The notes under the pieces: generated by a model | Told to the model about the DNA's origin: nothing | The model's input: only the letters and a program-made list of their open reading frames with translations | Database searches by the model: none | Made by a program: the position numbers and the translations under genes | Shown here: positions 1 to 64,000 of the stretch, piece after piece | How positions within the stretch are numbered: position 1 is the first letter of the stretch | Layout of the letters: every line of letters begins with the position of its first letter | Origin: Acidobacteriota bacterium | GTDB lineage: Bacteria > Acidobacteriota > Vicinamibacteria > Vicinamibacterales > CAVVIG01 | Length of the DNA: 64,000 bases | Assembly (NCBI GenBank): GCA_018268955.1 | Contig: JAFDVO010000018.1 | Span: forward strand, 52,576 to 116,575 | Direction of reading: 5' to 3'

Positions 1-740
<740 letters not shown>

Positions 741-1292
741 CTAGACCGAGACCGCCCCGCTGTCCTTCCGCGTCGGCCCATCGCCGATGCCGCGGGTCGG
801 CGCGACGTCGACGGCCTGGGACGCACCACGCGCCATCTCGACGCGGCCGGTCCGGACCATCTCGATCACACCGTAGGGACGGAGCACCTCGAGCAGACTG
901 TCGATTTTATCTTCAGTCCCCGTGGTTTCGATCACCAGGGTCTCCGGGCTCACATCGACGATGCGGGCGCGGTAGACGTCCACGAGCTGCATCACCTGGG
1001 TGCGGGCGTCGCCAGTGGCCGACACCTTGATCATCGCGAGGTCGCGCGCGATGGTCGGGACCCGCGTGATGTTGTCCACCCGCCGCACGGGCAGCAGCTT
1101 GTACAGGTTCGCTTCCACCAGCTTCGCGCCGCGCTCGTCGGTGTCGACGACGATCGTCATGCGCGAGAGCCCCTTCAGTTCGGTGTGACCGACGGTGAGC
1201 GACTCGATGTTGAAGGCACGGCGGCGGAACAGCGAGGCCACGCGGTTCAGCACGCCGGGCTTGTTGTCGACGTAAACGGCGAATGTTTGCAT
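741..1292 (-). CDS. ilvN: Acetolactate synthase small (regulatory) subunit
   Basis: Regulatory subunit of acetohydroxyacid synthase, which activates the large subunit and confers valine feedback inhibition. The 183 residues begin with an ACT domain (FAVYVDNKPGVLNRVASLF, then FNIESLTVG) followed by the C-terminal ALS-SS domain, typical of IlvN/IlvH in length and order. It lies 112 nt downstream of ilvB; that gap contains a degenerate GC-rich repeat rather than a gene. No truncation is visible. Confidence 0.96.
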   Translation of the reverse strand: MQTFAVYVDNKPGVLNRVASLFRRRAFNIESLTVGHTELKGLSRMTIVVDTDERGAKLVEANLYKLLPVRRVDNITRVPTIARDLAMIKVSATGDARTQVMQLVDVYRARIVDVSPETLVIETTGTEDKIDSLLEVLRPYGVIEMVRTGRVEMARGASQAVDVAPTRGIGDGPTRKDSGAVSV

Positions 1293-1404
1293 ATTCAGGC
1301 TCTAGGCTTCGGACTTCAGGCTGCAGGCACAGTCGGCTCCGGACGTTCCCGGGCCCGAGGCCGACAAGGCCTGGAGCCCGAAGCCCGGAGCCGGAAGCCC
1401 GCTG
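1293..1404. repeat. Degenerate short-period intergenic repeat (ggcttcgg/agcccgga type)
   Basis: The 112 nt between ilvB and ilvN consist mostly of variants of a 7-11 nt unit such as agcccgaagcccggagcc and ggctctaggcttcgg. The same style of sequence recurs at 36878-36960 and 49498-49640. It fills non-coding gaps only. Confidence 0.6.
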
Positions 1405-3111
1405 TCAATCAGCAGACGTCTCCACGATGGGCGACGGGCGGCGAATCATGTTGTGCAGGTCGTTGCCGGCGGGCACCATCGGGAACACCGAGTCTTCCTG
1501 CTCGACGCGGAAATCGATCAGCGCGCCCTTCGTCTGCTGGCGGGCGGTCGCGACGGTGGGCTCCACCTCGGTGCGGGCTGTGACGGTGGCACCCCAGACG
1601 CCGTAGGCCTCGGCCAGCTTCTCCAGTTCAGGGCCGGTGATCGGCGTGGCCGCGTACCGCCGCTGATAGAAGAACTCCTGCCACTGGCGCACCATGCCCA
1701 GGTAGCCGTTGTTGATGACGCAGATCTTCACGTCCAGGTCCTCCTGGACCATGGTCGCCAGCTCGCAGAGCGTCATCTGGAAGCCGCCGTCGCCGACCAC
1801 CACCCAGACTTCCGCATCCGGCTTGCCGACCTTGGCACCGATCGCCGCCGGCAGCGCGAACCCCATCGTGCCGAGGCCGCCGGACGTGATGAGCGACCGT
1901 GGCGACTCGTGATGGTAGTACTGCGCCTCCCACATCTGGTGCTGCCCAACGTCGGTGACGACGATGGCGTTGCCGTTGGTGATGCGCCAGATGTCGTGGA
2001 TGACGTGCGCGGCGTACAGATGGCCGTTGTCCGGCAGGTTCTTGATGTCGCGCACGGCGGCATCGCCCTTCTGGTCGGAGATGTGGGCGAGCCACTTGGA
2101 CCGATCCACCTCCGCCACCTGGTCGAGCCACCCGGCGACCACCTGGCCCACGTCGCCGGCAATCGCCGAGTCGACACGCACGTTCTTGTTGAACTCCGCC
2201 GGATCGATGTCGACGTGGATCTTGCGGGCGTGCGGTGCGTAGGTCTTGATGTTGCCGGTGACGCGATCGTCGAACCGCATGCCGAGCGCGATCAGCAGGT
2301 CCGACTCCTGGATGGCGGTGTTGACCCACGCTTCACCGTGCATGCCCATCATGCCGAGGTTCAGCGGATGCGAGGCCGGGAAGCTGCCGATGCCGAGCAG
2401 CGTCATCGCCACCGGAATCTGTGCCTTCTCCGCGAAGGCCCGTACGGCCTCTTCGGCGCCGCCGAGGATGATCCCGTGGCCCGCGAGAATCACGGGGCGC
2501 TGCGCCGCATTGATGAGGGCGATCGGGTCCGCACCGAAGGAGTGCCCCGAGCGATCGATCGACGCCATGTCCGGCGCCGCTTCGTCCCAGTCCAGTTCGC
2601 AAACGCCGAGCTGCGCGTCCTTGGTGATGTCGATCAACACCGGCCCCGGCCGGCCGTGCTTCGCAATCGCGAACGCCTCGCGGACCGCCGGCGCGATCTC
2701 GCTCGCCTGGGTGACGAGGTAGTTGTGCTTCGTGACCGGCAGCGAGATGCCGGTGATGTCCGTCTCCTGGAACGCATCCGACCCGATGAGGCCGCTGCCC
2801 ACCTGGCCCGTGATGCACACGATCGGCGACGAGTCCATCATGGCGGTGGCCATGCCGGTGATCATGTTGGTCGCACCGGGACCGGATGTCGCAATGGCGA
2901 CGCCGACCTTGCCCGTGGCCCGCGCGTAGCCGTCGGCCATGTGCGTGGCCCCCTGCTCGTGGCGAACGAGGATGTGGCGGATCGGGTAGTCGAGCATCGC
3001 GTCATAGGCCGGCAGGATCGCGCCGCCCGGATACCCGAACACGACCTCGACGCCCTCCCGCACGAGGCATTCCCACAGAATCTGCGCACCAGTCAGTGTC
3101 TTTTTGCTCAT
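1405..3111 (-). CDS. ilvB: Acetolactate synthase large (catalytic) subunit
   Basis: Thiamine-diphosphate enzyme that condenses pyruvate with pyruvate or 2-oxobutyrate, the first common step of branched-chain amino acid synthesis. The 568 residues have the usual three-domain layout. The N-terminal Pyr domain has YPGGAILPAYDAM and the catalytic glutamate in RHEQGATHMADGYA. A central FAD-type domain follows. The C-terminal PP domain has the TPP/Mg motif VGDGGFQMTLCEL...INNG. Length is normal. It lies about 70 nt downstream of pheA and upstream of ilvN, in the transcription unit controlled by the attenuator near 4.1 kb. Confidence 0.97.
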   Translation of the reverse strand: MSKKTLTGAQILWECLVREGVEVVFGYPGGAILPAYDAMLDYPIRHILVRHEQGATHMADGYARATGKVGVAIATSGPGATNMITGMATAMMDSSPIVCITGQVGSGLIGSDAFQETDITGISLPVTKHNYLVTQASEIAPAVREAFAIAKHGRPGPVLIDITKDAQLGVCELDWDEAAPDMASIDRSGHSFGADPIALINAAQRPVILAGHGIILGGAEEAVRAFAEKAQIPVAMTLLGIGSFPASHPLNLGMMGMHGEAWVNTAIQESDLLIALGMRFDDRVTGNIKTYAPHARKIHVDIDPAEFNKNVRVDSAIAGDVGQVVAGWLDQVAEVDRSKWLAHISDQKGDAAVRDIKNLPDNGHLYAAHVIHDIWRITNGNAIVVTDVGQHQMWEAQYYHHESPRSLITSGGLGTMGFALPAAIGAKVGKPDAEVWVVVGDGGFQMTLCELATMVQEDLDVKICVINNGYLGMVRQWQEFFYQRRYAATPITGPELEKLAEAYGVWGATVTARTEVEPTVATARQQTKGALIDFRVEQEDSVFPMVPAGNDLHNMIRRPSPIVETSAD

Positions 3112-3180
3112 ATCCCTTTATCCCAGGCGCCCGGGCCCCTCACGGCCAGCGGCGCCACCACACGTTCACGAACGGTCGCG

Positions 3181-4038
3181 TTACGCCGGCGTCCCTGCCC
3201 TGTCGGGCGCCGTCTTGCGAGAAGCTGGTTTCGAACTCGGATACGACCCGAGCACCCGGAGCATCGGCGCGAACTCCGCCAGGTGCGCCAGCGCGCGGGT
3301 GCAGGCGAGGTCGTCCCTCGCCGCTGCCAGGTCGACGTAGAACAGGTACTCCCACTTGCGCGCCGGGTTCGGCCTCGACTCCAGCTTCGTCAGGTCGATT
3401 CCGCGCAGCGCGATCGCCGCCAGCGCCTTGAACAGCGCGCCCGGCTCGTTCTTCAGCGTGAACACGACCGTCGTCTTGTCTGCCGGCGCATCGGAGATCG
3501 GCGCCTTCCCGACGACCAGGAACCTCGTCGTGTTCGTGTCGTTGTCCTGGATGGCGGAGCGCACCGCCACCAGGCCGTTGACCTCCCCTGCACGGGCCGA
3601 GGCAATGGCTGCCGCGTCGGTCCAGTGCTGGTCGGCCACGAGCTTCGCGCTGCCGGCCGTGTCGTAGCTCGCGATCACTTCGACGCCGGTGAGCGTCCGA
3701 AGGAAACGGTCGCACTGCGCGAGCGCCTGCGGATGCGAGTAGACCCGCCTGATGTCCTCGAGCCGCGTGCCCGGCAGCGCCAGCAGGTGATGCACCACCG
3801 GCACCTCGACCTCGCCCACGATCGGGAGCTGATGCTCCAGCAGCAGGTCGAAGTTGCGATGAATCGAGCCGCCGATCGAGTTCTCGATCGGCAGCACCCC
3901 GTAGTCCGCTGCCCCACTGTTCACCGCGGCGAACACATCCTCGAAGGCGCGGCACGGCAGCAGGTCGGCCGACGCATTCACCTGCGTCGACGCCGCTTCG
4001 CTGAACGCGCCCGGTTCACCCTGGTAAGCAATGCGCAT
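3181..4038 (-). CDS. pheA: Prephenate dehydratase (monofunctional, with ACT domain)
   Basis: Converts prephenate to phenylpyruvate in phenylalanine synthesis. The 285 residues form a PDT domain (starting MRIAYQGEPGAFSEAA, with the IENSIGGS segment and the catalytic TRF in DNDTNTTRFLVVG) followed by an ACT domain with the ESRP motif (LTKLESRP) and GALFKAL, the Phe-binding elements of allosterically inhibited enzymes. There is no fused chorismate mutase. It is the first structural gene after a Val/Leu attenuator and precedes ilvB by about 70 nt, so an aromatic gene appears placed under branched-chain control. No clear Shine-Dalgarno precedes the ATG. Confidence 0.95.
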   Translation of the reverse strand: MRIAYQGEPGAFSEAASTQVNASADLLPCRAFEDVFAAVNSGAADYGVLPIENSIGGSIHRNFDLLLEHQLPIVGEVEVPVVHHLLALPGTRLEDIRRVYSHPQALAQCDRFLRTLTGVEVIASYDTAGSAKLVADQHWTDAAAIASARAGEVNGLVAVRSAIQDNDTNTTRFLVVGKAPISDAPADKTTVVFTLKNEPGALFKALAAIALRGIDLTKLESRPNPARKWEYLFYVDLAAARDDLACTRALAHLAEFAPMLRVLGSYPSSKPASRKTAPDRAGTPA

Positions 4039-4076
4039 GTGGATGTGGACTGTGTCCCGCTACCCGCCGTACGAAC

Positions 4077-4108
4077 AAAAGGCCATCACTCCGTTCCGGA
4101 TGATGGCC
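4077..4108 (-). terminator. Attenuator terminator of the pheA-ilv leader
   Basis: On the minus strand GGCCATCA (4108-4101) pairs perfectly with TGATGGCC (4088-4081). An inner TCCG/CGGA stem with one bulged G extends it, and TTTT (4080-4077) follows. This is an intrinsic terminator about 40 nt before the pheA start. Its ascending arm is shared with the antiterminator at 4096-4144, so the two structures exclude each other. Confidence 0.9.
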
Positions 4109-4144
4109 TCGAAGCATCTGTGCTGCTGGGCTGCCATCATCCGG
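4096..4144 (-). promoter_or_regulatory. Antiterminator stem-loop of the pheA-ilv leader
   Basis: CCGGATGATGGC (minus strand 4144-4133) is the perfect 12-bp complement of GCCATCATCCGG (4107-4096). The first arm contains the leader peptide stop codon, so a ribosome finishing the leader would cover it and let the terminator form. A ribosome stalled earlier, in the Val/Leu codons, would leave it free to pair. CAGCAGCA between the arms could also pair with the CTG CTG CTG leucine codons of the leader. Confidence 0.87.
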
Positions 4145-4226
4145 TGGGCCGGACGACCGTCACGACGACAACGACACCGACGAGAACGTCGGGGTTCGTC
4201 ACGACAGCGTTGGACAGCAGCAGCAT
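4137..4226 (-). CDS. Val/Leu-rich leader peptide of the pheA-ilvBNC attenuator
   Basis: This is a 29-residue ORF (ATG at 4226, TGA at 4139-4137). It begins MLLLSNAVV, has a run of five consecutive valines and then TVVRPTG at the end. Eleven valines and four leucines make up 15 of the 29 residues; there is no isoleucine and no phenylalanine. The composition resembles the enterobacterial ilvB leader (ivbL) but is placed before pheA. Its stop codon lies inside the first arm of the antiterminator, the geometry needed for ribosome-mediated attenuation. A strong -10 element ends 10 nt before the ATG, so the transcript probably starts only a few nt before the start codon and the peptide is read as a leaderless message. 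Confidence 0.9.
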   Translation of the reverse strand: MLLLSNAVVTNPDVLVGVVVVVTVVRPTG

Positions 4227-4235
4227 GTATTTGGA

Positions 4236-4264
4236 ATTACACCGGGTTACGGGAACCCAGTCAA
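4236..4264 (-). promoter_or_regulatory. Sigma-70-type promoter of the pheA-ilv operon
   Basis: The minus strand has -35 TTGACT (4264-4259), a 17-nt spacer and -10 TGTAAT (4241-4236); each box matches consensus at five of six positions. The expected start near 4228-4230 is only 2-4 nt before the leader ATG. Confidence 0.85.
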
Positions 4265-4344
4265 ATTGAAACAATTTACCAGAACATAAGCACGCGAAAT
4301 ACTCTCGTTCTTTCCATAAGCGCCCCGAATATGCGCCTGCAGGA

Positions 4345-4428
4345 GTTCTGAGTCCTGAATCCTAAGATCTGAGTTCTGAATTCTAAGTTCTAACGTCTGA
4401 CGTCTGACGTCTACCGTCTAACGTCCCC
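4345..4428. repeat. Degenerate tandem repeat (ttctgag/aacgtctgacgtc type)
   Basis: About 84 nt of short quasi-repeats that drift from gagttctgag through ctaagttcta to cgtctgacgtctgacgtc. They lie at and just beyond the 3' end of the hydrolase gene. Similar units occur at 15279-15309 and 57651-57695. Confidence 0.65.
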
Positions 4429-6301
4429 GTCCTTCTGCCGTCGCGTCCCACTGCTCTTCCATCCGCCGCATCACCTGACCGACATCGCCGGCGAGCAGGT
4501 ACCGGTGCTCGACGAGGTCGTTCGCGGCCGCGCGGGCTTTCGCAAGGTACGCCTCCTTGTCCGCGTACCGCGCGGCAATCGGCGCGCGTGGATCGCGGGT
4601 CGCCGCCGCAGCGGCCGCCGTCGCGGGGAACGGCACACGCGACCCCAGAAGGGAGACGAGCGTCGTCGTCCCACCGGTCGATCGATTGCGGAAGTTCCAT
4701 CCGGTGTAGGTGGCCAGGGGCACCAGCGACTCGGGCGTGCGCACCCCCGCCACCTCGTTCCCGTCCGCGTCCACCTGCGGCACGAGGAAGGGGACGAGCT
4801 GACCGTCGCGCCGCAACTGCTCGACGATGGTTGGCGACTGCACACCCGGGATCGCGGGAAACGGGACGTGCGCCGCAGGAACCAGCGTCCGGTCGGACAG
4901 CCGCGGATACCGGCTCGTCGGAGGCGGCGTGTCGCTGCGGAGCCACTGCTCCATTCCAACCATCAGCGCCCGCATGGTCCACCAGTATTCGAGGGGGTTG
5001 TCCGGCTGCTGGCCGGCACCGATGGTCGTGGGGAACCTCGCCGGCCCGTGCTGGGCGCCTGTGAGGAAGTAGACCCGCGTGCTGTCGTCGAGCGGGAGGT
5101 CCGACGTGCCGTCCGGCGACGTGTGCACCAGGGCCGCGTTGCGGCCACCGCCCCAGTACTCCACTGACGTGTTGGTGAAGAAGGTTCGTGGCCGCACACT
5201 GCCCGCGCGTGGGTTCTCGAGCAGTCCGTCGGTCCGGCCGGAGATCGGATCGCGCGTGGCCTGGTTGGCGTATGGGAACCGAGTGGCTTCGTACATCGTG
5301 AGAGAGGTCGGCGTGGCGCCGCGCGCGTTCACATCGAGCGCCGCTGCGCCGGCGATGTGGATCCAGGCGGCGTCGTACACCTGCCGGCTCTTCTCGTCCC
5401 CGTTGAAGCCGTTGTAGAGAAAGGTCCGCAGGAACCGTCCGCTCTGCGACGACCCGAACGCGAGCGTCTTGCCCGCGTGCACGAGCGCATCGGGTGCGTA
5501 CTTGATCCAGCTGCCGACATCGCGAAAGGCGGCCAGCCCGAGGCCCGAGACCGGTAGTTCCTTCGCGTGGTACGACAGCCGGTAGATGCGGCCCGCCTCG
5601 AAGCCGCCCTTCATCGTCACCATCCCGTTCGGCTCGAGCGTCCACCGGGCACGATCGATCGTGGTCTCGGCCCCGAACTGCGCGTCACGCACCGTCAGCC
5701 GGTTGTCGGTCGATGCCGGGTCGGCGGGCGTGTACCCCACCAGGTCGCCCACCACCTGATGCTCGTTGGTGTTGGCCGGCGTGAAGTCACCCCAGACCGC
5801 CGCGTTGACGCCCTGGGCAGACGGGACCGAAATGCCCATCAGTCCGTTGGTTCTGCGCACGTCGAACTCCCAGCCGACCCACACGAGCGTGAAGCCGCGA
5901 TCCAGAAGGAAGCGATCTCCGAGATCCGCGTCGCTCACGGGATCGTTCGAGCCGTTCCGGATGAACCCGTTCATCACCAGCTTGCGTCCGCGATTGAGCA
6001 CCTCGACGAGCGCCATGCCGTTCGAACGTGCCGCGTCCTTGGGCCTGATGATGTACACGTCCGACGAGAACGTGACGTGCCCGTGCTCATCGACAGGCGC
6101 CTTGTCGACGTCGGCGATGACCGCATTGTGCGGGTCTTTCGGATCGACCTGGAAGTAGAGGGTGCCGACAATTTTCTCGATGCCCGATGCACCGATGTCG
6201 GCCCGCGACTTCACCTCGACGCGCGTGACCTCCGCGAAGCCGGGTGCCGCGCACATCAGCACGCCGATGACGAGCACGGCAAGGCGTATACGTGTCAGCA
6301 T
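4418..6301 (-). CDS. Secreted alpha/beta-hydrolase domain protein (Abhydrolase_10-like)
   Basis: Predicted exported hydrolase of 627 residues. An N-terminal signal peptide (MLTRIRLAVLVIGVLMCAAPGFA) precedes a long beta-rich region and an alpha/beta-hydrolase core with nucleophile elbow GSSQSGRFL near residue 282. The large family of about 600-residue 'alpha/beta hydrolase domain-containing' proteins has this layout; substrates are mostly unknown, so none is assigned. The start is supported by a -10 TATACT at 6315-6310, 8 nt before the ATG, with no Shine-Dalgarno. It is divergent from the lipoprotein gene at 6356. Confidence 0.85.
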   Translation of the reverse strand: MLTRIRLAVLVIGVLMCAAPGFAEVTRVEVKSRADIGASGIEKIVGTLYFQVDPKDPHNAVIADVDKAPVDEHGHVTFSSDVYIIRPKDAARSNGMALVEVLNRGRKLVMNGFIRNGSNDPVSDADLGDRFLLDRGFTLVWVGWEFDVRRTNGLMGISVPSAQGVNAAVWGDFTPANTNEHQVVGDLVGYTPADPASTDNRLTVRDAQFGAETTIDRARWTLEPNGMVTMKGGFEAGRIYRLSYHAKELPVSGLGLAAFRDVGSWIKYAPDALVHAGKTLAFGSSQSGRFLRTFLYNGFNGDEKSRQVYDAAWIHIAGAAALDVNARGATPTSLTMYEATRFPYANQATRDPISGRTDGLLENPRAGSVRPRTFFTNTSVEYWGGGRNAALVHTSPDGTSDLPLDDSTRVYFLTGAQHGPARFPTTIGAGQQPDNPLEYWWTMRALMVGMEQWLRSDTPPPTSRYPRLSDRTLVPAAHVPFPAIPGVQSPTIVEQLRRDGQLVPFLVPQVDADGNEVAGVRTPESLVPLATYTGWNFRNRSTGGTTTLVSLLGSRVPFPATAAAAAATRDPRAPIAARYADKEAYLAKARAAANDLVEHRYLLAGDVGQVMRRMEEQWDATAEGRGR

Positions 6302-6309
6302 GGCTGCGC

Positions 6310-6349
6310 AGTATACGACTTACAGGCGGCGACGACGTCGTGCGACAAT
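6310..6349. promoter_or_regulatory. Divergent leaderless promoter pair
   Basis: Minus strand: TATACT (6315-6310) lies 8 nt before the hydrolase ATG. Plus strand: TTACAG, an 18-nt spacer, then GACAAT (6344-6349) lies 6 nt before the lipoprotein ATG. Neither gene has a Shine-Dalgarno, so both messages may be leaderless. Confidence 0.5.
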
Positions 6350-6355
6350 CGGCGC

Positions 6356-6763
6356 ATGGTCAAGCTGGTGCGTCTGTTGGTCGCCTGCTCACTCGCGGGC
6401 GTGCTTGCCGCGTGCGGCGGCGTCAGTTCCCCGTCAAATCAAGCCGCCGAGACGTTCTCCGGCACGCTGGACCCGCAGAGCCAGGCCTTCCAGAACTTCT
6501 CGGTCGGCAAGACCGGGGAACTGCAGATGACACTGCAGAGCCTGGACCCACGGCCCGTCGTCGGCTTCCTGTCGCTCTCCATCGGCACGGCGTCAGGCGG
6601 CGGCTGCAGTCCCATCCTCGGCTACATGATCACGCAGGCGGCCATCGGCACCCAGTACGCGTTCCCGCGCATCGTGAAGGGTTCCTACTGCGTGTTGATT
6701 GCCGACAGCAACGCGATCCTGAAGACCCCGGTTGCGTGGACGTTGCGGCTCTCGCATCCGTAG
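6356..6763 (+). CDS. Small lipoprotein of unknown function
   Basis: A 135-residue protein starting MVKLVRLLVACSLAGVLAAC, with a lipobox (LAAC, Cys20) for signal peptidase II, so it is probably anchored to a membrane on the periplasmic side. The mature part (FSGTLDPQSQAFQNFSV, two further cysteines) resembles small secreted beta-sandwich proteins common in Acidobacteriota; I recognise no specific function. A longer upstream extension of the frame overlaps the divergent hydrolase and is rejected. Confidence 0.75.
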   Translation: MVKLVRLLVACSLAGVLAACGGVSSPSNQAAETFSGTLDPQSQAFQNFSVGKTGELQMTLQSLDPRPVVGFLSLSIGTASGGGCSPILGYMITQAAIGTQYAFPRIVKGSYCVLIADSNAILKTPVAWTLRLSHP

Positions 6764-6778
6764 AACGGCGGGTGGGCT

Positions 6779-6845
6779 TTCCCCCCAACCTCCAACCTCT
6801 GTCCTCCAACCTCTGTCCTCTGACCTCCGTCCTCTGACGTCCCCC
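6779..6845. repeat. Degenerate tandem repeat (ctctgtcctccaac type)
   Basis: Sixty-seven nt of pyrimidine-rich quasi-repeats (cctccaacctctgtcctcc..., then cctctgacctccgtcctctg) fill the gap between the lipoprotein and the next gene. Confidence 0.6.
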
Positions 6846-7679
6846 ATGACCCGCCAGGCATCGGAGCTCGAGTCGCAGATCGACGAGCTCTATCGGCTGC
6901 CGCTCAGCGAGTTCACGGCGGCACGAAATGCGCTCGCGAAGTCGCAGCCGCGTGACGAGGCCACCCGGGTGAAATCGCTCGGGAAACCGACGATGGTGCC
7001 CTGGGCCGTGAACCAGCTGTTCTGGCGCGATCGGGCGGCCTGGGATGCGCTGCTCGCCTCGGGGCGAGCCCTGCGCGCGGCGCAAATCGCGTCGTTGACC
7101 GGCAAGTCCGCTGACCTCCGCGGCGCGACCGCCGCTCATCGGGAGGCGCTCTCGGCCGCCGCGGCATCGGCCACGGCGCTCGCCGCTGCCATGCACGGCC
7201 ATCCGGCGGCGGATCCGCTCGCGCGCATGCTCGAGGCGCTGTCGCTCGCGCCTGAGGTCCCGGGTACGCCGGGACGGTTCGTCGAAGCGCTGCAGCCCGC
7301 CGGCTTCGAGGCGCTCGCCGGGGTGACCCCTCTGGCACGTCCCGCGGCGACGCCTCCGCGTGAAGCGACTGCGGCCCCGAAGGGGCGCGCGAGTGCCGCT
7401 CGCGCGCATGCGGCCGGACGAGCGACGGAGGACCCGGCGGAGGCGACGCGACGCGCGGCCGCGCTCGAGGCGCGCCGCAAGGCGGCGGATGCTGCCGTGA
7501 TGGCAGCCACTCGCGAGCTCGATCGTGCACGTGCGGCGGAGGCTCGCGCGCAGGCGCAGGTGGACGCGGTGCGGCAGCAGCTCCAGCGCGCCGAAGCCGC
7601 ACTCGCTGAGCGACGTGCATCGGTGGCCGAGGCGCAATCGCAACTCGCGAAGGCGCAGACGGCCCGGGACGCGATCTGA
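6846..7679 (+). CDS. Conserved hypothetical protein with coiled coil
   Basis: 277 residues, no signal peptide. The N-terminal half contains the conserved core IDELYRLPLSEFTAARNAL...KSLGKPTMVPWAVNQLFWR, which I recognise from a widespread family of uncharacterised proteins in high-GC bacteria. The C-terminal half (about residues 190-275) is an Ala/Arg/Glu-rich coiled coil. Function is unknown; the layout suggests a cytoplasmic oligomer or scaffold. The ATG at 6846 is used because the longer frame passes through the preceding gene's end and the repeat. Confidence 0.75.
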   Translation: MTRQASELESQIDELYRLPLSEFTAARNALAKSQPRDEATRVKSLGKPTMVPWAVNQLFWRDRAAWDALLASGRALRAAQIASLTGKSADLRGATAAHREALSAAAASATALAAAMHGHPAADPLARMLEALSLAPEVPGTPGRFVEALQPAGFEALAGVTPLARPAATPPREATAAPKGRASAARAHAAGRATEDPAEATRRAAALEARRKAADAAVMAATRELDRARAAEARAQAQVDAVRQQLQRAEAALAERRASVAEAQSQLAKAQTARDAI

Positions 7680-7905
7680 ATGCAACCGGCAGGCTGACGT
7701 CTGTCGCGACGACCGATCACCCCGCCACACGACATCCCGCAGTGGTAGCGCCACGCTTCGCGGTGGCCGCACCGCCCGTGGCTTCTCACGCAACCGACGA
7801 GGCGGGTGCCGCGTCCTAGCAGTGACGCGCCCGGAGACCAGCCTGCCTCTGTCGTCTCCCCCCGATGACGGGGACGGGCCGGGCGCGTGTGCTAACGTTC
7901 CCCAT

Positions 7906-8343
7906 ATGCATGATGCCGTTCTGTTTCTGCACTCGTGGGTGCGCTGGGTCGCCATCATCACCGGCGTGCTCGCGACCGTCAGTGTCCTCGGCGCGACCGC
8001 GGACGGGCGGAACAATCGCTGGGCGAAGATCTTCACCATCAGCGTCGACATCCAGTTCCTGCTCGGCCTCATCCTCGTCATGACCAGCGTCGACTTCGGC
8101 CGCATGGGCGAGGTGATGCGCGACAGCACCGCGCGCTTCTACGCGGTCGAGCACCCGACGATGATGATTGTGGCGATCGCGCTGGCGCATATGGGTCGCG
8201 TCTTCGCCCGCAAGGCGCTGACGCCGGCATCCGCCCGGACCAAGTCGCTCATCTTCTTCGGCCTGTCCACCCTGCTGCTGATTGGCGGCACGCCGTGGCC
8301 CGGCACCCACGACAACCGACCGCTCTTCAACACGACCCTGTGA
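7906..8343 (+). CDS. Conserved four-helix membrane protein ('cytochrome b'-like family)
   Basis: 145 residues with about four transmembrane helices. It has the conserved opening LHSWVRWVAIITGVLA, the central VEHPTMMIVAIALAHMGRVFARKA with two histidines that could bind haem, and the ending GGTPWPGTHDNRPLF. Closely similar proteins are common in Bacteroidota and Acidobacteriota and are often labelled cytochrome B; no biochemical role is established. A -10 TAACGT (7893-7898) lies 7 nt before the ATG with no Shine-Dalgarno. The stop overlaps the GTG of the next gene. Confidence 0.75.
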   Translation: MHDAVLFLHSWVRWVAIITGVLATVSVLGATADGRNNRWAKIFTISVDIQFLLGLILVMTSVDFGRMGEVMRDSTARFYAVEHPTMMIVAIALAHMGRVFARKALTPASARTKSLIFFGLSTLLLIGGTPWPGTHDNRPLFNTTL

Positions 8344-9590
8344 AACGACGCACCCTTGTCCTCCTCGTTCTCGCCGCACTGATCGTCGTCGCCGGGGGGC
8401 TCGCCCTCGCACGTCGGGGCCCGAAGGGCACCCTGGTCGATGTCGGCGCCGCCACCCGACAGCCGCAGTTCCGGTCGACGGTCACGGCGTCGGGTGAGAT
8501 CGTCGCCTCGCAGTACGCCGACATCGGCTCGAGCGTGATGGGGAAGATCGTCGCGCTGCCGGTGGCCGAAGGCGACCGCGTGAAGGCAGGACAGGTGCTC
8601 GCGCAGATCGATCGCGTGCAGGTCGAAGCGGACGCGGCCGGCGCCTTCGAGCAGATGAAGGCGCTCGAGGCCGACGAGCGGGCGGCGCGTGAACAGGGAC
8701 GCGCAGCGGAGGCGGACGTGGCCGCGGCGGAGGCACGCGCCCGGGACGCCCAGCAGCAGCTGCAGCGGCGGCAGGCACTCAGCGCCGAGCAGCTCGTGCC
8801 GGCTTCGGAACTCGAATCCGCAAAAGCCACGTTCGATGCCGCGAACGCGCAGCTCGCCGCCGCCCGCGCGGCGGCGGAACGTGCGAAGCTGAGCGTCGAA
8901 ACGGCCACGCGCCGACGCCTACAGGCCAAGGCGCAGCAGGTCCGCGCAGCCGACGTCCTCGCGAAGACCTCTATCCTCTCTCCCATCGACGGCGTCGTGA
9001 CCCGCCTCCGCGTCCGCAACGGCGAGATGGTCGTCGTCGGCGTGCAGAACCAGCCGGGCACGACGCTGATGACAATCTCGGACCTCGGCGCGATCGACCT
9101 CGAGGTGAAGGTCGCCGAAGCCGACGTGCTCGCCGTGCGACAGGGCCAGCCGGCAACGGTCACGCTCGAGGCGCTGCCCGGCAAGGACTTCACGGGCAAG
9201 GTCGTCGAGATCGGCGCGAGCGCACTTCCGGTCACCGGCACTGCGGCAGCCCGCGAGTTCCGTGTCGTCATCCGCATCGACAGCCCCGATCCGGGGCTTC
9301 GTCCCGGCCTCACCGGCGACGCCGAGATCATCACGAGCGAACGGACGAACGTGCTGACCGTGCCGCTCCAGAGCGTGGTGCTCCGCACGGTTGGCGGCCA
9401 GGAGAAGACCGGCGTGTTCACCGTCGCCAACGGCAGGGCGACCTTCGTGCCGGTCACCTCTGGTGTGATCGGGGGGCTGAACATCGAGGTCTCTGGAATC
9501 GCCGAGGGCACCGTGGTGGTGACCGGCCCCTATCAGGTGCTCCGCGATCTGAAGGACGGCCAGCTGGTCGCGGTGATCGGGACGAAATAG
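8340..9590 (+). CDS. HlyD/MacA-type periplasmic adaptor (membrane fusion) protein
   Basis: 416 residues: one N-terminal membrane anchor (LVLLVLAALIVVAGGLALA), a lipoyl/biotin-like half (GSSVMGKIVALPVAEGDRV), a long alpha-helical hairpin rich in Ala/Glu/Arg (about residues 100-200), the second lipoyl half (ILSPIDGVVTRLRVRNGEMV), then beta-barrel and membrane-proximal domains. This is the MacA/HlyD layout: a bridge between inner-membrane exporter and outer-membrane channel. The GTG overlaps the previous stop, and the permease gene follows after 2 nt. Confidence 0.9.
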   Translation: MKRRTLVLLVLAALIVVAGGLALARRGPKGTLVDVGAATRQPQFRSTVTASGEIVASQYADIGSSVMGKIVALPVAEGDRVKAGQVLAQIDRVQVEADAAGAFEQMKALEADERAAREQGRAAEADVAAAEARARDAQQQLQRRQALSAEQLVPASELESAKATFDAANAQLAAARAAAERAKLSVETATRRRLQAKAQQVRAADVLAKTSILSPIDGVVTRLRVRNGEMVVVGVQNQPGTTLMTISDLGAIDLEVKVAEADVLAVRQGQPATVTLEALPGKDFTGKVVEIGASALPVTGTAAAREFRVVIRIDSPDPGLRPGLTGDAEIITSERTNVLTVPLQSVVLRTVGGQEKTGVFTVANGRATFVPVTSGVIGGLNIEVSGIAEGTVVVTGPYQVLRDLKDGQLVAVIGTK

Positions 9591-9592
9591 CC

Positions 9593-10816
9593 GTGCGCCT
9601 GCAGGCCCTCCGCGAGGCCGCTGCAACGATCGCCCGGAATCCGCTCCGGTCCTCGCTGGCGGCGCTGGCGGTCGCGGCGGCGGTCGCGACGACCGCGGTG
9701 GTGCAGACCGGCCTCGATTCCCTCGCCCGCACGGCGCGCGAAACGAGCGCGAAGGCATTCGGCGCCGACACGTTCGTGCTTGCGCGCATCGCCACCGGCA
9801 ATCTCAGCCGCCGTGAACTGGCGGACAAGCTCGCCCGCAACCCGAACATCACCCGCAACGACGTCCGCTACATCCAGCGGATTGCCGACGGCAAGGTGTC
9901 GTACGCCGCCACGGCGCAGCGGAATGCCGACGTGGTGCGCGGCCCGCGCAAGTTCGAACAGGCGACGGTCAACGGCACCCAGTCCGCCCTGCTCGAGATC
10001 CGGAACATCGACGTCGCACGCGGTCGCTTCTTCTCCGATCAGGAAGACACGTCTGGCGCCCCGGTGGTCATCCTCGGCCAGAACATCGTCGACCAGCTGT
10101 TCCCGGCGGGCGACCCGCTTGGCGAACAGGTCCGCATCGCAGGCCGGGCCTTCACCGTCGTCGGGCTGCAGGCGCGACAGGGCACGGCGGGAGGCGTATC
10201 GCTCGACCGGTACGTCTGGATGCCGCTACGGGCGTTCGAGCGTGCGTTCGGCGCGCCCTCGTCGCTGCAGGTCTTCGCGAAGGCGCCCGATCCGACGAAC
10301 ACGGTCGCCGCTGAGGATCACGCACGGATCTCCATGCGCGCGCGGCGGCATCTCGGCCCCGGCGAGGTCGACACGTTCGACATCATCACACCCGAAGCGT
10401 CCCGTAACTTCGTCACGGCCATCACCGAGCGCGTCGGCGCCGCGGCCATTCCGATCTCCATCATGGCGCTCATCGCCGCGATCGTCGTCGTGACGAACAC
10501 GAGCCTCGTGTCGGTCACTCAGCGGACGCACGAGATCGGCATCCGACGAGCGCTCGGCGCGGATCGCAGCGCCGTCATCAGCGAGACGATCGCCGAGTCG
10601 GCCATGGTCGGCTTGATTGGCGGCAGCGTCGGGCTGCTCGTCGGCGCTGGCGTGCTGTCCCTGGCCTCTCGCATCTCGGGCACCAACCTGACGCTTGGCG
10701 TCGGGACGGCGCTCGTGAGCCTGGCAGCCGCGATCCTGAGCGGCGTCGCCGCCGGCTGGTACCCCGCTCGTCGCGCCGCATCCATCGACGTCGTCGCGGC
10801 CCTGAGGCAGGAGTGA
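9593..10816 (+). CDS. MacB-type ABC exporter permease
   Basis: 407 residues with the MacB/FtsX layout: an N-terminal transmembrane helix (residues about 15-40), a large periplasmic MacB_PCD domain (with VVILGQNIVDQLFPAGDPLGEQVRI), then three C-terminal helices around the conserved VTQRTHEIGIRRALGADRSAVI loop. It has no nucleotide-binding domain. The GTG lies 2 nt after the adaptor, and the stop overlaps the next permease. Confidence 0.9.
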   Translation: MRLQALREAAATIARNPLRSSLAALAVAAAVATTAVVQTGLDSLARTARETSAKAFGADTFVLARIATGNLSRRELADKLARNPNITRNDVRYIQRIADGKVSYAATAQRNADVVRGPRKFEQATVNGTQSALLEIRNIDVARGRFFSDQEDTSGAPVVILGQNIVDQLFPAGDPLGEQVRIAGRAFTVVGLQARQGTAGGVSLDRYVWMPLRAFERAFGAPSSLQVFAKAPDPTNTVAAEDHARISMRARRHLGPGEVDTFDIITPEASRNFVTAITERVGAAAIPISIMALIAAIVVVTNTSLVSVTQRTHEIGIRRALGADRSAVISETIAESAMVGLIGGSVGLLVGAGVLSLASRISGTNLTLGVGTALVSLAAAILSGVAAGWYPARRAASIDVVAALRQE

Positions 10817-12090
10817 TGGCCCAGCCGCGCCTGTCCAAATGGAGCCGTGCGATTGGCGAGCCGGCCTGGCTTGCGTTCGACTCGCTGCGCACATCCCGGG
10901 CCCGATCATTCCTCGCGATCGGCGGCATCGTGATCGGGATCGTGACCGTCGTGCTCGTGGCGTCGGTGCTGGCGAACGTACGCAACCAGATCGCCCTCCT
11001 GTTCCGCGATCTCGGCACCGAGAACGTCTTCGCGTTCCACCTGACCGGCGACCCGTACGTGACGCCCAGCGAGGCGGAAGCGCGTCGCCAGCCGCTGAAG
11101 CTCGAGTTCATCCCCGAGTTGAAGCGGCTCGGTCCCGCCATCCGCGACGTCGGCGCGGAAGTGATCGTGCCAACCACCGTCGGTGGACAGGCACTCGTCG
11201 CGCGGGCGGGCATGAACGAATCGGACACCGTGCTGGTCGAAGGCGTATCGCCCACCTTCTTCGACATCGTCGGCGCGGAGTTCGACAAGGGACGCCCGTT
11301 CACGGAGCTCGAGGATCGCCAGGGCGCACGCGTCGCCATCATCGGCGCGAGCCTCGCGAAGGCGTTGTACGGCGATGAGTCCCCACTCGGCCGGACGCTG
11401 ACCCTCGCTGGCGAGACCTACACCGTTGTTGGACAGTTGCAGAAACGCCGGGGCGGATTCTTCGGCGAGAACCGGCAGGACAACGTGCTGAACCTGCCTG
11501 TTGGCACGATCAGGAGGCGGTTCGGCGATCCCGAACGGCTCGTCCTCTACATGCGCGCGCAGCCCGGCCAGCGCGAGGCGTGCATGCAGCAGGCGGAGAC
11601 GATCCTGCGTATCCTCCGCAAGCTGCCGCCGGGCGCGGACAACGACTTCACGCTGTCGACCGCTGACTCGATCATCGCGACCTTCGACAGCATCAGCGGA
11701 CGCATCGCCCTGGTGACGGTCGGCCTCGCCGCTGTGAGCCTTCTGATCGGCGCGATCGGCATTGCGAACGTGATGTTCATCTCGGTCACGGAGCGCACCC
11801 GCGAGATCGGCCTCCGCCGCGCGCTCGGGGCACGCGAGGGCGAGGTCCTGCTCCAGTTCCTGCTCGAGGCGGCGTTCCTCTCAGGCATCGGCGGCGTCGC
11901 CGGCGTCGCCACCGCACTCCTGATCGGCGGCCTGCTCACGCTGGTCGTGACCGGCTTCTCCGCCGTCGCCCCGCTGTGGGCGGTCAGTGCCGGCCTCGTC
12001 AGCTCGGTGGTGGTCGGCCTGACCGCCGGCTATTGGCCCGCCCGCCGCGCGGCCATGCTCGATCCGGTCGAAGCCCTGCGACACGACTGA
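10816..12090 (+). CDS. MacB-type ABC exporter permease (second)
   Basis: 424 residues with the same MacB_PCD plus FtsX layout as the preceding permease and the conserved loop VTERTREIGLRRALGAREGEVLLQ. The two probably pair. The ATG overlaps the upstream TGA; a GTG 3 nt earlier is also possible. Remarkably, no ATP-binding subunit is encoded in this cluster or nearby (the only ABC ATPases in the window belong to the peptide importer near 19-21 kb), so the ATPase must come from elsewhere. Confidence 0.9.
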   Translation: MAQPRLSKWSRAIGEPAWLAFDSLRTSRARSFLAIGGIVIGIVTVVLVASVLANVRNQIALLFRDLGTENVFAFHLTGDPYVTPSEAEARRQPLKLEFIPELKRLGPAIRDVGAEVIVPTTVGGQALVARAGMNESDTVLVEGVSPTFFDIVGAEFDKGRPFTELEDRQGARVAIIGASLAKALYGDESPLGRTLTLAGETYTVVGQLQKRRGGFFGENRQDNVLNLPVGTIRRRFGDPERLVLYMRAQPGQREACMQQAETILRILRKLPPGADNDFTLSTADSIIATFDSISGRIALVTVGLAAVSLLIGAIGIANVMFISVTERTREIGLRRALGAREGEVLLQFLLEAAFLSGIGGVAGVATALLIGGLLTLVVTGFSAVAPLWAVSAGLVSSVVVGLTAGYWPARRAAMLDPVEALRHD

Positions 12091-12173
12091 GTCAGAGGGC
12101 TGAGGACGGGGCACACTCCGGCGTCACCGCATTGCTGCACGGCTGCATTGCGTCGTCATCAGTGTCCCAGCCG

Positions 12174-12179
12174 TATAAT
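12174..12179 (+). promoter_or_regulatory. Consensus -10 TATAAT immediately before nfeD-like gene
   Basis: A perfect TATAAT followed by exactly 6 nt and then the GTG start, so the predicted +1 coincides with the start codon. No good -35 box and no Shine-Dalgarno are visible. Confidence 0.65.
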
Positions 12180-12185
12180 CGCCGC

Positions 12186-12620
12186 GTGACGTTCCTCGAC
12201 AACCCCGCCGTCGTCTGGGTGATCGTCGGTGTGATTGCCGCGGTCGTGGAGATCTCGATCCCGCACTTCGGGCTCATCTTCGTGACGCTCGCGGCCATTG
12301 CCGCAGCCCTGGTCGCCGGCGCCGGACTCGGCGCCATGGCGCAGACTGCGGTGTTCGTCCTGGCGCTCGCGCTGTCGCTCCTGCTCCTTCGCCCCCGGAT
12401 GGTTTCGAAGCTCGGAAGCAAGGGCGTCCCCTCGCGGACCGAGGCGCTCCTCGGCCGTGAAGGGGTCGTGACGTTCGATATCGAGACAACGGTTGGCGCC
12501 GGACGCATCAACGTGGGCGGTGAGGACTGGGCTGCGCGGGCCTCGGTGCCGATTCCCGCGGGAACCCGGATCCGCGTAGTCGCAGCGGACGGCATCGTCC
12601 TGGAGGTTGTGCCCGTATGA
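12186..12620 (+). CDS. NfeD-like membrane protein (short type)
   Basis: 144 residues: two or three N-terminal transmembrane helices (VVWVIVGVIAAVVEISIPHFG onward), then a C-terminal OB-fold domain (LLGREGVVTFDIETTVGAGRINVGGEDWAARAS) typical of NfeD. NfeD proteins work with stomatin-like SPFH proteins in membrane microdomains, and such a gene follows with a 4-nt overlap. The GTG start is set by the TATAAT 6 nt upstream; the longer frame overlaps the previous gene. Confidence 0.88.
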   Translation: MTFLDNPAVVWVIVGVIAAVVEISIPHFGLIFVTLAAIAAALVAGAGLGAMAQTAVFVLALALSLLLLRPRMVSKLGSKGVPSRTEALLGREGVVTFDIETTVGAGRINVGGEDWAARASVPIPAGTRIRVVAADGIVLEVVPV

Positions 12621-13519
12621 GCGCGCTGCTGATCGTCCTTGCCCTGTTCATCCTGTTCGTGCTGTTCCGCACGATCCAGATCGTCCCGCAGAAGCAGGTC
12701 AAGATCATCGAACGGCTCGGCAAGTACCATCGCACCGCCGAAGCCGGGCTCAACACCATCGTCCCGTTCCTGGACTCGGTGCGCGACACCATCGACCTCC
12801 GTGAGCAGATCACGAAGATCGAACCGCAGCCGGTCATCACCCGCGACAACGTGACGATGGAGGTGGATGCGGTCATCTACTTCGTGATCGTCGATGCGGT
12901 CCGCGCCACGTACGAGGTCCAGAACCTGCGCTGGGGGCTCGAGCAGCTGACGCTCTCCGCGCTCCGCAACGTCATCGGCCAGCTCGATCTGGATCACACG
13001 CTGTCGTCCCGCGACACGACAAATGCGCAACTCCGCGCCGCCCTCGACAGCGCCACCCAGCAGTGGGGCGTGAAGGTGATGCGCATCGAGCTGAAGAACA
13101 TCACGCCGCCCGAGGAAATCCGCCTGACCATGGAGAAGCAGATGACGGCGGAGCGGACCCGCCGCGCCGTCGTCACGACGGCCGAAGGCGAGAAGGCGGC
13201 GGCGATCCTGCGTGCCGAGGGACAGAAGCAGTCGGCCATCGTCACGGCAGAAGGCGCGAAGCAGGCAGCCATCCTGGCCGCTGAGGGCCAGGCGCAGGCG
13301 CGGCTCCGGGTAGCCGAGGCGGAGGCGCAGTCGATTCAGCTCGTCGCGCAGTCCATCGGTGGCGCAGGCAATCCCGCGCAGTACCTCATCGCGCAGCGCT
13401 ACCTCGAGTCGCTCGGCACCATCGCAACTGGAGCCGACAAGGTCGTCTTCATGCCGTATGAGGCAAGCGGCGCCCTCGCCTCCCTCGGCGGCATCAAGGA
13501 ACTCCTCACGCAGAAGTGA
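12617..13519 (+). CDS. Stomatin/prohibitin-like SPFH protein (QmcA type)
   Basis: 300 residues: an N-terminal membrane helix (LLIVLALFILFVLF), an SPFH/Band-7 domain (IVPQKQVKIIERLGKYHRT ... ALRNVIGQLDLDHTLSSRD ... GVKVMRIELKNITPP), an Ala/Glu-rich coiled coil (EGEKAAAILRAEGQKQSA) and the C-terminal segment QYLIAQRYLESL. It forms oligomeric membrane scaffolds. Translational coupling to the NfeD partner (overlapping ATGA) supports joint function. A hairpin terminator follows. Confidence 0.92.
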   Translation: MSALLIVLALFILFVLFRTIQIVPQKQVKIIERLGKYHRTAEAGLNTIVPFLDSVRDTIDLREQITKIEPQPVITRDNVTMEVDAVIYFVIVDAVRATYEVQNLRWGLEQLTLSALRNVIGQLDLDHTLSSRDTTNAQLRAALDSATQQWGVKVMRIELKNITPPEEIRLTMEKQMTAERTRRAVVTTAEGEKAAAILRAEGQKQSAIVTAEGAKQAAILAAEGQAQARLRVAEAEAQSIQLVAQSIGGAGNPAQYLIAQRYLESLGTIATGADKVVFMPYEASGALASLGGIKELLTQK

Positions 13520-13536
13520 GCCTGTGGGTTTTTCCC

Positions 13537-13563
13537 CCGGGCTGGCTGTTTTCCCCAGCCCGG
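13537..13563 (+). terminator. GC hairpin after the NfeD/stomatin operon
   Basis: CCGGGCTGG (13537-13545) and CCAGCCCGG (13555-13563) form a perfect 9-bp stem with a 9-nt loop, 18 nt after the stop. No long T-run follows, so efficiency is uncertain. Confidence 0.55.
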
Positions 13564-13727
13564 CGGTGGGGCTCTCACGGGCCGACGCGCCTCGAACCCA
13601 CGGATTTGCTCGGGAAACCAGCGGGAACGGCCAGTCGCGTCCGTGGCACATCGCTTGCCCTCCTGACCATCGTCGTCCGCAGCAGCAGCCGTGGACGGCG
13701 CCGGCACTCGCCGGCAGGAGGGTTCTC

Positions 13728-14177
13728 ATGCGGCGCACGTTCGCTACCGCCACCGGTTGGACGGCGTTCATCTTCGCGGTCTACGTCTTCCTTGGATTCC
13801 GTCCCGCCCCCCCGCAGACGATCGGTGAAGGCGAGGTCTGCTTCAAGTGCCGTCGCGTCATCACGAATGCGAAGCTCGCGGCCGAAATCATGGACCGCAA
13901 CCTTCCCACCAAGTACAAGACCCCGGGCTGCATGGCGGCGTACGCGGCGCATCATCCGAGCGGCAAGGCCCGGTACTACGTCACCGACTTTGTCTCAGGC
14001 GGACTGATTGAAGCGGAACGGGCCTTCTTCGTGCCGGTGGTCGTGAACGACAAGACCAACGAGCGCGATTACCGCGCGTACTACTCACACGGCATGGCTG
14101 ACATCGCGGCGCAGGTCGGCGGGAGCCAGGTGCTCCGCTGGGACGATCTGGTCGGCCGCGCGCGGGCCAAGGCCTGA
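13728..14177 (+). CDS. NosL-like predicted copper-binding protein
   Basis: 149 residues with a single N-terminal membrane helix or signal anchor, then a domain with CFKCRRVIT, the segment AAEIMDRNLPTKYKTPGCMAAY and SGGLIEAERAFFV, resembling the NosL family (metal-binding C-x-x-C, then a Met/Cys pair). NosL proteins deliver copper to periplasmic enzymes; no nitrous oxide reductase gene is nearby, so the client is unknown. AGGAGGG lies 5 nt before the ATG. It stands alone. Confidence 0.6.
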   Translation: MRRTFATATGWTAFIFAVYVFLGFRPAPPQTIGEGEVCFKCRRVITNAKLAAEIMDRNLPTKYKTPGCMAAYAAHHPSGKARYYVTDFVSGGLIEAERAFFVPVVVNDKTNERDYRAYYSHGMADIAAQVGGSQVLRWDDLVGRARAKA

Positions 14178-14267
14178 GGGATTGCAGGTTCCAGCGCTGC
14201 GACGCACCGGTTCGTCCTCACCCTCCTCACGGACCGTCCGGCAGATCGCAGGCTGGGACCTGCATCG

Positions 14268-14720
14268 TCATCCCAGCCGCACCTTCACGACCACCTTCCG
14301 AACCGCCTCCACCTGACCCACGACGAGTCCCGGCATGTGGACGTCGTGCGGGAACAGGATTACGAACTCACCCGGTCCGACATCGACACCATCGCGACTC
14401 TCTCCACGCGCCACGATGAGGTCGCGCGCCTCGTCGTACGGATCGCAATCGAACGCGGCGAGATCGCCGTATCCAATCCGTTCGCGTCCACGGTGGACGA
14501 ACTGCACGTCGACGTGCCGTCGGTGCGCTTCCCAGAACGCCTCGTCCGGTCGCCTCGTGTCGTAGTCAGACACGAGGGCGAACACCGCGTCGCCGGCGAT
14601 GTCGTGACGGCCGGGCGTGAGCGCCTCCAGGTCCGCCCCCTGCAGGAACTCGAGCGCCGTGCGGATGCCTGGGCTCAGGGTGAAGTATGCTGACGCGTAT
14701 TTGATGTGATCGTGCACCAT
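14268..14720 (-). CDS. YhcH/YjgK/YiaL family (DUF386) cupin-like protein
   Basis: 150 residues of a single DUF386 beta-barrel domain with family landmarks RHDIAGDAVFALVSDYDTR, EAHRRHVDVQFVHRGRERIGY and PGEFVILFPHDVHMPGL. Its His/Glu residues form a metal site in known structures. Members are tied to sialic-acid or anhydro-sugar use, but this copy has no sugar-catabolic neighbours, so no substrate is assigned. It is divergent from the VOC gene at 14764. Confidence 0.88.
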   Translation of the reverse strand: MVHDHIKYASAYFTLSPGIRTALEFLQGADLEALTPGRHDIAGDAVFALVSDYDTRRPDEAFWEAHRRHVDVQFVHRGRERIGYGDLAAFDCDPYDEARDLIVARGESRDGVDVGPGEFVILFPHDVHMPGLVVGQVEAVRKVVVKVRLG

Positions 14721-14763
14721 GAACCGGGGCTCCTGCTCCGCGTGCTGCCGAGGAGATGACGCG

Positions 14764-15276
14764 ATGAGTGCTGCAATCGAGAGTCTGGTTCAACAGTTCG
14801 AGACACGCAAGCTGTCACGCCGCGAACTCGTCGCGTCACTGACCGCGCTCGTGGCCAGCGCCGCCTCTGGCGCCTCGGCACAGACACCCGCTCCGACGGT
14901 CGGTCTCCTCGCGCAGGGTCGCTCGCTCAACCATGCCTCGCTGGCGGTCACCGACGTCGAGAAGGCCGCGGAGTTCTACTCGACGCTGCTCGGCGCCAAG
15001 GTGGTGAGCCGACCGGGCAACGGCGGCATCAACCTCGGCCTCGGCGACGGTTTCCTCGGGCTCTACAAGCTCGCCAACCCCGGAACAATCAACCACATCT
15101 GCATTGGGGTCGACAACTTCGACGCCGACCGCCTCGCCGCGAAATGCAAGGACATGGGGATCACCGCGACGGTCGATCGCAACCCGGCGAACCGCACCAC
15201 CGGCGGCGACCAGCTCTACATCCAGGCGTTCGACAACCACCGGCTGCAGATCGGCCCGCATGGGTACCAGGGGTAA
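14764..15276 (+). CDS. Exported VOC (glyoxalase/dioxygenase-fold) protein
   Basis: 170 residues. The N-terminus has a Tat-like signal (LSRRELVASLTALVASAASGASA), followed by a single VOC domain beginning LNHASLAVTDVEKAAEFYSTLLGAKVV, with INHICIGVDNF and a C-terminal FDNHRLQIGPHGYQ. Metal ligands of VOC enzymes are plausible (His, His, Gln/Glu) but the reaction is not predictable. The ATG with GAGGAG upstream was chosen. Confidence 0.8.
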   Translation: MSAAIESLVQQFETRKLSRRELVASLTALVASAASGASAQTPAPTVGLLAQGRSLNHASLAVTDVEKAAEFYSTLLGAKVVSRPGNGGINLGLGDGFLGLYKLANPGTINHICIGVDNFDADRLAAKCKDMGITATVDRNPANRTTGGDQLYIQAFDNHRLQIGPHGYQG

Positions 15277-15278
15277 GG

Positions 15279-15309
15279 GACGTTAGAACTTAGAACTTAG
15301 AAGTCACAA
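15279..15309. repeat. Degenerate repeat (agaacttagaactt type)
   Basis: Thirty-one nt of acgttagaacttagaactt-like units in the short gap between the VOC gene and the peptide-transport operon. It is the reverse-complement version of the family at 4345-4428. Confidence 0.55.
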
Positions 15310-17148
15310 GTGCGGAGGATGCGGCACAAAGCGGGGCACCGGGCACTGGCGGCCTGCCGGGCGTTGGCGGCGACGCTGGCGCTGGCGATGGCGGCGGCGT
15401 GCACGAGCGGATCGGCCGATTCGCCGTACTTCGGCAAGGTCTCGCCGCCGGCCGGGCAGGAGATGCGGTACATCTCGGGCTCGGAGCCTGAATCGCTCGA
15501 CCCACCCGTATCGAGCAGCCAGCCGGACGCCCGCATCATGATGGCGCTCTTCGACGGGCTGACTGAGTACGACCCGAAGACCGGTCAGCCCATCCCGGCG
15601 CTGGCGACAACGTGGGAGGCAAACGACGACAACTCCGTGTTCACCTTCCACCTGCGCGACGCGAAGTGGTCGGACGGCGCGCCGATCACCGCGGACGACT
15701 TCGTCTACTCCATCCGCCGCGGCCTCTCGCCGGCGCTCGCCTCGCGCACCGCCTACATGGCCTACGACATCTCGAACGCGCAGGCCTACAACGAAGGCGC
15801 CGTGTTCGCCCGAGACCGCGTGTCCGGCGCGTGGGTGATGGATCCGGTGAACACCGCCGTGCGGCTCGCGCTGCCAGGAGACGAGGCCACCCGCACGAAG
15901 GCGCTCAGCGCACCTGCCCTCGCCTTCGCACGGGACAAGGAGTACGTACCGGTCCGCCCCGAGGACGTCGGCGTCGACGCGGTCGACGCGCACACCCTCC
16001 GATTCCGGCTCCGGCAGCCGGTCCCCTTCGTGCCGAAGCTGGTCAGCCACCAGTTCTTCCGCGCAGTGCCCCGCCAGGCGGTCGAGCGGTACGGCGATCA
16101 ATGGACCAGGCCGGGCAAGATCGTCGTGAGCGGTGCCTTCATCATCGACGTCTGGCGGCCCTACGACGTCCTGATCCTGAAGCGCAATCCGTCGTACTAC
16201 GACGCAGGCATGGTGCGGCTCGACACGCTGATCTTCTACCCGGTCGAAGACCTCACCACGATGATGAACCTGTACAAGGCCGGTGAGGTCTACGCCACGT
16301 TCAACCACACCGTGCCGTCGTCGTGGGTGGGACAGGTGAAGCGCTACAAGGACTACATGGATGCGCCGGAACTCGCGACCGAGTCCTTCGTGTTCAACAC
16401 CACCAAGGGGCCCACGATGGACGTGCGCGTGCGGCACGCGCTCAACATGGCCATCGACAAGGAGGCGCTCGCCCGGTTTCGCCGGACCGTGAAGCCGACG
16501 ACCTCGTCGGTGCCGCTCAACATGTTCCCCGGCTACCCTTCGCCCCAAGGTGACCCGTTCGACCCGGCGCGGGCGAAGGCGCTGCTGGTCGAGGCCGGCT
16601 TCCGCGATGCGTCCGGACAGTACGACCCATCCAGGTTCCCCGCAACCGAGATGGAGATTGCGTACAACACCTCGGAGAGCAATCGCTCGACGGCGGAGTT
16701 CATCCAGGCGCAGTGGAAGCAGAACCTCGGCATCACGGTGTCGCTGCGGAACATGGAGTTCCGAACCTTCCTGCAGACCCGCAGTCGCCTCGAGTACCGG
16801 GGCATCGCACGGAGCGGCTGGATCGGCGACTACATGGATCCCTTCACGTTCCTCAGCCTCTATGTCGTCGAGGGTGGCGACAACGGCAGCGGATGGTCCG
16901 ACGAGCGGTTCGTGGCGCTGCTCAACAGGGCCAACCGCCAACACGACCCCAACGAGCGGTACCGGCTCCTGGCAGAGGCCGAGAAGCTTCTGCTCGATGC
17001 GCAGCCGACGCTGCCGCTCTACAACAACGCGACCAACTACCTGAAGAAACCGTTCGTGAAGGGCATGTGGGCCAATCCGGTGACGATGCACGCGTGGAAG
17101 TTCGTGTACATCGAGCACGACCCGGCCAAGTGGGATCAGGTCGACTGA
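15310..17148 (+). CDS. Oligopeptide-binding lipoprotein (ABC importer, SBP_bac_5)
   Basis: About 612 residues. A signal peptide ends in a lipobox (LAMAAAC), then comes a full family-5 solute-binding domain: YISGSEPESLDPPVSSS, ALATTWEANDDNSVFTFHLR, DAKWSDGAPITADDFVYSI and near the C-terminus QPTLPLYNN. It resembles OppA/peptide-binding proteins of Gram-negative bacteria. The start is either GTG 15310 or ATG 15319. It heads a five-gene operon with two permeases and two ATPases. Peptide substrate is inferred from the family. Confidence 0.92.
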   Translation: MRRMRHKAGHRALAACRALAATLALAMAAACTSGSADSPYFGKVSPPAGQEMRYISGSEPESLDPPVSSSQPDARIMMALFDGLTEYDPKTGQPIPALATTWEANDDNSVFTFHLRDAKWSDGAPITADDFVYSIRRGLSPALASRTAYMAYDISNAQAYNEGAVFARDRVSGAWVMDPVNTAVRLALPGDEATRTKALSAPALAFARDKEYVPVRPEDVGVDAVDAHTLRFRLRQPVPFVPKLVSHQFFRAVPRQAVERYGDQWTRPGKIVVSGAFIIDVWRPYDVLILKRNPSYYDAGMVRLDTLIFYPVEDLTTMMNLYKAGEVYATFNHTVPSSWVGQVKRYKDYMDAPELATESFVFNTTKGPTMDVRVRHALNMAIDKEALARFRRTVKPTTSSVPLNMFPGYPSPQGDPFDPARAKALLVEAGFRDASGQYDPSRFPATEMEIAYNTSESNRSTAEFIQAQWKQNLGITVSLRNMEFRTFLQTRSRLEYRGIARSGWIGDYMDPFTFLSLYVVEGGDNGSGWSDERFVALLNRANRQHDPNERYRLLAEAEKLLLDAQPTLPLYNNATNYLKKPFVKGMWANPVTMHAWKFVYIEHDPAKWDQVD

Positions 17149-17149
17149 C

Positions 17150-18067
17150 ATGGGACGCTTCATCCTGCGCCGGCTCATCGTCATCGGCCCGATGCTCCTC
17201 GTGGTCGTGTCCCTCACCTGGGGGCTGATCCGGCTCGCGCCCGGCAACTTCTACTCAGGGGAAAAGAAGCTGCCGGCCGCCATCGAGAAGAACATCCGCG
17301 AGAAGTACGGGCTGGACAAGCCGTGGTACGTGCAATACGGCCGGATGCTCGCGAACACGGTGCGCGGCGACTTCGGCGAGTCGCTGAAGTATCCGGGCAC
17401 CAGCGTGAACAGCATCCTCGCAGCCACGCTGCCCGTCTCGGCGACCCTTGGCGTGCTGGCGTATCTGCTCGCGCTCGTTGTCGGCGTGACGGCGGGGACC
17501 ATCGCGGCACTGCGGCAGAACTCGACCGCGGACTACGCGTCGATGGCAGCCGCCATGCTCGGCATCTCGATGCCGAACTTCGTCCTCGGGCCGACGCTCG
17601 TGCTGCTCTTCGCGCTCACGTGGTACTGGCTGCCGCCCGCCCGGTGGGAAGGGTTCAGTACGCACCTGATTCTGCCGGTCCTCACGCTCTCCGCCGTCTA
17701 CATGGCCTACATCGCGCGACTGACGCGCTCGGGCATGCTCGAGGTGCTGCGCTCGAACTACATCCGCACCGCCCGAGCGAAGGGGCTCAGCGAGCGTGAG
17801 GTCGTCGTGCGGCATGCGCTCAGGGGCGGGCTCCTGCCGGTCGTCTCCTTCTCCGGGCCGGCGCTCGCGTTCCTGATCAGCGGGACGGTGGTGGTCGAGC
17901 GCATCTTCGCGCTGCCGGGGCTCGGCAACTACTTCATCAACGCAAACCTGAATCGCGACGAGCCGCTCATCATCGGCATCGTGGCCTTCATGTCCATTGC
18001 GGTGCTCGTGTTCAACCTCATCGTCGACGTCGCGTACGCGTTCTTCGACCCGCGGATCCGGTACTGA
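17150..18067 (+). CDS. Oligopeptide ABC importer permease (DppB/OppB type)
   Basis: 305 residues with six predicted membrane helices, the N-terminal signature GRFILRRLIVIGPMLLVVVSLTWGLIRLAPG and the EAA-type coupling loop YIRTARAKGLSEREVVVRHALRGG. It forms the inner-membrane channel with the next permease. The ATG lies 1 nt after the binding-protein stop. Confidence 0.94.
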   Translation: MGRFILRRLIVIGPMLLVVVSLTWGLIRLAPGNFYSGEKKLPAAIEKNIREKYGLDKPWYVQYGRMLANTVRGDFGESLKYPGTSVNSILAATLPVSATLGVLAYLLALVVGVTAGTIAALRQNSTADYASMAAAMLGISMPNFVLGPTLVLLFALTWYWLPPARWEGFSTHLILPVLTLSAVYMAYIARLTRSGMLEVLRSNYIRTARAKGLSEREVVVRHALRGGLLPVVSFSGPALAFLISGTVVVERIFALPGLGNYFINANLNRDEPLIIGIVAFMSIAVLVFNLIVDVAYAFFDPRIRY

Positions 18068-18069
18068 CC

Positions 18070-19023
18070 ATGGCGGCACGATCAACCTCCGCCGCGTCTG
18101 CCGACGTGCCGGTCGCTGGCACCTCCCTCTGGAAGGACGCGTTCCGACGGCTGCGCCGCAACCGGCTCGCGGTGTTCGGCTTCGTCGTCGTCTGCATCAT
18201 CGTCCTCGCGTCAGCCGTTGGTCCGTTCATCATCGAGCACACAACCGGCTTCACGTACGACTACATCCCGACCGACCCAGCCCTCGTCACCTCGCTGCCC
18301 CCGTTCACCGCACCCGACGGCTCGTTCTCGTGGGTCCATCCCATGGGCACGGACGACGCGGGGCGCGACATCCTCGCGCGGGTGCTGCTGGGCGGTCGCA
18401 TCTCGCTGATGGTCGGCGTGATTTCGACGCTGGTATCGCTCGTCATCGGACTCGCCGTCGGAGCCACCGCCGGGTACGTCGGCGGCAAGGTGGACGAAGC
18501 GATCATGCGCGCAGTCGACGTGCTCTACTCCATCCCCTACATGATGGTGGTCATCGTGCTCCTCGCGTTCTTCGGCGGGCGATCGCCCATCGGCCAGCTC
18601 GTGCTGCTCTTCGTCGCGCTCGGCGCGGTGTCGTGGCTGACGATGGCGCGGATCGTCCGTGGGCAGGTCATGTCGCTCAAGGCGCAGGAGTTCGTGCTCG
18701 CCGCGCGCGCGACCGGTGTGCCGGCGTCGAAGATCATCCTGCGGCATCTCGTGCCGAATGCCCTCGGGCCGGTGGTCGTCTACGCAACGCTGACGATCCC
18801 GTCGGTCATGCTGCTCGAATCGTTCCTGTCGTTTCTCGGCCTTGGCGTGCAGGCGCCGCTCGCGTCGTGGGGCTCGCTGGCGGCCGACGGGATCCAGAAC
18901 CTCGCGGTCTTCCCCTGGCAGCTCATCTGCCCTGGCCTGACGATGGCGGTGACGCTGTTCTCGCTGAACTTCCTCGGCGACGGCCTGCGCGATGCGCTGG
19001 ATCCGCAGATGAGAAAGGGCTGA
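18070..19023 (+). CDS. Oligopeptide ABC importer permease (DppC/OppC type)
   Basis: 317 residues. An N-terminal cytoplasmic extension (SLWKDAFRRLRRNRLAVFGF) leads to the first helix, followed by the DppC landmark HPMGTDDAGRDILARVL, five further helices and the coupling loop FVLAARATGVPASKIILRHLVPNA. It is the partner of the upstream DppB-type permease; 2-nt spacing indicates one operon. Confidence 0.94.
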   Translation: MAARSTSAASADVPVAGTSLWKDAFRRLRRNRLAVFGFVVVCIIVLASAVGPFIIEHTTGFTYDYIPTDPALVTSLPPFTAPDGSFSWVHPMGTDDAGRDILARVLLGGRISLMVGVISTLVSLVIGLAVGATAGYVGGKVDEAIMRAVDVLYSIPYMMVVIVLLAFFGGRSPIGQLVLLFVALGAVSWLTMARIVRGQVMSLKAQEFVLAARATGVPASKIILRHLVPNALGPVVVYATLTIPSVMLLESFLSFLGLGVQAPLASWGSLAADGIQNLAVFPWQLICPGLTMAVTLFSLNFLGDGLRDALDPQMRKG

Positions 19024-19024
19024 C

Positions 19025-20032
19025 GTGGACCCCCTGCTCTCGGTCCGCGAGTTGCGGACGTGGTTCGACGAGGAAGTCCTCGTCGCGAAAGCGGTCGACG
19101 GCGTCAGCTTCGATCTCTCGCGCGGCGAAACGCTCGGCATCGTTGGCGAGTCCGGCTCCGGCAAGTCCGTGACGAACCTGTCGATCATGCGGCTCATCCC
19201 GCAACCGCCCGGCCGGATCGTGTCGGGCGAGGTCGTCTTCGACGGACAGGACCTGCTGACGCTGGCTGACGACGCGATGAGGCAGGTGCGCGGGAAGCGC
19301 ATCGCGATGATCTTCCAGGACCCGATGACGTCGCTGAACCCGTTCATGCGCGTCTCGCGGCAGCTCATGGAGGTGACGCAGCTGCACCTCGGGCACTCGA
19401 AGGCCGAGGCCTACGAGCATGCGGTGCACATGCTCGACCTTGTCGGCATCCCGGATGCGCGTCGACGCGTCGACAGCTACCCGCATGAGTTCTCCGGAGG
19501 CATGCGCCAGCGCGTCATGATTGCGATGGCGCTCTCCTGCCAACCCGAGCTGCTCATCGCCGACGAGCCGACCACCGCGCTCGACGTTACGATTCAGGCG
19601 CAGATCCTCGACCTGATTGCGACCCTGCGACGGGAGACCGGCACCAGCGTGATCATGATCACGCACGACCTCGGCGTCGTCGCCGGCATGACCGATCGCA
19701 TCATGGTCATGTACGCCGGCAAGGTATTCGAGATCGCACCGACCGCGGAGCTGTTCGCCAAGCCCGCCAACCCATACACGATCGGCCTGCTCGCCTCCGT
19801 CCCGGATCCGAGCGACGAGAGCGGGGGCGACCTCTTCCAGATCCCGGGCCTTCCACCGGACGTTGCGCGCCTGCCGCCAGGCTGCCCGTTCGAGCCGCGG
19901 TGTGCGAGGGCCGAAGCGATCTGCCGCGAGCAGTTCCCACCGTTCGTGAGCCTCACGCCAGCGCACGGCTCCCTGTGCCACTTCGCGCGCGAACTGTACG
20001 AGGGAGGCGCCCGTGGGCGGCACGGCGACTGA
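19025..20032 (+). CDS. Oligopeptide ABC importer ATPase (DppD/OppD type)
   Basis: 335 residues with Walker [11 protein letters not shown]-loop [13 protein letters not shown], signature FSGGMRQR, Walker [13 protein letters not shown] and H-loop MITHDLG. The C-terminal oligopeptide extension ([17 protein letters not shown]) carries the cysteine motif that binds an iron-sulfur cluster in related proteins. The GTG start lies 1 nt after the permease; the end overlaps the second ATPase by 20 nt. Confidence 0.95.
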
Positions 20033-21071
20033 CCCGCTCGTCCGCGTGGAGGACCTGGAGGTCCACTTCCCGCTTGCTGCGCCGTCACTGGCTGACCGCC
20101 TTCGCGGTCGCAGGCCTCGCCTCGTCAAGGCGGTCGACGGCGTGTCGCTGGACATCATGCCCGGGGAGACGCTGGGGCTGGTGGGCGAGTCTGGATGCGG
20201 CAAGACCACGCTCGGTCGCGCCATTCTTCGCCTCGTCGAGCCGACCAGCGGCCGTGTCCTCATGCGCGGCGTGGACATCGCCTCCCTGCCGCACGACGAA
20301 CTGCGGCGGCAGCGGCGGCACATGCAGATGATTTTCCAGGACCCGTATGCGTCGCTGGACCCGCGCATGACCGTCGGCCAGATCATTGCGGAGCCGATCC
20401 GGACCCACCGGCTCGCGAGTGGCGACGGGGTCCGCGATCGCGTGCGGGATCTGATGGCGACGGTCGGACTCAGCGAGCGCTTCATCAACCGGTACCCGCA
20501 CGAGTTCTCTGGCGGCCAGCAGCAGCGCATCGGCATTGCCCGCGCCCTGGCGTCGACCCCCGACTTCATCGTCGCGGACGAGCCGATCTCAGCCCTCGAC
20601 GTGTCCATCCAGGCGCAGATCATCAACCTGATCGAGCGGTTGCAGCGGGAACGGAAGCTCACGTACCTGTTCATCTCGCACGACCTGCGCGCCATCCGGC
20701 ACACGTCCGACCGCGTTGCGGTCATGTACCTCGGACAGGTCGTCGAGCTCGCGGATGCGAAGCGCGTCTACGCACGTCCGCTGATGCCGTACACCAGGGC
20801 GCTGATCTCGGCAGTGCCGGTCCCGGACCCTGCGGTTGAATCCAAGCGGCAGCGCATCGTCCTGAAGGGGGATGTCCCTTCTCCAATCGACCCACCGCCA
20901 GGGTGCCGTTTCAGCACGCGGTGCCCGTTCGTGGTCGAGGCCTGTCACGCGGTCACGCCTGCCCTCCTCGAGATCGAGCCAGCCCACTTCGCGCGGTGTA
21001 TCCGGATCAGCCCGGAGTACCCCGACATCGAGCGCGTTCCGCCTGGCGCGACACCGGGCCTGCCGCAGTGA
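20013..21071 (+). CDS. Oligopeptide ABC importer ATPase (DppF/OppF type)
   Basis: 352 residues with Walker [11 protein letters not shown]-loop [15 protein letters not shown], signature FSGGQQQR, Walker [14 protein letters not shown]-loop FISHDLR and the C-terminal motif [17 protein letters not shown]. It pairs with the DppD-type subunit as the heterodimeric motor. The GTG start is inside the 3' end of the previous gene. The stop overlaps the next gene's GTG. Confidence 0.95.
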
Positions 21072-21925
21072 CCGTCGCGGCGAATGCCGTGAAGGCGGCA
21101 CTCGTTGTCTGGGTGGCGCTGCTGCTGCCGGTGCGGCCGGCGATGGCACAGGCCTGGGTGGGGGTCGAGGCGACCCACGACAGGGCCGTGTGGCACTTCG
21201 ACAACGCGTCCGCCTTCGACACGGCGGATCTCGTGCCGCACTTCTTCGAGCAGGACCACACACTGGATAACGTGTGGCTCACCGGTGGGGTTTCGTACCG
21301 CGCCGGGGCTGACTGGCAGACGACACTCGGCATCACGCCGACGCGGCAGGCGCGCGCAACCGACTACGACACCTTCTTCAATCCGGGCGGCATCACGTGG
21401 GTGGCGGGAACAGCCGGCGACGCGCGTGTGGGGAGCCTGCGATTCTCGCAGTCGGTGGAACTGGGGCGCACACGCACCGTCCGCTGGCACGGCGGCTATC
21501 GCCTTCGGGTCGACCGCGCCAACTTCCTTGACGGCGACCGTACCACGACCCGCAATGGGGTGCTCGTCGAGCGGACGACCGTCACGACGCGCGAGTACAC
21601 ACATGGGCAGCTCCACGAGTTCTTCGCTGGCGCCGACCGCACGTGGGCCCTGTCGAGCGGCTGGCAGCTCGCGTTGACCGGGGAATTGACGCCGACCGCC
21701 ATCAACCGGCTCGCGATCGAGCTCCCGGACAAGTACCCGGGGCGCACACTGGTGTTCCAGACGACGACCTTGGCCACTGGCGCGGGAGTGGCGCTGACCC
21801 GCGGCACCGGTCGGTGGCCCGTGACGATTCGGATCGATGCCTCGCGATCCTGGCGGTATAGCCGCACGCAGTGGGTCCAGCGCAGGAGCCTCGCGCTCGG
21901 CGTCAGTCTCGGCCGCACGAGTTGA
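21068..21925 (+). CDS. Predicted outer-membrane beta-barrel protein, unknown function
   Basis: 285 residues with a signal peptide ending PVRPAMAQA, then alternating hydrophobic/aromatic beta strands ([46 protein letters not shown]). I recognise no named family. It is translationally coupled to the peptide importer (GTGA overlap), so a role in outer-membrane passage for that system is possible but speculative. Confidence 0.65.
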
Positions 21926-21944
21926 CCCGCGCACCCGAGGATCG

Positions 21945-22010
21945 TGCATGCCTGCACTTCTGCTTCGTGCATTTGTGCATTCCTGCATTTGTGCATTTGT
22001 GCATTTCGAG
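21945..22010. repeat. Degenerate tandem repeat (tgcatttg type)
   Basis: About 66 nt of quasi-repeats (gcatgcctgcacttctgc, then tgcatttgtgcattcctgc) after the beta-barrel gene. The same unit recurs at 30027-30115. Confidence 0.65.
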
Positions 22011-22101
22011 CGTTCCCGCCGCTCTCTGGTATCATCCGCACCAATCGCTCCGCCCCAGTGTCCGCCACCTGTGACCGCACCACTTCCGTCGTGAGGTACC
22101 C

Positions 22102-22692
22102 ATGACGCTCGTCGACCGCGTCCGCAACATCTGCGTCAGTCCGAACACCGAATGGCCCGTCATCGCCCAGGAGCGTACGGAGCCAGCGACGCTGGTGACG
22201 TCGTACCTCCTGCCGCTCGCGGCAATCGGGGCGGTCGCCAGCTTCATCGGCTCCTCGATGCTGCGTGCCGTCCTGCCGTTCGGCGGGCTGGGGGGCGGCA
22301 TCATCTCGGGCCTCATCGGGGCGTGCGTCTCGATCCTGCTGACGATCATCGGCTGCTACGTCATCGCGTTCATCATCAACGCGCTGGCTCCGACGTTCGG
22401 TGGCAGGTCGGACTTCAACCAGGCGTTCAAGACGTCCGTGTACTCGTACACGCCTGGTCTCGCTGCCGGTGTGCTGCTGATCATCCCGGTGCTCGGCTGG
22501 CTGGTGGCGATGATCGCAGGCCTCTATGGCCTGTACCTCCTCTACCTCGGCCTGCCGGTGATGATGCAGTCGCCGAAGGAGAAGGCGGTCGGCTACACCG
22601 TCATCGTCGTCGTCGCGTCCATCGTGCTGTGGTTCGTCGTGACGATGATCATGGCCGTGCTCGGGTTCGCGGGGATGATGATGCGGGGGTAG
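22102..22692 (+). CDS. YIP1 family membrane protein
   Basis: 196 residues with four or five membrane helices. The opening LVDRVRNICVSPNTEWPVIAQE and a Gly-rich, polytopic remainder match bacterial YIP1-domain proteins. The role is unknown (membrane organisation has been suggested for the family). It is followed closely by the gene at 22711. Confidence 0.82.
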   Translation: MTLVDRVRNICVSPNTEWPVIAQERTEPATLVTSYLLPLAAIGAVASFIGSSMLRAVLPFGGLGGGIISGLIGACVSILLTIIGCYVIAFIINALAPTFGGRSDFNQAFKTSVYSYTPGLAAGVLLIIPVLGWLVAMIAGLYGLYLLYLGLPVMMQSPKEKAVGYTVIVVVASIVLWFVVTMIMAVLGFAGMMMRG

Positions 22693-22710
22693 GTTCGGTA
22701 GACTGGAGGC

Positions 22711-23061
22711 GTGACCGACACGACCTCGGCCGGATCCGCGGAACAGCCGCAGCCGGCACGCCTCCTCATCACGCGCTCGAGCGAGCGCGACGTTCGCAAC
22801 CGGCAGATCTTCGTGTCGCTGGATGGCAAGGCCATCGGCGACGTCCTCTTCGGCGAGAAGATCGATCGGCCGATCTCACCAGGTCCGCATCGGATGCGGA
22901 TTCACAACACGCTGTTCTGGAAGACGCTGGAGTTCGACGCCGCGCCCGGCGAGACCATCCATTACGAGACGGTCAATTACGCCGGGCGAGGCTTCCTGCA
23001 CATCGTGCTGATCATCGGCGTGGCGCCGCTCTTCCTGGCGGTGGAGCGCGTCAGGGACTGA
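22711..23061 (+). CDS. Small protein with C-terminal membrane segment, unknown function
   Basis: 116 residues: a soluble beta-rich part (RNRQIFVSLDGKAIGDVLFGEKIDRPI, GPHRMRIHNTLFWKTLEFDAAPGE) that looks like a PEGA-type carbohydrate/surface domain, followed by one hydrophobic segment (FLHIVLIIGVAPLFLAV). The GTG is preceded by TAGACT exactly 6 nt upstream, but that spacer is also GGAGGC, so the start may use either a leaderless message or a Shine-Dalgarno. Confidence 0.65.
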   Translation: MTDTTSAGSAEQPQPARLLITRSSERDVRNRQIFVSLDGKAIGDVLFGEKIDRPISPGPHRMRIHNTLFWKTLEFDAAPGETIHYETVNYAGRGFLHIVLIIGVAPLFLAVERVRD

Positions 23062-23070
23062 CGCGCGTCC

Positions 23071-24153
23071 CTACTTCTCCTCGACGATCTCGATCGCGAT
23101 CCGGTCCGGCCCCTCGATCATCGCGGCCCTGGTGGTGCCCCAGGGGTGAATCTCCTCGAGGAACTTCACACCCTCGCTCTTGAGCCGGGCGACCGTCTTG
23201 TTCAGATCCGCCGTGCTGACCGCCCAGTGATCGTAGAGGTGACCGCGCGTCGGCGCGAGTCCCCCGCCTGGCCAGGGGCGAATCAGGATGGCGATGTCGT
23301 CGAAGTTCACGCCGCCCGAGGGCTCCCGCACGAAGCCGCCCTTGGCGAATGAGGGGAACGTCGGGGGTGAGTAGACCGTCCGCGGGTTCGCGCAGTCCGA
23401 CGAGGTCGCTGGCACCGGGCCGGCTGCAGCGCCACGACCGCCACCGCGCGCCTGCGGCATCTTCGCGCCCAGGTGCGTCGCGTACCACTCCATCGCGCAG
23501 GCCGGATGTTCGTGGTACATGTGCACGTGGTTGAACCGCTCTTCGTTGCCCGACTGGGCGTTCTCGATCATCACGCCGTCGGGTCCTCGCAAGTAGCCGA
23601 AGCCGCCGGGCACCGTAGTCGGATCCGCCTTCGCCCCCTTCGCGCGAAGCTCCAGGACCTGTTCCTGGGTCGGGAACCCGCTGCCAGGCACCGTCGGCAC
23701 GTCGCCCGACAGGTCGACCAGTTGCGCCTGCTCGTCAGAGCCGTTCCACATCTGCGCGATCGTCAGCCCCGCCTTGCGGAAGTTCGCGTTGTACTCGCGT
23801 GAGTTCGGCGTGTTCCAGCCGAAGTGCCACACCGAGGTCTGCGGCCCGGTCAGCTCGTTCGTGGGGGGCGCCGGGACCTTGTTGAACAGGATGTAGATGT
23901 GGCCGGTCTTGACGGCGGGCTGCCCGTTGAAGGTGGTCTTCGTGGCGGTCTTCGCGAACGGTTTCGGATAGTACGCTGCCGCCGCTTCCGGGTCCACCGA
24001 GTTCAGGTGGACGTGGTGGAACTTGATCGGCTCGATGGTCGAGGCGGGAGGCTGCCCCTGCCCCTGGGCCTGGATGCTGGCGCCGCCGTTGAGGGCGACC
24101 GCGATTCCTGCGGCGAGGGCCGATGCGGAGGCGGCCCGGACAAACACGTTCAT
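23071..24153 (-). CDS. Exported VOC-family protein with two glyoxalase-like domains
   Basis: 360 residues. A signal peptide (to about residue 29) is followed by one VOC domain (FHHVHLNSVDPEAAAAYYPKPF) and a second (FNHVHMYHEHPACAMEWYATHLGA ... HLYDHWAVSTADLNKTVARLKSEG). The metal-ligand His of each beta-alpha-beta module is present. The reaction is unknown; a ring-cleaving or isomerase activity is possible. TCTGGAGT lies about 5 nt before the ATG. It ends 10 nt after the convergent small protein gene. Confidence 0.8.
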   Translation of the reverse strand: MNVFVRAASASALAAGIAVALNGGASIQAQGQGQPPASTIEPIKFHHVHLNSVDPEAAAAYYPKPFAKTATKTTFNGQPAVKTGHIYILFNKVPAPPTNELTGPQTSVWHFGWNTPNSREYNANFRKAGLTIAQMWNGSDEQAQLVDLSGDVPTVPGSGFPTQEQVLELRAKGAKADPTTVPGGFGYLRGPDGVMIENAQSGNEERFNHVHMYHEHPACAMEWYATHLGAKMPQARGGGRGAAAGPVPATSSDCANPRTVYSPPTFPSFAKGGFVREPSGGVNFDDIAILIRPWPGGGLAPTRGHLYDHWAVSTADLNKTVARLKSEGVKFLEEIHPWGTTRAAMIEGPDRIAIEIVEEK

Positions 24154-24173
24154 GTGCGACTCCAGAGTGATGA

Positions 24174-24211
24174 CACGTGGGCGGCCGGTCCCACCGGCCG
24201 CCGTTCACGTG
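24174..24211 (-). terminator. Strong hairpin between DUF481 and VOC genes
   Basis: GGCGGCCGGT and ACCGGCCGCC (24180-24202) form a perfect 10-bp stem with a 3-nt loop, flanked by CACGTG on both sides that extends the structure. It lies just after the DUF481 stop on the minus strand. There is no U-run. Confidence 0.55.
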
Positions 24212-24227
24212 CTGCATCATAGGATCG

Positions 24228-24980
24228 TCAGCGCTTGAACACCATCCCCACGATCAGGGCCACGTCGTTCTTCTCGATCCCCGGCACGACCAGGGTCTTG
24301 TAGACGTCCAGCACCTCGACCTTGATCTGTGTCTTCGGCGTGAGCGCGGACGTGACCGACGCGCCGAAGGTATAGAGCGCATCGCCGAAGTCGCTGGTCT
24401 TGTAGAGCGCGGACACACTCTGGCTCAGCGTGGCCGTCGGCGAGATCCGGTGCGAGAACTTCTCGTCGAAGTTGACCGCGCCCGACGACTTCACCTCGCC
24501 GAGAAGCGGCTTCTCCCAGACGCCGCCGAGACCGGCGTCCACCAGCAGCTTTGTGCGGTCGGAGTTGACAAGGCGATAGCCGAGACCGCCCGCGGGCGAG
24601 ACGAGATAGTCGATGTTCTTGAACTGATCCTGCAGGTACTGCACCTGCCCGAAGACGAATGCGCGATCGTGCAGCTGGTACTCGTCCCTGCCGTTCAGTC
24701 CGAGGCGATCGGCCGTGAGGGTCCCGTCGGTCTTGCCCCGGAGGTACAGGCCGTCCGACTTGATGACATTGCGCGTCTTCGGGTCGTAGGCCAGTTCATA
24801 GCCCAGGTTGAGGGTCGACGTGTCCTTGTTGCCGCTGGTCAGCGCCAGGCCGGCGCTCGCAGTAGCAGTCAGCGGCGGTGGTGGCGGAGCTGCGGCGGGC
24901 GCCTGGGCCAAGGCGGCGTGAGGCAGGACGACGGAAGCGGTCAGGGCAAGCGCGGCAGACAGAAACAGACGGGTACGCAC
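24228..24980 (-). CDS. DUF481 outer-membrane beta-barrel protein (YdiY-like)
   Basis: 250 residues. A signal peptide (ending PHAALAQA) is followed by a proline stretch and the DUF481 barrel (ATASAGLALTSGNKDTSTLNLGYELAY ... VSPAGGLGYRLVN ... ending VALIVGMVFKR with terminal basic/aromatic residues). YdiY-type proteins are salt-induced or metal-responsive outer-membrane proteins of unknown function. I chose GTG 24980 because AAGGAG lies 9 nt upstream and it begins directly with the signal peptide. Confidence 0.85.
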   Translation of the reverse strand: MRTRLFLSAALALTASVVLPHAALAQAPAAAPPPPPLTATASAGLALTSGNKDTSTLNLGYELAYDPKTRNVIKSDGLYLRGKTDGTLTADRLGLNGRDEYQLHDRAFVFGQVQYLQDQFKNIDYLVSPAGGLGYRLVNSDRTKLLVDAGLGGVWEKPLLGEVKSSGAVNFDEKFSHRISPTATLSQSVSALYKTSDFGDALYTFGASVTSALTPKTQIKVEVLDVYKTLVVPGIEKNDVALIVGMVFKR

Positions 24981-25079
24981 GGTCGAGGACTCCTTGTGGC
25001 GTTGGGTAGGCGATACGGCTGAGTATACGTTTGGGCGCCGCTGCGCTGCCAATCCAAGCGACCACCCGTCGGACAGCGA

Positions 25080-25973
25080 TCACTTGTCCCATGGGGGAAA
25101 CGCGAGATAGCGGCACTGCTCCGGGTGCTCACGCACGTAGGCGCCCAGGATCTCGGTAAGCACCGCCTGACAGGCTGCCGCATCCGCTCGCTCGTCCCCG
25201 ACGGACGGGGGAAGGGGCCGGTGGATCGTCACGACGCGCCGACTTCCCTCCTCGTGCATCAGCATCGGGAGGACAGGGACGCGAAGCTGCCGGCGCAGGG
25301 TGAACCACCCAGCCCTGACGATGGGCGCGTAACCGGGCAGCGGGAGACGGAACAACTCGCGCCCAACGGGACCGTCAGCCGTGAGGGCTACGTGGCGGCC
25401 CGCCGCGAGAAGCTGCCGTAACCGAAACAGCACCTGGGTGCGGCTGGCCACGTCTCCTCCCGTGGGCAGTCCGATGATGACCCCTTCGCGCTGCCACGCG
25501 TCCCACCGCTCGCCACTGCCTGCCTGCGCGCGTAGCGCGAAGGTGAGCGGATAACCGTGAGTACGAAGGACGAGCCAAATCCGCGGGGGGCCCACGTGCA
25601 TGCCGACGAGCAGCGCCCCGCCAGCGAGCCTCGCGAGGTGCTCGGTGCCGAGGACCACAGAGCTCTCACGGAGCTCAGCCTGAGAGGGGATGCCGAACAT
25701 CGCCTCCTGCGCAACATAGCGGCCGTGATTGGCAAGAAGCGCCAACGCCAGTCGGACACGCCGCGCGCCGGAGAGGCCCTGCGCGCCGGCCCACGCCCAC
25801 GCTCGCGTCAGGCGCCGACGACGAATGGCGCCGTCAACGAGCGCGAGGGTCGCAAGCACGCCTGCCGCGACCGCAGGGTCGACGTGGCGCAGAGGGCGGA
25901 TGAGCGCGCTGATTGACGCTGGGCCGCGGAACACCTGATCCAGCGCGTCGTTGTCAGGGAGTGTCTGAGACAT
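25080..25973 (-). CDS. LpxL/HtrB-like acyltransferase-family protein
   Basis: 297 residues resembling the bacterial lipid A lauroyl-type acyltransferase family: a central GALLVGMHVGPPRIWLVL and a later LTADGPVGRELFRLPLPGYAPIVRAGWFTLRR. In canonical members an H-x4-D/E dyad is catalytic; here the His is followed at that spacing by Arg (HVGPPR), so the acid appears replaced. It overlaps the upstream carrier-protein gene by 20 nt, so it probably uses an acyl chain from that carrier, or has lost catalysis. Confidence 0.7.
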   Translation of the reverse strand: MSQTLPDNDALDQVFRGPASISALIRPLRHVDPAVAAGVLATLALVDGAIRRRRLTRAWAWAGAQGLSGARRVRLALALLANHGRYVAQEAMFGIPSQAELRESSVVLGTEHLARLAGGALLVGMHVGPPRIWLVLRTHGYPLTFALRAQAGSGERWDAWQREGVIIGLPTGGDVASRTQVLFRLRQLLAAGRHVALTADGPVGRELFRLPLPGYAPIVRAGWFTLRRQLRVPVLPMLMHEEGSRRVVTIHRPLPPSVGDERADAAACQAVLTEILGAYVREHPEQCRYLAFPPWDK

Positions 25974-26241
25974 GCACCCGGCGCTCCCCCATCCGCCTGC
26001 GGACGACGCTGGCGAGGCTGTCGACCGTGGCGAGCGCGTCCGGCGTCAGGTCCCGCGACGCTTCGAAGGTAATGCCGAATTGCCGCTCGCACTCCAGCAC
26101 GACCTCGAGCATCTCCACCGAATCGAGCCAGTAGCCGTTCGCCAAACGTGTGTCCAGCCCGGCATGCGCCGGTACACGCGCAGGTCCGACGAGCCGATGG
26201 ATGATGTCCCGCACGCCCGCGGCAACCGCGTCTGCCGTCAT
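25954..26241 (-). CDS. Acyl carrier protein
   Basis: 95 residues with the phosphopantetheine-attachment serine in YWLDSVEMLEVVLECERQFGITF, the helix-2 signature of carrier proteins. A Tyr-Trp pair replaces the usual small residues before LDS. The ATG overlaps the stop of the adenylating-enzyme gene (ATGA), and its 3' end overlaps the acyltransferase start, so the three are tightly coupled. It is unlike housekeeping AcpP and probably dedicated to this pathway. Confidence 0.88.
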   Translation of the reverse strand: MTADAVAAGVRDIIHRLVGPARVPAHAGLDTRLANGYWLDSVEMLEVVLECERQFGITFEASRDLTPDALATVDSLASVVRRRMGERRVHVSDTP

Positions 26242-27659
26242 CGGCCCTCCGCATGGCCCAGGAGCGTCGCCAACGCCGTAAGACGATCGGGCTTTCCGTT
26301 CGCGAGCCGGGGCTGCGCGCGGACCGGTTTCAGCACGCGCGGGAGCGCCCACGCAGGGAGGGAGCGGCCCATGCGTTCGCGGATCTCCGGCAGGTCATGC
26401 GCCTCGCATTCCAGCAGCGCGCCGAACGACTTCCCTGCGACGCCGTCGACCGGCAGCACCAGTGCGCTGCGAATCCCCTGAATATCGCGCAGCATGGCGG
26501 CGACGTGCTCGAGGTTGACGAGCCGCCCTTCGCGGGTGCGGATGCAGTCGTCGAGCCGACCGACAAGCGTGAGCACCCTGCCACCGTCCACGAGGCCAAT
26601 GTCGCGGGTGGGCCACCACCCGTCGATGTCACCTGGCCGGCTGAGCACAGGCGGCACGCCGTAGCCTTCCATCTGCCACGGGCTGCGCACCCACACCCGT
26701 CCTGCCACGCCGGGTTCCGCCGGCTCCCAGGGCGTGTCGCCGATCACGAGGTCGACCTCAGGAAGCGGACGGCCAACAGTGCCGTAACGGACCTCTCCGT
26801 CGGGAGCGGCATCGACCGCGACGACGCCGGTCTCCGTCGAGGAGTAGCTGCCCCGGAGAGGAATACCAAACCGTGCCTCGAAGGCACGATGCACGCGCGC
26901 GGATACAGGAGAAGAAATCAGGCACACGCGCGGCACTCGCGGGGTGTGCGACAGCTCGCAGCGGCCGAGCACGTCCGCCATGTGGGCCGTCGCTCGCCAA
27001 CAGGCAAACTGAGGTTGCGCGAGCACGCTCAGCACGTCGCGGTGGTCGATCCCGCTCGCCACACCAAGTGCTCCGCCCAGGCATGTGGCGGTCACCACGT
27101 GCACGATTCCCTGCCCCGACCAGAACGGTGTGCTGCCAACGAGCCCCGCTCCGGCGCCGAGGCCGACTGCTGATGCACGCGCCAGCGCACCTCGGATGAT
27201 GTGTGCTGTCGGCCTGAAGACCGGCTTCGGGGCTCCGGTGGAGCCCGAGGTGTGCACCACGAACCCTGGCGTCTGCAACAGGTCCACACGGCTCGGTGCT
27301 CCCGCGGCGTGCGCAGGCATCACTACGGGCATGAGCCCTCGCCGGGTTGCTTCTGCGGCCAGGTCGGACCGCGACGGCGGGATGACGACGGCGAGCCCCT
27401 CGAACATGGCCATCCCCTCGGTCCACTGCGTGGCATCGTCAGCCAAGAGGATCAGCGGAGCTGGCCGACTGCTTGCCGCCATCAGGAGCGCCAGTCCTTC
27501 TACATCCTTGGACACGGCCACCGCGCACGGCCGCGATGGATCGCCGAGGCGCTCGTCGACGGCGTCGCGCCAACTCGCCGCCATCGCCGCGACCTCGTCG
27601 GACCACCACCAGCGACCAGCGTGATAGAAATCGGGAACCCGGGGAGAAGACATCGACAA
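26238..27659 (-). CDS. AMP-binding acyl/aryl-acid ligase (ANL superfamily)
   Basis: 473 residues with ANL motifs in order: A3 VVHTSGSTGAPKPV, A5 YSSTETG, A7/A8 RDIGLVDGGRVLTLVGRLDD and the catalytic lysine of A10 in LANGKPDR. It is shorter than acyl-CoA synthetases, like ligases that load free-standing carrier proteins. Context (carrier protein then acyltransferase) suggests it adenylates an acid and loads it on the adjacent carrier. It is divergent from the transporter at 27737. Confidence 0.88.
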   Translation of the reverse strand: MSMSSPRVPDFYHAGRWWWSDEVAAMAASWRDAVDERLGDPSRPCAVAVSKDVEGLALLMAASSRPAPLILLADDATQWTEGMAMFEGLAVVIPPSRSDLAAEATRRGLMPVVMPAHAAGAPSRVDLLQTPGFVVHTSGSTGAPKPVFRPTAHIIRGALARASAVGLGAGAGLVGSTPFWSGQGIVHVVTATCLGGALGVASGIDHRDVLSVLAQPQFACWRATAHMADVLGRCELSHTPRVPRVCLISSPVSARVHRAFEARFGIPLRGSYSSTETGVVAVDAAPDGEVRYGTVGRPLPEVDLVIGDTPWEPAEPGVAGRVWVRSPWQMEGYGVPPVLSRPGDIDGWWPTRDIGLVDGGRVLTLVGRLDDCIRTREGRLVNLEHVAAMLRDIQGIRSALVLPVDGVAGKSFGALLECEAHDLPEIRERMGRSLPAWALPRVLKPVRAQPRLANGKPDRLTALATLLGHAEGR

Positions 27660-27721
27660 CGTGGCGCGTGGCCCACGCCCCGCGCGCCTTTATCTTACCT
27701 TTGTACGCGTGGGCGAACTGC

Positions 27722-27727
27722 TAGACT
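27722..27727 (+). promoter_or_regulatory. -10 element of the DASS transporter gene
   Basis: TAGACT lies 9 nt before the GTG. TTTGTA lies 16 nt upstream of it as a possible -35. No Shine-Dalgarno is seen. Confidence 0.45.
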
Positions 27728-27736
27728 GCTGGCTCC

Positions 27737-29173
27737 GTGTCTGTCGTCGTCACTGCGCCAGAGCCGGTGCGCGTCGCGCGTACGCCACCCTTCGCGCAGA
27801 CAATCCTGCGTGCGCTTCCCGGCCTGCTGGTGCTTGCGGTGCTCTGGTTCGTGCCTGCGTCGCTGCAGCCGGTGACCCGCCAGGCGCTTGCCATCGCGGT
27901 CGCCGCGATGGTGCTGTGGGCCACAGTGCCATGGCCCCAGGCGTGGACCGGTGCTGGAGCGCTGTTCCTTTTCGTCGCGACCGGGGTGGCCCCAGCCAGC
28001 CAGGCCATCTCCGGATTCTGGAACAGCACCACGCAGTTCCTGCTTGGGGCGCTGCTCCTCGGACGCGCGGTCAGCGGTACCGGACTCGCCCGACGCCTCG
28101 CATTCCGGCTGGCGTCCGCCCTGGGGTCGTCCTACTCCGGCCTGCTGCTCGCATTCATCACGACCGACTTCCTGCTGACGTTCCTCATCCCGTCAGGCAT
28201 CGCCCGCGTCTCGGTGCTCGCAGCCATCGTGGCCGGCCTGTGCGAATCGCTGGGCCTGCCACGCCAGGACCGTGCGGCTCGCGGCCTCATGCTCGCGGTC
28301 ACCTGTTCGGCGAGCATCTTCGACAAGATGGTGCTGGCCGGCACGTCGTCGATCCTGGCCAGCGGCATCATCGAGCGGCTCGGGGGCGTGTCGATCTCGT
28401 ACGGGCGCTGGTTCCTCGCCTACGTGCCGTGCGACCTGCTGACGATCGCGGGGTGCTGGGCGATCGTGCGGTGGCTCTTCCCGGATGCATCCGGGGAACT
28501 CGCCCGCGGTCGGCGATACTTCGAGGACCAGTACATCGCACTCGGCCCGATGACCCGTGGTGAATGGCGCGCGATCGGGATCGTTGGCTGCGCGATCGCC
28601 CTGTGGCTCACCGACTTCCTCCACGGACTCCAACCGGCATACGTCGCACTCGCCTGTGCCTCGGCGGCGATGCTGCCAGGCGTCGGCGTCCTGTCGGTTC
28701 GCGACCTCGCACGCCTGCCGTTCACGACGCTCGTCTTCACGGCGACCGCCCTCAGCATCAGCACCATCCTCGACCGGAGCGGCGCCCTCGCAACCTTGAC
28801 ATCCGGGATGGTCGGCTGGATGCCGGCCGTGATCCACGGACCGGCGAGTGCGTCGCTCGTGCTGTACTGGACCGCGTTCGCGTATCACCTGCTGCTCGGC
28901 GCGCAGAACCTGATGATCACGGCCACGCTGCCGGCGGTGGTCACCATGGGCCAGTCGCTCGATTTCAGCCCGGCGGTCGTCGGGATGATCTGGGTGTTCG
29001 GAACGGCCGGCAAGATCTTCCCCTACCAGAGCGGCGTGCTGATGGTCGGGTACTCCTACGGCTACTTCGACGGCCGCGACCTGATGAAAGTCGGGCTGCT
29101 GCTGGCGTTGCTCGAGTCCATCATCCTGTTCTTCCTGGTGCCGTTGTACTGGCCGTTCGTCGGCTTGCTCTGA
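27737..29173 (+). CDS. DASS/SLC13-type anion transporter
   Basis: 478 residues with about 11-12 membrane helices and the divalent-anion:Na+ symporter layout: two inverted halves, each with a re-entrant Ser/Asn/Thr region (SGFWNSTTQFLLGALLLGRAV in the first; LLGAQNLMITATLPAVVTMG in the second), and TDFLLTFLIPSGIARVSVLAAI. Substrate is probably a dicarboxylate or sulfate, but the sequence does not tell which. rsmE follows after 10 nt. Confidence 0.85.
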   Translation: MSVVVTAPEPVRVARTPPFAQTILRALPGLLVLAVLWFVPASLQPVTRQALAIAVAAMVLWATVPWPQAWTGAGALFLFVATGVAPASQAISGFWNSTTQFLLGALLLGRAVSGTGLARRLAFRLASALGSSYSGLLLAFITTDFLLTFLIPSGIARVSVLAAIVAGLCESLGLPRQDRAARGLMLAVTCSASIFDKMVLAGTSSILASGIIERLGGVSISYGRWFLAYVPCDLLTIAGCWAIVRWLFPDASGELARGRRYFEDQYIALGPMTRGEWRAIGIVGCAIALWLTDFLHGLQPAYVALACASAAMLPGVGVLSVRDLARLPFTTLVFTATALSISTILDRSGALATLTSGMVGWMPAVIHGPASASLVLYWTAFAYHLLLGAQNLMITATLPAVVTMGQSLDFSPAVVGMIWVFGTAGKIFPYQSGVLMVGYSYGYFDGRDLMKVGLLLALLESIILFFLVPLYWPFVGLL

Positions 29174-29183
29174 TGGGGCTGCG

Positions 29184-29924
29184 GTGAACCTGATTCTGCT
29201 CGCGCCCGGTGAAGTCGATGACGCGCAGACGGTGACGCTGCGGGACGCACGCGCCGCACACATCCGCGCGGTGCTCCGCGCTGCGTGTGGCGACGAGGTG
29301 CGGGTCGGGCTGATCGACGGACCACTTGGTGCCGCACGCGTCACGGCGATCGACGAGGTCAGCGTCACGCTTGCCTGCGGGTTCTCCGGCGACGCGCCGC
29401 CGCGTCCACGCGTGGACCTGCTGCTCGCGGTGCCGCGGCCGAAGGTGCTCGGCCGCCTCTGGGCGCAACTCGCGGCACTGGGCGTCGGCCGGATCATCCT
29501 GACCAATGCCGCCCGCGTGGAGCGCAACTACTTTGACACGCACTTCCTGCGTGAGGACGTGTACCGCGCCTTGCTCGTCGAAGGGCTGCAGCAGGCACGC
29601 GACACGCGGCTGCCGCACGTCAGCATCCATCGCCGATTGAAAGTGCTGATCGAAGATGAACTCGACGGCCTGACCGACGCAGGTGTGCGGGTGATCGCGG
29701 ATCCATCCGGCTCGCAACGGGTCGGTGAGGCGCTGCGTGCCGACGCGACCGCGCGTGTCGTGCTGGCCGTGGGACCGGAGGGGGGCTGGGTGCCGTACGA
29801 GCGCGACCTGCTGGCCAGCCACGGCTTCCGCGCTGTCGACATGGGCCCGCGCACCCTCAGGTCCGACACCGCATGCATCGCCCTGCTCGCCCTGGTCCAC
29901 GACGCCATCAGCGAAAGGGGCTGA
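29184..29924 (+). CDS. rsmE: 16S rRNA (uracil-1498-N3)-methyltransferase
   Basis: 246 residues: an N-terminal PUA-like domain (RDARAAHIRAVLRAACGDEVRVG) and a SPOUT methyltransferase domain with the trefoil-knot motifs LAVGPEGGWVPYERDLL and MGPRTLRSDTACIALLAL. It methylates U1498 of 16S rRNA using S-adenosylmethionine. GTG start, probably co-transcribed with the transporter upstream. Confidence 0.95.
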   Translation: MNLILLAPGEVDDAQTVTLRDARAAHIRAVLRAACGDEVRVGLIDGPLGAARVTAIDEVSVTLACGFSGDAPPRPRVDLLLAVPRPKVLGRLWAQLAALGVGRIILTNAARVERNYFDTHFLREDVYRALLVEGLQQARDTRLPHVSIHRRLKVLIEDELDGLTDAGVRVIADPSGSQRVGEALRADATARVVLAVGPEGGWVPYERDLLASHGFRAVDMGPRTLRSDTACIALLALVHDAISERG

Positions 29925-29930
29925 GTCGGC

Positions 29931-30116
29931 TAATCGCTAATCGGTAATCGGTAATCGCCAATCGCTAATCGCTAAATGCTAATCGCCAATCGCTGAATGC
30001 TCATTGCGAAGGCGTCTTTGCGTCTTCAGCGTTTTGGCATTCCTGCGTTTTTGCATTTCTGCGTTCCTGCATTTCTGCATTTCTGCATTTCTGCATTCTT
30101 GCATTCTGACTGTCCC
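29931..30116. repeat. Two adjacent degenerate tandem repeats (ctaatcg and tgcatttc types)
   Basis: 29931-30000 is built from gctaatcggtaatcgcca-like units of 7-8 nt. 30027-30115 is built from tgcatttctgcattcctgc-like units of 8 nt. They sit between the convergent rsmE and zinc-ribbon genes and contain no plausible gene. The first unit recurs at 31757-31800, the second at 21945-22010. Confidence 0.7.
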
Positions 30117-30117
30117 C

Positions 30118-30480
30118 CTACCGTCCCCACAACTCGAGAGTCCAGACCGAGTGGCACGTATCGCACTTGAAGAAGATGCGCTGCGGCAGGCGGATGGTCA
30201 CCCGCGGGCGGGCCTGATCTGGGCGGCAGGTTGGGCAGGGCGGATCGGGCTGGCGCGTTCGTGCGCGGCGATCGGGATACCCGGCGGTGAATCGCGCGGC
30301 GCCCGGTTGGCCACGGTCCACGTGCGGCACCCAGCGGCCACAGACGCGGCACCGCAGCGCGCCGCCGAGTTTCTCGGCATTGGCGCAGGCGGGGCACGGG
30401 TCAGCGCTCGGCTGATCGCCGGAGGGCTGGTCGGCGGACAGGCTCATCTCCTGTGATTGTAGGAGCCCCGACGCCGTCAC
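30118..30480 (-). CDS. Zinc-ribbon protein, unknown function
   Basis: Up to 120 residues with two predicted zinc ribbons: CPACANAEKLGGALRCRVC and CPTC followed by FKCDTCHSVW. It is Arg/Pro-rich between them. The start is uncertain: GTG 30480, or ATG 30447 (MSLSADQPSG). I recognise no named family. Confidence 0.6.
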   Translation of the reverse strand: MTASGLLQSQEMSLSADQPSGDQPSADPCPACANAEKLGGALRCRVCGRWVPHVDRGQPGAARFTAGYPDRRARTRQPDPPCPTCRPDQARPRVTIRLPQRIFFKCDTCHSVWTLELWGR

Positions 30481-30619
30481 GATCCAGCCGGAACACCGGC
30501 ACGCCCATTTCCCACGAGGGACTGCGCAGGTGCGCGAACCGCTCGCCGACGCGGCGACCCGCGCACCATCTCGACGATTTCAGCCGCAGCCCGCTCGAGT
30601 TCGCGTAACATGCCGCCCC

Positions 30620-31756
30620 ATGAAGCTGAATGCCGTTGCCCCGTGGCTCGTTCTCGTCGGACTTGCGGCCAGCGTCACCACGCTCGTCGCGCAGCAGAAG
30701 CCTGGCGTCATCTCCGGACCCACCGGTGACAGCCCGTACGACATCGTCCGGTTCTGGCACAAGCCGTTCGCGAAGCCAGGCTTCGCCTTTGGCGGGAACT
30801 CCGGGGTGTTCGCCGAGACGCCGAACCGCATCCTCGTCGCGCAGCGTGGTGAGTTCAAGATGCCCGATCCCGTTCCGCAAGGCTTCCTTGGCTTCGCGGG
30901 CTCGATCGGCTTCAACGTGCTGAATGCCGTCGACCGCCGCGTCTGGCAGAACTGCCTCTACGCGCTCGATGCGAACGGCAACGTCATCGAGAAGTGGAAC
31001 CAGTGGGACAAGCTGTTCGAAGGGTCCAGCGGCCCGGGCCCCCACCGGCTCCGCATCAGCCCGTACGACCCCGAGAAGAAGATCTGGGTCATCAACGAGA
31101 CCTTCAGCGAGATCTACATCTTCTCCAACGACATGAAGACGCTTGTCCGCACGCTGGGCGAGAAGAACGTACAGGGCTCGGACGCCACGCACTTCGGGAA
31201 GCCGCAGGATGTCGCCTTCCTGCCCGACGGGCGTGTGCTCATCGCCGATGGCCTCGACAACCACCGCGTGATGATCATGGACAAGGACCTCAGGTACCTT
31301 GGCGAAGTTGGAGGCAAGGGCTCCGGCCCCGGCCAGTTCAACGGCGTACACGCGCTCGGCGTGGGTCCCGGTGGTCGCGTGTTTGCCCTCGATCGCTCTG
31401 GCGGTCGCATCAACGTGTTCCGTACCACGAACGACCCGAAGACACTCGAGTACGTGACGGAGTTCCCGGGCTTCTCGTTGCCGCTCGACATCATCGTGAA
31501 CGACGATGCGATCTGGGTGACCGACCTGACGCCGCTCCGGTTCACGAAGCTCGATTTCCAGGGCAACCATCTCTACACCTGGAACGTGCCGAAGGATCTG
31601 CCGGACGGCTATCTCGAAGTGCACACGTTCACCGTCGACTCGACCGGCATCCTCTACGGCGGCGATAATCAGTACGGCCGCACGCAGAAGTTCGTGCCGA
31701 AGGCCGGCATCGATCCGAAGCTGCTGATCAAGGCGCCGTGGAAGGCCACGCGCTGA
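30620..31756 (+). CDS. Exported NHL-repeat beta-propeller protein
   Basis: 378 residues. A signal peptide (to about residue 25) precedes NHL-type repeats (KPQDVAFLPDGRVLIADGLDNHRVMIMD, GPGQFNGVHALGVGPGGRVFALDRSG, FTVDSTGILYGGDNQYGRTQ), as in six-bladed propellers such as peptidyl-amidoglycolate-lyase-like proteins, which bacteria often export. Enzymatic activity is not predictable. A -10 TAACAT lies 8 nt before the ATG. Confidence 0.82.
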   Translation: MKLNAVAPWLVLVGLAASVTTLVAQQKPGVISGPTGDSPYDIVRFWHKPFAKPGFAFGGNSGVFAETPNRILVAQRGEFKMPDPVPQGFLGFAGSIGFNVLNAVDRRVWQNCLYALDANGNVIEKWNQWDKLFEGSSGPGPHRLRISPYDPEKKIWVINETFSEIYIFSNDMKTLVRTLGEKNVQGSDATHFGKPQDVAFLPDGRVLIADGLDNHRVMIMDKDLRYLGEVGGKGSGPGQFNGVHALGVGPGGRVFALDRSGGRINVFRTTNDPKTLEYVTEFPGFSLPLDIIVNDDAIWVTDLTPLRFTKLDFQGNHLYTWNVPKDLPDGYLEVHTFTVDSTGILYGGDNQYGRTQKFVPKAGIDPKLLIKAPWKATR

Positions 31757-31800
31757 ACGGGAATTGCAAATCGCTGATTGCCAATCGGCGATTGCCGAGG
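31757..31800. repeat. Degenerate repeat (gattgccaatcg type)
   Basis: Forty-four nt of caaatcgctgattgccaatc-like units between the NHL gene and the YidB gene, related to the array at 29931-30000. Confidence 0.5.
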
Positions 31801-31808
31801 ACACGCAT

Positions 31809-32138
31809 ATGGGACTCCTGGACGGGATGCTCGGGAATCTGATCGGCGGCGAGATGGGCTCCGTGGTGAACTCGCTGCTCAATGGCCAGGGCGGGATATC
31901 GGGGCTGGTGTCATCACTCGAGCGGGGCGGGCTCGCGGACATCGTGCAGTCGTGGGTCGGCACGGGCGCGAACCTTCCGGTGTCGCCCGACCAGCTGCAC
32001 AAGGCGCTCGGGCCGCAGATGGTGCAGCAGCTCGCACAGCAGGCCGGGATGAACCCGCAGGACATCATCCAGCAGCTGGCGAACGTGCTCCCGGGGTTCG
32101 TCGACAAGATGACACCGGGCGGATTCCTGCCGAAATAG
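31809..32138 (+). CDS. YidB family protein (DUF937)
   Basis: 109 residues, Gly/Gln/Leu-rich, starting MGLLDGMLGNLIGGEMGSVV, with the family segment LVSSLERGGLADIVQSWVGTGANLPVSPDQL and LAQQAGMNPQDIIQQLANVLPGFVDKMTPGG. YidB proteins are small and of unknown function. The next gene, a zinc-ribbon protein, follows after 2 nt. Confidence 0.88.
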   Translation: MGLLDGMLGNLIGGEMGSVVNSLLNGQGGISGLVSSLERGGLADIVQSWVGTGANLPVSPDQLHKALGPQMVQQLAQQAGMNPQDIIQQLANVLPGFVDKMTPGGFLPK

Positions 32139-32140
32139 CC

Positions 32141-32878
32141 GTGTCGACGATCAGTCAGTTGCGGTGCCCGGGCTGCCGCAGCCTGATGACGTCCCACACG
32201 CTCGCGGCGCACATGGGCGGCACCGTCACGGTCGACGCGTGCCTGCCCTGCCAGGCGTTCTGGTTCGATGGCTACGAGAGCTTGCAGCTGACGCCAGGCT
32301 CCACTTTGCAGCTCTTCAGGATGATGGGCGAGCAGCCGCCCGCCGCGCGGCGCGCGATGCCCGCCGTCACGGCCTGCCCGCGCTGCACGATGCGGCTCGT
32401 CCCGGTCGAGGACCGGCAGCGCAACACGCGGTTCGAGTACCAGCGCTGCCCGCGCGGGCACGGACGTTACATCGCCTTCTTCGACTTCCTCAGGGAGAAG
32501 GATTTCGTCAAGCCGCTCTCGGACGCGCAACTCGCCGAGCTGCGGACCCAGGTGCAGACGGTCAACTGCTCGAACTGCGGCGCACCCGTGGACCTGCAGC
32601 ACGCGTCGGCGTGTGGGCACTGCGGCACGCCCCTCTCCTTCTTCGATATGAGCCACGCACGGGCACTGGTCGACCAGTTGCAGACCGCCGAGGCGCGTCG
32701 CACCTCCGTGAGCACGACGCTGCCGATCGACCTGCTGCTCGCCAGGCAGGAAGCCGAGCACGCGTTTCCGCTCGAGCAGCGCGATTCGGCGTGGCTCAGC
32801 GATGCCGCGATTGCCGGTACGGTCTCCGCTGGCGTACGTGCCCTCGCGCGCTGGCTCGGCCAGCACTCCGACACCTGA
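32141..32878 (+). CDS. Multi-zinc-ribbon protein, unknown function
   Basis: 245 residues with three cysteine clusters: CPGCRSLM plus CLPCQAFWFDGYE (a TFIIB-type ribbon seen in DUF-type proteins), CPRCTMRLVPV plus YQRCPRGHGRY, and CSNCGAPVDL plus CGHCGTPLSFFD. The last resembles rubredoxin-like ribbons in the neighbouring minus-strand protein (32940). Probably co-transcribed with YidB, and convergent with the YdjG-like gene. The GTG start follows the YidB stop by 2 nt. Confidence 0.72.
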   Translation: MSTISQLRCPGCRSLMTSHTLAAHMGGTVTVDACLPCQAFWFDGYESLQLTPGSTLQLFRMMGEQPPAARRAMPAVTACPRCTMRLVPVEDRQRNTRFEYQRCPRGHGRYIAFFDFLREKDFVKPLSDAQLAELRTQVQTVNCSNCGAPVDLQHASACGHCGTPLSFFDMSHARALVDQLQTAEARRTSVSTTLPIDLLLARQEAEHAFPLEQRDSAWLSDAAIAGTVSAGVRALARWLGQHSDT

Positions 32879-32879
32879 C

Positions 32880-32942
32880 AGCCAGGCCCGCCCCGCCTGC
32901 CCAGGGCCTGCCCTACCTGCCCTACCTGCCCCACCTGCCCTA
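32880..32942. repeat. Degenerate repeat (cctacctgcc type)
   Basis: Sixty nt of gccctacctgccctacctg-like units in the convergent gap between two zinc-ribbon genes. Confidence 0.6.
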
Positions 32943-34037
32943 CTCGTTTGCTTTCAGCAGAATGAAGATGGTGATCGCGAGCAGGATCAGCAGCGTGATC
33001 TTGATCCAGCTCCAGGGCCGTTCGCCGGCGGCCGTGCCGGTGACGCCGTTGATGACGACCTGAAACGATTTCCCGCTGTACACGTAGGACAGCAGCCAGA
33101 CCGGCACGAGGATGTGCTTGAAGGTCTGGCCCGAGTAGGTGGAGTTGACCACGAGGTTCCTGTAGGTATCGCCGGGGATCTGGTCGGCGCACATCTTCCG
33201 CAGGGCCGCGTCCATCTGCGCACGCGACCGTTGCGCGGAGGTGATGAGATCGAGCTGGTAGCGCTCGACGGTCCATCCTGACAGGTAGCCTGCATCGTAC
33301 GGCACCAGCGAGTCGGTCGTCGGGAAGGGCTCGATCTTCTTCAGCAGCGCACCGTGCACGCCAGTGGACGCACAGACCAGATCGTCGTCGAAGAAGTGCG
33401 ACAGCTCGCCCGACGCGGGGCTCCAGCGCACCTGGCGGCGGCGGTTCTTGCCGGACCCCGTGTAGTAGTACTCGCCGGATTCGGCGGTCCACCGCGCGTA
33501 GACCTTCGCGTCGAAGGTCCAGTACGGGAGATAGATGCCCTTGACGGTGTCGGTCATCGCCTTGCCGGCGAAGCCGTTGGGCGCGAGCCACTGCTTGCCG
33601 TACCACGTGCGAATGAGGTCGCGCGCCTGCGGCTCCGCCACCTTCATGGGCAGCAGCGACTCCGGGCGGATGGCGTCTTTCACCTGCTCGTAGGGCACGA
33701 GCGCGGTCGACCCGCAGAACTGGCAGGCCTGCGAGATCTTGCCGGGATCGAACACCGAAATCGCGTGGCAGCTCTGGCACTGGACGGAGACCTTCTCCGC
33801 CTGCCATCCGCGCGCGCTGTCGGGGATCGCGCGCAGCGCCGCCACGAGGTCGTGCTCGACGATGACCGTGGTGCCGTCGCGTTCCTGCAGTTCCGCGGGC
33901 GACTCGGTGCCGCAGTACGGGCAGATCAGCGCGTGCTTGGCCGGGTTCCACTGCGCCTCGCCGCCGCACGCCGGACACTCGAACTTCCGGCGTGCAACAG
34001 CGACCGCATCTCCGGGAAGAGGCGGCGGGACGTCCAA
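32940..34037 (-). CDS. TFIIB-type zinc-ribbon membrane protein (YdjG-like)
   Basis: 365 residues. Two zinc ribbons (FECPACGGEAQWNPAKHALICPYCG and VQCQSCHAISVF...ACQFCG) are followed by a long beta-rich domain (IYLPYWTFDAKVYARWTAESG) and one C-terminal membrane helix (IKITLLILLAITIFILL). This matches the family that includes Bacillus YdjG, often misnamed primosomal protein N'. In Bacillus it acts with YdjH and the SPFH protein YdjI to recruit PspA during membrane stress. An SPFH gene lies directly upstream here (34042). TTG start. Confidence 0.75.
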   Translation of the reverse strand: MDVPPPLPGDAVAVARRKFECPACGGEAQWNPAKHALICPYCGTESPAELQERDGTTVIVEHDLVAALRAIPDSARGWQAEKVSVQCQSCHAISVFDPGKISQACQFCGSTALVPYEQVKDAIRPESLLPMKVAEPQARDLIRTWYGKQWLAPNGFAGKAMTDTVKGIYLPYWTFDAKVYARWTAESGEYYYTGSGKNRRRQVRWSPASGELSHFFDDDLVCASTGVHGALLKKIEPFPTTDSLVPYDAGYLSGWTVERYQLDLITSAQRSRAQMDAALRKMCADQIPGDTYRNLVVNSTYSGQTFKHILVPVWLLSYVYSGKSFQVVINGVTGTAAGERPWSWIKITLLILLAITIFILLKANE

Positions 34038-34041
34038 GGGA

Positions 34042-35142
34042 CTACTTGAGGAAGTCGTCGATCGCCGCGCGCGTGATGCGCCACTGGCTGCCGATCTTCT
34101 TGCCCTTCAGATCCCCCGCCTCCAGGCTCGCGATCACGTCCGCTTCGGAGACCCCGAGTGCGGTTGCCGCGTCGGCGGGGCTCAGCAACTGCGGGATCCC
34201 ACCGCCAGCGGCTCCTGCAGCTGCCGCAGCCGGCACGGGCGCCCCGGGTATTGGCGGCACGGCGCCTGCGGCGGGCGTCCCCTGCGCCAAGACGCCGCCC
34301 GTCTGGTTCATCATCTCGCGAGCGATCGCGAAGCCGACCGCCATCTCGGCGCCAACCCCACCCACGCTCGATCCGCCGCTCGCCATGCCCTGGGCCATCT
34401 GGAACTTCACGTAGTCGTTCAGGTTCCCGACCGCAGCCATGCTGGACCGCTTGTCGATCGCGGCTTCCACCTCCGGCGGGACCGACACGTTCTCGACGAC
34501 GAACGAGGTCATCTCGAGGCCGTACTTGCCCTTCAGGATCGGGTTCAGTACCGGCAGCAGCGCTTCGCCCAGCTCGCTGTAGCGCGTAGCCATGTCGAGC
34601 ACCGGCACCTTGGCGGTCGCGAGCGCTTCGCTGAAGGAGCTCACAAGGCGCGACCGCATCACGTCGGCGAACTCGTCGAGGCGGAAGTGGTTATCGGTGC
34701 CGGCGACCTCCTTGAGGAATTTCGCCGGCTCGACGATGCGGAAGTCGTAGGTGCCGAAGGCGCGGACGCGGACGATGCCGAAGTCCTGGTCCCGCATCAT
34801 CACGGGGTTCGAGGTGCCCCACTTGTTGCCGGTGAAGACACGCGTGATGACGTAGTAGACGTCCGCCTTGAAGGGCGATTCGAAGCCGTACTTCCACCCC
34901 TGCAGCCGCGACAGGATCGGGATGTTGTCGGTGGTCAGCGAGTACTTGCCGGGGCCGAAGAGGTCCGCGAACTGGCCGAGGTAGACGAACTGGACGTTCT
35001 GCGACTCGCGAACGATCAGCTGCGCGCCGTTCTTGATTTCCTTGTCGTTGTCAGGCCAGCGGTACGAGAGCGTGTCACGCGAATCGTCGTTCCACTCGAT
35101 GATCTCGATGAACTGGCTGCGGATGAAATCGGTCAGGCCCAT
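34042..35142 (-). CDS. SPFH (YdjI-like) protein with C-terminal excisionase-type HTH
   Basis: 366 residues: an SPFH/virion-core-like domain (FIEIIEWNDDSRDTLSYRWP ... VRAFGTYDFRIVEPAKFLKEV ... VVENVSVPPEVEAAIDKRSS), a Gly/Ala/Pro linker (about 280-315) and a C-terminal helix-turn-helix (LLSPADAATALGVSEADVIASL ... KIGSQWRITRAAIDDFLK) like HTH_17/excisionase domains. YdjI-like proteins more often end in a zinc ribbon or SHOCT domain. The ATG at 35142 follows GAGCGAGGTGCC. It pairs with the YdjG-like gene downstream (4-nt gap). Confidence 0.8.
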   Translation of the reverse strand: MGLTDFIRSQFIEIIEWNDDSRDTLSYRWPDNDKEIKNGAQLIVRESQNVQFVYLGQFADLFGPGKYSLTTDNIPILSRLQGWKYGFESPFKADVYYVITRVFTGNKWGTSNPVMMRDQDFGIVRVRAFGTYDFRIVEPAKFLKEVAGTDNHFRLDEFADVMRSRLVSSFSEALATAKVPVLDMATRYSELGEALLPVLNPILKGKYGLEMTSFVVENVSVPPEVEAAIDKRSSMAAVGNLNDYVKFQMAQGMASGGSSVGGVGAEMAVGFAIAREMMNQTGGVLAQGTPAAGAVPPIPGAPVPAAAAAGAAGGGIPQLLSPADAATALGVSEADVIASLEAGDLKGKKIGSQWRITRAAIDDFLK

Positions 35143-35275
35143 GGCACCTCGCTCTGTGGTGCCGCCATTGTAAGCCCGTCTTGGCCAGCCGGATCCGGAT
35201 CCCCACAGCGCTGCCGACTGGACCCACGGAGCTGTCCTTGCAAGTGAATGGGAGTCCACAGCACTGGAGGGCTCC

Positions 35276-35455
35276 ATGGAACTGACGCCGATCGTCGTTG
35301 CGCTCGTGCAGCCGTTGCTCGCCCTGCTCGCGTCGCAGAACAACGAGGTGGCCTACCGGGTGATCCTCGGATTGGCGCTGATCGCAGCCGCCTGGATCGG
35401 GGCCGGGCTGTGGCTCATCAAGGGCGCGGAACGGAGTCGCCGCCTCAGGCGCTGA
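35276..35455 (+). CDS. Small membrane protein (59 aa)
   Basis: 59 residues with good GGAGG four to five nt before the ATG. It starts MELTPIVVALVQPLLALLAS and has two hydrophobic segments (the second VILGLALIAAAWIGAGLWLI), ending in a basic tail ERSRRLRR. Unknown function. It lies between the SPFH operon and the PilZ gene. Confidence 0.6.
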   Translation: MELTPIVVALVQPLLALLASQNNEVAYRVILGLALIAAAWIGAGLWLIKGAERSRRLRR

Positions 35456-35504
35456 ACCTCTGGGCGTTCGGGCTTCTTGTGCCTGAACCGAGCTGCCCTT
35501 TGCG

Positions 35505-35840
35505 CTATCCCACGTGGATGAATCGCTGCGCGGCCATCACCTGGTGCACCACCTCGAGCGTGCGGCGCAGATCGTCGGTGAATTCGATCGCGATGTGCCA
35601 CATCGGTTCGTGATCGCGAGGGGTGGGCCGCTCGACGTGCTCCCGGACCACGCGCCCCCGCAGCGCCCGTTCGCCGTCGTCCAGTTCGAAGGTCACGAAG
35701 CCTTCCGGTTCACCGAGCGGCGTGTTTCGATGCACGGCCAGCAGCACACCCGTCTTGCTCAGGTTGACGATGTTGGCGGGCACGCCACTGAAGGTGGCGA
35801 ACACGTCCCAGACGGGCACGCGGATGGCTCGGTACTGCAC
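35505..35840 (-). CDS. Stand-alone PilZ-domain protein
   Basis: 111 residues matching a single PilZ domain: NLSKTGVLLAV (the [D/N]-x-S-x-x-G motif) and FVTFELDDGERALRGRVVRE. The N-terminal arginines (YRAIRV) are spaced unlike the classic R-x-x-x-R, so cyclic-di-GMP binding is uncertain. GGAGG lies 4 nt before the GTG. The sigma-28-type promoter at 35914-35940 suggests that it is expressed with the flagellar late genes. Confidence 0.78.
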   Translation of the reverse strand: MQYRAIRVPVWDVFATFSGVPANIVNLSKTGVLLAVHRNTPLGEPEGFVTFELDDGERALRGRVVREHVERPTPRDHEPMWHIAIEFTDDLRRTLEVVHQVMAAQRFIHVG

Positions 35841-35913
35841 GCGACCTCCGACGGATGCGCGGGCCCGGCCCGGTGCTGCCGCGCCGGGGGCACGCCCATC
35901 CGTGTCACACGGG

Positions 35914-35940
35914 AAATCGGCCTCGAGCGCGAGCGCTTGA
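35914..35940 (-). promoter_or_regulatory. Sigma-28 (FliA)-type promoter of the PilZ gene
   Basis: Minus strand: TCAAGCGC, exactly 11 nt, then GCCGATTT (consensus TAAAGTTT-N11-GCCGATAA). The GCCGATTTCCCG stretch is identical to that before the HD-GYP gene at 63.97 kb. Confidence 0.7.
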
Positions 35941-36008
35941 CGCGCCGGGGCGCGAGTCGACCGACGGCTGTGCCACGCGCCTCCGAACCTGCTAGATTTG
36001 AGCTGGTC

Positions 36009-36257
36009 ATGTCGCAGCGCAGAAAGGTCGTCATCGACCGCGCCGTGCCGCTCTCGCGGGAAGAGGTCGCCGCGACCTACAAGGTCAGCATCGGCGAACT
36101 TGCGGAAGCCGATCGCCTGGCGGAACTCGTGCGGCAGAAGGTGAAGCGACCCGGTCCCGTCGCGAAGCCGGCCACGCGCACCGCCCCGGCCCTGAAGATC
36201 GCATCGTCGGGCGCTCGCGTCAGCACCCTGCGCCGCGGCGTGCGCAAGAAGGGCTGA
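36009..36257 (+). CDS. Small basic protein of unknown function
   Basis: 82 residues, Arg/Lys/Ala-rich, beginning MSQRRKVVIDRAVPLSREEVAATYKV (a possible short N-terminal helix-turn-helix), with a proline/alanine-rich basic tail ending RRGVRKKG. It could bind nucleic acid. The longer frame extends through the PilZ promoter region and is rejected. The TIR-like gene follows after 23 nt. Confidence 0.55.
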   Translation: MSQRRKVVIDRAVPLSREEVAATYKVSIGELAEADRLAELVRQKVKRPGPVAKPATRTAPALKIASSGARVSTLRRGVRKKG

Positions 36258-36280
36258 CTCCGCACTCGATCGACGCCGTC

Positions 36281-36871
36281 GTGCCCACGCCGTCCCGCGA
36301 CGTCTTCCTGAACATCCCCTTCGACCGCCAGGGTGAGCGGAGCTTTCTCGCGCTCATCGCTGTCCTCGTGGCGCTCGGCCTGAAGCCGCGCAGCGTCCTG
36401 GAACTCCCCTCTCAGCGTTCGCGCCTCGACCGGCTCGTGCAGATGATTCGCTCGTGCCCCTACTCGCTGCACGACCTCTCGCGCACCGGCCTCTCGCGCT
36501 CGTCCACCTTCCGCCTGCCCCGCTTCAACATGCCGTTCGAACTGGGCCTGGCGGTGGCCATCGCGATGACGACGGGCGACGCGCACCAGTGGTGGGTGAT
36601 CGACACGAAGCCCCACCGGCTCGGTGCGGCGCTGAGCGATCTCTCCGGGTTCGACGCGACGATCCACGACGGCACGATCCGCGGCGTCTATCGCGCTGTC
36701 ACGGACATCTTCGTCACGAAGGGGCGACCGCTCGAGGAAGACGAGTTCCTCTTCGTCTATCGCTCGGTGCGCGAGACGCATCGGCTACTCGGGCGCGAGA
36801 CGTTCACCCACTACACGTTCCAGCAGCTGGTACTGGCGGCGACGGCGGCTGCGGCCTGGCTGCGACAGTAG
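36281..36871 (+). CDS. TIR/deoxyribosyltransferase-like conserved protein
   Basis: 196 residues. It opens with a Rossmann-like strand (SRDVFLNIPFDRQGE) and contains YSLHDLSRTG and RFNMPFELGLAVAIAM, close to the catalytic FELG-A motif of nucleoside 2-deoxyribosyltransferases and TIR-like folds, then a conserved LSDLSGFDATIHDG segment. Related proteins are widespread hypotheticals. NAD or nucleoside hydrolysis, possibly in a defence role, is an inference from fold motifs; no partner gene is obvious. Confidence 0.6.
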   Translation: MPTPSRDVFLNIPFDRQGERSFLALIAVLVALGLKPRSVLELPSQRSRLDRLVQMIRSCPYSLHDLSRTGLSRSSTFRLPRFNMPFELGLAVAIAMTTGDAHQWWVIDTKPHRLGAALSDLSGFDATIHDGTIRGVYRAVTDIFVTKGRPLEEDEFLFVYRSVRETHRLLGRETFTHYTFQQLVLAATAAAAWLRQ

Positions 36872-36877
36872 TTGGGA

Positions 36878-36960
36878 AGGTCTGGCGTCAGGCTCTGGGC
36901 TCCAGGCTTTGGGCGGCTCGGCTTCGGGCTCGGCGCCTCGCGTCAGGGCTTCAGGCGATG
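36878..36960. repeat. Degenerate repeat (ggctctgggctcc type)
   Basis: About 83 nt of caggctctgggctccaggc- and ggcttcgggctcggc-like units between two genes, same family as 1293-1404. Confidence 0.55.
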
Positions 36961-36991
36961 CGCTATGGGCGCCGTGTAGAATCCCAGCGTC

Positions 36992-37168
36992 ATGGATCAG
37001 CCCACGCGCCCCATCACGCCCGTTCGGTCAGCCCTCTCCGCGACAGCGTCTTCGCAGGCGGAGGTCACCACCTGTCCTCGCTGCGGCGAGACGCGGGAGC
37101 TTGCGAAGGTGAAGGGCTGCATCAAGTGCCTGGCGTGCAGCTTCAAGTTCGACTGTAACGGCTGGTAG
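36992..37168 (+). CDS. Small zinc-finger protein (58 aa) like the class II RNR C-terminus
   Basis: 58 residues with a cysteine pattern TTCPRCGETRELAKVKGC, then IKCLACSFKFDCNGW at the end, resembling the zinc finger at the C-terminus of B12-dependent ribonucleotide reductases (C-x2-C ... GC-x2-C-x2-C). It is free-standing here. TAGAAT lies 9 nt before the ATG with no Shine-Dalgarno, so a leaderless message is likely. Confidence 0.6.
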   Translation: MDQPTRPITPVRSALSATASSQAEVTTCPRCGETRELAKVKGCIKCLACSFKFDCNGW

Positions 37169-37178
37169 CGGCGCTTCC

Positions 37179-37454
37179 ATGCGCCTGCTGTTCTGGCTGC
37201 TCGCTGTACCGACTACGGCGCTGGGCGTCGTTGTTCTCCTGCTCACGTTGAGCGGCACTCCCCTCAGTGCCGCGACCCCGCTGTGGCTCTCGACGCTCGC
37301 GGCCGCCGGAGTGCTCGCGCTCGTGCTGCTGGCGTGGCGCACCCAGCAGCACGGACGCGCCCTGCTGGCCTGCGGGCTCATCATCATCTCGTGGGTCGCG
37401 TTCGCGGGCGCGATGCTGGTCAACGGCATCGTGCGGACCGCGAACTGGCACTGA
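37179..37454 (+). CDS. Small membrane protein, three helices
   Basis: 91 residues with three hydrophobic segments (LLFWLLAVPTTALGVVVLLL, LWLSTLAAAGVLALVLLAW, LLACGLIIISWVAFAGAMLV). Unknown function. It follows the small zinc-finger gene by 10 nt and may be its partner. Confidence 0.6.
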   Translation: MRLLFWLLAVPTTALGVVVLLLTLSGTPLSAATPLWLSTLAAAGVLALVLLAWRTQQHGRALLACGLIIISWVAFAGAMLVNGIVRTANWH

Positions 37455-37555
37455 GCGTCTCTTTCGAAGCTCGACCACCGCCCACGCTGTCCTTCTTGCA
37501 TAGCCAAGCGGCACCGCGTCCAACGACGGGCGCGGCTCAATTGCGAAGGAGACAT

Positions 37556-38110
37556 ATGGCTGAGGCGTTGTCTGGAAAGAGGGTGGCCATCCTTGTGGCC
37601 GACGGGTTCGAGCAGGTGGAGATGACCGAGCCTCGTGCGGCGCTCGAGTCCGCAGGCGCACGCACGCAGATCGTGTCACCGGCCGATGGCCGGGTTCAGG
37701 GCTGGAAGCACTTCGACAAGGCGGACGTCTTCCCGGTCGACGTCCCGCTCAACGGCGCCAATGCCAGCGAGTTCGACGCGCTCCTGCTTCCAGGCGGCGT
37801 CGCAAACCCCGATCAACTGCGCGTCAACTCGAAGGCGGTGGCGTTCGTGCGCTCGTTCTTCGATGCCGGCAAGCCGGTGGCGGCGATCTGCCACGCGCCG
37901 TGGACGCTGGTCGAGGCCGGCGTCGTCGCGGGCCGACGGCTCACGTCGTGGCCCTCGCTCAAGACAGACCTGATGAACGCCCAGGCGCGCTGGGAGGATG
38001 CGGAGGTGGTCACCGATAACGGCCTGGTGACGAGCCGGAAGCCGGACGATATCCCTGCGTTCAACCGCAAGATGATCGAGGAGTTTGCCGAAGGGCGGCA
38101 CTCCGCCTGA
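37556..38110 (+). CDS. DJ-1/PfpI family type 1 amidotransferase-like protein
   Basis: 184 residues with the PfpI layout: ILVADGFEQVEMTEPRAAL (conserved Glu), nucleophile Cys in AAICHAPWTLVEAG and SWPSLKTDLMNAQARWED. Members include deglycase/chaperone-like (Hsp31/YhbO) proteins acting in stress. A good AAGGAG lies before the ATG. It is unlinked to an obvious operon. Confidence 0.9.
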   Translation: MAEALSGKRVAILVADGFEQVEMTEPRAALESAGARTQIVSPADGRVQGWKHFDKADVFPVDVPLNGANASEFDALLLPGGVANPDQLRVNSKAVAFVRSFFDAGKPVAAICHAPWTLVEAGVVAGRRLTSWPSLKTDLMNAQARWEDAEVVTDNGLVTSRKPDDIPAFNRKMIEEFAEGRHSA

Positions 38111-38253
38111 CGTGCCCGCCGCCGTCGCACATGCATCGCTGGGCGCTTACACCACCGGCGCAGTTCGGGCGCTGCCGGCTGGCCCTCGCCACGCGACGTT
38201 ACCGAGACAGCGGGGCGGCACTGCAGCTGCATATCGCGGAGGTCCCGGTGCCG

Positions 38254-38448
38254 ATGGATCTGACGCCAGAGGAACTGAACTACATCAAGGCTGCGCTGAC
38301 GCTCGTCCTGGCCGAGCGGGAGGAACTGATAGAAACCGGCCGACTGTCGAAGGAGCTTGGCGAGGAGACGGTTGTGCCGCCAATGCGCGAGTCCGCAACG
38401 TACGAGGAGACGCTGAGGACGATCCTGTCAAAACTGCAGTCGGCCTGA
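38254..38448 (+). CDS. Small conserved hypothetical protein
   Basis: 64 residues from ATG 38254 (MDLTPEELNYIKAALTLVLAEREELIET), mostly helical and acidic. The in-frame upstream part is atypical and low-confidence. Function unknown. Confidence 0.5.
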   Translation: MDLTPEELNYIKAALTLVLAEREELIETGRLSKELGEETVVPPMRESATYEETLRTILSKLQSA

Positions 38449-38506
38449 ACCGCGTGCCGGAGGGATAGGGACGCCCGCGTGCGGCCGCGTCCGACGACGA
38501 CGCACC

Positions 38507-38779
38507 TCAGGCGAACCGGGCCGCCATCGCCTGCGGGAACTCGGGGAAGTACCGCTCGATTGTCGGCAACTCGAACCGGCGCAGGATCGCCTGTGCCGGT
38601 TCCCGCGCGAGCAGGAACTCGAATGCGGCCTGCAGCAGTTCCTCGGGGTCGGCACCTGGGGCGTACCGTTCGACATCCGAAGGCCAAACCGTGACGACGT
38701 GGCTGGTCGTGCCGCCGCGATCGTCCTCTGTCGTGACGAGGTAGTCGTTGCCTCGTTCGTGACCAACCGTAATCGTCAT
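38507..38779 (-). CDS. Small hypothetical protein
   Basis: 90 residues from MTITVGHERGNDYLVTTEDDRG; the C-terminal half (ADPEELLQAAFEFLLAREPAQAIL...ERYFPEFPQAMAARF) is helical. Start ATG 38779 chosen over GTG 38797. Unknown function. Confidence 0.5.
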   Translation of the reverse strand: MTITVGHERGNDYLVTTEDDRGGTTSHVVTVWPSDVERYAPGADPEELLQAAFEFLLAREPAQAILRRFELPTIERYFPEFPQAMAARFA

Positions 38780-38975
38780 GCGCCTGCTCACCATCACCTC
38801 GAGTCGGAGGTGATCTTACCGCCTCGGGATCGCCCGGTCCTCCCCCACCCTCGACACGCGCCGCACGCGGGTGCTGCGTCACCTGGTGCATGATCAACTT
38901 CAGGAGGTTGACGCGCATCGACGCGACGGGCTGTTCGGTCGCGCGCTGACCAATGCCCACAGGGAAACGAGAGTG

Positions 38976-39164
38976 ATGACAGAGAAGATCGCAGAGAACA
39001 AGAGTCTTGTGCTGGCTGCCCAGCGCTGGATGGCCGACGAGCAGGGCATGGAACGGGCAAGCCTCGGTCCCGCCGAGTACGTCGCCTATCGCATGAAGAT
39101 CTCTCCTGCGGAGGCGCAGGCGCTCGTGGCGGCGGTTTACAAGCTTGAAGGCGATTCCGACTAG
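38976..39164 (+). CDS. Small conserved hypothetical protein
   Basis: 62 residues, starting MTEKIAENKSLVLAAQRWMADEQG, with ISPAEAQALVAAVYKLEGDSD at the end; helical, cytoplasmic. AGAG lies upstream of the ATG. It is the last chromosomal gene before the left end of the integrated element. Function unknown. Confidence 0.5.
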   Translation: MTEKIAENKSLVLAAQRWMADEQGMERASLGPAEYVAYRMKISPAEAQALVAAVYKLEGDSD

Positions 39165-39254
39165 CTGTCGGAGGGCTGCGCCTCCGGCCACGACGCCGCC
39201 CGCATCGATTGCCTCAGGTGGCCTGCAAGCCGTAGGTCCGGGGAGCGCAGGAAA
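39165..39254. other. Left chromosomal flank of the element, no gene
   Basis: Ninety nt with no convincing gene between the 62-residue protein and the left direct repeat. Together with 39271-39365 it may be part of an interspersed repeat, because both direct-repeat-like copies fall within it. Confidence 0.35.
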
Positions 39255-39270
39255 GGCGTCCCCACCGGGA
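39255..39270. other. Left attachment site candidate (copy of tRNA-Glu 3' end)
   Basis: ggcgtccccaccggga is identical to 49312-49327, the 3' end of the tRNA-Glu gene (antisense); with the next four bases 19 of 20 match. A second, 13-nt copy (gtggcgtccccac) occurs at 39353-39365. The 16-nt copy is taken as the element's left boundary. Confidence 0.65.
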
Positions 39271-39519
39271 CTCGGTGCAGCGGCGGCGAGAGCCGGCGCC
39301 AACCGGAAGATCGGTGGTGGATGCCCACGCGACGGAGCGTGAGCGAGGGAGAGTGGCGTCCCCACAAGAGATTGCACCCTTTGCCGCTGACCGCCGCAAG
39401 CTGCCGGTGACCACCCCGTTCGGCATAGCCGGTCGCCTACGCCGGTTCGCCGCCTAGCCTGCCCTTCCTACCCGGACCCGCCAGTGCGACGGCTGGCGGG
39501 TCCCTTCGACCCCTCCTGG

Positions 39520-39549
39520 TTGACCGGCTACCTTCTGTGCCGGGACAAT
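39520..39549 (+). promoter_or_regulatory. Promoter of the Mrr-type gene
   Basis: TTGACC (39520-39525), 18-nt spacer and GACAAT (39544-39549), followed by 7 nt and the GTG. No Shine-Dalgarno is visible, so the message is probably leaderless. Confidence 0.6.
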
Positions 39550-39556
39550 CAGCACC

Positions 39557-40303
39557 GTGTCTGAACACGACCAGCCCGACAGCGGCACGTCCAGCAGTTC
39601 TACGCTCCTTGCGGAATGGCAACAGCACCGGCATGGAACGCTGAATGTCACGCTCGGTGACGTGATCGTCGTCGCAGAAGGGACCGTTGGCGGTCCCAAG
39701 CACTACGTGCTCGACGCCGAGCCGGGCTCCTACGTGATCCAGCCGGCGACGGCCGACCTGAGCATGTCGGGACACGCTCCCGCCGTCGTGATCGCGCCGC
39801 CTGAACTGGCGGTCGGCTTCGTGGTCGAGGGCGAACGCACCGATGAGGGCGTCGCGATAACCGCCGTCACCCCTGTTTGGCGGCAGTTGTTCGAGTCGAT
39901 GTCGCAAAGCACCTCTGCGTTCTACGACCTCGACCCGAGGCAGATGGAAGAACTCGTGGCCGCTGCCTACAAAGCCGATGGCTGGGACGTGACGCTGACG
40001 CCGCGCAGTGGGGATCGAGGACGGGACGTTATCGCTCGCCGTGATGATGTGGGCTCGATCCGAATACTCGACCAAGTGAAACGCTACAAGCCCGGCCTCC
40101 TCGTGACCGCAGAAGAAGTGCGATCGATGGTCGGAGTGCTGAGCATGGACCAGCGGGCATCGAAGGCGTATATCACTACGACGTCCGGATTCGCGCCGCG
40201 TGTCGCTGAGGAAGTCGCCGCCTTGACGCCTACTCGTCTGGAGCTGCGTGATGGGAATGCACTCCGCTCGTGGCTCATACGTATTCTGCAGAAACGACAC
40301 TGA
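39557..40303 (+). CDS. Mrr-type restriction endonuclease
   Basis: 248 residues. The N-terminal half has no motif I recognise. The C-terminal half is an Mrr_cat domain of the PD-(D/E)xK fold: MEELVAAAYKADGWDVTL, then the acidic residue in SGDRGRDV and the Q-x-K in ILDQVKRYKPG, ending AYITTTSGFAPRVAEEV. Mrr enzymes cut modified or foreign DNA. No methylase accompanies it, so it is a methylation-independent or type IV-like cargo gene. GTG start; a hairpin terminator overlaps its stop. Confidence 0.82.
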   Translation: MSEHDQPDSGTSSSSTLLAEWQQHRHGTLNVTLGDVIVVAEGTVGGPKHYVLDAEPGSYVIQPATADLSMSGHAPAVVIAPPELAVGFVVEGERTDEGVAITAVTPVWRQLFESMSQSTSAFYDLDPRQMEELVAAAYKADGWDVTLTPRSGDRGRDVIARRDDVGSIRILDQVKRYKPGLLVTAEEVRSMVGVLSMDQRASKAYITTTSGFAPRVAEEVAALTPTRLELRDGNALRSWLIRILQKRH

Positions 40304-40329
40304 GGGCGGTTCCCTACGGAACCGCCCTC
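40302..40329 (+). terminator. Perfect 12-bp hairpin terminator after Mrr gene
   Basis: GAGGGCGGTTCC (40302-40313), 4-nt loop CTAC, GGAACCGCCCTC (40318-40329). It starts at the stop codon of the nuclease gene and lies 13 nt before the end of the convergent minus-strand gene, so it probably works in both directions. Confidence 0.75.
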
Positions 40330-40342
40330 GGGCCGTTCGTCC

Positions 40343-40564
40343 CTAGTGCACCTGCTCCATTGCTTCCACCTGTGCCGCGAGGATGGCGATGCGCTGCCCA
40401 ATGGCGTCCTCGGCCACACGATGGAGCATGTAGCACACAGCAGCGATGATGTCGTCGGGACTCTTCATGTCGCGAATCCCACACAGCAGCACGTGATTGA
40501 CGAGTTCGGCATCCATCTCGATGATGATGGGCTCAGTCGGCAGACCAAAGTCGTTATGCGGCAT
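40343..40564 (-). CDS. Small hypothetical protein, second gene of a minus-strand pair
   Basis: 73 residues from MPHNDFGLPTEPIIIEMDAELVNHVLL; mostly helical and acidic. The ATG lies inside the last codons of the upstream gene (11-nt overlap), so translation is coupled. Function unknown; it could be the antidote- or partner-like half of a module. Confidence 0.55.
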   Translation of the reverse strand: MPHNDFGLPTEPIIIEMDAELVNHVLLCGIRDMKSPDDIIAAVCYMLHRVAEDAIGQRIAILAAQVEAMEQVH

Positions 40565-40919
40565 TGACGATCTCCTCGTAGGCGGATTCCACCGCGCTGC
40601 ACAGCTCGTTGAACTCGAAGTAGCGCTCCGTCTTGTCGGCACGCTGCATCAGCTTGTTCGGCGTGATCGGCGCACCCTGCTGTTCGAGCACACGAGCGCA
40701 GAGATCGTCAAAGGACGCGTCGAGTGAGCCGCCGATGCGTTCGGCGACAGCGGGATAGAGATCCCGCATGCGGGTCCACAAACGTGCTTCGCCCGCGTGT
40801 TCACGGATCTTGATGACCCACGCGAGCATCTTCACAACCTTGAGAGCGCGATCTGCCTCCCAGCGGATGCAGAGGCGAGGCGACGAGTAACGAGGCGAGA
40901 CGACTGGTTCGGAATCCAT
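40554..40919 (-). CDS. Hypothetical protein, first gene of a minus-strand pair
   Basis: 121 residues, starting MDSEPVVSPRYSSPRLCIRWE. No signal peptide or motif recognised; helical (ALKVVKMLAWVIKIREHAGEARL). Its ATG directly follows a perfect hairpin at 40920-40967 that contains its Shine-Dalgarno, so expression is probably controlled at translation. It runs opposite to the replication genes of the element. Confidence 0.55.
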   Translation of the reverse strand: MDSEPVVSPRYSSPRLCIRWEADRALKVVKMLAWVIKIREHAGEARLWTRMRDLYPAVAERIGGSLDASFDDLCARVLEQQGAPITPNKLMQRADKTERYFEFNELCSAVESAYEEIVNAA

Positions 40920-40967
40920 GCAGAAAACTCCCTTGCACCCGCAATGGGGTGCGGCAAAGTTTTCTGC
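40920..40967 (-). promoter_or_regulatory. Hairpin covering the Shine-Dalgarno of gene 40919
   Basis: A perfect 10-bp stem (GCAGAAAACT / AGTTTTCTGC) with an inner GCACCC/GGGTGC pairing abuts the ATG. The AAGGGAG ribosome site, 8 nt upstream of the ATG, lies at the inner edge of the 3' arm, where folding would mask it. Confidence 0.55.
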
Positions 40968-41357
40968 GCGTGAGGCTGATCCCTAGCGCTTACTTACTGG
41001 AGGCGAGGTTTGGGTGTCCGTCCGTGAGCTCACGTGTCTTGCGCTCGTCAGACGTTGATGGACATGCAGCCTTCCGGGGCACCTTCCGCATCGTGCGTTG
41101 CGGCGGGCAGCGGCCTCCAGGTCGCCTTGTGTTCCCCGTAGGCGTGAAACCCTAGTCCATTTTGGTTCGGAAGTCAATCCACCCGCCATAAGGTCCGCAC
41201 TTTGGCCGTGTATGCCTGCCGGTGCCGCCAAAATTTGGCTGATAGGCGACCGCCAGGACGTCGCCAGCCACCTACCCCGCACCCTTACCCCTAGCCGCCA
41301 GCCGGTCGCGTATAGGATCGCCAGAACAGCCGAGCCCGCTTTTACTGCTGTGGTAGC

Positions 41358-41381
41358 GGTTTTAAGCAGCGCCTTAAAACC
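41358..41381. promoter_or_regulatory. Perfect AT-rich palindrome (operator candidate)
   Basis: GGTTTTAAG, 6-nt spacer CAGCGC, CTTAAAACC. Followed by ACCTTTAAACC-like sequence. It lies 37 nt upstream of the promoter at 41418 and is a likely binding site for the XRE protein or another regulator. Confidence 0.5.
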
Positions 41382-41417
41382 TTTAAACCTAAGTGCTTAT
41401 TACGCAGGTATTTACGA

Positions 41418-41445
41418 TTGCACACAGACTGCCTTTGTGCATAAT
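41418..41445 (+). promoter_or_regulatory. Promoter of the element's rightward genes
   Basis: TTGCAC (41418-41423), 16-nt spacer, CATAAT (41440-41445). The spacer and flanks include the inverted repeat TGCACA / TGTGCA, a plausible operator. The first rightward gene (XRE) starts about 210 nt further on. Confidence 0.55.
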
Positions 41446-41656
41446 GGTGGTGCGGTCGGCATGGCTTGGCTTATAGCCGGGCTGCGCTAACTGCCGGGCT
41501 GCATGACCCACGGTCTCGCATGTGACCTGCTCGAAGCGACGACCCCGATGAGCAGGTGGGTTGCAGTTCGACTTTCCGCGGGTACCGGGAGCCCAGCGTG
41601 ATGGTCGTCGAATGCGTGAGGGGTCCTCCCTCTCGCCACCTCCATTGGAGGTTCCC

Positions 41657-41890
41657 GTGTTCCGCCCGAAGTTCCTGCGGGCCAAAGCCATCCGCCTTCA
41701 GCGCGGACAGACCCAGAGCCAGGTTGCCCGACTGGCTCACATGTCGCAGCCCACCTACGCTCGCATCGAAGTGGGCCGACTGGTGCCGACCACCGACGAA
41801 CTCGCCCGCATCGCGGCGGCACTGCAGATCGCTGATGCCCTGTCGCTGCTCGACGAGATGAACGCCGAGCCCGAGGCGGTGCAGCCGTGA
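41657..41890 (+). CDS. XRE-family DNA-binding regulator
   Basis: 77 residues forming a single helix-turn-helix domain: RLQRGQTQSQVARLAHMSQPTYARIEVG, then TTDELARIAAALQIADALSL. GTG at 41657 has GGAGG 5 nt upstream; the longer frame lacks such a site. It probably represses the element's own genes and overlaps the next gene by 4 nt. Confidence 0.75.
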   Translation: MFRPKFLRAKAIRLQRGQTQSQVARLAHMSQPTYARIEVGRLVPTTDELARIAAALQIADALSLLDEMNAEPEAVQP

Positions 41891-42123
41891 CGGTGGCCGT
41901 GATTGCCGTTCCCCGTCGCGATCTGCCGCTGGCCCTCGCCTTCTACGGTTCGCAGACGGCACGTATAGAAGGCACGCGTCGCGTGTATCTGCTGCACACC
42001 ACCGACGGACCCATCACGCCGATGGCGTTCCATGATCTCGATGGCGAGCCGCTGGTCGAACTCCGCACCTTCCCGTCTCTGGACGCCGCTCGCCAGTGGT
42101 GCCAGCAGCAGGAGGTGCAGTGA
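41887..42123 (+). CDS. Small hypothetical protein of the element
   Basis: 78 residues from GTG (TVAVIAVPRRDLPLALAFYG), with a predicted beta-alpha fold (LYLLHTTDGPITPMAFHDLDG-like strand region). It overlaps the XRE stop (GTGA) and the primase start (TGATG), so it is part of the replication operon. No family recognised. Confidence 0.6.
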   Translation: MTVAVIAVPRRDLPLALAFYGSQTARIEGTRRVYLLHTTDGPITPMAFHDLDGEPLVELRTFPSLDAARQWCQQQEVQ

Positions 42124-44489
42124 TGAACGCTGCTGCACACGACCTGCTGACGCGATATCGCGATCTCGGGTTCGAACTCGTGTTCTACTCGGCCCGGCGT
42201 AAAGGGCCGACCGATGATGGGTGGCCGAGCGCCGAGTATCGGATTGACGACTACCGCGAGGGCCAGAACGTCGGTGTGAAAACCGGCGTCGAGATCGCAC
42301 CTGGGAAGTTCCTGGGCGACGCCGATTTTGATTGGGCGGACGGCATCCCGATGGTGAAGCGATTCTTCCCATCGACTGCATTCGGCTTCGGTCGCGAGAG
42401 CAAGCCGCTCAGCCACGCTTTCTACACAACGGAAGCGCCGTTCACATCGCTGAAGTTCGACCTCGATAACAAGACCCTCCTCGAACTCCGCAGCCGCAAA
42501 CGGGACGGCACCATCGGCTACCAGACGATGGTCCCACCGTCGCTGCATCCGAGTGGCGAGATGGTCACCATGAAGATGTGCGACAGCCTCGGCCACGTCG
42601 AGGTCAAAGCGTTCGTGCGAGCCGGGACGCTGTATGCCGTGTTCTGCGCCGTGACCTACTGCTTCGGTGTCGGGTCGCAGCGGTTCAAACATGAACCGCG
42701 ACTCGCCTTCGCTGGCTTCCTCCTCGACCTCGGTCTTGAACCCGACGAAGTCATCACGATCGGCGAGTGCGTGGCGGAGTTGACCGGCAACACCGTCGCG
42801 AAGGTTCGCGGCGAGGTCGAGAGCACCGTTGAACGTCGCACCAACGGTGGCGCCGTGACAGGCGGACCGCACCTTGCCGACGCCATCGGCCCGAAGGGCA
42901 AGACGGCCATTACGTTGATCCGCAAGTGGGTCGGCCGCGTTGTGGACGCCACCGAGGGTACCGACCGCGACGAACTCGCCCTGTTGCAGCGCATCGAAGC
43001 ACTGAACGAGCGGTTCTTCATCGTGGATGTCGGCACCGACACGGTGATCGGCGAGGAGATTGAGCACAGCGACGGGCGTCGTCGTTGGTCTGAGTTTGCC
43101 TTCCGATCTTTCGAGGACTTCAAGCGCAAGCTGGTAAAGGAACGCCCGGTTCCGCAGAAGGGCCGTAAGCCAACGGCGTTCGCGGAGCTCTGGCTGCAAC
43201 ACGAGAGGGGGCGGCAATATGACCGGCTGGTCTACGCGCCGCCGGGTTCGCCGGTGACCGTGGGGTCAAAGGATCTTCAAGGCTGGCGTGGTTTCACCGT
43301 GGAACCGGCACCGGGTGACTGGTCGCCTATCGAGGAGTTCATCCTCGACATCATTTGCGACGGCGACAAGGATCTCGCATCGCTGACGCTGGACTGGATG
43401 GCGGCGCTCGCCCAGAAGCCGGGCCGTCACGCGGAGACTGCACCGGTCGTGATCGGCGGGCAGGGCACCGGCAAGAACTTCTGGGCTGAGACGGTGCTGG
43501 CGCACAGCTTCGACGGTCGCCACGCCAAGGTCACGACCAATACTCGGCAGATCGTCGGCGAGTTCAACAAGCTGCTGTCGGGCACCTGCCTTGTCGTGCT
43601 GAACGAGGCCGGGCTGACCACGCAGGCCGAGGTCAACGCTATCAAGGGGCTGATCACGGCTCCAACGGTGTTGATTAACCGCAAGGGTATCGACGCCGTG
43701 GACGAGCCATCGATGCTGCACTTCATCTTTCTGTCGAACGCAGGTCCCGGCTCGGTGATGAAGATCGAGCCGGACGACCGTCGTTTCATCTTCTACAAGG
43801 TGTCGGAGCGCCGCAAGGAAGACATCGCCTATTTCGCATCTCTGTATCGCCATCTGGAGAACGGCGGTCGAGCCGCCATGTTGGACGCGCTCCTTCGTCG
43901 TGACGTCAATTGGGACCGACTGCGCATCGCACCTCGCACTGCACCCAAACAGCAGGCCAAGCGGGCGAACTGGAGTCCCGTCACGTGGTTCCTCTATCTG
44001 CAGATGCGGGAGCTGGGACAGGACCATTGGGCGAACTTCGAAATGAAGAACGACCGCGACCGAACGAAGGTTCGGCGTGTGGTGAAGGCAGACCTCGCTC
44101 GTGAGTATGGGTTCTATCTGCAACACCAGCTGAAAGCCCGCGACCTTCCGGGCGATCCGCAGACAGTGCTCCAGGACGCGTTCCGGGCGATGTTCGCCGC
44201 CGACGGTGACACCGCCGAGTGGAATTTCAATCGGCCGGTGAAGGTTGAAGGTGTCGCGACCCGAGACTTCTGGACCCTGCCCGACTGGGCCGACTTCAAG
44301 GCTCGGTTCGCCAAGTTCTGCGGCGACTCGTTGGACGACTTGGAGATCTCCGATGCCGAACAGCAGTCGGCCTATGAAGGCGAGGCGGTCCCGACGTCCA
44401 AGGAGGCCGAGGAGGCCGAGGCGAGGGCGAAGGCAGCAGTCGGGGCGTTGATCGGGCAGTCGGCGTTGGCCGTCGAGGAGCCGATGTGA
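42123..44489 (+). CDS. Primase-polymerase/helicase of the element
   Basis: 788 residues. The N-terminal third looks like a primase-polymerase domain (GVKTGVEIAPGKFLGDADFD, with the D-x-D metal motif, and LLELRSRKRDGTIGYQT). The C-terminal part is a DUF5906/SF3-like helicase with Walker A VIGGQGTGKNFWAETVL near residue 445, then LVVLNEAGL and LSNAGPG segments. Such fused proteins start replication of plasmids and satellites. The ATG overlaps the previous stop. The iteron cluster follows it directly. Confidence 0.85.
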   Translation: MNAAAHDLLTRYRDLGFELVFYSARRKGPTDDGWPSAEYRIDDYREGQNVGVKTGVEIAPGKFLGDADFDWADGIPMVKRFFPSTAFGFGRESKPLSHAFYTTEAPFTSLKFDLDNKTLLELRSRKRDGTIGYQTMVPPSLHPSGEMVTMKMCDSLGHVEVKAFVRAGTLYAVFCAVTYCFGVGSQRFKHEPRLAFAGFLLDLGLEPDEVITIGECVAELTGNTVAKVRGEVESTVERRTNGGAVTGGPHLADAIGPKGKTAITLIRKWVGRVVDATEGTDRDELALLQRIEALNERFFIVDVGTDTVIGEEIEHSDGRRRWSEFAFRSFEDFKRKLVKERPVPQKGRKPTAFAELWLQHERGRQYDRLVYAPPGSPVTVGSKDLQGWRGFTVEPAPGDWSPIEEFILDIICDGDKDLASLTLDWMAALAQKPGRHAETAPVVIGGQGTGKNFWAETVLAHSFDGRHAKVTTNTRQIVGEFNKLLSGTCLVVLNEAGLTTQAEVNAIKGLITAPTVLINRKGIDAVDEPSMLHFIFLSNAGPGSVMKIEPDDRRFIFYKVSERRKEDIAYFASLYRHLENGGRAAMLDALLRRDVNWDRLRIAPRTAPKQQAKRANWSPVTWFLYLQMRELGQDHWANFEMKNDRDRTKVRRVVKADLAREYGFYLQHQLKARDLPGDPQTVLQDAFRAMFAADGDTAEWNFNRPVKVEGVATRDFWTLPDWADFKARFAKFCGDSLDDLEISDAEQQSAYEGEAVPTSKEAEEAEARAKAAVGALIGQSALAVEEPM

Positions 44490-44500
44490 TGGCTTCGGCG

Positions 44501-44784
44501 GTAACAGTCGGTTACGGGTCGGTTACAGGACCGGGTGTAACCGGTTTGTGCCCGGTTTTGCTGGAGTTTCCGGGCTGGTTACAGGGTTACACCTTCTCTC
44601 TTAAAGGTGGGCCAGTAATACACAGCCACCCGCACAGCCACCCGGAACCGGGTGGCAATACCGGCGGCGGGTTTGGAGCCTGTAACCCCTGTAACCCTGT
44701 AACCCGCGACAAATGGTCAATGTTTACCGGCCCAAACCGGTTACGCCGCGACCGTAACCGCCACCTGCCGTTGCCTGTAACCGG
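44501..44784. other. Iteron cluster around a palindrome (candidate replication origin)
   Basis: At least eleven GGTTAC/GTAACC units. On the left half they mostly read GGTTAC (44510, 44521, 44577, 44585), on the right half mostly TGTAACC (44681, 44690, 44698, 44776) plus both orientations at 44739 and 44754. The tightest copies are spaced 8-9 nt. A perfect 20-bp palindrome (GCCACCCGG-AA-CCGGGTGGC, 44637-44656) lies between the halves. This inverted layout next to a primase-helicase gene is typical of a replication origin. Confidence 0.7.
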
Positions 44785-44859
44785 CACGCCAGCACAGCGG
44801 CACGCAGACGGCCAACGCTTGATGCCTGCCCTTCACAACCAGCACACGGAGCGCACCCT

Positions 44860-45384
44860 ATGAGCGATCTGGTCGGCAAGCGCGGCCGAATGGCCCTCGC
44901 CGAATCACGCCAGTGCACCGCGACCAATCGCAACGGCGAGCGGTGCGGACGTGCCTCAATACCTGGCGGATTCGTCTGCAACCTGCATGGCGGGAACGCT
45001 CCGCAGACGCTGAAAGCGGCGCAGCAGCGATTGCTCTCGCTGATCGAACCGGCTCTCGACGTTCTGCACTCCATTCTGCGCATCGCGCCTGCCTGCACGG
45101 TGTGCGGCCGTCGCGATGACCTCAGCGCCGTGGTCGCAGCGGCCAAGGCCGTGATCGACAGGGTGCTCCCCAAGCTCCTCGACGTGCAGGTGTCACGCGC
45201 ACCGGAACCCGCGCTCTGGGTGGACTACATGCCCGAGGACCAACTGACGCAGGTGGTGACGTGGATCGAGGAGGCCGAGGGTCGCATGCGTCGCGGCGAA
45301 CGTGCCTTCTACCGACCGACGGCACCCGTGATCGACGTGCCGAGCACCGGCACTAACGACGCGGATGACTCGGTGCTGCTGTAA
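44860..45384 (+). CDS. HGG-motif protein (phage/element accessory)
   Basis: 174 residues. The N-terminal zinc-binding motif is CTATNRNGERCGRASIPGGF and then VCNLHGGNAPQ, a pattern found in many phage and element proteins; a second C-x-x-C occurs at CTVCGRRDD, followed by a helical region ending in an acidic tail. Role unknown, possibly DNA packaging or regulation. Confidence 0.6.
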   Translation: MSDLVGKRGRMALAESRQCTATNRNGERCGRASIPGGFVCNLHGGNAPQTLKAAQQRLLSLIEPALDVLHSILRIAPACTVCGRRDDLSAVVAAAKAVIDRVLPKLLDVQVSRAPEPALWVDYMPEDQLTQVVTWIEEAEGRMRRGERAFYRPTAPVIDVPSTGTNDADDSVLL

Positions 45385-45412
45385 GGGTCATGCCCCAAGG
45401 GGATTTGTCCAT

Positions 45413-45853
45413 ATGTCCGCTAACCCTATGAAGCCCGATCCTTTAGACACACCCCGAGCCGTGCTCGCCCGGTTCCGAGATCGCGGTCTCGAGTTCCGCG
45501 TCGAGGGCAATCGCCTTCGCGTCCTGAACGGCTGGCGCACCCTGCCACGTGAGGACCGCGCTGTGATCGAGCGCCACCGCAGCGCGTTGATTGTGCTGGT
45601 GGCTGCCGAACAGCAGAACGCGGCGTCCACACCACCAGCACCGCCGGAGCCGGCACGACCGGCCATCGCACCAGCGGAGTACGGCTCGCTGGGTCTGTAT
45701 GTGTTGAACGGCGTGGTGACCCACGCTCTCGGCGACCAGTTCGCCGCCGATGTAATCGCCGGACGCATCTCGCGTTCCGAAGCACTCGACATGCAGCAGA
45801 CCGCCGAGCGCACCAAGCGTGCCCTGCGGAATGCGAAACCTTGGAGGATCTGA
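45413..45853 (+). CDS. Element protein with N-terminal TubC-like docking domain
   Basis: 146 residues. The N-terminal part (PLDTPRAVLARFRDRGLEFRVEGNRLRVLNG ... REDRAVIERHRSALIVLVA) matches the small domain seen at the N-terminus of some primases and docking proteins, then a proline-rich linker and a helical C-terminus. AAGGGG lies 10 nt before the ATG. Overlaps the next gene (TGATG). Confidence 0.6.
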   Translation: MSANPMKPDPLDTPRAVLARFRDRGLEFRVEGNRLRVLNGWRTLPREDRAVIERHRSALIVLVAAEQQNAASTPPAPPEPARPAIAPAEYGSLGLYVLNGVVTHALGDQFAADVIAGRISRSEALDMQQTAERTKRALRNAKPWRI

Positions 45854-46266
45854 TGGCTGCAACAAAGGAAGAACTCGCCGCTCGTATCGCCGCCGTGAAA
45901 GCGCGGACCCGGCCCGGCAATGGGCAGGTGCCGCAGATGCGTATCGCCTGTGCTGCACCGTCACGGACGCCGACGCCGACACCGACACCGACTGCTGTCG
46001 CGCCGACCACCGAGGAGGCACCTCCGCCCGAGCCTGTGCCCTCGACGCTGATTCGCAAAGTGCTCGCGAACCGCGAGCGTCCCACCGAGGACGCGAAGAC
46101 GCACTACGTGCGCAGCTTGCTCAAGGCCATGACGCCGCGTCCGCCGGAGCCCGATCCTGCTCCACGTCAGCTCCGCGTCACGCGTGCCGCCACGGAAGAC
46201 GACGTGGCTCCGCCCGCTCCGCCGAGCGTGATCGACAGGATCCAGAAGATGCGAGGTGCCAAGTGA
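45853..46266 (+). CDS. Hypothetical Pro/Thr-rich element protein
   Basis: 137 residues. It starts MAATKEELAARIAAVKARTRPG, has a Thr-Pro repeat (TPTPTPTPT) and a later helical segment (THYVRSLLKAMTPRPPEPDP). It probably has a disordered middle. It overlaps the genes on both sides. No function assigned. Confidence 0.55.
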   Translation: MAATKEELAARIAAVKARTRPGNGQVPQMRIACAAPSRTPTPTPTPTAVAPTTEEAPPPEPVPSTLIRKVLANRERPTEDAKTHYVRSLLKAMTPRPPEPDPAPRQLRVTRAATEDDVAPPAPPSVIDRIQKMRGAK

Positions 46267-46766
46267 ACGACTATCGAGATCCCGTTGCCGAACGCGAGGC
46301 CGCGAAGTGCCTCGACCTGCTCACCACCGTCCAGCAGTCCCTCGACGCCTTGACGCCCGAGCGTGATCGGCTGGTCGCCAAGCGCGATGCGATCCGCGAA
46401 GCCATGCGCACCCGTGACGTGAACATCGACGAGTGCACTCGCCAGATCGAGGTGATCGAGACGGACATTCGCGCCATCGAAAACGGCTATCCCACCAGCA
46501 CTGGCTCGCCTGCCGTGTGGAAGCTGATGGAGGGGAAGCCGGGCATCACGTCGCTGGAGCGCCGCATCGCGCAGCTTCGCGCCGAACACGCCGAGTGGCA
46601 GCGACGGGCGACGTGGAATCCCGACGCCAAGGGGCAGTATCGCTTCGTCGGTCGCTACGCCAACTACACGCACCCCGACGGGCACCGCGTGATGCCCGGC
46701 GAGGTGGTCGAGTTGACCAATCGACAGGCCGAGAACTGGCGCGACCTGTTTGAGCCTGTGAGTTAA
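46263..46766 (+). CDS. Coiled-coil element protein, paralogous to 47248
   Basis: 167 residues: a coiled coil (AKCLDLLTTVQQSLDALTPERDRLVAKRDAIREAMR), then ENGYPTSTGSPAVWKLMEGKPG, which matches the C-terminus of the 79-residue protein at 47248 (DLGFPTTAGTLEVWDLMKERPG). The remainder is basic and aromatic (WQRRATWNPDAKGQYRFVG). GTG start overlaps the previous stop. Function unknown. Confidence 0.6.
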   Translation: MNDYRDPVAEREAAKCLDLLTTVQQSLDALTPERDRLVAKRDAIREAMRTRDVNIDECTRQIEVIETDIRAIENGYPTSTGSPAVWKLMEGKPGITSLERRIAQLRAEHAEWQRRATWNPDAKGQYRFVGRYANYTHPDGHRVMPGEVVELTNRQAENWRDLFEPVS

Positions 46767-46834
46767 GCGGAGGGGACGTCGGCAGGTGCCGGGTGTGCGC
46801 CTGACTTCGCAAAACCATCGTTGGTCCCCTCCGC
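46767..46834. repeat. Inverted repeat after the element's accessory operon
   Basis: GCGGAGGGGAC (46767-46777) and GTCCCCTCCGC (46824-46834) form an 11-bp stem around 46 nt. A second pair CCATCGTTGG (46815-46824) / CCAACGATGG (46892-46901) overlaps it. It may be a terminator or recombination-related site. Confidence 0.45.
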
Positions 46835-46986
46835 CAGTCCGTCGCTGCGTTCGTTCTTCGCAGGGTCGAATGCACCGGGCTGACCATGTTGCCAACGATG
46901 GAACACCTCTGGCCTCTGGGCGCGAAGGCCAGCGTTAGCCGAGGCGGTCTTCCTTGTTCACCCCCGCCGTGCGGCACGCGCCCGCT

Positions 46987-47187
46987 TTATGCGCAGCAGT
47001 CCGACTGTTGTGGCGGACAGCGTTGATCGCCGTAGGAGCAGAACACGCAACAGTCGCCGGGCTTGGGACGCAATAGCTGCCCGCACGCTGTGCATCGATA
47101 GAAGAACACGCAGGCATTTGTGGGCATCGTCTCGATGGCGGAATGACCACACACCGGGCACGTGATTGTTGCCCTTTGCGTCTGCAC
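46987..47187 (-). CDS. GDCC-motif double zinc-ribbon protein
   Basis: 66 residues from GTG 47187. Pattern: ITCPVCGHSAIETMP, FFYRCTACGQLLRPKPGDCC and VFCSYGDQRCPPQQ. The GDCCVFCSYG motif marks a small conserved family that I have seen in genomic islands. A -10 TATACT 6 nt before this GTG supports the start; a longer frame begins at 47211. Role unknown (metal handling or redox is possible). Confidence 0.65.
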   Translation of the reverse strand: MQTQRATITCPVCGHSAIETMPTNACVFFYRCTACGQLLRPKPGDCCVFCSYGDQRCPPQQSDCCA

Positions 47188-47193
47188 AGCGCG

Positions 47194-47199
47194 AGTATA
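47194..47199 (-). promoter_or_regulatory. -10 TATACT of the GDCC zinc-ribbon gene
   Basis: TATACT followed by 6 nt and GTG, the same leaderless spacing as in several chromosomal genes. Confidence 0.5.
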
Positions 47200-47247
47200 C
47201 CGCCGCGACACACTGCCCGTGCCATACCCAGATGTGAGGTGACTCTA

Positions 47248-47487
47248 ATGCCGACCCAGGTTGATACCGACCGCATTGCCGCATTGCAGGCCATGCGCGC
47301 CAGCCGCGTTGCCGAACTCGAGACCATCGACGCCGCTAGCGATTACGGCAATCCGCGCCGTGGCCTGCTGCTGGCCGACATTGCCGCCCTCGACCTCGGC
47401 TTCCCGACCACGGCGGGAACGCTGGAGGTGTGGGACTTGATGAAGGAGCGGCCCGGCCTGCTCGACTTGCAGCGTGTGGCCGGGTAG
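47248..47487 (+). CDS. Small element protein, partial paralog of 46263
   Basis: 79 residues. GAGGTGACTCTA precedes the ATG. The N-terminus (MPTQVDTDRIAALQAMRASRV) is helical and the C-terminus shares the G-[YF]-PT-[ST]-x-G...VW-[KD]-LM motif with the 167-residue protein at 46263. Function unknown. Confidence 0.6.
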   Translation: MPTQVDTDRIAALQAMRASRVAELETIDAASDYGNPRRGLLLADIAALDLGFPTTAGTLEVWDLMKERPGLLDLQRVAG

Positions 47488-47569
47488 CGGCGAGCTGGTG
47501 ATTGTCCGCGCCGATCGGCGACGGCCACAATTAGGGCATGAACCAAATCGCACCGGAAAGGATGCATGT

Positions 47570-49351
47570 ATGAGAGCAGCAATCTACGCTCGCCGGTCAA
47601 ACGAGCAGACCGGCCGAAGCGAGGAAAGCAAGTCGGTAACCCGGCAGGTGGAAAATGCTCGCGCCTTCGCCACCGCTCGCGGTTGGACGGTGCTGGACGA
47701 GCACGTTTACGTGGATGACGGCATTTCGGGTGCTGAGTTCGATCGGCGCCCCGGTCTGCAGAAGCTGCGTGCTGCCTGTGACCATCGGCCTCCGTTCAAC
47801 GTGCTGATTGTGTCGGAGCAGAAGTCGCTCGGCCGCGAAGCCTACGAGACCAACTTCCTGATCAAGGAGCTGGCACAGAGCGGCATCGACATCGTCGAGT
47901 ATGTGCACGGTCGTTCGCTGGTGCCGAAGACGTCGCTCGACAAGGCGCTGTCGTCCATGCAGTCGTTCGCGGATGAAACACACCGCGAACAGACCCGCGA
48001 GCGTGTGCATGAAACCCACAAGCGGCTCGCTTCCAAGGGGTTCGTGACCGGTGGTCGCGTGTTCGGCTACCGGAACGTGGACATCTGCTTCGGCGAGGAC
48101 GCGCACGGTCGCCCCTTGAAGTCGCACGTCGAGCGCCGCATTGTGCCCGAGGAAGCTGCCGTGGTGGTTCGCATCTTCGAGATGTATGCCGCTGGTGACG
48201 GGCTGAAGAAGATCGCGAAGACGCTGACCGTCGATGGTGCCCCGAAGCCTGCACCTTTTGCTCGCAAGGACGGACTGGCACCTGTGGCCGCGTGGTCACC
48301 CTCGACCATCCGCACCGTGCTGTGTCGCGATCTGTATCGCGGTCGCGTGGTCTGGAACCGCAGTCGCAAGCGCGATGACTGGGGACAGGTGGACCAGAAG
48401 CCGCGACCGGCCGACCAGTGGGTCGAGACCACGGTCGAAGAGTTGCGCATCGTCTCCGATGACCTCTGGCATCAGGTGGCGAGCAGGCGCGCCGACGTCG
48501 AGGGTCGCACCGTGCGGTTCGCTAGCGGTCGCCTTTCGGGACGGCCACCGAAGCACGAGGCTCGCAACCTGCTGGCCGGATTGGCCACCTGCGGTCTGTG
48601 CGGTGGAGGCCTCGTCGTCGAGACCACCAAGCGGAAGAACGGCCGACGCGCCGAGTATGTGTGCCACCGGCACCGGCACACCGGCGTCTGCAAGAACGAT
48701 TTGCGGTTCCCCGCCGACCTGCTGAACGAGCAGATTCTCGCGGACGTCGAGGCGCATGCGCTGACGCCCGAGGCCATCGAGCAGGTGGTAGCCCTGTCTG
48801 AACGTGACGATCTCCGCGAACGGCACGAATCGTTGACCAAGCAGATTGCCGACAAAGAGAAGCGGGTCGCGAACCTGCTCGAACTGCTCGAACTCGGTCG
48901 CGGTCAGGCCACGCTGCTGGACAAGCTGGCCGAGCTCGAAGGGCAGGTGGTGGATCTGAAGCGAACGCTTGCTGATCTGCAGCCGGTGCCGCGAGTGCCG
49001 CGACAGGTGCTGGAGGACCGCCTGAACGACTGGCGGCGACTGTTGCGCCAGAGCACCACACAGGCTCGCGCTGTGTTGCAGCGGGTGCTGGCCGGGCGCA
49101 TTGTGTTCACGCCTCGCGGTGAGAGCTATGACTACCGAGCCGAGACCCGCTTCGATCGGCTGTTCGCCGGCTTTGTCGTGAAGGTGCCGCAGCCTGCACT
49201 CGGGCTCGACTGGTCACAGCCTGCCGCTGAAGGGCTGGAGCACCTGCGACCGGAGGACTGCATCGACTACGACTACGGCAAGCTGTTGGAGCGGTTCTGC
49301 GGTAAAGGGGTGGCGTCCCCACCGGGATTCGAACCCGGGTTTCAGCCTTGA
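47570..49351 (+). CDS. Large serine recombinase (integrase)
   Basis: 593 residues. N-terminal resolvase domain with catalytic Ser10 (AAIYARRSNEQTGRSEESKS), the DDGISGAEFDRRPGL segment, a recombinase domain (VVRIFEMYAAGDGLKKIAKTLT), a zinc ribbon near residue 341 (CGLCGGGL ... EYVCHRHRHTGVC), and a coiled coil. It is positioned to integrate the element at tRNA-Glu. The last 14 residues (GVASPPGFEPGFQP) come from the antisense strand of the tRNA, and its TGA lies in the anticodon region. GGAAAGGA precedes the ATG. Confidence 0.93.
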   Translation: MRAAIYARRSNEQTGRSEESKSVTRQVENARAFATARGWTVLDEHVYVDDGISGAEFDRRPGLQKLRAACDHRPPFNVLIVSEQKSLGREAYETNFLIKELAQSGIDIVEYVHGRSLVPKTSLDKALSSMQSFADETHREQTRERVHETHKRLASKGFVTGGRVFGYRNVDICFGEDAHGRPLKSHVERRIVPEEAAVVVRIFEMYAAGDGLKKIAKTLTVDGAPKPAPFARKDGLAPVAAWSPSTIRTVLCRDLYRGRVVWNRSRKRDDWGQVDQKPRPADQWVETTVEELRIVSDDLWHQVASRRADVEGRTVRFASGRLSGRPPKHEARNLLAGLATCGLCGGGLVVETTKRKNGRRAEYVCHRHRHTGVCKNDLRFPADLLNEQILADVEAHALTPEAIEQVVALSERDDLRERHESLTKQIADKEKRVANLLELLELGRGQATLLDKLAELEGQVVDLKRTLADLQPVPRVPRQVLEDRLNDWRRLLRQSTTQARAVLQRVLAGRIVFTPRGESYDYRAETRFDRLFAGFVVKVPQPALGLDWSQPAAEGLEHLRPEDCIDYDYGKLLERFCGKGVASPPGFEPGFQP

Positions 49352-49386
49352 AAGGGCCGCGTCCTAGGCCTCTGGACGATGGGGAC
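49311..49386 (-). tRNA. tRNA-Glu (anticodon UUC)
   Basis: 76 nt on the minus strand with encoded CCA. Acceptor GTCCCCA/TGGGGAC, anticodon arm CGGCC-CTTTCAA-GGCTG with anticodon TTC, T-arm CCGGG-TTCGAAT-CCCGG. The 3' end is the integration target and overlaps the integrase gene by 41 nt. Confidence 0.97.
49312..49327. other. Right attachment site within tRNA-Glu 3' end
   Basis: ggcgtccccaccggga, identical to 39255-39270, covering the 3' part of the T-arm and acceptor stem. The intact tRNA is kept on this side. Confidence 0.65.
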
Positions 49387-49455
49387 GCTCGTTGGGAGCC
49401 CCTAAGAATACCACGGACCCGCGCGTGCAACGCAACGCACGGATGAGATCGCTGT

Positions 49456-49477
49456 GCGCCACGCTGAAGCGTGGCGC
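49456..49477. repeat. REP-like palindrome
   Basis: GCGCCACGCT-GA-AGCGTGGCGC, a perfect 10-bp stem with a 2-nt loop. An imperfect relative (gccacgcttcgcggtggc) occurs at 7750-7767. May be a dispersed extragenic palindrome. Confidence 0.5.
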
Positions 49478-49497
49478 CTACGACTACCAGAGGCCGA

Positions 49498-49640
49498 GGC
49501 CCATCGCCCAGAGCCACGAAGCGCGAAGCGCCGAGCCCGGAGCCGACAAGCCCCGAAGCCGACAGCCCGGAGCCCGAAGCCTCACGCTCTGGGGCCCCCG
49601 CCCATCGCCCATCGCCCATAGCCGCGAAGCGCGAAGCGCT
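49498..49640. repeat. Degenerate repeat (agcccgaagcc / cccatcgcc type)
   Basis: About 140 nt of gaagcgcgaagcgccgag-, agcccggagcc- and cccatcgcccatcgccc-like units, between the tRNA and cheB. No gene. Confidence 0.6.
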
Positions 49641-49645
49641 GAGCG

Positions 49646-50710
49646 CTACGATGCCACCGCCTTGGTCCCCGTGCGGTCGAGGCACTCGGCGATCTTGCCC
49701 GGCATCTGCAGCAGCGTGGCCACGTGCATCGCCGCGCCGCGCGCGATCGCTTCCTTGGGCATCCCGAACACCACGCACGACTGCTCGTCTTCCGCGAGCG
49801 TCTGCGCCCCGGCCTGTCGCAGCGCGAGCAGTCCGTCTGCGCCGTCAGCGCCCATGCCGGTCAGGATGACGCCCACCATCGGCACCCCCTTGAGCTTCGC
49901 CGCCGAGTAGAACAGCACGTCGACCGCAGGCCGCTGGAAGTGGACCGGTGGGCCGTCGCGCAGTGCGGTCCGCAGTTGCAGCCCGAACCGCTCGACGATC
50001 ATGTGGTGATCGCCAGGCGCGACGTAGACGGTGCCCTGCTGCAGCACTTCCCCGCCCTGCGCCTCGACGACCCGCATCGGGCAGGTGGCGTTGAGCCGGT
50101 CGGCAAACGCCTTCGTGAAGCCAGCAGGCATGTGCTGGACGACCAGCATCGGCGGGATGTCCGCGGGCATGCGCGTGAGGAGCGACTCGATGGCCTGCGT
50201 GCCGCCGGTCGACGCCCCCACGAGGATGACCGACCCGGGCGACTTCATGCTGGTGCGCGCGAGCGTCGGCCGCGGCGCGGGCGTCGTCTGCAGCGGCGTC
50301 AGCCTCACCGGTCGCGTGCGCAGCGCACGGATGCGATCCGCGATCTGCTCAGCCACCTGTCCGACCGACCCAGGTCCCCCAGGCTTGGCAATCACGTCGA
50401 TCGCGCCGATCTGCAGTGCCTCGACGCTCGCCGCCGATCCCTTCTGCGTGATCGACGAGACGATGATCACCGGCATCGGCTTGTGTTCCATGACACGGCG
50501 GAGGAACGTGAGCCCGTCCATCCGCGGCATCTCGATGTCGAGCGTCATCACGTCGGGGTTGTGCTTGAGGATCATGTCCCGCGCGATGAACACATCAGCG
50601 GCACCACCCACCACTTCGATCCCCGGCTCGCGGTTCAACGCGTCGGTGAGCATCTTGCGTACGATGGCGGAATCGTCCACCACCAGCACGCGCATCGGCC
50701 GAATCGCCAC
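49646..50710 (-). CDS. cheB: Chemotaxis protein-glutamate methylesterase CheB
   Basis: 354 residues: a receiver domain (LVVDDSAIVRKML; phosphoacceptor in VMTLDIEMPRMDG) and a C-terminal methylesterase domain with catalytic Ser in GASTGGTQAIE, His in QHMPAGFTKAFADRL and Asp in GMGADGADG. It demethylates and deamidates chemoreceptors. Start GTG 50710 with AGGGGGA 5 nt upstream; longer frame upstream is not supported. Last gene of the che operon. Confidence 0.96.
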   Translation of the reverse strand: MAIRPMRVLVVDDSAIVRKMLTDALNREPGIEVVGGAADVFIARDMILKHNPDVMTLDIEMPRMDGLTFLRRVMEHKPMPVIIVSSITQKGSAASVEALQIGAIDVIAKPGGPGSVGQVAEQIADRIRALRTRPVRLTPLQTTPAPRPTLARTSMKSPGSVILVGASTGGTQAIESLLTRMPADIPPMLVVQHMPAGFTKAFADRLNATCPMRVVEAQGGEVLQQGTVYVAPGDHHMIVERFGLQLRTALRDGPPVHFQRPAVDVLFYSAAKLKGVPMVGVILTGMGADGADGLLALRQAGAQTLAEDEQSCVVFGMPKEAIARGAAMHVATLLQMPGKIAECLDRTGTKAVAS

Positions 50711-50720
50711 GACGGTCCCC

Positions 50721-51197
50721 CTATCCGATCTCGGCCCGCACCAGCACGGGGCGATCGTTGACCGCCAGCACGATGCCCTGCTCATCGGGCGCCGGAATGC
50801 CCGCCAGCGTCACCTCCGGATGCGCCAGGTCGAAACAGTGTTCGGCGCCGAGCGACGTCAGCCACGTGCCGCACACCATGTTCCCGAACTCCCCGACCAT
50901 GTCGTGCAGTTCGGCGTTGTTGTACGTGTCGTTCTCGTCACAACCGAGGAACGCGCCGAACAGCTCCCGGGCGAGCGGCGCTGGCGCGATCACCGTCACC
51001 CGCCCGCACATCGGGCCGGCGAAGCGCACGGCCGAATAGAACCACTGCTCCTCGACCGGAATCTGGGCCAGCACCTCCGGCGTTGCCGCGTCGGTGAACG
51101 CGAAGAAGCTCGTCTCGCAGACGTTCGCGGTCGCCTGGACCAGCGGCTCGCGCAGCTCAGGCGTTAGCGTTTTCGGGGCAGACTTCGCAGAGGACAT
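50721..51197 (-). CDS. cheX: CheX/CheC-type chemotaxis phosphatase
   Basis: 158 residues with one CheX-like domain. The conserved E-x-x-N active-site motif is visible in NAELHDMVGEFGNMVCGTW. It is expected to dephosphorylate CheY-P; no CheZ is present in the window. The ATG at 51197 lies 41 nt inside the end of cheY, so the two are coupled. Confidence 0.85.
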   Translation of the reverse strand: MSSAKSAPKTLTPELREPLVQATANVCETSFFAFTDAATPEVLAQIPVEEQWFYSAVRFAGPMCGRVTVIAPAPLARELFGAFLGCDENDTYNNAELHDMVGEFGNMVCGTWLTSLGAEHCFDLAHPEVTLAGIPAPDEQGIVLAVNDRPVLVRAEIG

Positions 51198-51534
51198 CGC
51201 GGAACATCTCCGGGGCAAAGGGTTTGCTCAGGTAGTGGCTCACGTGCAGGTCGCGCACTTCCTCGCGACGCGCATGCGATCCGTCGGTGGACACCACCAC
51301 GCGCTTGATGTGGGCCCAGTCGCGCTGCGACATCTCGCGCAGCAGTTCGGTGCCGGTCATCACCGGCATGTTCAGGTCGGTGAAGACGGCGTCGATCCGC
51401 TCGGTTTCGAGGATCGTCAGCGCCTCCTTCCCGTTCGAGGCTTCCGACACGATCACGTCCGCCCCTGACAACCGCAGTGCACGGCGAATGAGCGCCCGCA
51501 TCATCGCGGAGTCGTCGACCACAAGGATGTTCAT
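51157..51534 (-). CDS. cheY: Chemotaxis response regulator CheY
   Basis: 125 residues, one receiver domain: NILVVDDSAMMRALIRRAL, phosphoacceptor Asp in AVFTDLNMPVMTG, Thr/Ser at VVSTDGSH and Lys in HYLSKPFAPE. When phosphorylated by CheA it binds the flagellar switch. The ATG at 51534 directly precedes NILVVDD; an ATG at 51555 is an alternative. Confidence 0.92.
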   Translation of the reverse strand: MNILVVDDSAMMRALIRRALRLSGADVIVSEASNGKEALTILETERIDAVFTDLNMPVMTGTELLREMSQRDWAHIKRVVVSTDGSHARREEVRDLHVSHYLSKPFAPEMFRDVLCEVCPENANA

Positions 51535-51558
51535 TGGCACGGCTGCTCCACCCATCTG

Positions 51559-52089
51559 CTAAAGCACCGCGGCCGCCACCTGGCTGCCGCTCAGCTGTAC
51601 GGTCCCGTCCGCGAGATCGATCGTGACGTTGCGCGCCACGGTCCCGCCGACGTGTTCCTTCTCCACCATCACGCCATTCCGCCAGAGCATCTGCCGCGCG
51701 GCGAGCACGTTGCGCTTGCCGACCGACGGCTCCATCGCCGGGCCGCCGTTGATCGTGGCGCCGCCGACCAGGTGCACGCGGCACCGGGCCTTCACCGCTC
51801 CCTGCGCGAACGCGGTCTTGAACAGGAGCGGAATGCCGGTGTCGGCAAAGGCGCCGGGCTGGCTGCTCGCGCGGCCCGGGTTGATCTTCGAGTCGGGCAG
51901 CAGCACGTGGACCATGCCGCCGACCTTCGCCGCCGGGTCCCACACGCACACCGCCACGCAGCTCCCCAGCGCGTGCGTGACGATGACGGCGTTCGGGTCG
52001 TTCGAGACGGCAAACTCCCCGATGCCGATCACGATGCGTTTTCTCGCCACGCGCGGCGCTGGCTCGATCGCCAGGGACGTCCGGTTCAC
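51559..52089 (-). CDS. cheD: Chemoreceptor glutamine deamidase CheD
   Basis: 176 residues with the CheD signature VIVTHALGSCVAVCVWD (catalytic Cys), the GGMVHVLLPDSK segment and HLVGGATINGG. It deamidates chemoreceptor Gln residues and binds CheC-type phosphatases. GTG start overlaps the cheR stop. Confidence 0.92.
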   Translation of the reverse strand: MNRTSLAIEPAPRVARKRIVIGIGEFAVSNDPNAVIVTHALGSCVAVCVWDPAAKVGGMVHVLLPDSKINPGRASSQPGAFADTGIPLLFKTAFAQGAVKARCRVHLVGGATINGGPAMEPSVGKRNVLAARQMLWRNGVMVEKEHVGGTVARNVTIDLADGTVQLSGSQVAAAVL

Positions 52090-52913
52090 AGGGCCTCCAG
52101 CTGATAGGCTGCGGGGGCGACCCACCGCAGCCGGTGCGTGATGCCGTTCAGGCTCTCGGAGTGCGAGATGAAGAGGTAGCCGCCCGGACGCAGGTTGCGC
52201 TCGAGCGCGGAGACGACGCGCTGCTGCACGGCGCGATCGAAGTAGATCATCACGTTGCGGCAGAAGATCACGTCGAACTTCCGGTCGAAGGTCGGCACCT
52301 CCAGCAGGTTGATGTGCCGGAAGTCGATCTTCGAACGCAGCTCACGCCGCACGCGCGCGAACCCGGCCGACTCGCCGAGCCCCTTCTCGAAGTACCGACG
52401 CAGCACGGGGGTCGGCAGCTTCTCCACCGAAGCAAGCTTGTACACTCCCGCCGATGCCGCCTTGAGCGCCTTCGTCGAGATGTCGGACGCCACCATCCGG
52501 AAGTCCATCGGCGGGTCCAGCTCGGACAGCGTCATCCCGATCGTGTACGGCTCCTCGCCGGTCGACGAGGCGGCGCACCAGATGTCCATGGGCCGGCGCT
52601 CGCGACGGAACTTCGGGACGACAGTCTCCGCCAGCAGCGTGAAGTGCTGTTCTTCGCGGAAGAAGTACGTATGGTTGGTCGCAATCGAGTCGAGCAGCAG
52701 CACGAGTTCGTCGCCGCTGCGATCGCGTTCGAGGTACGCGAGGTACTCCGCGAACGTGCCGAGCGACAGCGCACGCAGCCGCTTCTGCAGCCGCGCCACG
52801 ACCAGCGGCTTCTTCCCGTCGTGCAGCGTGATGCCGCTGCGCTCGTAGACGAGCGCGGCGATCCGCTGCATCTCCCGGTCGGTCAGGACCAGGTCCTCAC
52901 CAAGGACTGGCAT
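52086..52913 (-). CDS. cheR: Chemotaxis protein methyltransferase CheR
   Basis: 275 residues: an N-terminal CheR helical domain and a SAM-binding domain (IWCAASSTGEEPYTIGMTL, then VIFCRNVMIYFDRAVQQRVV). It methylates receptor glutamates. Located between cheW and cheD. Confidence 0.95.
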   Translation of the reverse strand: MPVLGEDLVLTDREMQRIAALVYERSGITLHDGKKPLVVARLQKRLRALSLGTFAEYLAYLERDRSGDELVLLLDSIATNHTYFFREEQHFTLLAETVVPKFRRERRPMDIWCAASSTGEEPYTIGMTLSELDPPMDFRMVASDISTKALKAASAGVYKLASVEKLPTPVLRRYFEKGLGESAGFARVRRELRSKIDFRHINLLEVPTFDRKFDVIFCRNVMIYFDRAVQQRVVSALERNLRPGGYLFISHSESLNGITHRLRWVAPAAYQLEAL

Positions 52914-52922
52914 CAGCGGCTC

Positions 52923-53405
52923 CTACGCGGCGCGGGCGAAGACAGTGTCGGTCGAGAGCACCTTGTCGAGGTCCAGCAGGAGCTTGACCGTCCCCTTCAC
53001 CTTGGCGACCCCCTGCATGTACTCCGTATCCAGCCGCTCGCCGAAGTCGGGCATCGGCTCTATCTCGTCGCTCGAGATGTTCAGCACCTCGGACACGTAG
53101 TCCACGACCATGCCGAGCATGACGCGCCGTGCCTGCAGCTCGACCTCGACGACGATGATGCAGGTGCGCTCGGTGCTGTCCTCGACCGGCAGGTTGAACT
53201 TCAGCCGGAGGTCAACAATCGGGATCACCTTGCCCCGCAGGTTGATCACGCCCTTCACGTGCGACGGCACCTGCGGCACGCCGGTGATGTCCATCATCTT
53301 GATGATCTCGCGCACCTTGAGCACGGGCACGCCGTACTCTTCCTGCGCCAGCGCGAACGTCAGGTACTTGCCTGCCGCCGACTCGTTCTTCGTCTCCTCG
53401 CTCAT
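52923..53405 (-). CDS. cheW: Chemotaxis coupling protein CheW
   Basis: 160 residues with one CheW domain (YLTFALAQEEYGVPVLKVREII, GVPQVPSHVKGVINLRGKVIPIVDLR, VSEVLNISSDEIEPMPDFG). It links receptors to CheA. It is 12 nt downstream of cheA. Confidence 0.95.
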   Translation of the reverse strand: MSEETKNESAAGKYLTFALAQEEYGVPVLKVREIIKMMDITGVPQVPSHVKGVINLRGKVIPIVDLRLKFNLPVEDSTERTCIIVVEVELQARRVMLGMVVDYVSEVLNISSDEIEPMPDFGERLDTEYMQGVAKVKGTVKLLLDLDKVLSTDTVFARAA

Positions 53406-53417
53406 GGTTCTCTCCTG

Positions 53418-55556
53418 CTACGCTGCCGGCGCAGCTACGTCGCTGTCATCAATCAGGGTCACGATGCCGTGTGCGTCGAGAATGAGGCCGATCCGTCCGT
53501 CGCCGAGGATGGCACCGCCCGCCACCCCACGCACGCCGGCGAAGGCGTCGCCGAGCGACTTGACGACCACTTCCTGCTTGCCGACCAGCCGGTCGACGAC
53601 CAGGCCCACCAGTCGCGTCTCGTCCTCGACGACGACCACCGTCGCCTCCGAGGCATCCACGCGGGGCGCGCCGGTGTCGAACAGGTCGCTCAGCCAGATG
53701 AGCGGCACCAGCCGGTCCCGCACCTGCACGAGCCGCGGCACCTGCTGGATGCAGTGCACCTGCGCGGGAGTCGGCCGCAGCGACTCCCGCACGGCAAACG
53801 TCGGAATCACGTACCGCTCGGAGCCGGACGCGATGATCAGGCCGTCGAGGATGGCGAGCGTCAGCGGCAGCTTGATGGAAATCGTGGTGCCGGCGCCCTG
53901 CGTGCTGGCGATCTCGATTCGGCCGCGCAGGGCGTCGATGTTGCGGCGCACGACGTCCATGCCGACACCGCGGCCCGAGATCTCGGTGACCTTCTCCGCG
54001 GTCGAGAAGCCCGGCTTGAAGATCAGCTGATGGATCTCGTCGTCGGTCAGCTTCTGGTCTGGTGAGACGATCCCCTGGGCGACGGCCTTGGCGAGAATCC
54101 GCTCCTTGTTCAGGCCACCGCCGTCGTCAGCCACCTCGATGATGATGCTGCCGCCCTGGTGGAAGGCGCGGAGCCACATGTGGCCGACCTCGCGCTTGCC
54201 CGCGGCGGCCCGCTTCTCGGCCGACTCGATGCCGTGATCCATGCTGTTGCGGATCATGTGCATCAGCGGATCGTTGATGTCCTCGACGACCTTGCGATCG
54301 AGTTCGGTGTCCTCGCCGACGAGCGTCAGCTCCACCTGCTTGCCCGACTTGCGTGAGAGGTCCCGCACGAGGCGCGACATCTTCTGGAAGGTCTGGCGGA
54401 TCGGCACCATGCGCATCGACATCGCGCCGCGCTGGAGGTCGGTGGTGATGCGCCGCAGCTGCGCCAGGTTCCTGGTGAGTCGCTCGTCGCCGATACGCGC
54501 GAGCGCGGGGCTCTCGTGAATGAGCGACTGCAGGATGACCAGCTCGCCCACCATGTCGACGAGGCCGTCCAGCTTTCGCGTGTCGACCTTCACTGTGGCG
54601 TCGATGGCAGACTCGCGGCTGCCGGCCGGTTGCGCTGAAGCGGGTGCCTGATTCGTCGCCGCAGGCGGTGCCGGCGGGCCGCCGGCCGTCATGGGGGCTG
54701 CGGCACGGGGCGCTGGAGCAGACGGCATGGCGGCAGGCGCGGTCGTCGGCGATGCAGAAGTCGATGCCGACGGTGCCTCGGCTGGTGCGGCTTCCGGCCG
54801 GATCGGGACGGCGGGAGCGGCCGCAGGCGTCGGCTCCAGGATGAACGGCGCGTCCGAGGCCGGCTTCGGCTGTCGGTTGACCGACGAGCCATTCGCCATC
54901 AGCTCTTCGAGCGCCTCGATGAGCGACAGCCGCTCGGCGCGCAGGTTCTTGCCGGTGGCGCCCGCGGAACGTTCCGCGATGTCCGTGATCAGCGCCGTCA
55001 GCAGATCGACCGACTTCAGCACGATGTCGATCTCGACCGAGCCGACCGGGTGCCGTCCGCTGCGGCAACGATCGAGCAGGCTCTCGACCGTGTGTGCGAA
55101 GTGCTGCACCGTCACGAGCCCGAGCGCCCCCGCGTTCCCCTTCACGGTGTGGAACGGACGGAAGACGTCGTTCAGCAGCGTCTTGTCGTCGGGCGCCTCT
55201 TCGAGCCGCAGCAGCGTCGCCTCGATGGTGCCGAGGTGGTCGAGCGCTTCGGCGACGAACATGGACGAGAGCTCCGCGTCACCGCCGAGCGCGTCGACAT
55301 CGCCGCGCAACTCGTCGTGCGCGCGCCAGTCGCTCCATTCCGTCTTCAGGCGCGCCCCGAGCTGCTCGATCGGCTCGTGGGCGAGGGCGCGCAGGCGACC
55401 CGCGGCGTCGGCCATCCCGGCGGCGTCGAGGTCGGCGGCCACCGCTTCCACCTGTGCGGCCACCACTTCCGGCGAGGGATCGAGGATGGCGTCGCAGGCA
55501 ATGCGACCGAGGCGGTGCTCGATCTCGCTACAGAAAACCTCGCGTGTGTGGTCCAT
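53418..55556 (-). CDS. cheA: Chemotaxis histidine kinase CheA
   Basis: 712 residues: a long N-terminal region, an Hpt domain with the phospho-His near residue 136 (FRPFHTVKGNAGALG), a Pro/Ala-rich linker, dimerisation helices (LDGLVDMVGELVILQSL), the HATPase domain (MIRNSMDHGIE, ISGRGVGMDVVRRNI) and a C-terminal CheW-like domain. No CheY-binding P2 is obvious in the linker. ATG 55556 begins MDHTREVF; a longer frame upstream is not needed. Confidence 0.95.
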   Translation of the reverse strand: MDHTREVFCSEIEHRLGRIACDAILDPSPEVVAAQVEAVAADLDAAGMADAAGRLRALAHEPIEQLGARLKTEWSDWRAHDELRGDVDALGGDAELSSMFVAEALDHLGTIEATLLRLEEAPDDKTLLNDVFRPFHTVKGNAGALGLVTVQHFAHTVESLLDRCRSGRHPVGSVEIDIVLKSVDLLTALITDIAERSAGATGKNLRAERLSLIEALEELMANGSSVNRQPKPASDAPFILEPTPAAAPAVPIRPEAAPAEAPSASTSASPTTAPAAMPSAPAPRAAAPMTAGGPPAPPAATNQAPASAQPAGSRESAIDATVKVDTRKLDGLVDMVGELVILQSLIHESPALARIGDERLTRNLAQLRRITTDLQRGAMSMRMVPIRQTFQKMSRLVRDLSRKSGKQVELTLVGEDTELDRKVVEDINDPLMHMIRNSMDHGIESAEKRAAAGKREVGHMWLRAFHQGGSIIIEVADDGGGLNKERILAKAVAQGIVSPDQKLTDDEIHQLIFKPGFSTAEKVTEISGRGVGMDVVRRNIDALRGRIEIASTQGAGTTISIKLPLTLAILDGLIIASGSERYVIPTFAVRESLRPTPAQVHCIQQVPRLVQVRDRLVPLIWLSDLFDTGAPRVDASEATVVVVEDETRLVGLVVDRLVGKQEVVVKSLGDAFAGVRGVAGGAILGDGRIGLILDAHGIVTLIDDSDVAAPAA

Positions 55557-55742
55557 GGGTGCTGCTCTGGCGGAACGGCGTGCTGTGCGTGCGGCCGTTG
55601 TTCTTTGGGGTAATCGGCCCGCGTCTGGGCGCCTTGATGCCACCTTTGTGGACGGCGGCGCCCGGGCCGGCCTCCTCGCGGAGCGCTGCGACCTGAGCAG
55701 GCCGCGGCGCCCGGAGGAGATACGCGCGTTGCGTGGTTCGCG
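55557..55742. other. Gap between chemoreceptor gene and cheA
   Basis: 186 nt with no gene. GC-rich, no strong promoter seen, so cheA is probably read from the chemoreceptor promoter. Confidence 0.4.
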
Positions 55743-57386
55743 TTACGCGGCCTGCTCGTCGTCGAACGGGATGAACTCCTCGGCCGACGGCTTGCGGGTC
55801 ATGCTGAGCAGCTTCTTCGAGGACCCGCCGCTCTTGCGCGTGAGGCGGGAGGCCTTCGGGTCCGCCTTCTTACCGGTGACGAGCGCCTCGAGGCTGGCCG
55901 AGCTCGACATCGCGACTTCGGCCTGGGCATGGAGTTCCTCGCTGGCGGCGGCCGTTTCTTCCGCTGTCGCGGCCGTGCCCTGCGTGAGCTTCTCCATCTG
56001 CTGGACCGCCTGGCTCACCTGGTCGATCCCCTGCGCCTGCTGGCGGCTCGCCTCGCTCACCTCTTCCACGAGCCCCTTCACGCGGGTCACGCTCGTGGTG
56101 ATCTCGCCGATGAAGGTCGTGACCTGCTCGACCTGCGACGCGCCCTTCTGGGCCTTCGCAATCGAGTCCTCGATCAGTCCGGCCGTGTCGCGGGCGGCCT
56201 GCGCGGAGCGCTGCGCCAGGCTGCGGACCTCGTCGGCGACCACCGCGAAGCCCATGCCCGCTTCACCGGCGCGGGCCGCTTCCACCGCCGCGTTCAGCGC
56301 GAGGATGTTCGTCTGGAACGCGATCTCGTCGATGGTCTTGATGATCTTCGAGACCTGCTGGCTCGACTCCTTCATGGCCGTCATCGACTCGACCATCGAG
56401 ACCAGGGCTCGATTCGACTCCTGCACGCGGGTGTCGACCGCACCGATGAGGTCTGCCGCCGCGCGCGAGTTCTCCGCGTTCCGGCGCGTCATCGACGCCA
56501 TCTCCTCCATCGAGGCCGAGGTCTCCTCGAGCGACGCCGCCTGCTCGCTGGATCCCTGCGAGAGGTGCTGTGACGAGGACGCGACCTGCTGGGCCGCAGC
56601 CGCGACCTGCTGGGCGCCGCTCGTCAGCGTTGCGGTCTCGGCCTTGAGCGGCTTGATGATGTTCTTGTCGGTCAGCCAGTAGGCGATGCCGACCGCCGCC
56701 AGCAGGCAGCCGAGCGCGATCAGGAGGAACTGCTTCTCCATGGACGCCTTCGTCGCGTCCGCGGCGTCGAGCGACTGCACGACCTCGAACGCACCGTGCA
56801 CCTCGCCGACCTTCCAGTTCTCCATGTGCGCGCCGGTCGGGTCGAGCCCCTGGTCATTCCCCCAGAGCTGCTTCGAGGTCTTCGGGTCGCCGTGGCAGAG
56901 CATGCACTCCTCGGTCAGCTTGATCGGCCGGAAGTAGCGGATCGCGTTCTTCTCCGTGTCGACCTCGAAGTACTCCGCGGCGCCGGTGCTCTCGAACATC
57001 TTCAGCACGCGCGCCTCGACCGGGTCGGGCTCGTTCTGCGGGTTCCGGGGCTGGAACTTCGGGACGCGCACTTCGTAGCCGCCCTCGTGCGCCTTGGCCA
57101 TCGCCGCGCGCCACGCCGTTACCACCGGCACGGCGGCAACCACCTTCTCGCGCTCGCCCTTGTCGGCCCACTCGCGCAGGCTCTGCGCGGAGAAGATGCC
57201 CTGCTGCCACTTGATGGCCATCTGCTCGCGCATGGACTCGGCCGACAGCACCACCGCGCGGGCTTTCTCGACGTACTGCGTTTGCATCTGCTGCCCCGAC
57301 GAGCGGTCGTAAATCACGCTCAGCAGGACGCCGAGCGCGAAGACGGGGCAGGCGGCGACCAACAGGATTTTTGTGCTCAGACTCAT
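55743..57386 (-). CDS. Haem-binding methyl-accepting chemotaxis protein
   Basis: 547 residues. Two membrane helices (residues about 5-25 and 200-220) flank a periplasmic DUF3365/Tll0287-like sensor with a c-type haem motif CMLCHG near residue 160. The cytoplasmic part has a methyl-accepting signalling domain with the hairpin tip [19 protein letters not shown]...[15 protein letters not shown]. The sensor probably senses redox, oxygen or NO. It lies behind a sigma-28-type promoter and just upstream of cheA, so it may be the cognate receptor of this che operon. Confidence 0.93.
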
Positions 57387-57488
57387 CACACGTCCGTGAG
57401 AAAACGCGGGCACTTCGAGCCCGCACCGTTAAAGTGCGTCGGGCCTGGGCAAGAGCGCCGAGGCCTACTGCCGTGCTAGATGTCCAGT

Positions 57489-57515
57489 CAATCGGCGGGA
57501 CAGGAACGCACTTTA
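57489..57515 (-). promoter_or_regulatory. Sigma-28 (FliA)-type promoter of the chemoreceptor gene
   Basis: Minus strand: TAAAGTGC, exactly 11 nt, then GCCGATTG, about 100 nt before the ATG at 57386. Both boxes match six of eight consensus positions. Confidence 0.78.
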
Positions 57516-57650
57516 TGGTTGAGGCTGAAGGGGGATAGACCAAAGTGGGATGGGCCAGCGCCCAGGAGTGGTAGGGCGCGATGGGAAGAACAAGTGAGAC
57601 GTCAGACTGCAGACGTTCGAAGCGACTGCGGCGCTCGCCACCGCCAGCTT

Positions 57651-57695
57651 CCTCAGTTCTGCATTCTGATTTCTAACGTCTAACGTCTAACGTCT
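57651..57695. repeat. Degenerate tandem repeat (aacgtct type)
   Basis: Contains the tandem run taacgtctaacgtctaacg plus diverged copies, close to the 3' end of the receiver/CheX gene. Same family as 4345-4428. Confidence 0.65.
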
Positions 57696-58973
57696 CTACG
57701 CCGCTGCTTCCGCCTCGATGAGGCTCACGCCGAGCGTGATGGCGAACGGCGCCTTCGAGTCCTTCGTCTGGAAGCGCAGGGTATATCCGCTCGTGTCGCC
57801 AACGTCGGCCAGCGGGACGTACGGGTTGTTCGCCGCGGTATCCGGCAGCGAACAGACGCTCTTCACCGAGTTCTCCCCGGCGTACGCGTGCAGGCGACCG
57901 GCGACCAGGTTGACCAGCTCGCTCGTGGTGGCGACCCGGTCGGACTCGCCCGCCTCCGGGCCGATGAGGATGCCGTTGACTTCGTCGACGACAGCCTCGG
58001 ACACATGCACCGTGACGCCGACACGCAGCCGGTCCTCGAGCTCCATCGTGATCGTCGACTGCAGGGCCACGGTGATCTCGATCGGATCGGTGACCGCCTC
58101 GACTTCCGAGCCGAGCATCATCCCGAAGACCTGGTGCACGGAGCTGACGGCTGCGTTCCCGAACTCCGGCAGCAGCTGCGTCAAGGCGGCGACCGGTCCC
58201 GACGGACGTGTGAACTTCCTGAACTCGGTCGTGAAGACGGTCGGCACGAACGACCGCAGCATCACGTCATCGAAGCCGGTCTTTGCCGCGTCCTTCTTCG
58301 CCTTCTCGTTGTCGACGATCCCGACGATGCGGACCGGGCGATCCGTGGAGGTCTCGCGAAGCTTGCGCACGAGCATCTCGGCGTTCATCACGCCCAGCTT
58401 GGAGCCGACGAACACCACGTCGACTGGTGACTTCCGGAACTGTGCGAGGGCCGAGGCTGCCGAGTCGGCGACGCGCACCGGGCCGTGCCGCTCCGCTTCC
58501 ACACAGAAGAAGTGGCGGTAGTCGAGGTTGCCCTCGGCGAGGATGGCCGGTGTCTCCGGCGATACGTGCAGGCTCGAGATGTCGCTGCGGTTGCCCGAGA
58601 AGCCGCGCGCCTTGAGCTTCAGCGCGGCGAGCCGGTCTGCCACCTGCTCGGCCCTGATCGGCTTCAGGAGGTAGCCAGCGATGTGCTGCTCGCGAAGCCG
58701 GAGGATGATTTCCCGTCGGCGCTCCTGCGAGACCACGACGACCGGCAGATCCTTGAGCGCGTCGGACGACCGCAGGACCTCGAGCACTTCGAAGCCCGAA
58801 AAGGCAGGCATCTCGAGGTCCAGGAGCAGAAGATCGAACCGCCGACGGGAGAGCTGGGCCAGGGCGTCGACCCCGTCACCGCTCTCCGCCACGCTCCATC
58901 CGAGGTTCTGGGCGAGGATGCGTTTCAACACGAAGCGTGTCGACGCATCATCGTCGCAGATCAACACGTTCAT
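57696..58973 (-). CDS. Receiver / pseudo-receiver / CheX-domain protein
   Basis: 425 residues. Receiver domain 1 is intact (ICDDDASTRFVLKRIL; phosphoacceptor in LLLLDLEMPAFSG; Lys in YLLKPIRAE). A second receiver-like domain (about 150-260) lacks the acceptor (VVFVGSKLG). The C-terminus is CheX-like with the E-x-x-N motif in SELVNLVAGRL. A self-regulating phosphatase is likely, perhaps acting on CheY or its own receiver. ATGA overlap with the hybrid kinase gene upstream. Confidence 0.75.
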   Translation of the reverse strand: MNVLICDDDASTRFVLKRILAQNLGWSVAESGDGVDALAQLSRRRFDLLLLDLEMPAFSGFEVLEVLRSSDALKDLPVVVVSQERRREIILRLREQHIAGYLLKPIRAEQVADRLAALKLKARGFSGNRSDISSLHVSPETPAILAEGNLDYRHFFCVEAERHGPVRVADSAASALAQFRKSPVDVVFVGSKLGVMNAEMLVRKLRETSTDRPVRIVGIVDNEKAKKDAAKTGFDDVMLRSFVPTVFTTEFRKFTRPSGPVAALTQLLPEFGNAAVSSVHQVFGMMLGSEVEAVTDPIEITVALQSTITMELEDRLRVGVTVHVSEAVVDEVNGILIGPEAGESDRVATTSELVNLVAGRLHAYAGENSVKSVCSLPDTAANNPYVPLADVGDTSGYTLRFQTKDSKAPFAITLGVSLIEAEAAA

Positions 58974-61435
58974 GTGCGCGCCACCTGTCCGCTGGCTGGC
59001 AGGGTCGCGACCCACGCGCGCATCCGCTGCAGCAGTTCCTGCGCCGCCTGCTCGAGGCCACGCACGGCGGCCTCATCAACCGGATTCGCCGACCGGGCCG
59101 TCTGCTCGACCGCGCGCGCCACACCGGCCAGGTGCGCCGCCCCGACGTTTCCAACGGCGCCGCTGATGGTGTGAGCCAGGCTGGCGAGCGTCCTGAGGTC
59201 ACCCGCCTGCCAGGCTGCCCGCAGGTCGGCCACGTACTTCGGCACGCTCGCCTCGACCAGCGCCACCAGTTCCCTGACGTCCTCGACGTGTCCGTCGAAG
59301 GCGTTGAGAAGCGTGGCCCCATCGAAGTCGCTCGATCGATGCGCGTTGTGTCCCACGTGTTCCTCCGGCGGCATCGTCTCGGCTGCCCGCAGCAGTGCGG
59401 CGTGCAGTGCGTCGGGGTGCAGCGGCTTGGCGAGGTAGTCGGTCATGCCAGCGGCCAGGCACTTCTCCCGGTCGCCAACCATGGCATGCGCAGTCACCCC
59501 GATAATCGGCACCGACACATAATCTTGAAGCCCCCGGATGCGGCGGGTCGTCTCATACCCGTCCATGCCGGGCATCTGGCAGTCCATGAAGATGGCGTCG
59601 TAGCGGGCTCGCGCGACGAGCTCGAGCGCCATGTTGCCGTCGTCCGCGACGTCGACCACGCAGCCCTCCTTCGCGAGGAAGCGCGTCGCCACTTTCTGGT
59701 TGATGGCGTTGTCCTCGACCAGCAGGACGTGCGTCGGCATGCGCCGCGCGACGTGATAGGTCGTCGAGCCGTCGAGTTCCGACTGATTCTCGACCGTCCC
59801 CGGTTCCCACGCGTGGAGCGGCACGTCGAAGGTGAACGTGGAACCTTCGCCAACCACGCTCTCGACGTGAATGGAACCGCCCATCAGGCTGACCAGTTGC
59901 TGGCAGATGGCGAGCCCGAGCCCCGTGCCGCCAAACCGACGCGCCGTCGTGCTGTCCGCCTGCGCGAACTTCTCGAAGATGACCCGGATCTTCTCTGCCG
60001 GGATGCCCATGCCGGTGTCACGGACCGTGAACCGCAGGCTCTCCGAGCCGTCTGGCGAGAACTGCCGCGCGGCTTCGACCCGTACGTGGCCGGCGTCGGT
60101 GAACTTCACCGCGTTATCGGCGAGGTTCAGGAGCACCTGGCGGAGCCGGCCGCCATCGCCGACCACCACGGCCGGCAGGTCCCGGGCGCAGACGACCTCG
60201 AAGGCGAGCCCCTTCATGCGGGCCTTCAGGCCGACGGTGTCACGGATCTGCGCGAGCAGGCGCGACACGTCGACCGGCAGTCGCTCGATGTCGAGCCGGC
60301 CCGCCTCGATCTTCGAGAGGTCGAGCACGTCGTTGATGATCCCGAGCAGTGCCTCCGCCGATTGCGTCACGCCCTCGGCGTACTCACGCTGTTCAGCGCT
60401 CAGCGGCGTGTCCAGCAGCAGCGTCGTCAAGCCGAGCACGCCGTTGATCGGCGTGCGGATCTCGTGGCTCATGTTCGCGAGGAACTCCGACTTGAGCCGC
60501 GACGCGGTGAGGGCCTCCTCTCGCGCGTGCACCAGTTCGGCCGCCATGGCCCTCTGGCTGGTGATGTCCCGCAGCGTGCCGGAGGTGCCAGCGATCTGAT
60601 CATCGGCGGTCAACACGAGCCGGGCGTGTACTTCGATCCACCGGAAGCCGCCGTCAGCGGTGCGGTAACGGATCTCGTGGCGACAGTATTCCTTCTCTCG
60701 ACGGATCAAGGGCTCGAAACGCTGCCGATTCAGCTCGACGTCATCCGGATGCAGGAACTCGAAGAATGGCTTCCCGAGCGAGTCGGACAGCTCGAATCCG
60801 GTGATCTCGGCCCAGGCGGGATTGAGATACGTCCACAGGCCGGCGGCGTCGGTCTCGAACACGACCTCACGCAGGTTGCGTACGACCCGCTCGAGCGTGC
60901 TGGTCAGGCTCGAGACGCGCTCGCCTTCCCTGCTCAGCATGCGGGCAACGTTGCGGGCCTCGAGATGCTCGCTGACGAGCCGTGCCAGCCGCTTGAGTGC
61001 GTCGACCTGGTCCGGCGAGAGCTGCCGAGGCACACGGTCGATGACACACAGCGTGCCGAGCGGGTGGTGCTCCGGCGTGAGCAGCGGCACTCCGGCGTAG
61101 AAGCGGATCTTCGGCGGGCCGGTGACGAGTGGGTTGTCGACGAAGCGGGGGTCGTCGTGCGAGTCGCCGACGATCATGGCCTCGTCTGGCGTCAGGATGG
61201 CGTGCGCGCAGAATGAGTGCGCGACCGGCGTCTCCGGTACGTCGATGCCGACGCGCGCCTTGAACCACTGGCGCTCTGCGCCGACAAGGCTCACCAGCGC
61301 GATTGGCGTGCCGCAGATGTGCGCGGCCAGGGCGACGAGGTCGTCGTAGGCCTGCTCGGGGGGTGTGTCGAGCACATCAAGCGCGTGCAAGGCGGCGAGC
61401 CGTGCGTGCTCACGGGGCGGCAGAGGTGCCCTCAT
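58970..61435 (-). CDS. Hybrid sensor histidine kinase (GAF-PAS-HK-REC-Hpt)
   Basis: 821 residues: N-terminal GAF domain (about 20-160), PAS domain (LREVVFETDAAGLWTYLNPAWAEITGF), HisKA with phospho-His in FLANMSHEIRTPING, HATPase (GDGGRLRQVLLNLADNAVKFT, GGTGLGLAICQQL), receiver (LLVEDNAINQKVA, acceptor in AIFMDCQMPGMDG) and a C-terminal Hpt (LASLAHTISGAVGNVGA). GGAGG lies 5 nt before ATG 61435. The partner protein follows immediately, so the relay could feed the downstream receiver domain. Confidence 0.92.
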   Translation of the reverse strand: MRAPLPPREHARLAALHALDVLDTPPEQAYDDLVALAAHICGTPIALVSLVGAERQWFKARVGIDVPETPVAHSFCAHAILTPDEAMIVGDSHDDPRFVDNPLVTGPPKIRFYAGVPLLTPEHHPLGTLCVIDRVPRQLSPDQVDALKRLARLVSEHLEARNVARMLSREGERVSSLTSTLERVVRNLREVVFETDAAGLWTYLNPAWAEITGFELSDSLGKPFFEFLHPDDVELNRQRFEPLIRREKEYCRHEIRYRTADGGFRWIEVHARLVLTADDQIAGTSGTLRDITSQRAMAAELVHAREEALTASRLKSEFLANMSHEIRTPINGVLGLTTLLLDTPLSAEQREYAEGVTQSAEALLGIINDVLDLSKIEAGRLDIERLPVDVSRLLAQIRDTVGLKARMKGLAFEVVCARDLPAVVVGDGGRLRQVLLNLADNAVKFTDAGHVRVEAARQFSPDGSESLRFTVRDTGMGIPAEKIRVIFEKFAQADSTTARRFGGTGLGLAICQQLVSLMGGSIHVESVVGEGSTFTFDVPLHAWEPGTVENQSELDGSTTYHVARRMPTHVLLVEDNAINQKVATRFLAKEGCVVDVADDGNMALELVARARYDAIFMDCQMPGMDGYETTRRIRGLQDYVSVPIIGVTAHAMVGDREKCLAAGMTDYLAKPLHPDALHAALLRAAETMPPEEHVGHNAHRSSDFDGATLLNAFDGHVEDVRELVALVEASVPKYVADLRAAWQAGDLRTLASLAHTISGAVGNVGAAHLAGVARAVEQTARSANPVDEAAVRGLEQAAQELLQRMRAWVATLPASGQVART

Positions 61436-61557
61436 GGGCGCCTCCACACGCGCGGGTAGGTCGGCCGGACGAACATGTCTCCGATCGTATCGGCGGGAGT
61501 CAGGGAATTACTGATTGCTCGTTGCTGAATCTAATGGCTGACTACGAGCTGCGATCG

Positions 61558-62394
61558 CTAGTGCGCCTGCGGAGCCTCCGCCAGCTTCTCGTTGATGCGT
61601 TCGGCAATCTTCTCGGTCTTCGCCGCGGCCTGGCTCCGGACCAGGATGGACACGCGGCGGTTGCGCGGGTCCTTGGCGTCGGCCGGGATGTGCAGCTGCG
61701 TGTCCGCGTACCCGCGCACGCCCTTGAGCTGCTCGCCCCGAATCCCTTCGTGCATCATCACGCGCCGGGCCGCATTGGCGCGGTCGGCCGAGAGCTCCCA
61801 GTTCGTGTACTGCTCCTGGTCGGTGTACGGGCGCGAGTCGGTGTGGCCTTCGATGAAGACATCGTTGTCCAGCTTGCCGATCTCGCTCGCGATGACGGAG
61901 AGGATCCGGGATGACTCGCCGCGCATCAAGGCACTGCCACTGTCGAAGAAGCTCGAGCCGCTGCGGTCGGACAGCTCGATGCGGAGCCCCTCGGTCGTGA
62001 TGGTCATCTCGATCTGGTCGCGCAGCGAGGAGAACTCGGGCTTCTCAACCAGCTTCTCCTTGATGTGCTCAGCGGCCGTTTCGAGCCGCTTCTTCTCGGC
62101 TTCGGCCGCGGCCTCCTCCGGCGGTGCCGCCGTCGGCGTGCCGCTCGGATCCACGCCGGTCTTCGCGCCAGGAAGGATGCCCTCCCCCTGGGCATTGAAG
62201 ACGCTCGGGTCGCGGAAGTAACCGCCGACCGCCGCGCGCACTTCCTGCTTCTGCGAGACGAGCCACATCACCAGGAAGAACGCCATCATGGCGGTGACGA
62301 AGTCGGCATACGCCACCTTCCAGGCGCCGCCGTGGTGTCCCCCGTGGCCGTGCCCGCCCTTCTTGATGATGATGACCGGTTGATCCTTCTTCAT
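61558..62394 (-). CDS. motB: Flagellar motor stator protein MotB
   Basis: 278 residues. N-terminal His/Gly-rich tail (KKGGHGHGGHHGGAWK), one membrane helix with the proton-carrying Asp31 (VAYADFVTAMMAFFLVMWL) and a C-terminal OmpA-type peptidoglycan-binding domain (DVFIEGHTDSRPY, LSADRANAARRVMM). Pairs with MotA upstream in the torque-generating stator. Confidence 0.94.
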   Translation of the reverse strand: MKKDQPVIIIKKGGHGHGGHHGGAWKVAYADFVTAMMAFFLVMWLVSQKQEVRAAVGGYFRDPSVFNAQGEGILPGAKTGVDPSGTPTAAPPEEAAAEAEKKRLETAAEHIKEKLVEKPEFSSLRDQIEMTITTEGLRIELSDRSGSSFFDSGSALMRGESSRILSVIASEIGKLDNDVFIEGHTDSRPYTDQEQYTNWELSADRANAARRVMMHEGIRGEQLKGVRGYADTQLHIPADAKDPRNRRVSILVRSQAAAKTEKIAERINEKLAEAPQAH

Positions 62395-62408
62395 GCTGCT
62401 GCCTCGCG

Positions 62409-63284
62409 TCAGGCGGCTGCCGCTTCAGGTCCGCTCTTGGCGGCGCGGCAGAGTTTCTCGGTCTCGTCGAAGCTCGGGCGGACTTCGGACGGCAGCACGC
62501 GGCGGGCAAACTCAATGGCGATCGCGGGCGGCAGCCCCTTGTAGACCGCCATGATGCCGGCCCGCATGCACTCTTCGTACTTCCCGTCGGCCGCCACGCG
62601 CGCCTCCATGGCGCCGGCGAGCGGCTGGATGAACCCGTAGGACATCAGGATGCCGAGGAAGGTGCCGACGAGCGCCGCGCCCACGTGCTCACCGATTTCC
62701 GAGGGCGGCCCGTCGATGGCGCCCATCGTGATGACGATGCCGAGCACGGCGGCCACGATGCCGAGGCCAGGCATCGCGTCGCCGACCTTCGTCAGCATCG
62801 CCGCGGGCTTGCCCTCCACGTCGTGGTGGACCTTCAGGTCCTCCTCCATCAGCGCGTCGAGGTCGTGCGCGTTGATCCCGCCGACGATGATCACTTTCAT
62901 GGAGTCGGCGAGGAAGTCCAGTGAGTGGTGCCGGCCCAGGAACTTCGCATGCTTCCCGAAGATCGCGCTCTCAGCCGGCTTCTCGAGGTGCGACTCGATC
63001 GACATCACGCCGCCCTGCTGGATCTGGCGGAACAGCTTGTAGAGCATCACCAGCAGATCAGCGAAGTCGTCCTTCGTGAGCCCGGTGCCGAGGAGGCCGC
63101 CCAGCTGGCCGCCCAGCGCCTTCAGCACCGTCGGCGTGGTGGCGATCAGCATGCTGCCGACCGCCGCGCCGCCGATGATGATCAGTTCCGCGGGCTGGAT
63201 GAGGACGAGAAGGTTGCCGCCCTCGAAGAGGTACCCTCCGAGCACGGACAGAATGACGACGACGGCGCCGACGATGACGAGCAT
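62409..63284 (-). CDS. motA: Flagellar motor stator protein MotA
   Basis: 291 residues with four membrane helices, N-terminal MLVIVGAVVVILSVLGGYLFEGG and AELIIIGGAAVGSMLIAT, and the cytoplasmic loop of the MotA/PomA family. It couples ion flow to rotation with MotB. The ATG abuts the HD-GYP gene's stop. Confidence 0.94.
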   Translation of the reverse strand: MLVIVGAVVVILSVLGGYLFEGGNLLVLIQPAELIIIGGAAVGSMLIATTPTVLKALGGQLGGLLGTGLTKDDFADLLVMLYKLFRQIQQGGVMSIESHLEKPAESAIFGKHAKFLGRHHSLDFLADSMKVIIVGGINAHDLDALMEEDLKVHHDVEGKPAAMLTKVGDAMPGLGIVAAVLGIVITMGAIDGPPSEIGEHVGAALVGTFLGILMSYGFIQPLAGAMEARVAADGKYEECMRAGIMAVYKGLPPAIAIEFARRVLPSEVRPSFDETEKLCRAAKSGPEAAAA

Positions 63285-63947
63285 CTAGGATCCCTGCGCC
63301 GCAGATCTCGGCGCGTCGAGGGCACGCAGACAGGCAGCCACGACCGCCGGGTCGAACCGCGAGCCCGAGTTACGGAGGAGTTCGGCCGGCACCGCATCCT
63401 GCGCGACACCGAGCGAGGCACAGACCGACGAGAGGGCGTCGAAGGTATCCGCAACGTGCAAGACCCTGGCGCCAAGAGGAATCTCGCCGCCGCGAAGGCC
63501 GCGGGGATATCCCGAGCCGTCGAGGCACTCACGCGAGGCGCGGACGAGCGCCGCCGCTGGCAGGAGCGCCGGCACGGTCTCGATCACCTGCACGGCGATG
63601 TCGACCTGGCGTGACCAGCGGGCGGTGGAGACTTCGATGGCGTGATGGTCAGGGTCGCCGGACACGACGTCGATGTCCGGTGCAATGAACCGGCCGAGGT
63701 CGTGCAGCCAGGCCGCACGCTCGAGGTGCTCGAGATCGCGTGGCGTGAACCGGAGTTCCTGGCCGATGCTCGTGGAAACCGCGGCGACGCGCTGTGCGTG
63801 GCCGAGGGCGTCGGGTGTGTGCCGGTAGAGTGCCGACATCACCGCGATGAGGGTGGCCGTCGAGGCGATGGCGTTCTCGGCGAACGTCATTTCGACCCGT
63901 GTCCGGCGTTCTGTCCACTCGTAATCTGCAGGTATCGGAGGCCGCAT
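63285..63947 (-). CDS. HD-GYP-type phosphohydrolase
   Basis: 220 residues of one HD domain: HTPDALGHAQRVAAVSTSIG, HLERAAWLHDLGRF (HD dyad) and DGSGYPRGLRG (GYP motif), typical of cyclic-di-GMP phosphodiesterases. It has no receiver domain. Coupled to motA (adjacent stop/start) and behind a sigma-28-type promoter, so it may lower cyclic-di-GMP when the motor is built. Confidence 0.85.
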   Translation of the reverse strand: MRPPIPADYEWTERRTRVEMTFAENAIASTATLIAVMSALYRHTPDALGHAQRVAAVSTSIGQELRFTPRDLEHLERAAWLHDLGRFIAPDIDVVSGDPDHHAIEVSTARWSRQVDIAVQVIETVPALLPAAALVRASRECLDGSGYPRGLRGGEIPLGARVLHVADTFDALSSVCASLGVAQDAVPAELLRNSGSRFDPAVVAACLRALDAPRSAAQGS

Positions 63948-63968
63948 GGCTGCTGTGCGTCCCCCGGG

Positions 63969-63995
63969 AAATCGGCACCCGGCAGCCTTCCTTGA
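63969..63995 (-). promoter_or_regulatory. Sigma-28 (FliA)-type promoter of the HD-GYP-motA-motB operon
   Basis: Minus strand: TCAAGGAA, exactly 11 nt, then GCCGATTT, about 22 nt upstream of the ATG. The GCCGATTTCCCG stretch is shared with the PilZ promoter. Confidence 0.72.
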
Positions 63996-64000
63996 GCTGT

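Follow-up and report, generated by a model that had tools for sequence, protein, structure and literature searches.

A predicted valine-sensing attenuator before the pheA-ilvBNC operon of an Acidobacteriota bacterium and its relation to similar switches at other amino-acid operons of the phylum

Organization of the locus

The window, that is, the whole stretch of 64,000 nucleotides that was analysed, comes from an Acidobacteriota assembly of 4.77 Mb, placed in the order Vicinamibacterales by its relatives, and carries on its minus strand the genes pheA, ilvB and ilvN and part of ilvC, preceded by a promoter, a short leader reading frame and two overlapping hairpins (Table 1). An earlier note on this DNA had placed a complete attenuator ahead of pheA-ilvBNC. 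The gene assignments were borne out, pheA, ilvB and ilvN scoring above the NCBIfam cut-offs and ilvC being recognized by its translation; the ilvC query sequence also matches the gene that follows ilvB(N) in relatives. The signals described in the note were likewise present: the promoter TTGACT-N17-TGTAAT, which is kept in relatives, the frame of 29 codons, 11 of them for Val and 4 for Leu, whose TGA falls within arm 2 of a perfect 12-bp pairing with arm 3, and the terminator stem, which reuses arm 3 and runs into TTTT. As arm 3 is common to both, antiterminator and terminator are mutually exclusive. A simple promoter scan did not report the site; the scan demands A at the second position of the -10 element, which here reads TGTAAT.

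Table 1. Coordinates in the window of the attenuator elements and of the genes behind them
Feature	Coordinates	Strand	Remarks
-35 element TTGACT	4264-4259	minus	TTGAC(T/A/G) or TGGACT at the equivalent place in relatives
-10 element TGTAAT	4241-4236	minus	17-nt spacer; in relatives mostly TGTAAT/TCTAAT/TTTAAT, spacing 17-18 nt
Motif GTAAATTGTTTCAATTTGACT, running into the -35 element	4259-4280 (limits approximate)	minus	candidate operator or UP element, common to leuA
Leader ORF MLLLSNAVVTNPDVLVGVVVVVTVVRPTG	4226-4137	minus	29 codons plus TGA (4139-4137), ATG 4226-4224; no Shine-Dalgarno
Arm 1 GTCGTCC	4151-4157	minus	in the last Val codons; anti-antiterminator (MFE structure)
Arm 2 CCGGATGATGGC	4144-4133	minus	5' half of antiterminator; holds the leader stop codon
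Arm 3 GCCATCATCCGG	4107-4096	minus	3' half of antiterminator and 5' half of terminator
Terminator hairpin GGCCATCATCCGGAACGGAGTGATGGCC	4108-4081	minus	folding z -4.9; covariation
U tract TTTT	4080-4077	minus	T run 3' of the hairpin in all 20 relatives
pheA, prephenate dehydratase	3181-4038	minus	NF008865 above cut-off
ilvB, acetolactate synthase large subunit	1405-3111	minus	TIGR00118 above cut-off
ilvN, acetolactate synthase small subunit	741-1292	minus	TIGR00119 above cut-off
ilvC, ketol-acid reductoisomerase, N-terminal part	1 to ~565-600 (start approximate)	minus	translation; exits the left end of the window

The usual operon order in the family is pheA-ilvD-ilvB-ilvN-ilvC. In the source genome, and in G001, G016 and G020, ilvD is absent between pheA and ilvB (L077, L089, L092 as against L078-L091). 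Control of pheA by phenylalanine was considered and rejected, the leader frame containing 3.5% Phe against 4.2% and 1.9% in the other frames. Because Phe is not enriched in the leader and pheA usually heads an ilv operon, it looks like a passenger. Degenerate short repeats (TTAGAA/TCAGAC-like) were noticed at 4330-4420 of the window, in the interval that separates the attenuator promoter from the upstream gene.

Conservation before pheA

The gene pheA was searched in 60 related genomes and the upstream regions were read. Within the family, 18 genomes, the source genome being one of them (between L001 and L023), have the promoter, leader and switch ahead of pheA, and an equivalent attenuator is found at L029 and L056, which belong to other families of the order. 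Leader sequences differ among these loci and remain rich in Val, Leu and Ile; in all 20 the stop codon lies in or beside arm 2, with 27-38 nt from the stop to the terminator. At 19 pheA-ilv loci Val makes up 26.9% of the leader frame against 2.7% and 4.8% of the other frames (Wilcoxon p = 6.6e-5).

The pairings are kept as well, with 82.8% paired cells in the antiterminator and 95.9% in the terminator of this set. The terminator has four pairs with double changes, a result matched in 1 of 500 shuffles; compensatory changes are also present in the antiterminator, where they are weaker. At L016 arms 2, 3 and 4 are altered jointly (GACGG / CCGTC / GACGG), and L007 and L009 have short uninterrupted antiterminators of 7 and 5 bp. 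The earlier note had proposed that relatives be compared for Val/Leu conservation and for compensatory changes in the 12-bp arm, and both were found. It had also held that loss of the paired arms in close relatives would refute the mechanism; the arms are kept in the 18 family genomes and are missing from three (L018, L020 and L022, in G003, G006 and G021), which have no attenuator before pheA. These three loci resemble a natural deletion of the attenuator, and pheA itself appears leaderless there.

Start of the leader and the promoter motif

The leader ATG stands 9 nt past the -10 element in the window and 8-13 nt past it in the 20 genomes, without a Shine-Dalgarno sequence. At sigma-70 promoters transcription starts about 7 nt past the -10 element, and the 5' untranslated region is thus expected to be about 1-6 nt long. 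Pairing with the anti-Shine-Dalgarno sequence is weaker 5' of the leader than 5' of pheA (-2.4 vs -5.2 kcal/mol, p = 0.0017). At the three loci lacking the attenuator the same promoter lies about 5-11 nt before the pheA ATG, and the leuA genes of the family share that promoter motif, their ATG standing about 6-9 nt past the -10 element, as read from the sequence. The claim of the note that ribosomes must load here without a Shine-Dalgarno sequence gains support from the spacing, the weak pairing and the leaderless geometry of leuA and of pheA without attenuator, and we infer a leader start near +1 with such loading. The predicted arrangement is less surprising than first supposed, as the ilvBNC operon of Corynebacterium glutamicum is a direct precedent (PMC11857589).

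A motif GTAAN-ATTATCAN-TTTGACTTC overlaps the -35 element of pheA-ilv and leuA in most genomes of the family, and the leuA version GTAATAATTATCAC is nearly palindromic (source genome, L102 around 1500). In 27 genomes of the family a 23-base pattern allowing up to 3 mismatches matched almost no loci other than pheA-ilv and leuA, and the reversed-pattern control gave 0 matches. The motif may be the operator of a common branched-chain regulator.

Folding of the leader RNA

The terminator folds with -20.7 kcal/mol (z -4.9 vs shuffles) and the whole leader with -85.9 kcal/mol (z -5.3). In the free RNA of the window arm 1, GTCGTCC, consisting of Val-Val codons, pairs with GGATGAT of arm 2 (4142-4136), and the computed 1:2, 2:3 and 3:4 pairings form the complete set of a classical attenuator. 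In a model in which the RNA under the ribosome is removed and the rest is folded, the probability of the terminator was 0.99 for the free RNA and 0.99 with the ribosome at the stop codon, and that of the antiterminator was 0.99 with the ribosome stalled at Val24. The folding that the earlier note had suggested as a check thus gave a clean computed switch for the window.

At equilibrium the antiterminator exceeded the terminator for 8 of the 15 branched-chain stall codons of the window RNA. With the full-length RNA at equilibrium, about half of the relatives favoured the terminator at every stall position; when arm 4 was left out as not yet transcribed, every such relative had some stall codons with an antiterminator probability above 0.5, and the switch is therefore probably kinetic in these. 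In the free window RNA, too, the antiterminator is favoured before arm 4 is made (0.86), so that default termination without translation would depend on refolding.

Occurrence of the switch at other operons

A covariance model, R1, was built from the 20 ilv switches only, the sensor codons not being modelled. Members of the shared-switch family were defined by arm 2 GG(A/G)TGA, arm 3 GGCC(A/G)TCA(T/C)CC and arm 4 with a U tract; the common arms read GG(A/G)TGATG / GGCCATCA(T/C)CC / GGTGATGGCC-TTTT. The window fits this definition by construction, being in the training sets of R1 and R2, and independent members were also found. R1 matched 91 of the 162 genomes searched in the order, many of them two to five times. 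No match was obtained in the 31 genomes from the rest of the class. A 396-genome sample of the phylum yielded 39, of which 18 belong to six families that lie outside the order. With permissive filters, 0 of 10 genomes outside the phylum matched.

Downstream genes were assigned by tblastn against named references, and the N-terminal fragments of representatives were checked with NCBIfam. Among the 129 distinct matches in the order, about 120 could be assigned to a gene: the next gene is hom or aspartokinase/thrA in 42, ilvD in 31, pheA in 21, ilvB in 5, a LysR-type gene in 5 and a small open reading frame with the ending GYG(H/F/Y)G(V/I) in about 13, with single cases of ilvA, ileS and a locus near a tetrapyrrole-methyltransferase-like gene. 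Outside the order the switch stands before ilvN, cimA, ilvB, ilvD and ilvA. Nine matches without an assigned gene (L181, L196, L207, L226, L229, L238, L242, L245, L250) may be chance terminators. In the source genome a second copy precedes hom (L151:456-538, contig 48), with a leader containing Thr, Leu and Ile (...APLPTTTLLLTIGSLPLP...). A third candidate there (G000:C47:16860, 28 bits) was dropped, being a hairpin without a leader, and the exact stem pattern occurs in this genome at the ilv copy only. The note had not seen that the same switch sequence is present at other amino-acid operons of the genome and of the phylum.

Leu-rich leaders and the switch precede the small frames (~45-90 aa) ending in GYG(H/F/Y)G(V/I), which in some genomes are convergent with ilvC (L152, L153, L155, L156, L205, L232, L300, L139, L165, L184, L194, L230, L241); those tested had no NCBIfam or Pfam match. 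Switches with branched-chain-rich leaders stand before LysR-type genes (L142/L166, L169, L170, L202, L221), which are candidate regulators of branched-chain genes. A leader with a run of Cys codons (ICPICSCCCTT) and the switch lie upstream of a tetrapyrrole/sirohaem methyltransferase-like gene (L159:300-520), and in one genome the switch precedes ileS, for isoleucyl-tRNA synthetase, with Ile codons just 5' of the arms (L247:200-430).

Leader codons and covariation across operons

The leader codons follow the gene behind the switch. In leaders before hom/thrA, Thr makes up 16.3% of the reading frame, compared with 3.5% and 4.9% of the other two (p = 2.9e-5), and Met is also overrepresented; leaders before ilvD have an excess of Val and Ile in frame; before the GYGHG frames of one family Leu reaches 25% of the leader. 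Examples are MLIVPVRPTMTRTTTITTGDSSGG before thrA (L164), MDSLQLRSVVVVASVGVITPTSSG before ilvD (L161) and the Ile-rich ...LAIIIRSIILPGSGSG before cimA (L253), the start codon being provisional in many leaders outside the ilv group. Since the non-ilv leaders were not used in R1 and sensor codons were not modelled, the match between leader and gene independently supports the family as well as the mechanism.

Covariation was examined in alignment A2, composed of 34 switches from many operons. Its antiterminator has 90.6% paired cells and 22 double-changed cells, against 8.0 in shuffles (reached in 0 of 500), with a covariation score of 0.197 against 0.104; when the partner was slid along by one to three columns, pairing fell to 22-55%. 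These slid controls are as important as the shuffles, because related sequences inflate the counts of double changes. The terminator has 96.5% paired cells. Positions 15 and 70, for instance, are A-U in 20 sequences and G-C in 9.

Proposed mechanism and its significance

The note had inferred that the mechanism of the ivbL leaders operates in this organism, and ribosome-mediated attenuation sensing Val is indeed supported by conservation, covariation, frame-specific codon bias and computed folding. We consider it very likely that the locus is a ribosome-mediated attenuator sensing charged tRNA-Val, and probably tRNA-Leu, and that it belongs to a family built on one switch sequence in Acidobacteriota. 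In the following scheme the start site, loading, stalling and termination are inferred, whereas sequence, conservation, covariation, codon bias, gene context and computed folding are direct results of the analysis. Transcription from TTGACT/TGTAAT would begin at most a few nucleotides away from the leader ATG, and the ribosome would load at the 5' end without a Shine-Dalgarno sequence. With sufficient Val it would reach the UGA in arm 2 and cover that arm, arms 3 and 4 would pair, and RNA polymerase would terminate at UUUU. When Val is short, the ribosome would stall in the Val run and cover arm 1, the 12 bp between arms 2 and 3 would form, and pheA-ilvBNC would be transcribed. Without translation arms 1 and 2 would pair, with termination as the default. 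At other operons, hom of the source genome among them, the same sequence of arms 2, 3 and 4 follows leaders rich in Thr, Ile, Val or Leu.

Taken alone, the pheA-ilv attenuator adds a well-founded case to a mechanism that is already known. An attenuator family that is conserved in sequence and serves different amino acids appears to be undescribed in the open-access literature searched, and it is absent from Rfam 15; a search on Acidobacteria, leader peptides and attenuation, in literature mostly outside subscription journals, yielded no prior description. An attenuator family of Acidobacteriota can now be named, with clear sensors and targets. One switch with exchangeable sensor codons offers a natural test of how attenuators evolve, the near-identical arms allow a test of whether operons interfere with each other, and a reporter could be designed to sense a different amino acid after editing of the leader codons alone. 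Leaderless leaders in another phylum would extend the known range of coupling between translation and transcription free of Shine-Dalgarno sequences.

Origin of the shared switch and alternative explanations

It is tempting to speculate that one ancestral switch was copied among the amino-acid operons of Acidobacteriota while its leader codons were exchanged, which would make these attenuators a paralogous family in which the sensors (Val, Leu, Ile, Thr/Met, perhaps Cys) can be interchanged and a single output sequence is used; we put the chances of this at about even. Sequence comparison would favour descent through the absence of the switch outside the phylum, where few genomes were tested, and through shared positions beyond the core. 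It is also possible, though somewhat doubtful, that the attenuators are real and the similar arms of different operons convergent: arms 2, 3 and 4 must match one another and arm 2 holds the stop, which leaves few good sequences, and such a three-way constraint slows drift. Constrained complementary triples are in fact conserved within trp attenuators at large evolutionary distances (Seliverstov et al. 2005, PMC1262725). Against convergence, constraint alone leaves unexplained the single sequence common to the hom, ilvD, cimA and ilv switches of this phylum, when 0 of 10 genomes from other groups matched, and also the shared positions beyond the core, such as GTAGCC after the stop. The terminated leader RNA could in addition act in trans, so that near-identical switches cross-talk; it might, for instance, pair with arm 3 in the leader of hom. 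In Sinorhizobium the leader RNA rnTrpL reportedly acts in this way, and the arms of two operons in one genome can cross-pair at 8.96 of 10 positions, against 9.20 for their own arms. Similarity among the arms of one genome also lies slightly above expectation (0.874 vs 0.852, permutation p = 0.04); so small an excess may come from relatedness or base composition, and own pairing still exceeds cross pairing (p = 0.046), so that we hold such cross-talk to be quite improbable.

Two further explanations would dispense with a translated leader. The hairpin lies downstream of a minus-strand frame ending at 4418 and might be the ordinary intrinsic terminator of that gene (6301-4418), the Val-rich frame being incidental. 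A conserved promoter and leader, however, intervene between the gene and the hairpin, the Val bias is confined to one frame in 19 loci, and arm 2 covaries with arm 3 although it has no role in a plain terminator, all of which makes this explanation very improbable. A T-box or a metabolite-binding riboswitch might instead be present, as T-boxes are used by the branched-chain amino-acid genes of Firmicutes. These genes also use ppGpp riboswitches (PMC10272879). Neither the window nor 20 family members matched Rfam, and the conserved features are the reading frame and the three arms, with no other conserved structured core, so that this last explanation is hardly credible.

Comparison with known systems

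The attenuator resembles enterobacterial ivbL/ilvB, thrL and ilvL in its three competing arms and in a leader that abounds in the regulatory amino acid, and in E. coli thrL, as here, the stop codon lies in the arm that competes with the terminator. It differs from the enterobacterial attenuators in its predicted near-leaderless start, and to our knowledge no arm sequence is shared among those of different enterobacterial operons. In Sinorhizobium meliloti the leader peptide peTrpL is said to be translated from the leaderless transcript rnTrpL; a leaderless transcript is predicted here as well, for another amino acid and in another phylum.

A close likeness is to ilvBNC of C. glutamicum (IlvL; ilvB-II), which has a Val/Leu/Ile leader without a ribosome-binding site and a terminator, antiterminator and anti-antiterminator (PMC11857589, PMC10272879); its +1 lies one nucleotide from the leader ATG, and translation of the leader was shown by fusion (PMC11857589). 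The branched-chain leader and the ilvBNC genes downstream have their counterparts in the window, as do, by prediction, the near-leaderless start and the three competing folds, in another phylum and with a leader of 29 codons instead of 15. The ilvB-OMG and Leptospira ilvB motifs are proposed to contain upstream frames rich in branched-chain amino acids and Thr before ilvB (PMC10272879); unlike these and ilvB-II, the Acidobacteriota family has no Rfam match. The ilvB-II motif is reported once per genome and only before ilvB (PMC10272879), whereas the Acidobacteriota switch recurs at other operons.

Follow-up and report, generated by a model that had tools for sequence, protein, structure and literature searches.

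A satellite-like integrative element carrying attP inside its own serine integrase gene, with a probable exchange of a degron-like integrase tail for a tRNA-encoded one

Within the window, the whole 64,000-nucleotide stretch of Acidobacteriota DNA analysed here, we describe what is probably a satellite-like element whose attP lies within the 3′ end of the element's integrase gene (int) and which exchanges a degron-like integrase tail for one encoded by a tRNA gene. The int frame runs through the 13-bp att core near the int 3′ end, so that recombination at this core swaps the C-terminus of the protein, a swap that is read from the sequence. Specifically, the integrated copy encodes a protein of 593 amino acids with the tRNA-encoded C-terminus GFEPGFQP (tail ASPPGFEPGFQP), whereas the circle form, obtained like those of all other elements by joining the element ends in silico, encodes a protein of 614 amino acids with the element-encoded C-terminus GRLRRFAA (a tail of 30 amino acids, ASPQEIAPFAADRRKLPVTTPFGIAGRLRRFAA). 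Integration therefore removes an ssrA-like C-terminal AA (RRFAA versus GFEPGFQP).

The original prediction, an integrative element in tRNA-Glu, is borne out by precise att repeats, by a relative with a natural empty site (G050, in which tRNA-Glu lacks the element) and by related integrases at tRNA-Glu in many genomes; its left border had to be moved. The 16-bp direct repeats that copy the tRNA 3′ end are indeed present at 39255 and 49312, with no other exact copies in the 4.77-Mb genome, but the left copy is the outer edge (39255-39270) of a chromosomal unit that trails the tRNA. Since this unit and the tRNA form a single unbroken stretch in two relatives (82% in G060, 77% in G050), the unit is chromosomal, the join lies at 39353/49310 and the repeat at 39255 is ruled out as attL. 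The crossover repeat is a pair of identical 13-bp cores (39353-39365 and 49310-49322), and the element as delimited by this comparison is 39353-49309, or 9,957 bp. In other comparisons, the sole genome of the same genus gave no match to the tRNA-Glu, the cheB homologues of relatives did not adjoin tRNA-Glu, and the tRNA was the only match in an Rfam search.

Table 1 Features of the element and its borders (window coordinates).
Feature	Coordinates	Strand	Basis
tRNA-trailing chromosomal unit, ~98 bp, outside element	39255..39352	+	contiguous with tRNA-Glu in G050 and G060
attL core GTGGCGTCCCCAC, left boundary of element	39353..39365	+	identical to 49310-49322
Detached int 3′ end, encoding in the circle the Int tail QEIAPFAADRRKLPVTTPFGIAGRLRRFAA-stop	39365..39457	+	in-silico circle junction
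Mrr-type restriction endonuclease, probable accessory defence gene	39557..40303	+	Pfam Mrr_cat 1.4e-21
Small ORF	40343..40564	-	ORF list
ORF, no Pfam or PHROGs family	40554..40919	-	profile searches
Helix-turn-helix regulator (HTH_3/HTH_31)	41561..41890	+	profile match
Small conserved ORF coupled to primase	41887..42123	+	49% / 37% identity in own-genome siblings
PrimPol-like N-terminal domain with DUF5906/phage primase-helicase C-terminal domain	42120..44489	+	motif (N-terminus), profiles
Iteron-like GTAACC/GGTTAC array, candidate origin	44510..44782	.	11/17 hexamers of the 64-kb window
HGG-motif protein, proposed small-terminase-like packaging adaptor	44860..45384	+	phrog_3678
Conserved cassette protein	45413..45853	+	45-51% identity in two own-genome siblings
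Conserved cassette protein	45853..46266	+	63% identity in sibling L011
Coiled-coil protein, conserved C-terminal PGEVVEL..F	46263..46766	+	C-terminal motif
Possible small zinc-ribbon protein	46987..47211	-	cysteine pairs in translation
Large serine integrase (int)	47570..49351	+	Resolvase, Recombinase, Zn_ribbon_recom
attR core GTGGCGTCCCCAC, within int, spanning tRNA 3′ end	49310..49322	+	identical to attL core
tRNA-Glu(ttc), intact target gene	49311..49386	-	antisense strand codes final residues of integrated Int

A serine integrase beside an intact tRNA gene had been proposed, and int both abuts and overlaps tRNA-Glu. Its product combines Resolvase (1.8e-19), Recombinase (2.2e-19) and zinc ribbon (1.7e-10) domains in one protein, which by domain content makes it a large serine integrase predicted to recombine attP with attB. 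Such an integrase at a tRNA had also been thought noteworthy in itself. This holds only in part since serine integrases recur at such sites in the order (tRNA-Glu, tRNA-Met and tmRNA), and the surprise is the overlap of integrase and att site rather than the location alone.

The integrase falls in a clade of large serine integrases that is confined to the order and whose members are mostly found at tRNA-Glu. Core copies were located at this tRNA in G065 (two elements in tandem, 15.5 and 8.9 kb long), G060, G094, G164, G029, G075 and G030. The circle tails of the eight mapped tRNA-Glu elements all end in A, and six of the eight in AA, compared with 0/16 for the other two frames; because these sequences have a common ancestry, binomial values overstate their independence. 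Two mappings offered a choice: both candidate attL copies of G075 give a tail ending in AA, and a second, shorter candidate in G060 gives a tail without the final A. The element of G030, which lies in the opposite orientation, ends in ATR when integrated and in GIVMVA as a circle. Where no tRNA adjoins the int end, integrases from IMG/VR terminate in KVA, RRAA, RRAA, RAA, KAA, MAA, RRAA and QTA (AA in 6/8), and a more distant integrase (L234) in RAA. Among 16 further core copies AA was found in five, plus one RVA. As a baseline, AA ends 6.9% of 406 ORFs and 2.2% of random read-to-stops.

In an independent tRNA-Met clade the circle tails end in AAA and TVA, and four members (G079, G016, G050 and G015:C54) had no usable second core copy. 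The overlap of int and att appears to have been preserved in two or more integrase clades that are only distantly related, and it may also occur in isolated phages such as Rhizobium phage RR1-A, whose integrase ends in VVAGERFEQSPQIILGRFVA after a tRNA-like core. Against this pattern, the integrases of G015, G080 and G026 cross the core in a different frame and have long integrated tails, their own attL being insecurely assigned. Across the clade, the excised endings are divergent tails finishing in -AA, less often in -VA or -IA. Since the Ala codons, the stops and the spacing (19-33 codons) all vary, selection acts on the protein, and a fixed attP DNA motif is ruled out as the cause of the -AA ending.

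We lean towards the view that these integrases act as a self-switch, in which the crossover replaces an ssrA-like degron with a tRNA-encoded tail and the half-life or direction of the enzyme reports the state of the chromosome. A tmRNA (ssrA) tag from the host order reads ANTQLALAA, ending in LAA, and the excised -AA tail would be an ssrA-like degron. Int produced from the circle would then be short-lived, so that integration or re-integration is throttled, whereas the enzyme expressed from the inserted copy would be stable and could excise the element when a directionality factor becomes available.

The tails, hydrophobic and rich in Arg/Lys, could instead have a structural role or control directionality. 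Were the latter true, the swap would be real but would set the direction of recombination, the attP-encoded tail being needed for attP × attB and the tRNA-encoded tail either disfavouring that reaction or permitting only attL × attR with a directionality factor. It is established that serine integrases set the direction of recombination through their C-terminal parts, the excised tails share a hydrophobic stretch followed by Arg/Lys before AA, and G075 and G029 have a conserved SWNQ..WL..DGLR tail. We nonetheless regard this as unlikely, since the tails vary in length from 19 to 33 codons and mostly cannot be aligned save for the final -AA, and such variation is more readily explained by a signal at the terminus than by a folded part. 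Less likely still is an overlap by location only, with attP lying by chance at the int end, an ancestral and functionless -AA, and nothing regulated: other phage integrases do carry C-terminal proteolysis signals (that of BPs, PMC4557955), and such an ending need not be tied to att, but none of eight unrelated phage serine integrases ends in AA, and the ending persists despite changing codons, unalignable tails and its removal in every integrated copy. A degron-based self-switch remains the reading we prefer.

As to the cargo, the primase-helicase, iterons and Mrr nuclease of the original prediction were all recovered (Table 1), and as it had stated, Pfam and PHROGs found no capsid, tail or conjugation genes in the element. 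Nor did they find relaxase, transfer/DNA-translocation or partition genes, and the element has no TerL. The start of the regulator is probably closer to 41660, and its relatives are in sibling L012 and in element B of G065. Two sibling cassettes reside in the same genome; they have the PrimPol N-terminal domain in common with the element (a search of the genome contigs with this N-terminus gave one locus only) and keep the order of the small genes 41887, 45413 and 46263 (plus 45853 in L011), but they differ in integrase and in the helicase C-terminus. The 46263 family had no match in phages. Siblings and relatives carry one head gene each, for head decoration (L011), scaffold (L013) or maturation protease (L041). 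In phage L146 a homologue of the HGG protein is flanked by primase and TerL, and in phage Neferthena one lies upstream of TerL; the L146 homologue weakly matches a TerS family (phrog_2538, 0.0018); from this weak similarity and its position, we propose that the HGG protein is TerS-like.

Because of its satellite-sized cargo, the gene in TerS position and the sibling cassettes with a single head gene, the element resembles a phage satellite in cargo. It is an integrative element within 8-15 kb with an integrase, a regulator, its own primase and candidate origin, and Pfam and PHROGs show no full set of virion genes in it; the relaxase or DNA-translocation gene that defines an ICE, AICE or IME was not found. 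It would replicate by its own PrimPol-helicase at the iterons and be packaged by a helper phage via the HGG protein, with Mrr as accessory defence cargo. The element had been predicted to be satellite- or plasmid-like: we infer the first, and of a plasmid-like, self-replicating class only the PrimPol and iterons are present.

A decayed prophage would explain the cargo differently, with PrimPol, HGG protein and regulator left over from an L146-like phage that lost its late genes. IMG/VR phages (L141, L142, L146 and L148) share the PrimPol N-terminal domain, followed in such contigs by the TerL, portal, protease and decoration genes that the element lacks, and L146 has the HGG homologue. However, all ORFs of the element are open, the phage contigs yielded none of the small genes whose order the siblings keep, and related tRNA-Glu elements repeatedly measure 8.9-15.5 kb, so there is only a small chance that the element is such a remnant. 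It is more doubtful that the element is mobilizable or an integrative plasmid that replicates itself, as the PrimPol-helicase and iteron array might suggest, no relaxase, transfer or partition gene having been found and the siblings carrying phage head genes.

If the self-switch is true, a kind of control already known for phage repressors would here be exerted on the integrase, and a single protein would keep a simple record of whether the element is inserted or free. The idea can be tested on every serine integrase that targets a tRNA and would aid att-site prediction, as the excised tail should end in -AA in the int frame. Moreover, an integrase protein derived from an integrated copy may bear the wrong C-terminus, which matters for DNA-integration tools. 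We found no earlier report of attP within an int gene or of an integrase degron switch in the open literature; subscription journals may hold one.

Finally, we compared the element with known systems. Like PICI and P4-like satellites it is about 10 kb long, with an integrase at one end, a regulator, a primase-helicase, iterons, a putative TerS-like gene (assigned by position and weak similarity), defence cargo and single head genes in its siblings; it differs in having a serine integrase, and its likeness to known PICIs lies in size and gene content. With large serine integrases (phiC31, Bxb1, A118) it shares the Resolvase, Recombinase and zinc-ribbon domains and the element-flanking core repeats, but here attB lies in a tRNA end, attP lies inside int, and the C-terminus is swapped. 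A further comparison is with the integration-dependent immunity of mycobacteriophages BPs and Brujita (Broussard et al. 2013, as described in PMC4557955, PMC9934374 and PMC6109161), in which integration strips the C-terminal ssrA-like -AA tag from the repressor, the new terminus and stop codon come from host DNA, and tandem elements with remnant tails occur. In both systems the attP core lies in an ORF near its 3′ end, the target is often a tRNA gene, and an -AA tag (here read from sequence) gives way on integration to a host-supplied C-terminus; the gene concerned is an immunity repressor in the mycobacteriophages and the serine integrase itself here, in satellite-sized elements of another phylum.

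The element ends at tRNA-Glu differ from those of the original prediction. The window (G000:C9:52576-116575) comes from a draft genome of 4.77 Mb, in which the 16-bp direct repeats are real, GGCGTCCCCACCGGGA occurring exactly twice, at window 39255 and 49312, but the left copy is not an element end. A further copy of the tRNA end, GTGGCGTCCCCAC at 39353-39365, matches the core beside the intact tRNA. When relatives were searched with a 179-nt query joining 39251-39365 to 49323-49386, it was recovered full-length in G060 (82%) and G050 (77%), and in the alignment of both genomes a ~98-bp unit directly follows tRNA-Glu, ruling out the 39255 16-mer as attL. Because of this contiguity, the unit is a tRNA-trailing repeat of the chromosome that carries a tRNA-end copy of its own, and the left end moves to the 13-bp core at 39353, giving a predicted element of 9,957 bp. 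The suggested comparison with relatives lacking the element is provided by G050, where unit and tRNA-Glu are contiguous and no integrase of the tRNA-Glu clade was found.

Features at the tRNA-Glu site (window positions)
Feature	Position	Strand
tRNA-trailing unit (chromosomal)	39255-39352	
Element (predicted extent)	39353-49309	
attL core	39353-39365	
PrimPol-helicase	42120-44489	+
GTAACC/GGTTAC cluster	44510-44782	
HGG protein	44860-45384	+
Integrase (Int)	47570-49351	+
attR core	49310-49322	
tRNA-Glu(ttc)	49311-49386	-

In this order, tRNA genes are trailed by units of ~100 bp that are delimited by a duplicate of the respective tRNA's own 3' end (window 39255-39352; L090 about 9200-9290; L092-L095): besides the unit at tRNA-Glu, a similar one follows tRNA-Ser in the source genome, and related sequence follows tRNA-Met in other genomes, possibly forming a tRNA-trailing repeat family.

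The anticipated serine integrase (of the large type), primase-helicase (DUF5906, phrog_1156) and Mrr nuclease are all supported by Pfam and PHROGs, as are an HTH regulator and the HGG protein (phrog_3678), and the proposed iterons agree with the clustering of 11 of the window's 17 GTAACC/GGTTAC hexamers. Two more cassettes with the same PrimPol N-terminus lie in the source genome (L011 on C29, L012 on C20), sharing the order 41887 homologue, primase, HGG- or NUMOD-like protein ending VID..P, and homologues of 45413 and 46263 (ORFs named by their starts); L011 also has a 45853 homologue, a tyrosine integrase and a head-decoration gene. A scaffold gene is found in L013, a relative in G068, and a maturation protease in L041 (element B of G065). 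In IMG/VR phages with the same PrimPol, a small gene stands between PrimPol and TerL, and portal, protease and decoration genes follow in that order; the small gene of L146 encodes an HGG homologue weakly similar to a small terminase, and the HGG gene of Microbacterium phage Neferthena is immediately upstream of TerL. These head genes and the position of HGG support reading the element as a phage satellite with HGG as a putative TerS-like adaptor; no helper phage for it was identified. L011 and L012, both satellite-like, differ in integration genes and have swapped helicase C-termini, and a large restriction-methylation-like gene adjoins the L012 cassette.

Within the class, 16/193 genomes contained relatives of Int (37-56% identity), and a 396-genome phylum sample yielded them only in the same order; most have tRNA-Glu(ttc) directly after int. 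Elements bounded by core copies occur in G065 (a tandem pair of 15.5 and 8.9 kb), G094 (9.6 kb), G164 (10.7 kb), G060 (about 13.5 kb), and G075 and G030 (about 20-21 kb). In the 21-kb element of G030, a 2042-aa ORF adjoining a TerL-like gene (L043 8860-14988) is possibly a fused structural polyprotein.

In the window and most members the int frame crosses the core, encoding ..(V/L/M)ASP.GFEP.F.., and terminates within the tRNA. When attR is joined to attL in silico to reproduce the excised circle, the Int end changes: the window protein has 593 aa ending ..GVASPPGFEPGFQP when integrated and 614 aa ending ..GVASPQEIAPFAADRRKLPVTTPFGIAGRLRRFAA in the circle. The other circle tails are ..VHVKRQAA and ..TALRVA (G065 A and B), ..PIRQHAA (G060), ..RLLIAAA (G094), ..VTRHLAA (G164), ..AYRRIA (G029) and ..VAGSAA (G075). 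In the common frame all eight tails have a final A, and in six of them it is AA (0/16 in the other two frames); as a baseline, AA terminates 6.9% of coding ORFs (n = 406) and 2.2% of random read-to-stops. In G030 the orientation of int relative to the core is reversed, and its tail is still ..GIVMVA in the circle versus ..GGDATR integrated. Read from sequence, these junctions show that integration swaps the C-terminus of Int. The G065 tandem (L040/L041, C37:11593-35952) shares one tRNA-Glu, and its outer Int retains ..VHVKRQAA even when integrated because the inner attL doubles as the outer int end.

Clade integrases in IMG/VR lacking a tRNA at the int end are expected to display the excised tail directly, and the eight readable tails end in KVA, RRAA, RRAA, RAA, KAA, MAA, RRAA and QTA (L180, which reads into tRNA-like sequence, was left out); L176 and L177 still carry the tRNA-Glu core inside int. 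Sixteen additional TGGCGTCCCC[AG][AC] copies, chosen blind to the tail and mostly in elements cut by contig ends, gave five AA endings in the int frame (SDLKAA, FRGFAA, VVRRAA, RFQRAA, TRMEAA) and one RVA, versus AA in 1/32 in other frames; unrelated phage serine integrases had 0/8. A common DNA motif as the cause of -AA is ruled out, since Ala codons, stop codons and core-to-stop spacing (19-33 codons) all vary.

A distant serine-integrase clade reading into tRNA-Met (..VAGAGFEPATFGL), met as a control, has the same tail-swap geometry (L206, L209, L211, L212, L213); the circles of the two members that could be mapped end ..CWAAA and ..WQTVA, and the tail of a still more remote IMG/VR relative is ..WTARAA. 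In L201 a serine integrase end runs into a tmRNA gene (..RRRESNPRPKI..). The integrase of the isolated Rhizobium phage RR1-A (L229) ends VVAGERFEQSPQIILGRFVA after a tRNA-like core, and this cultured phage possibly carries the same switch.

Since one tmRNA tag from the host order is ANTQLALAA (L201, ARAGORN), a C-terminal -AA is plausible as a ClpXP signal in this order. Int made from the circle would then be short-lived, which would make integration less likely and less often repeated, and Int made from the integrated copy would be stable. Alternatively, the tail may determine the direction of recombination. The nearest known parallel is integration-dependent immunity, where attP lies within the repressor gene and the repressor made by the virus ends in an ssrA-like AA tag that is lost on integration; there the switched protein is the repressor, here it is the integrase.
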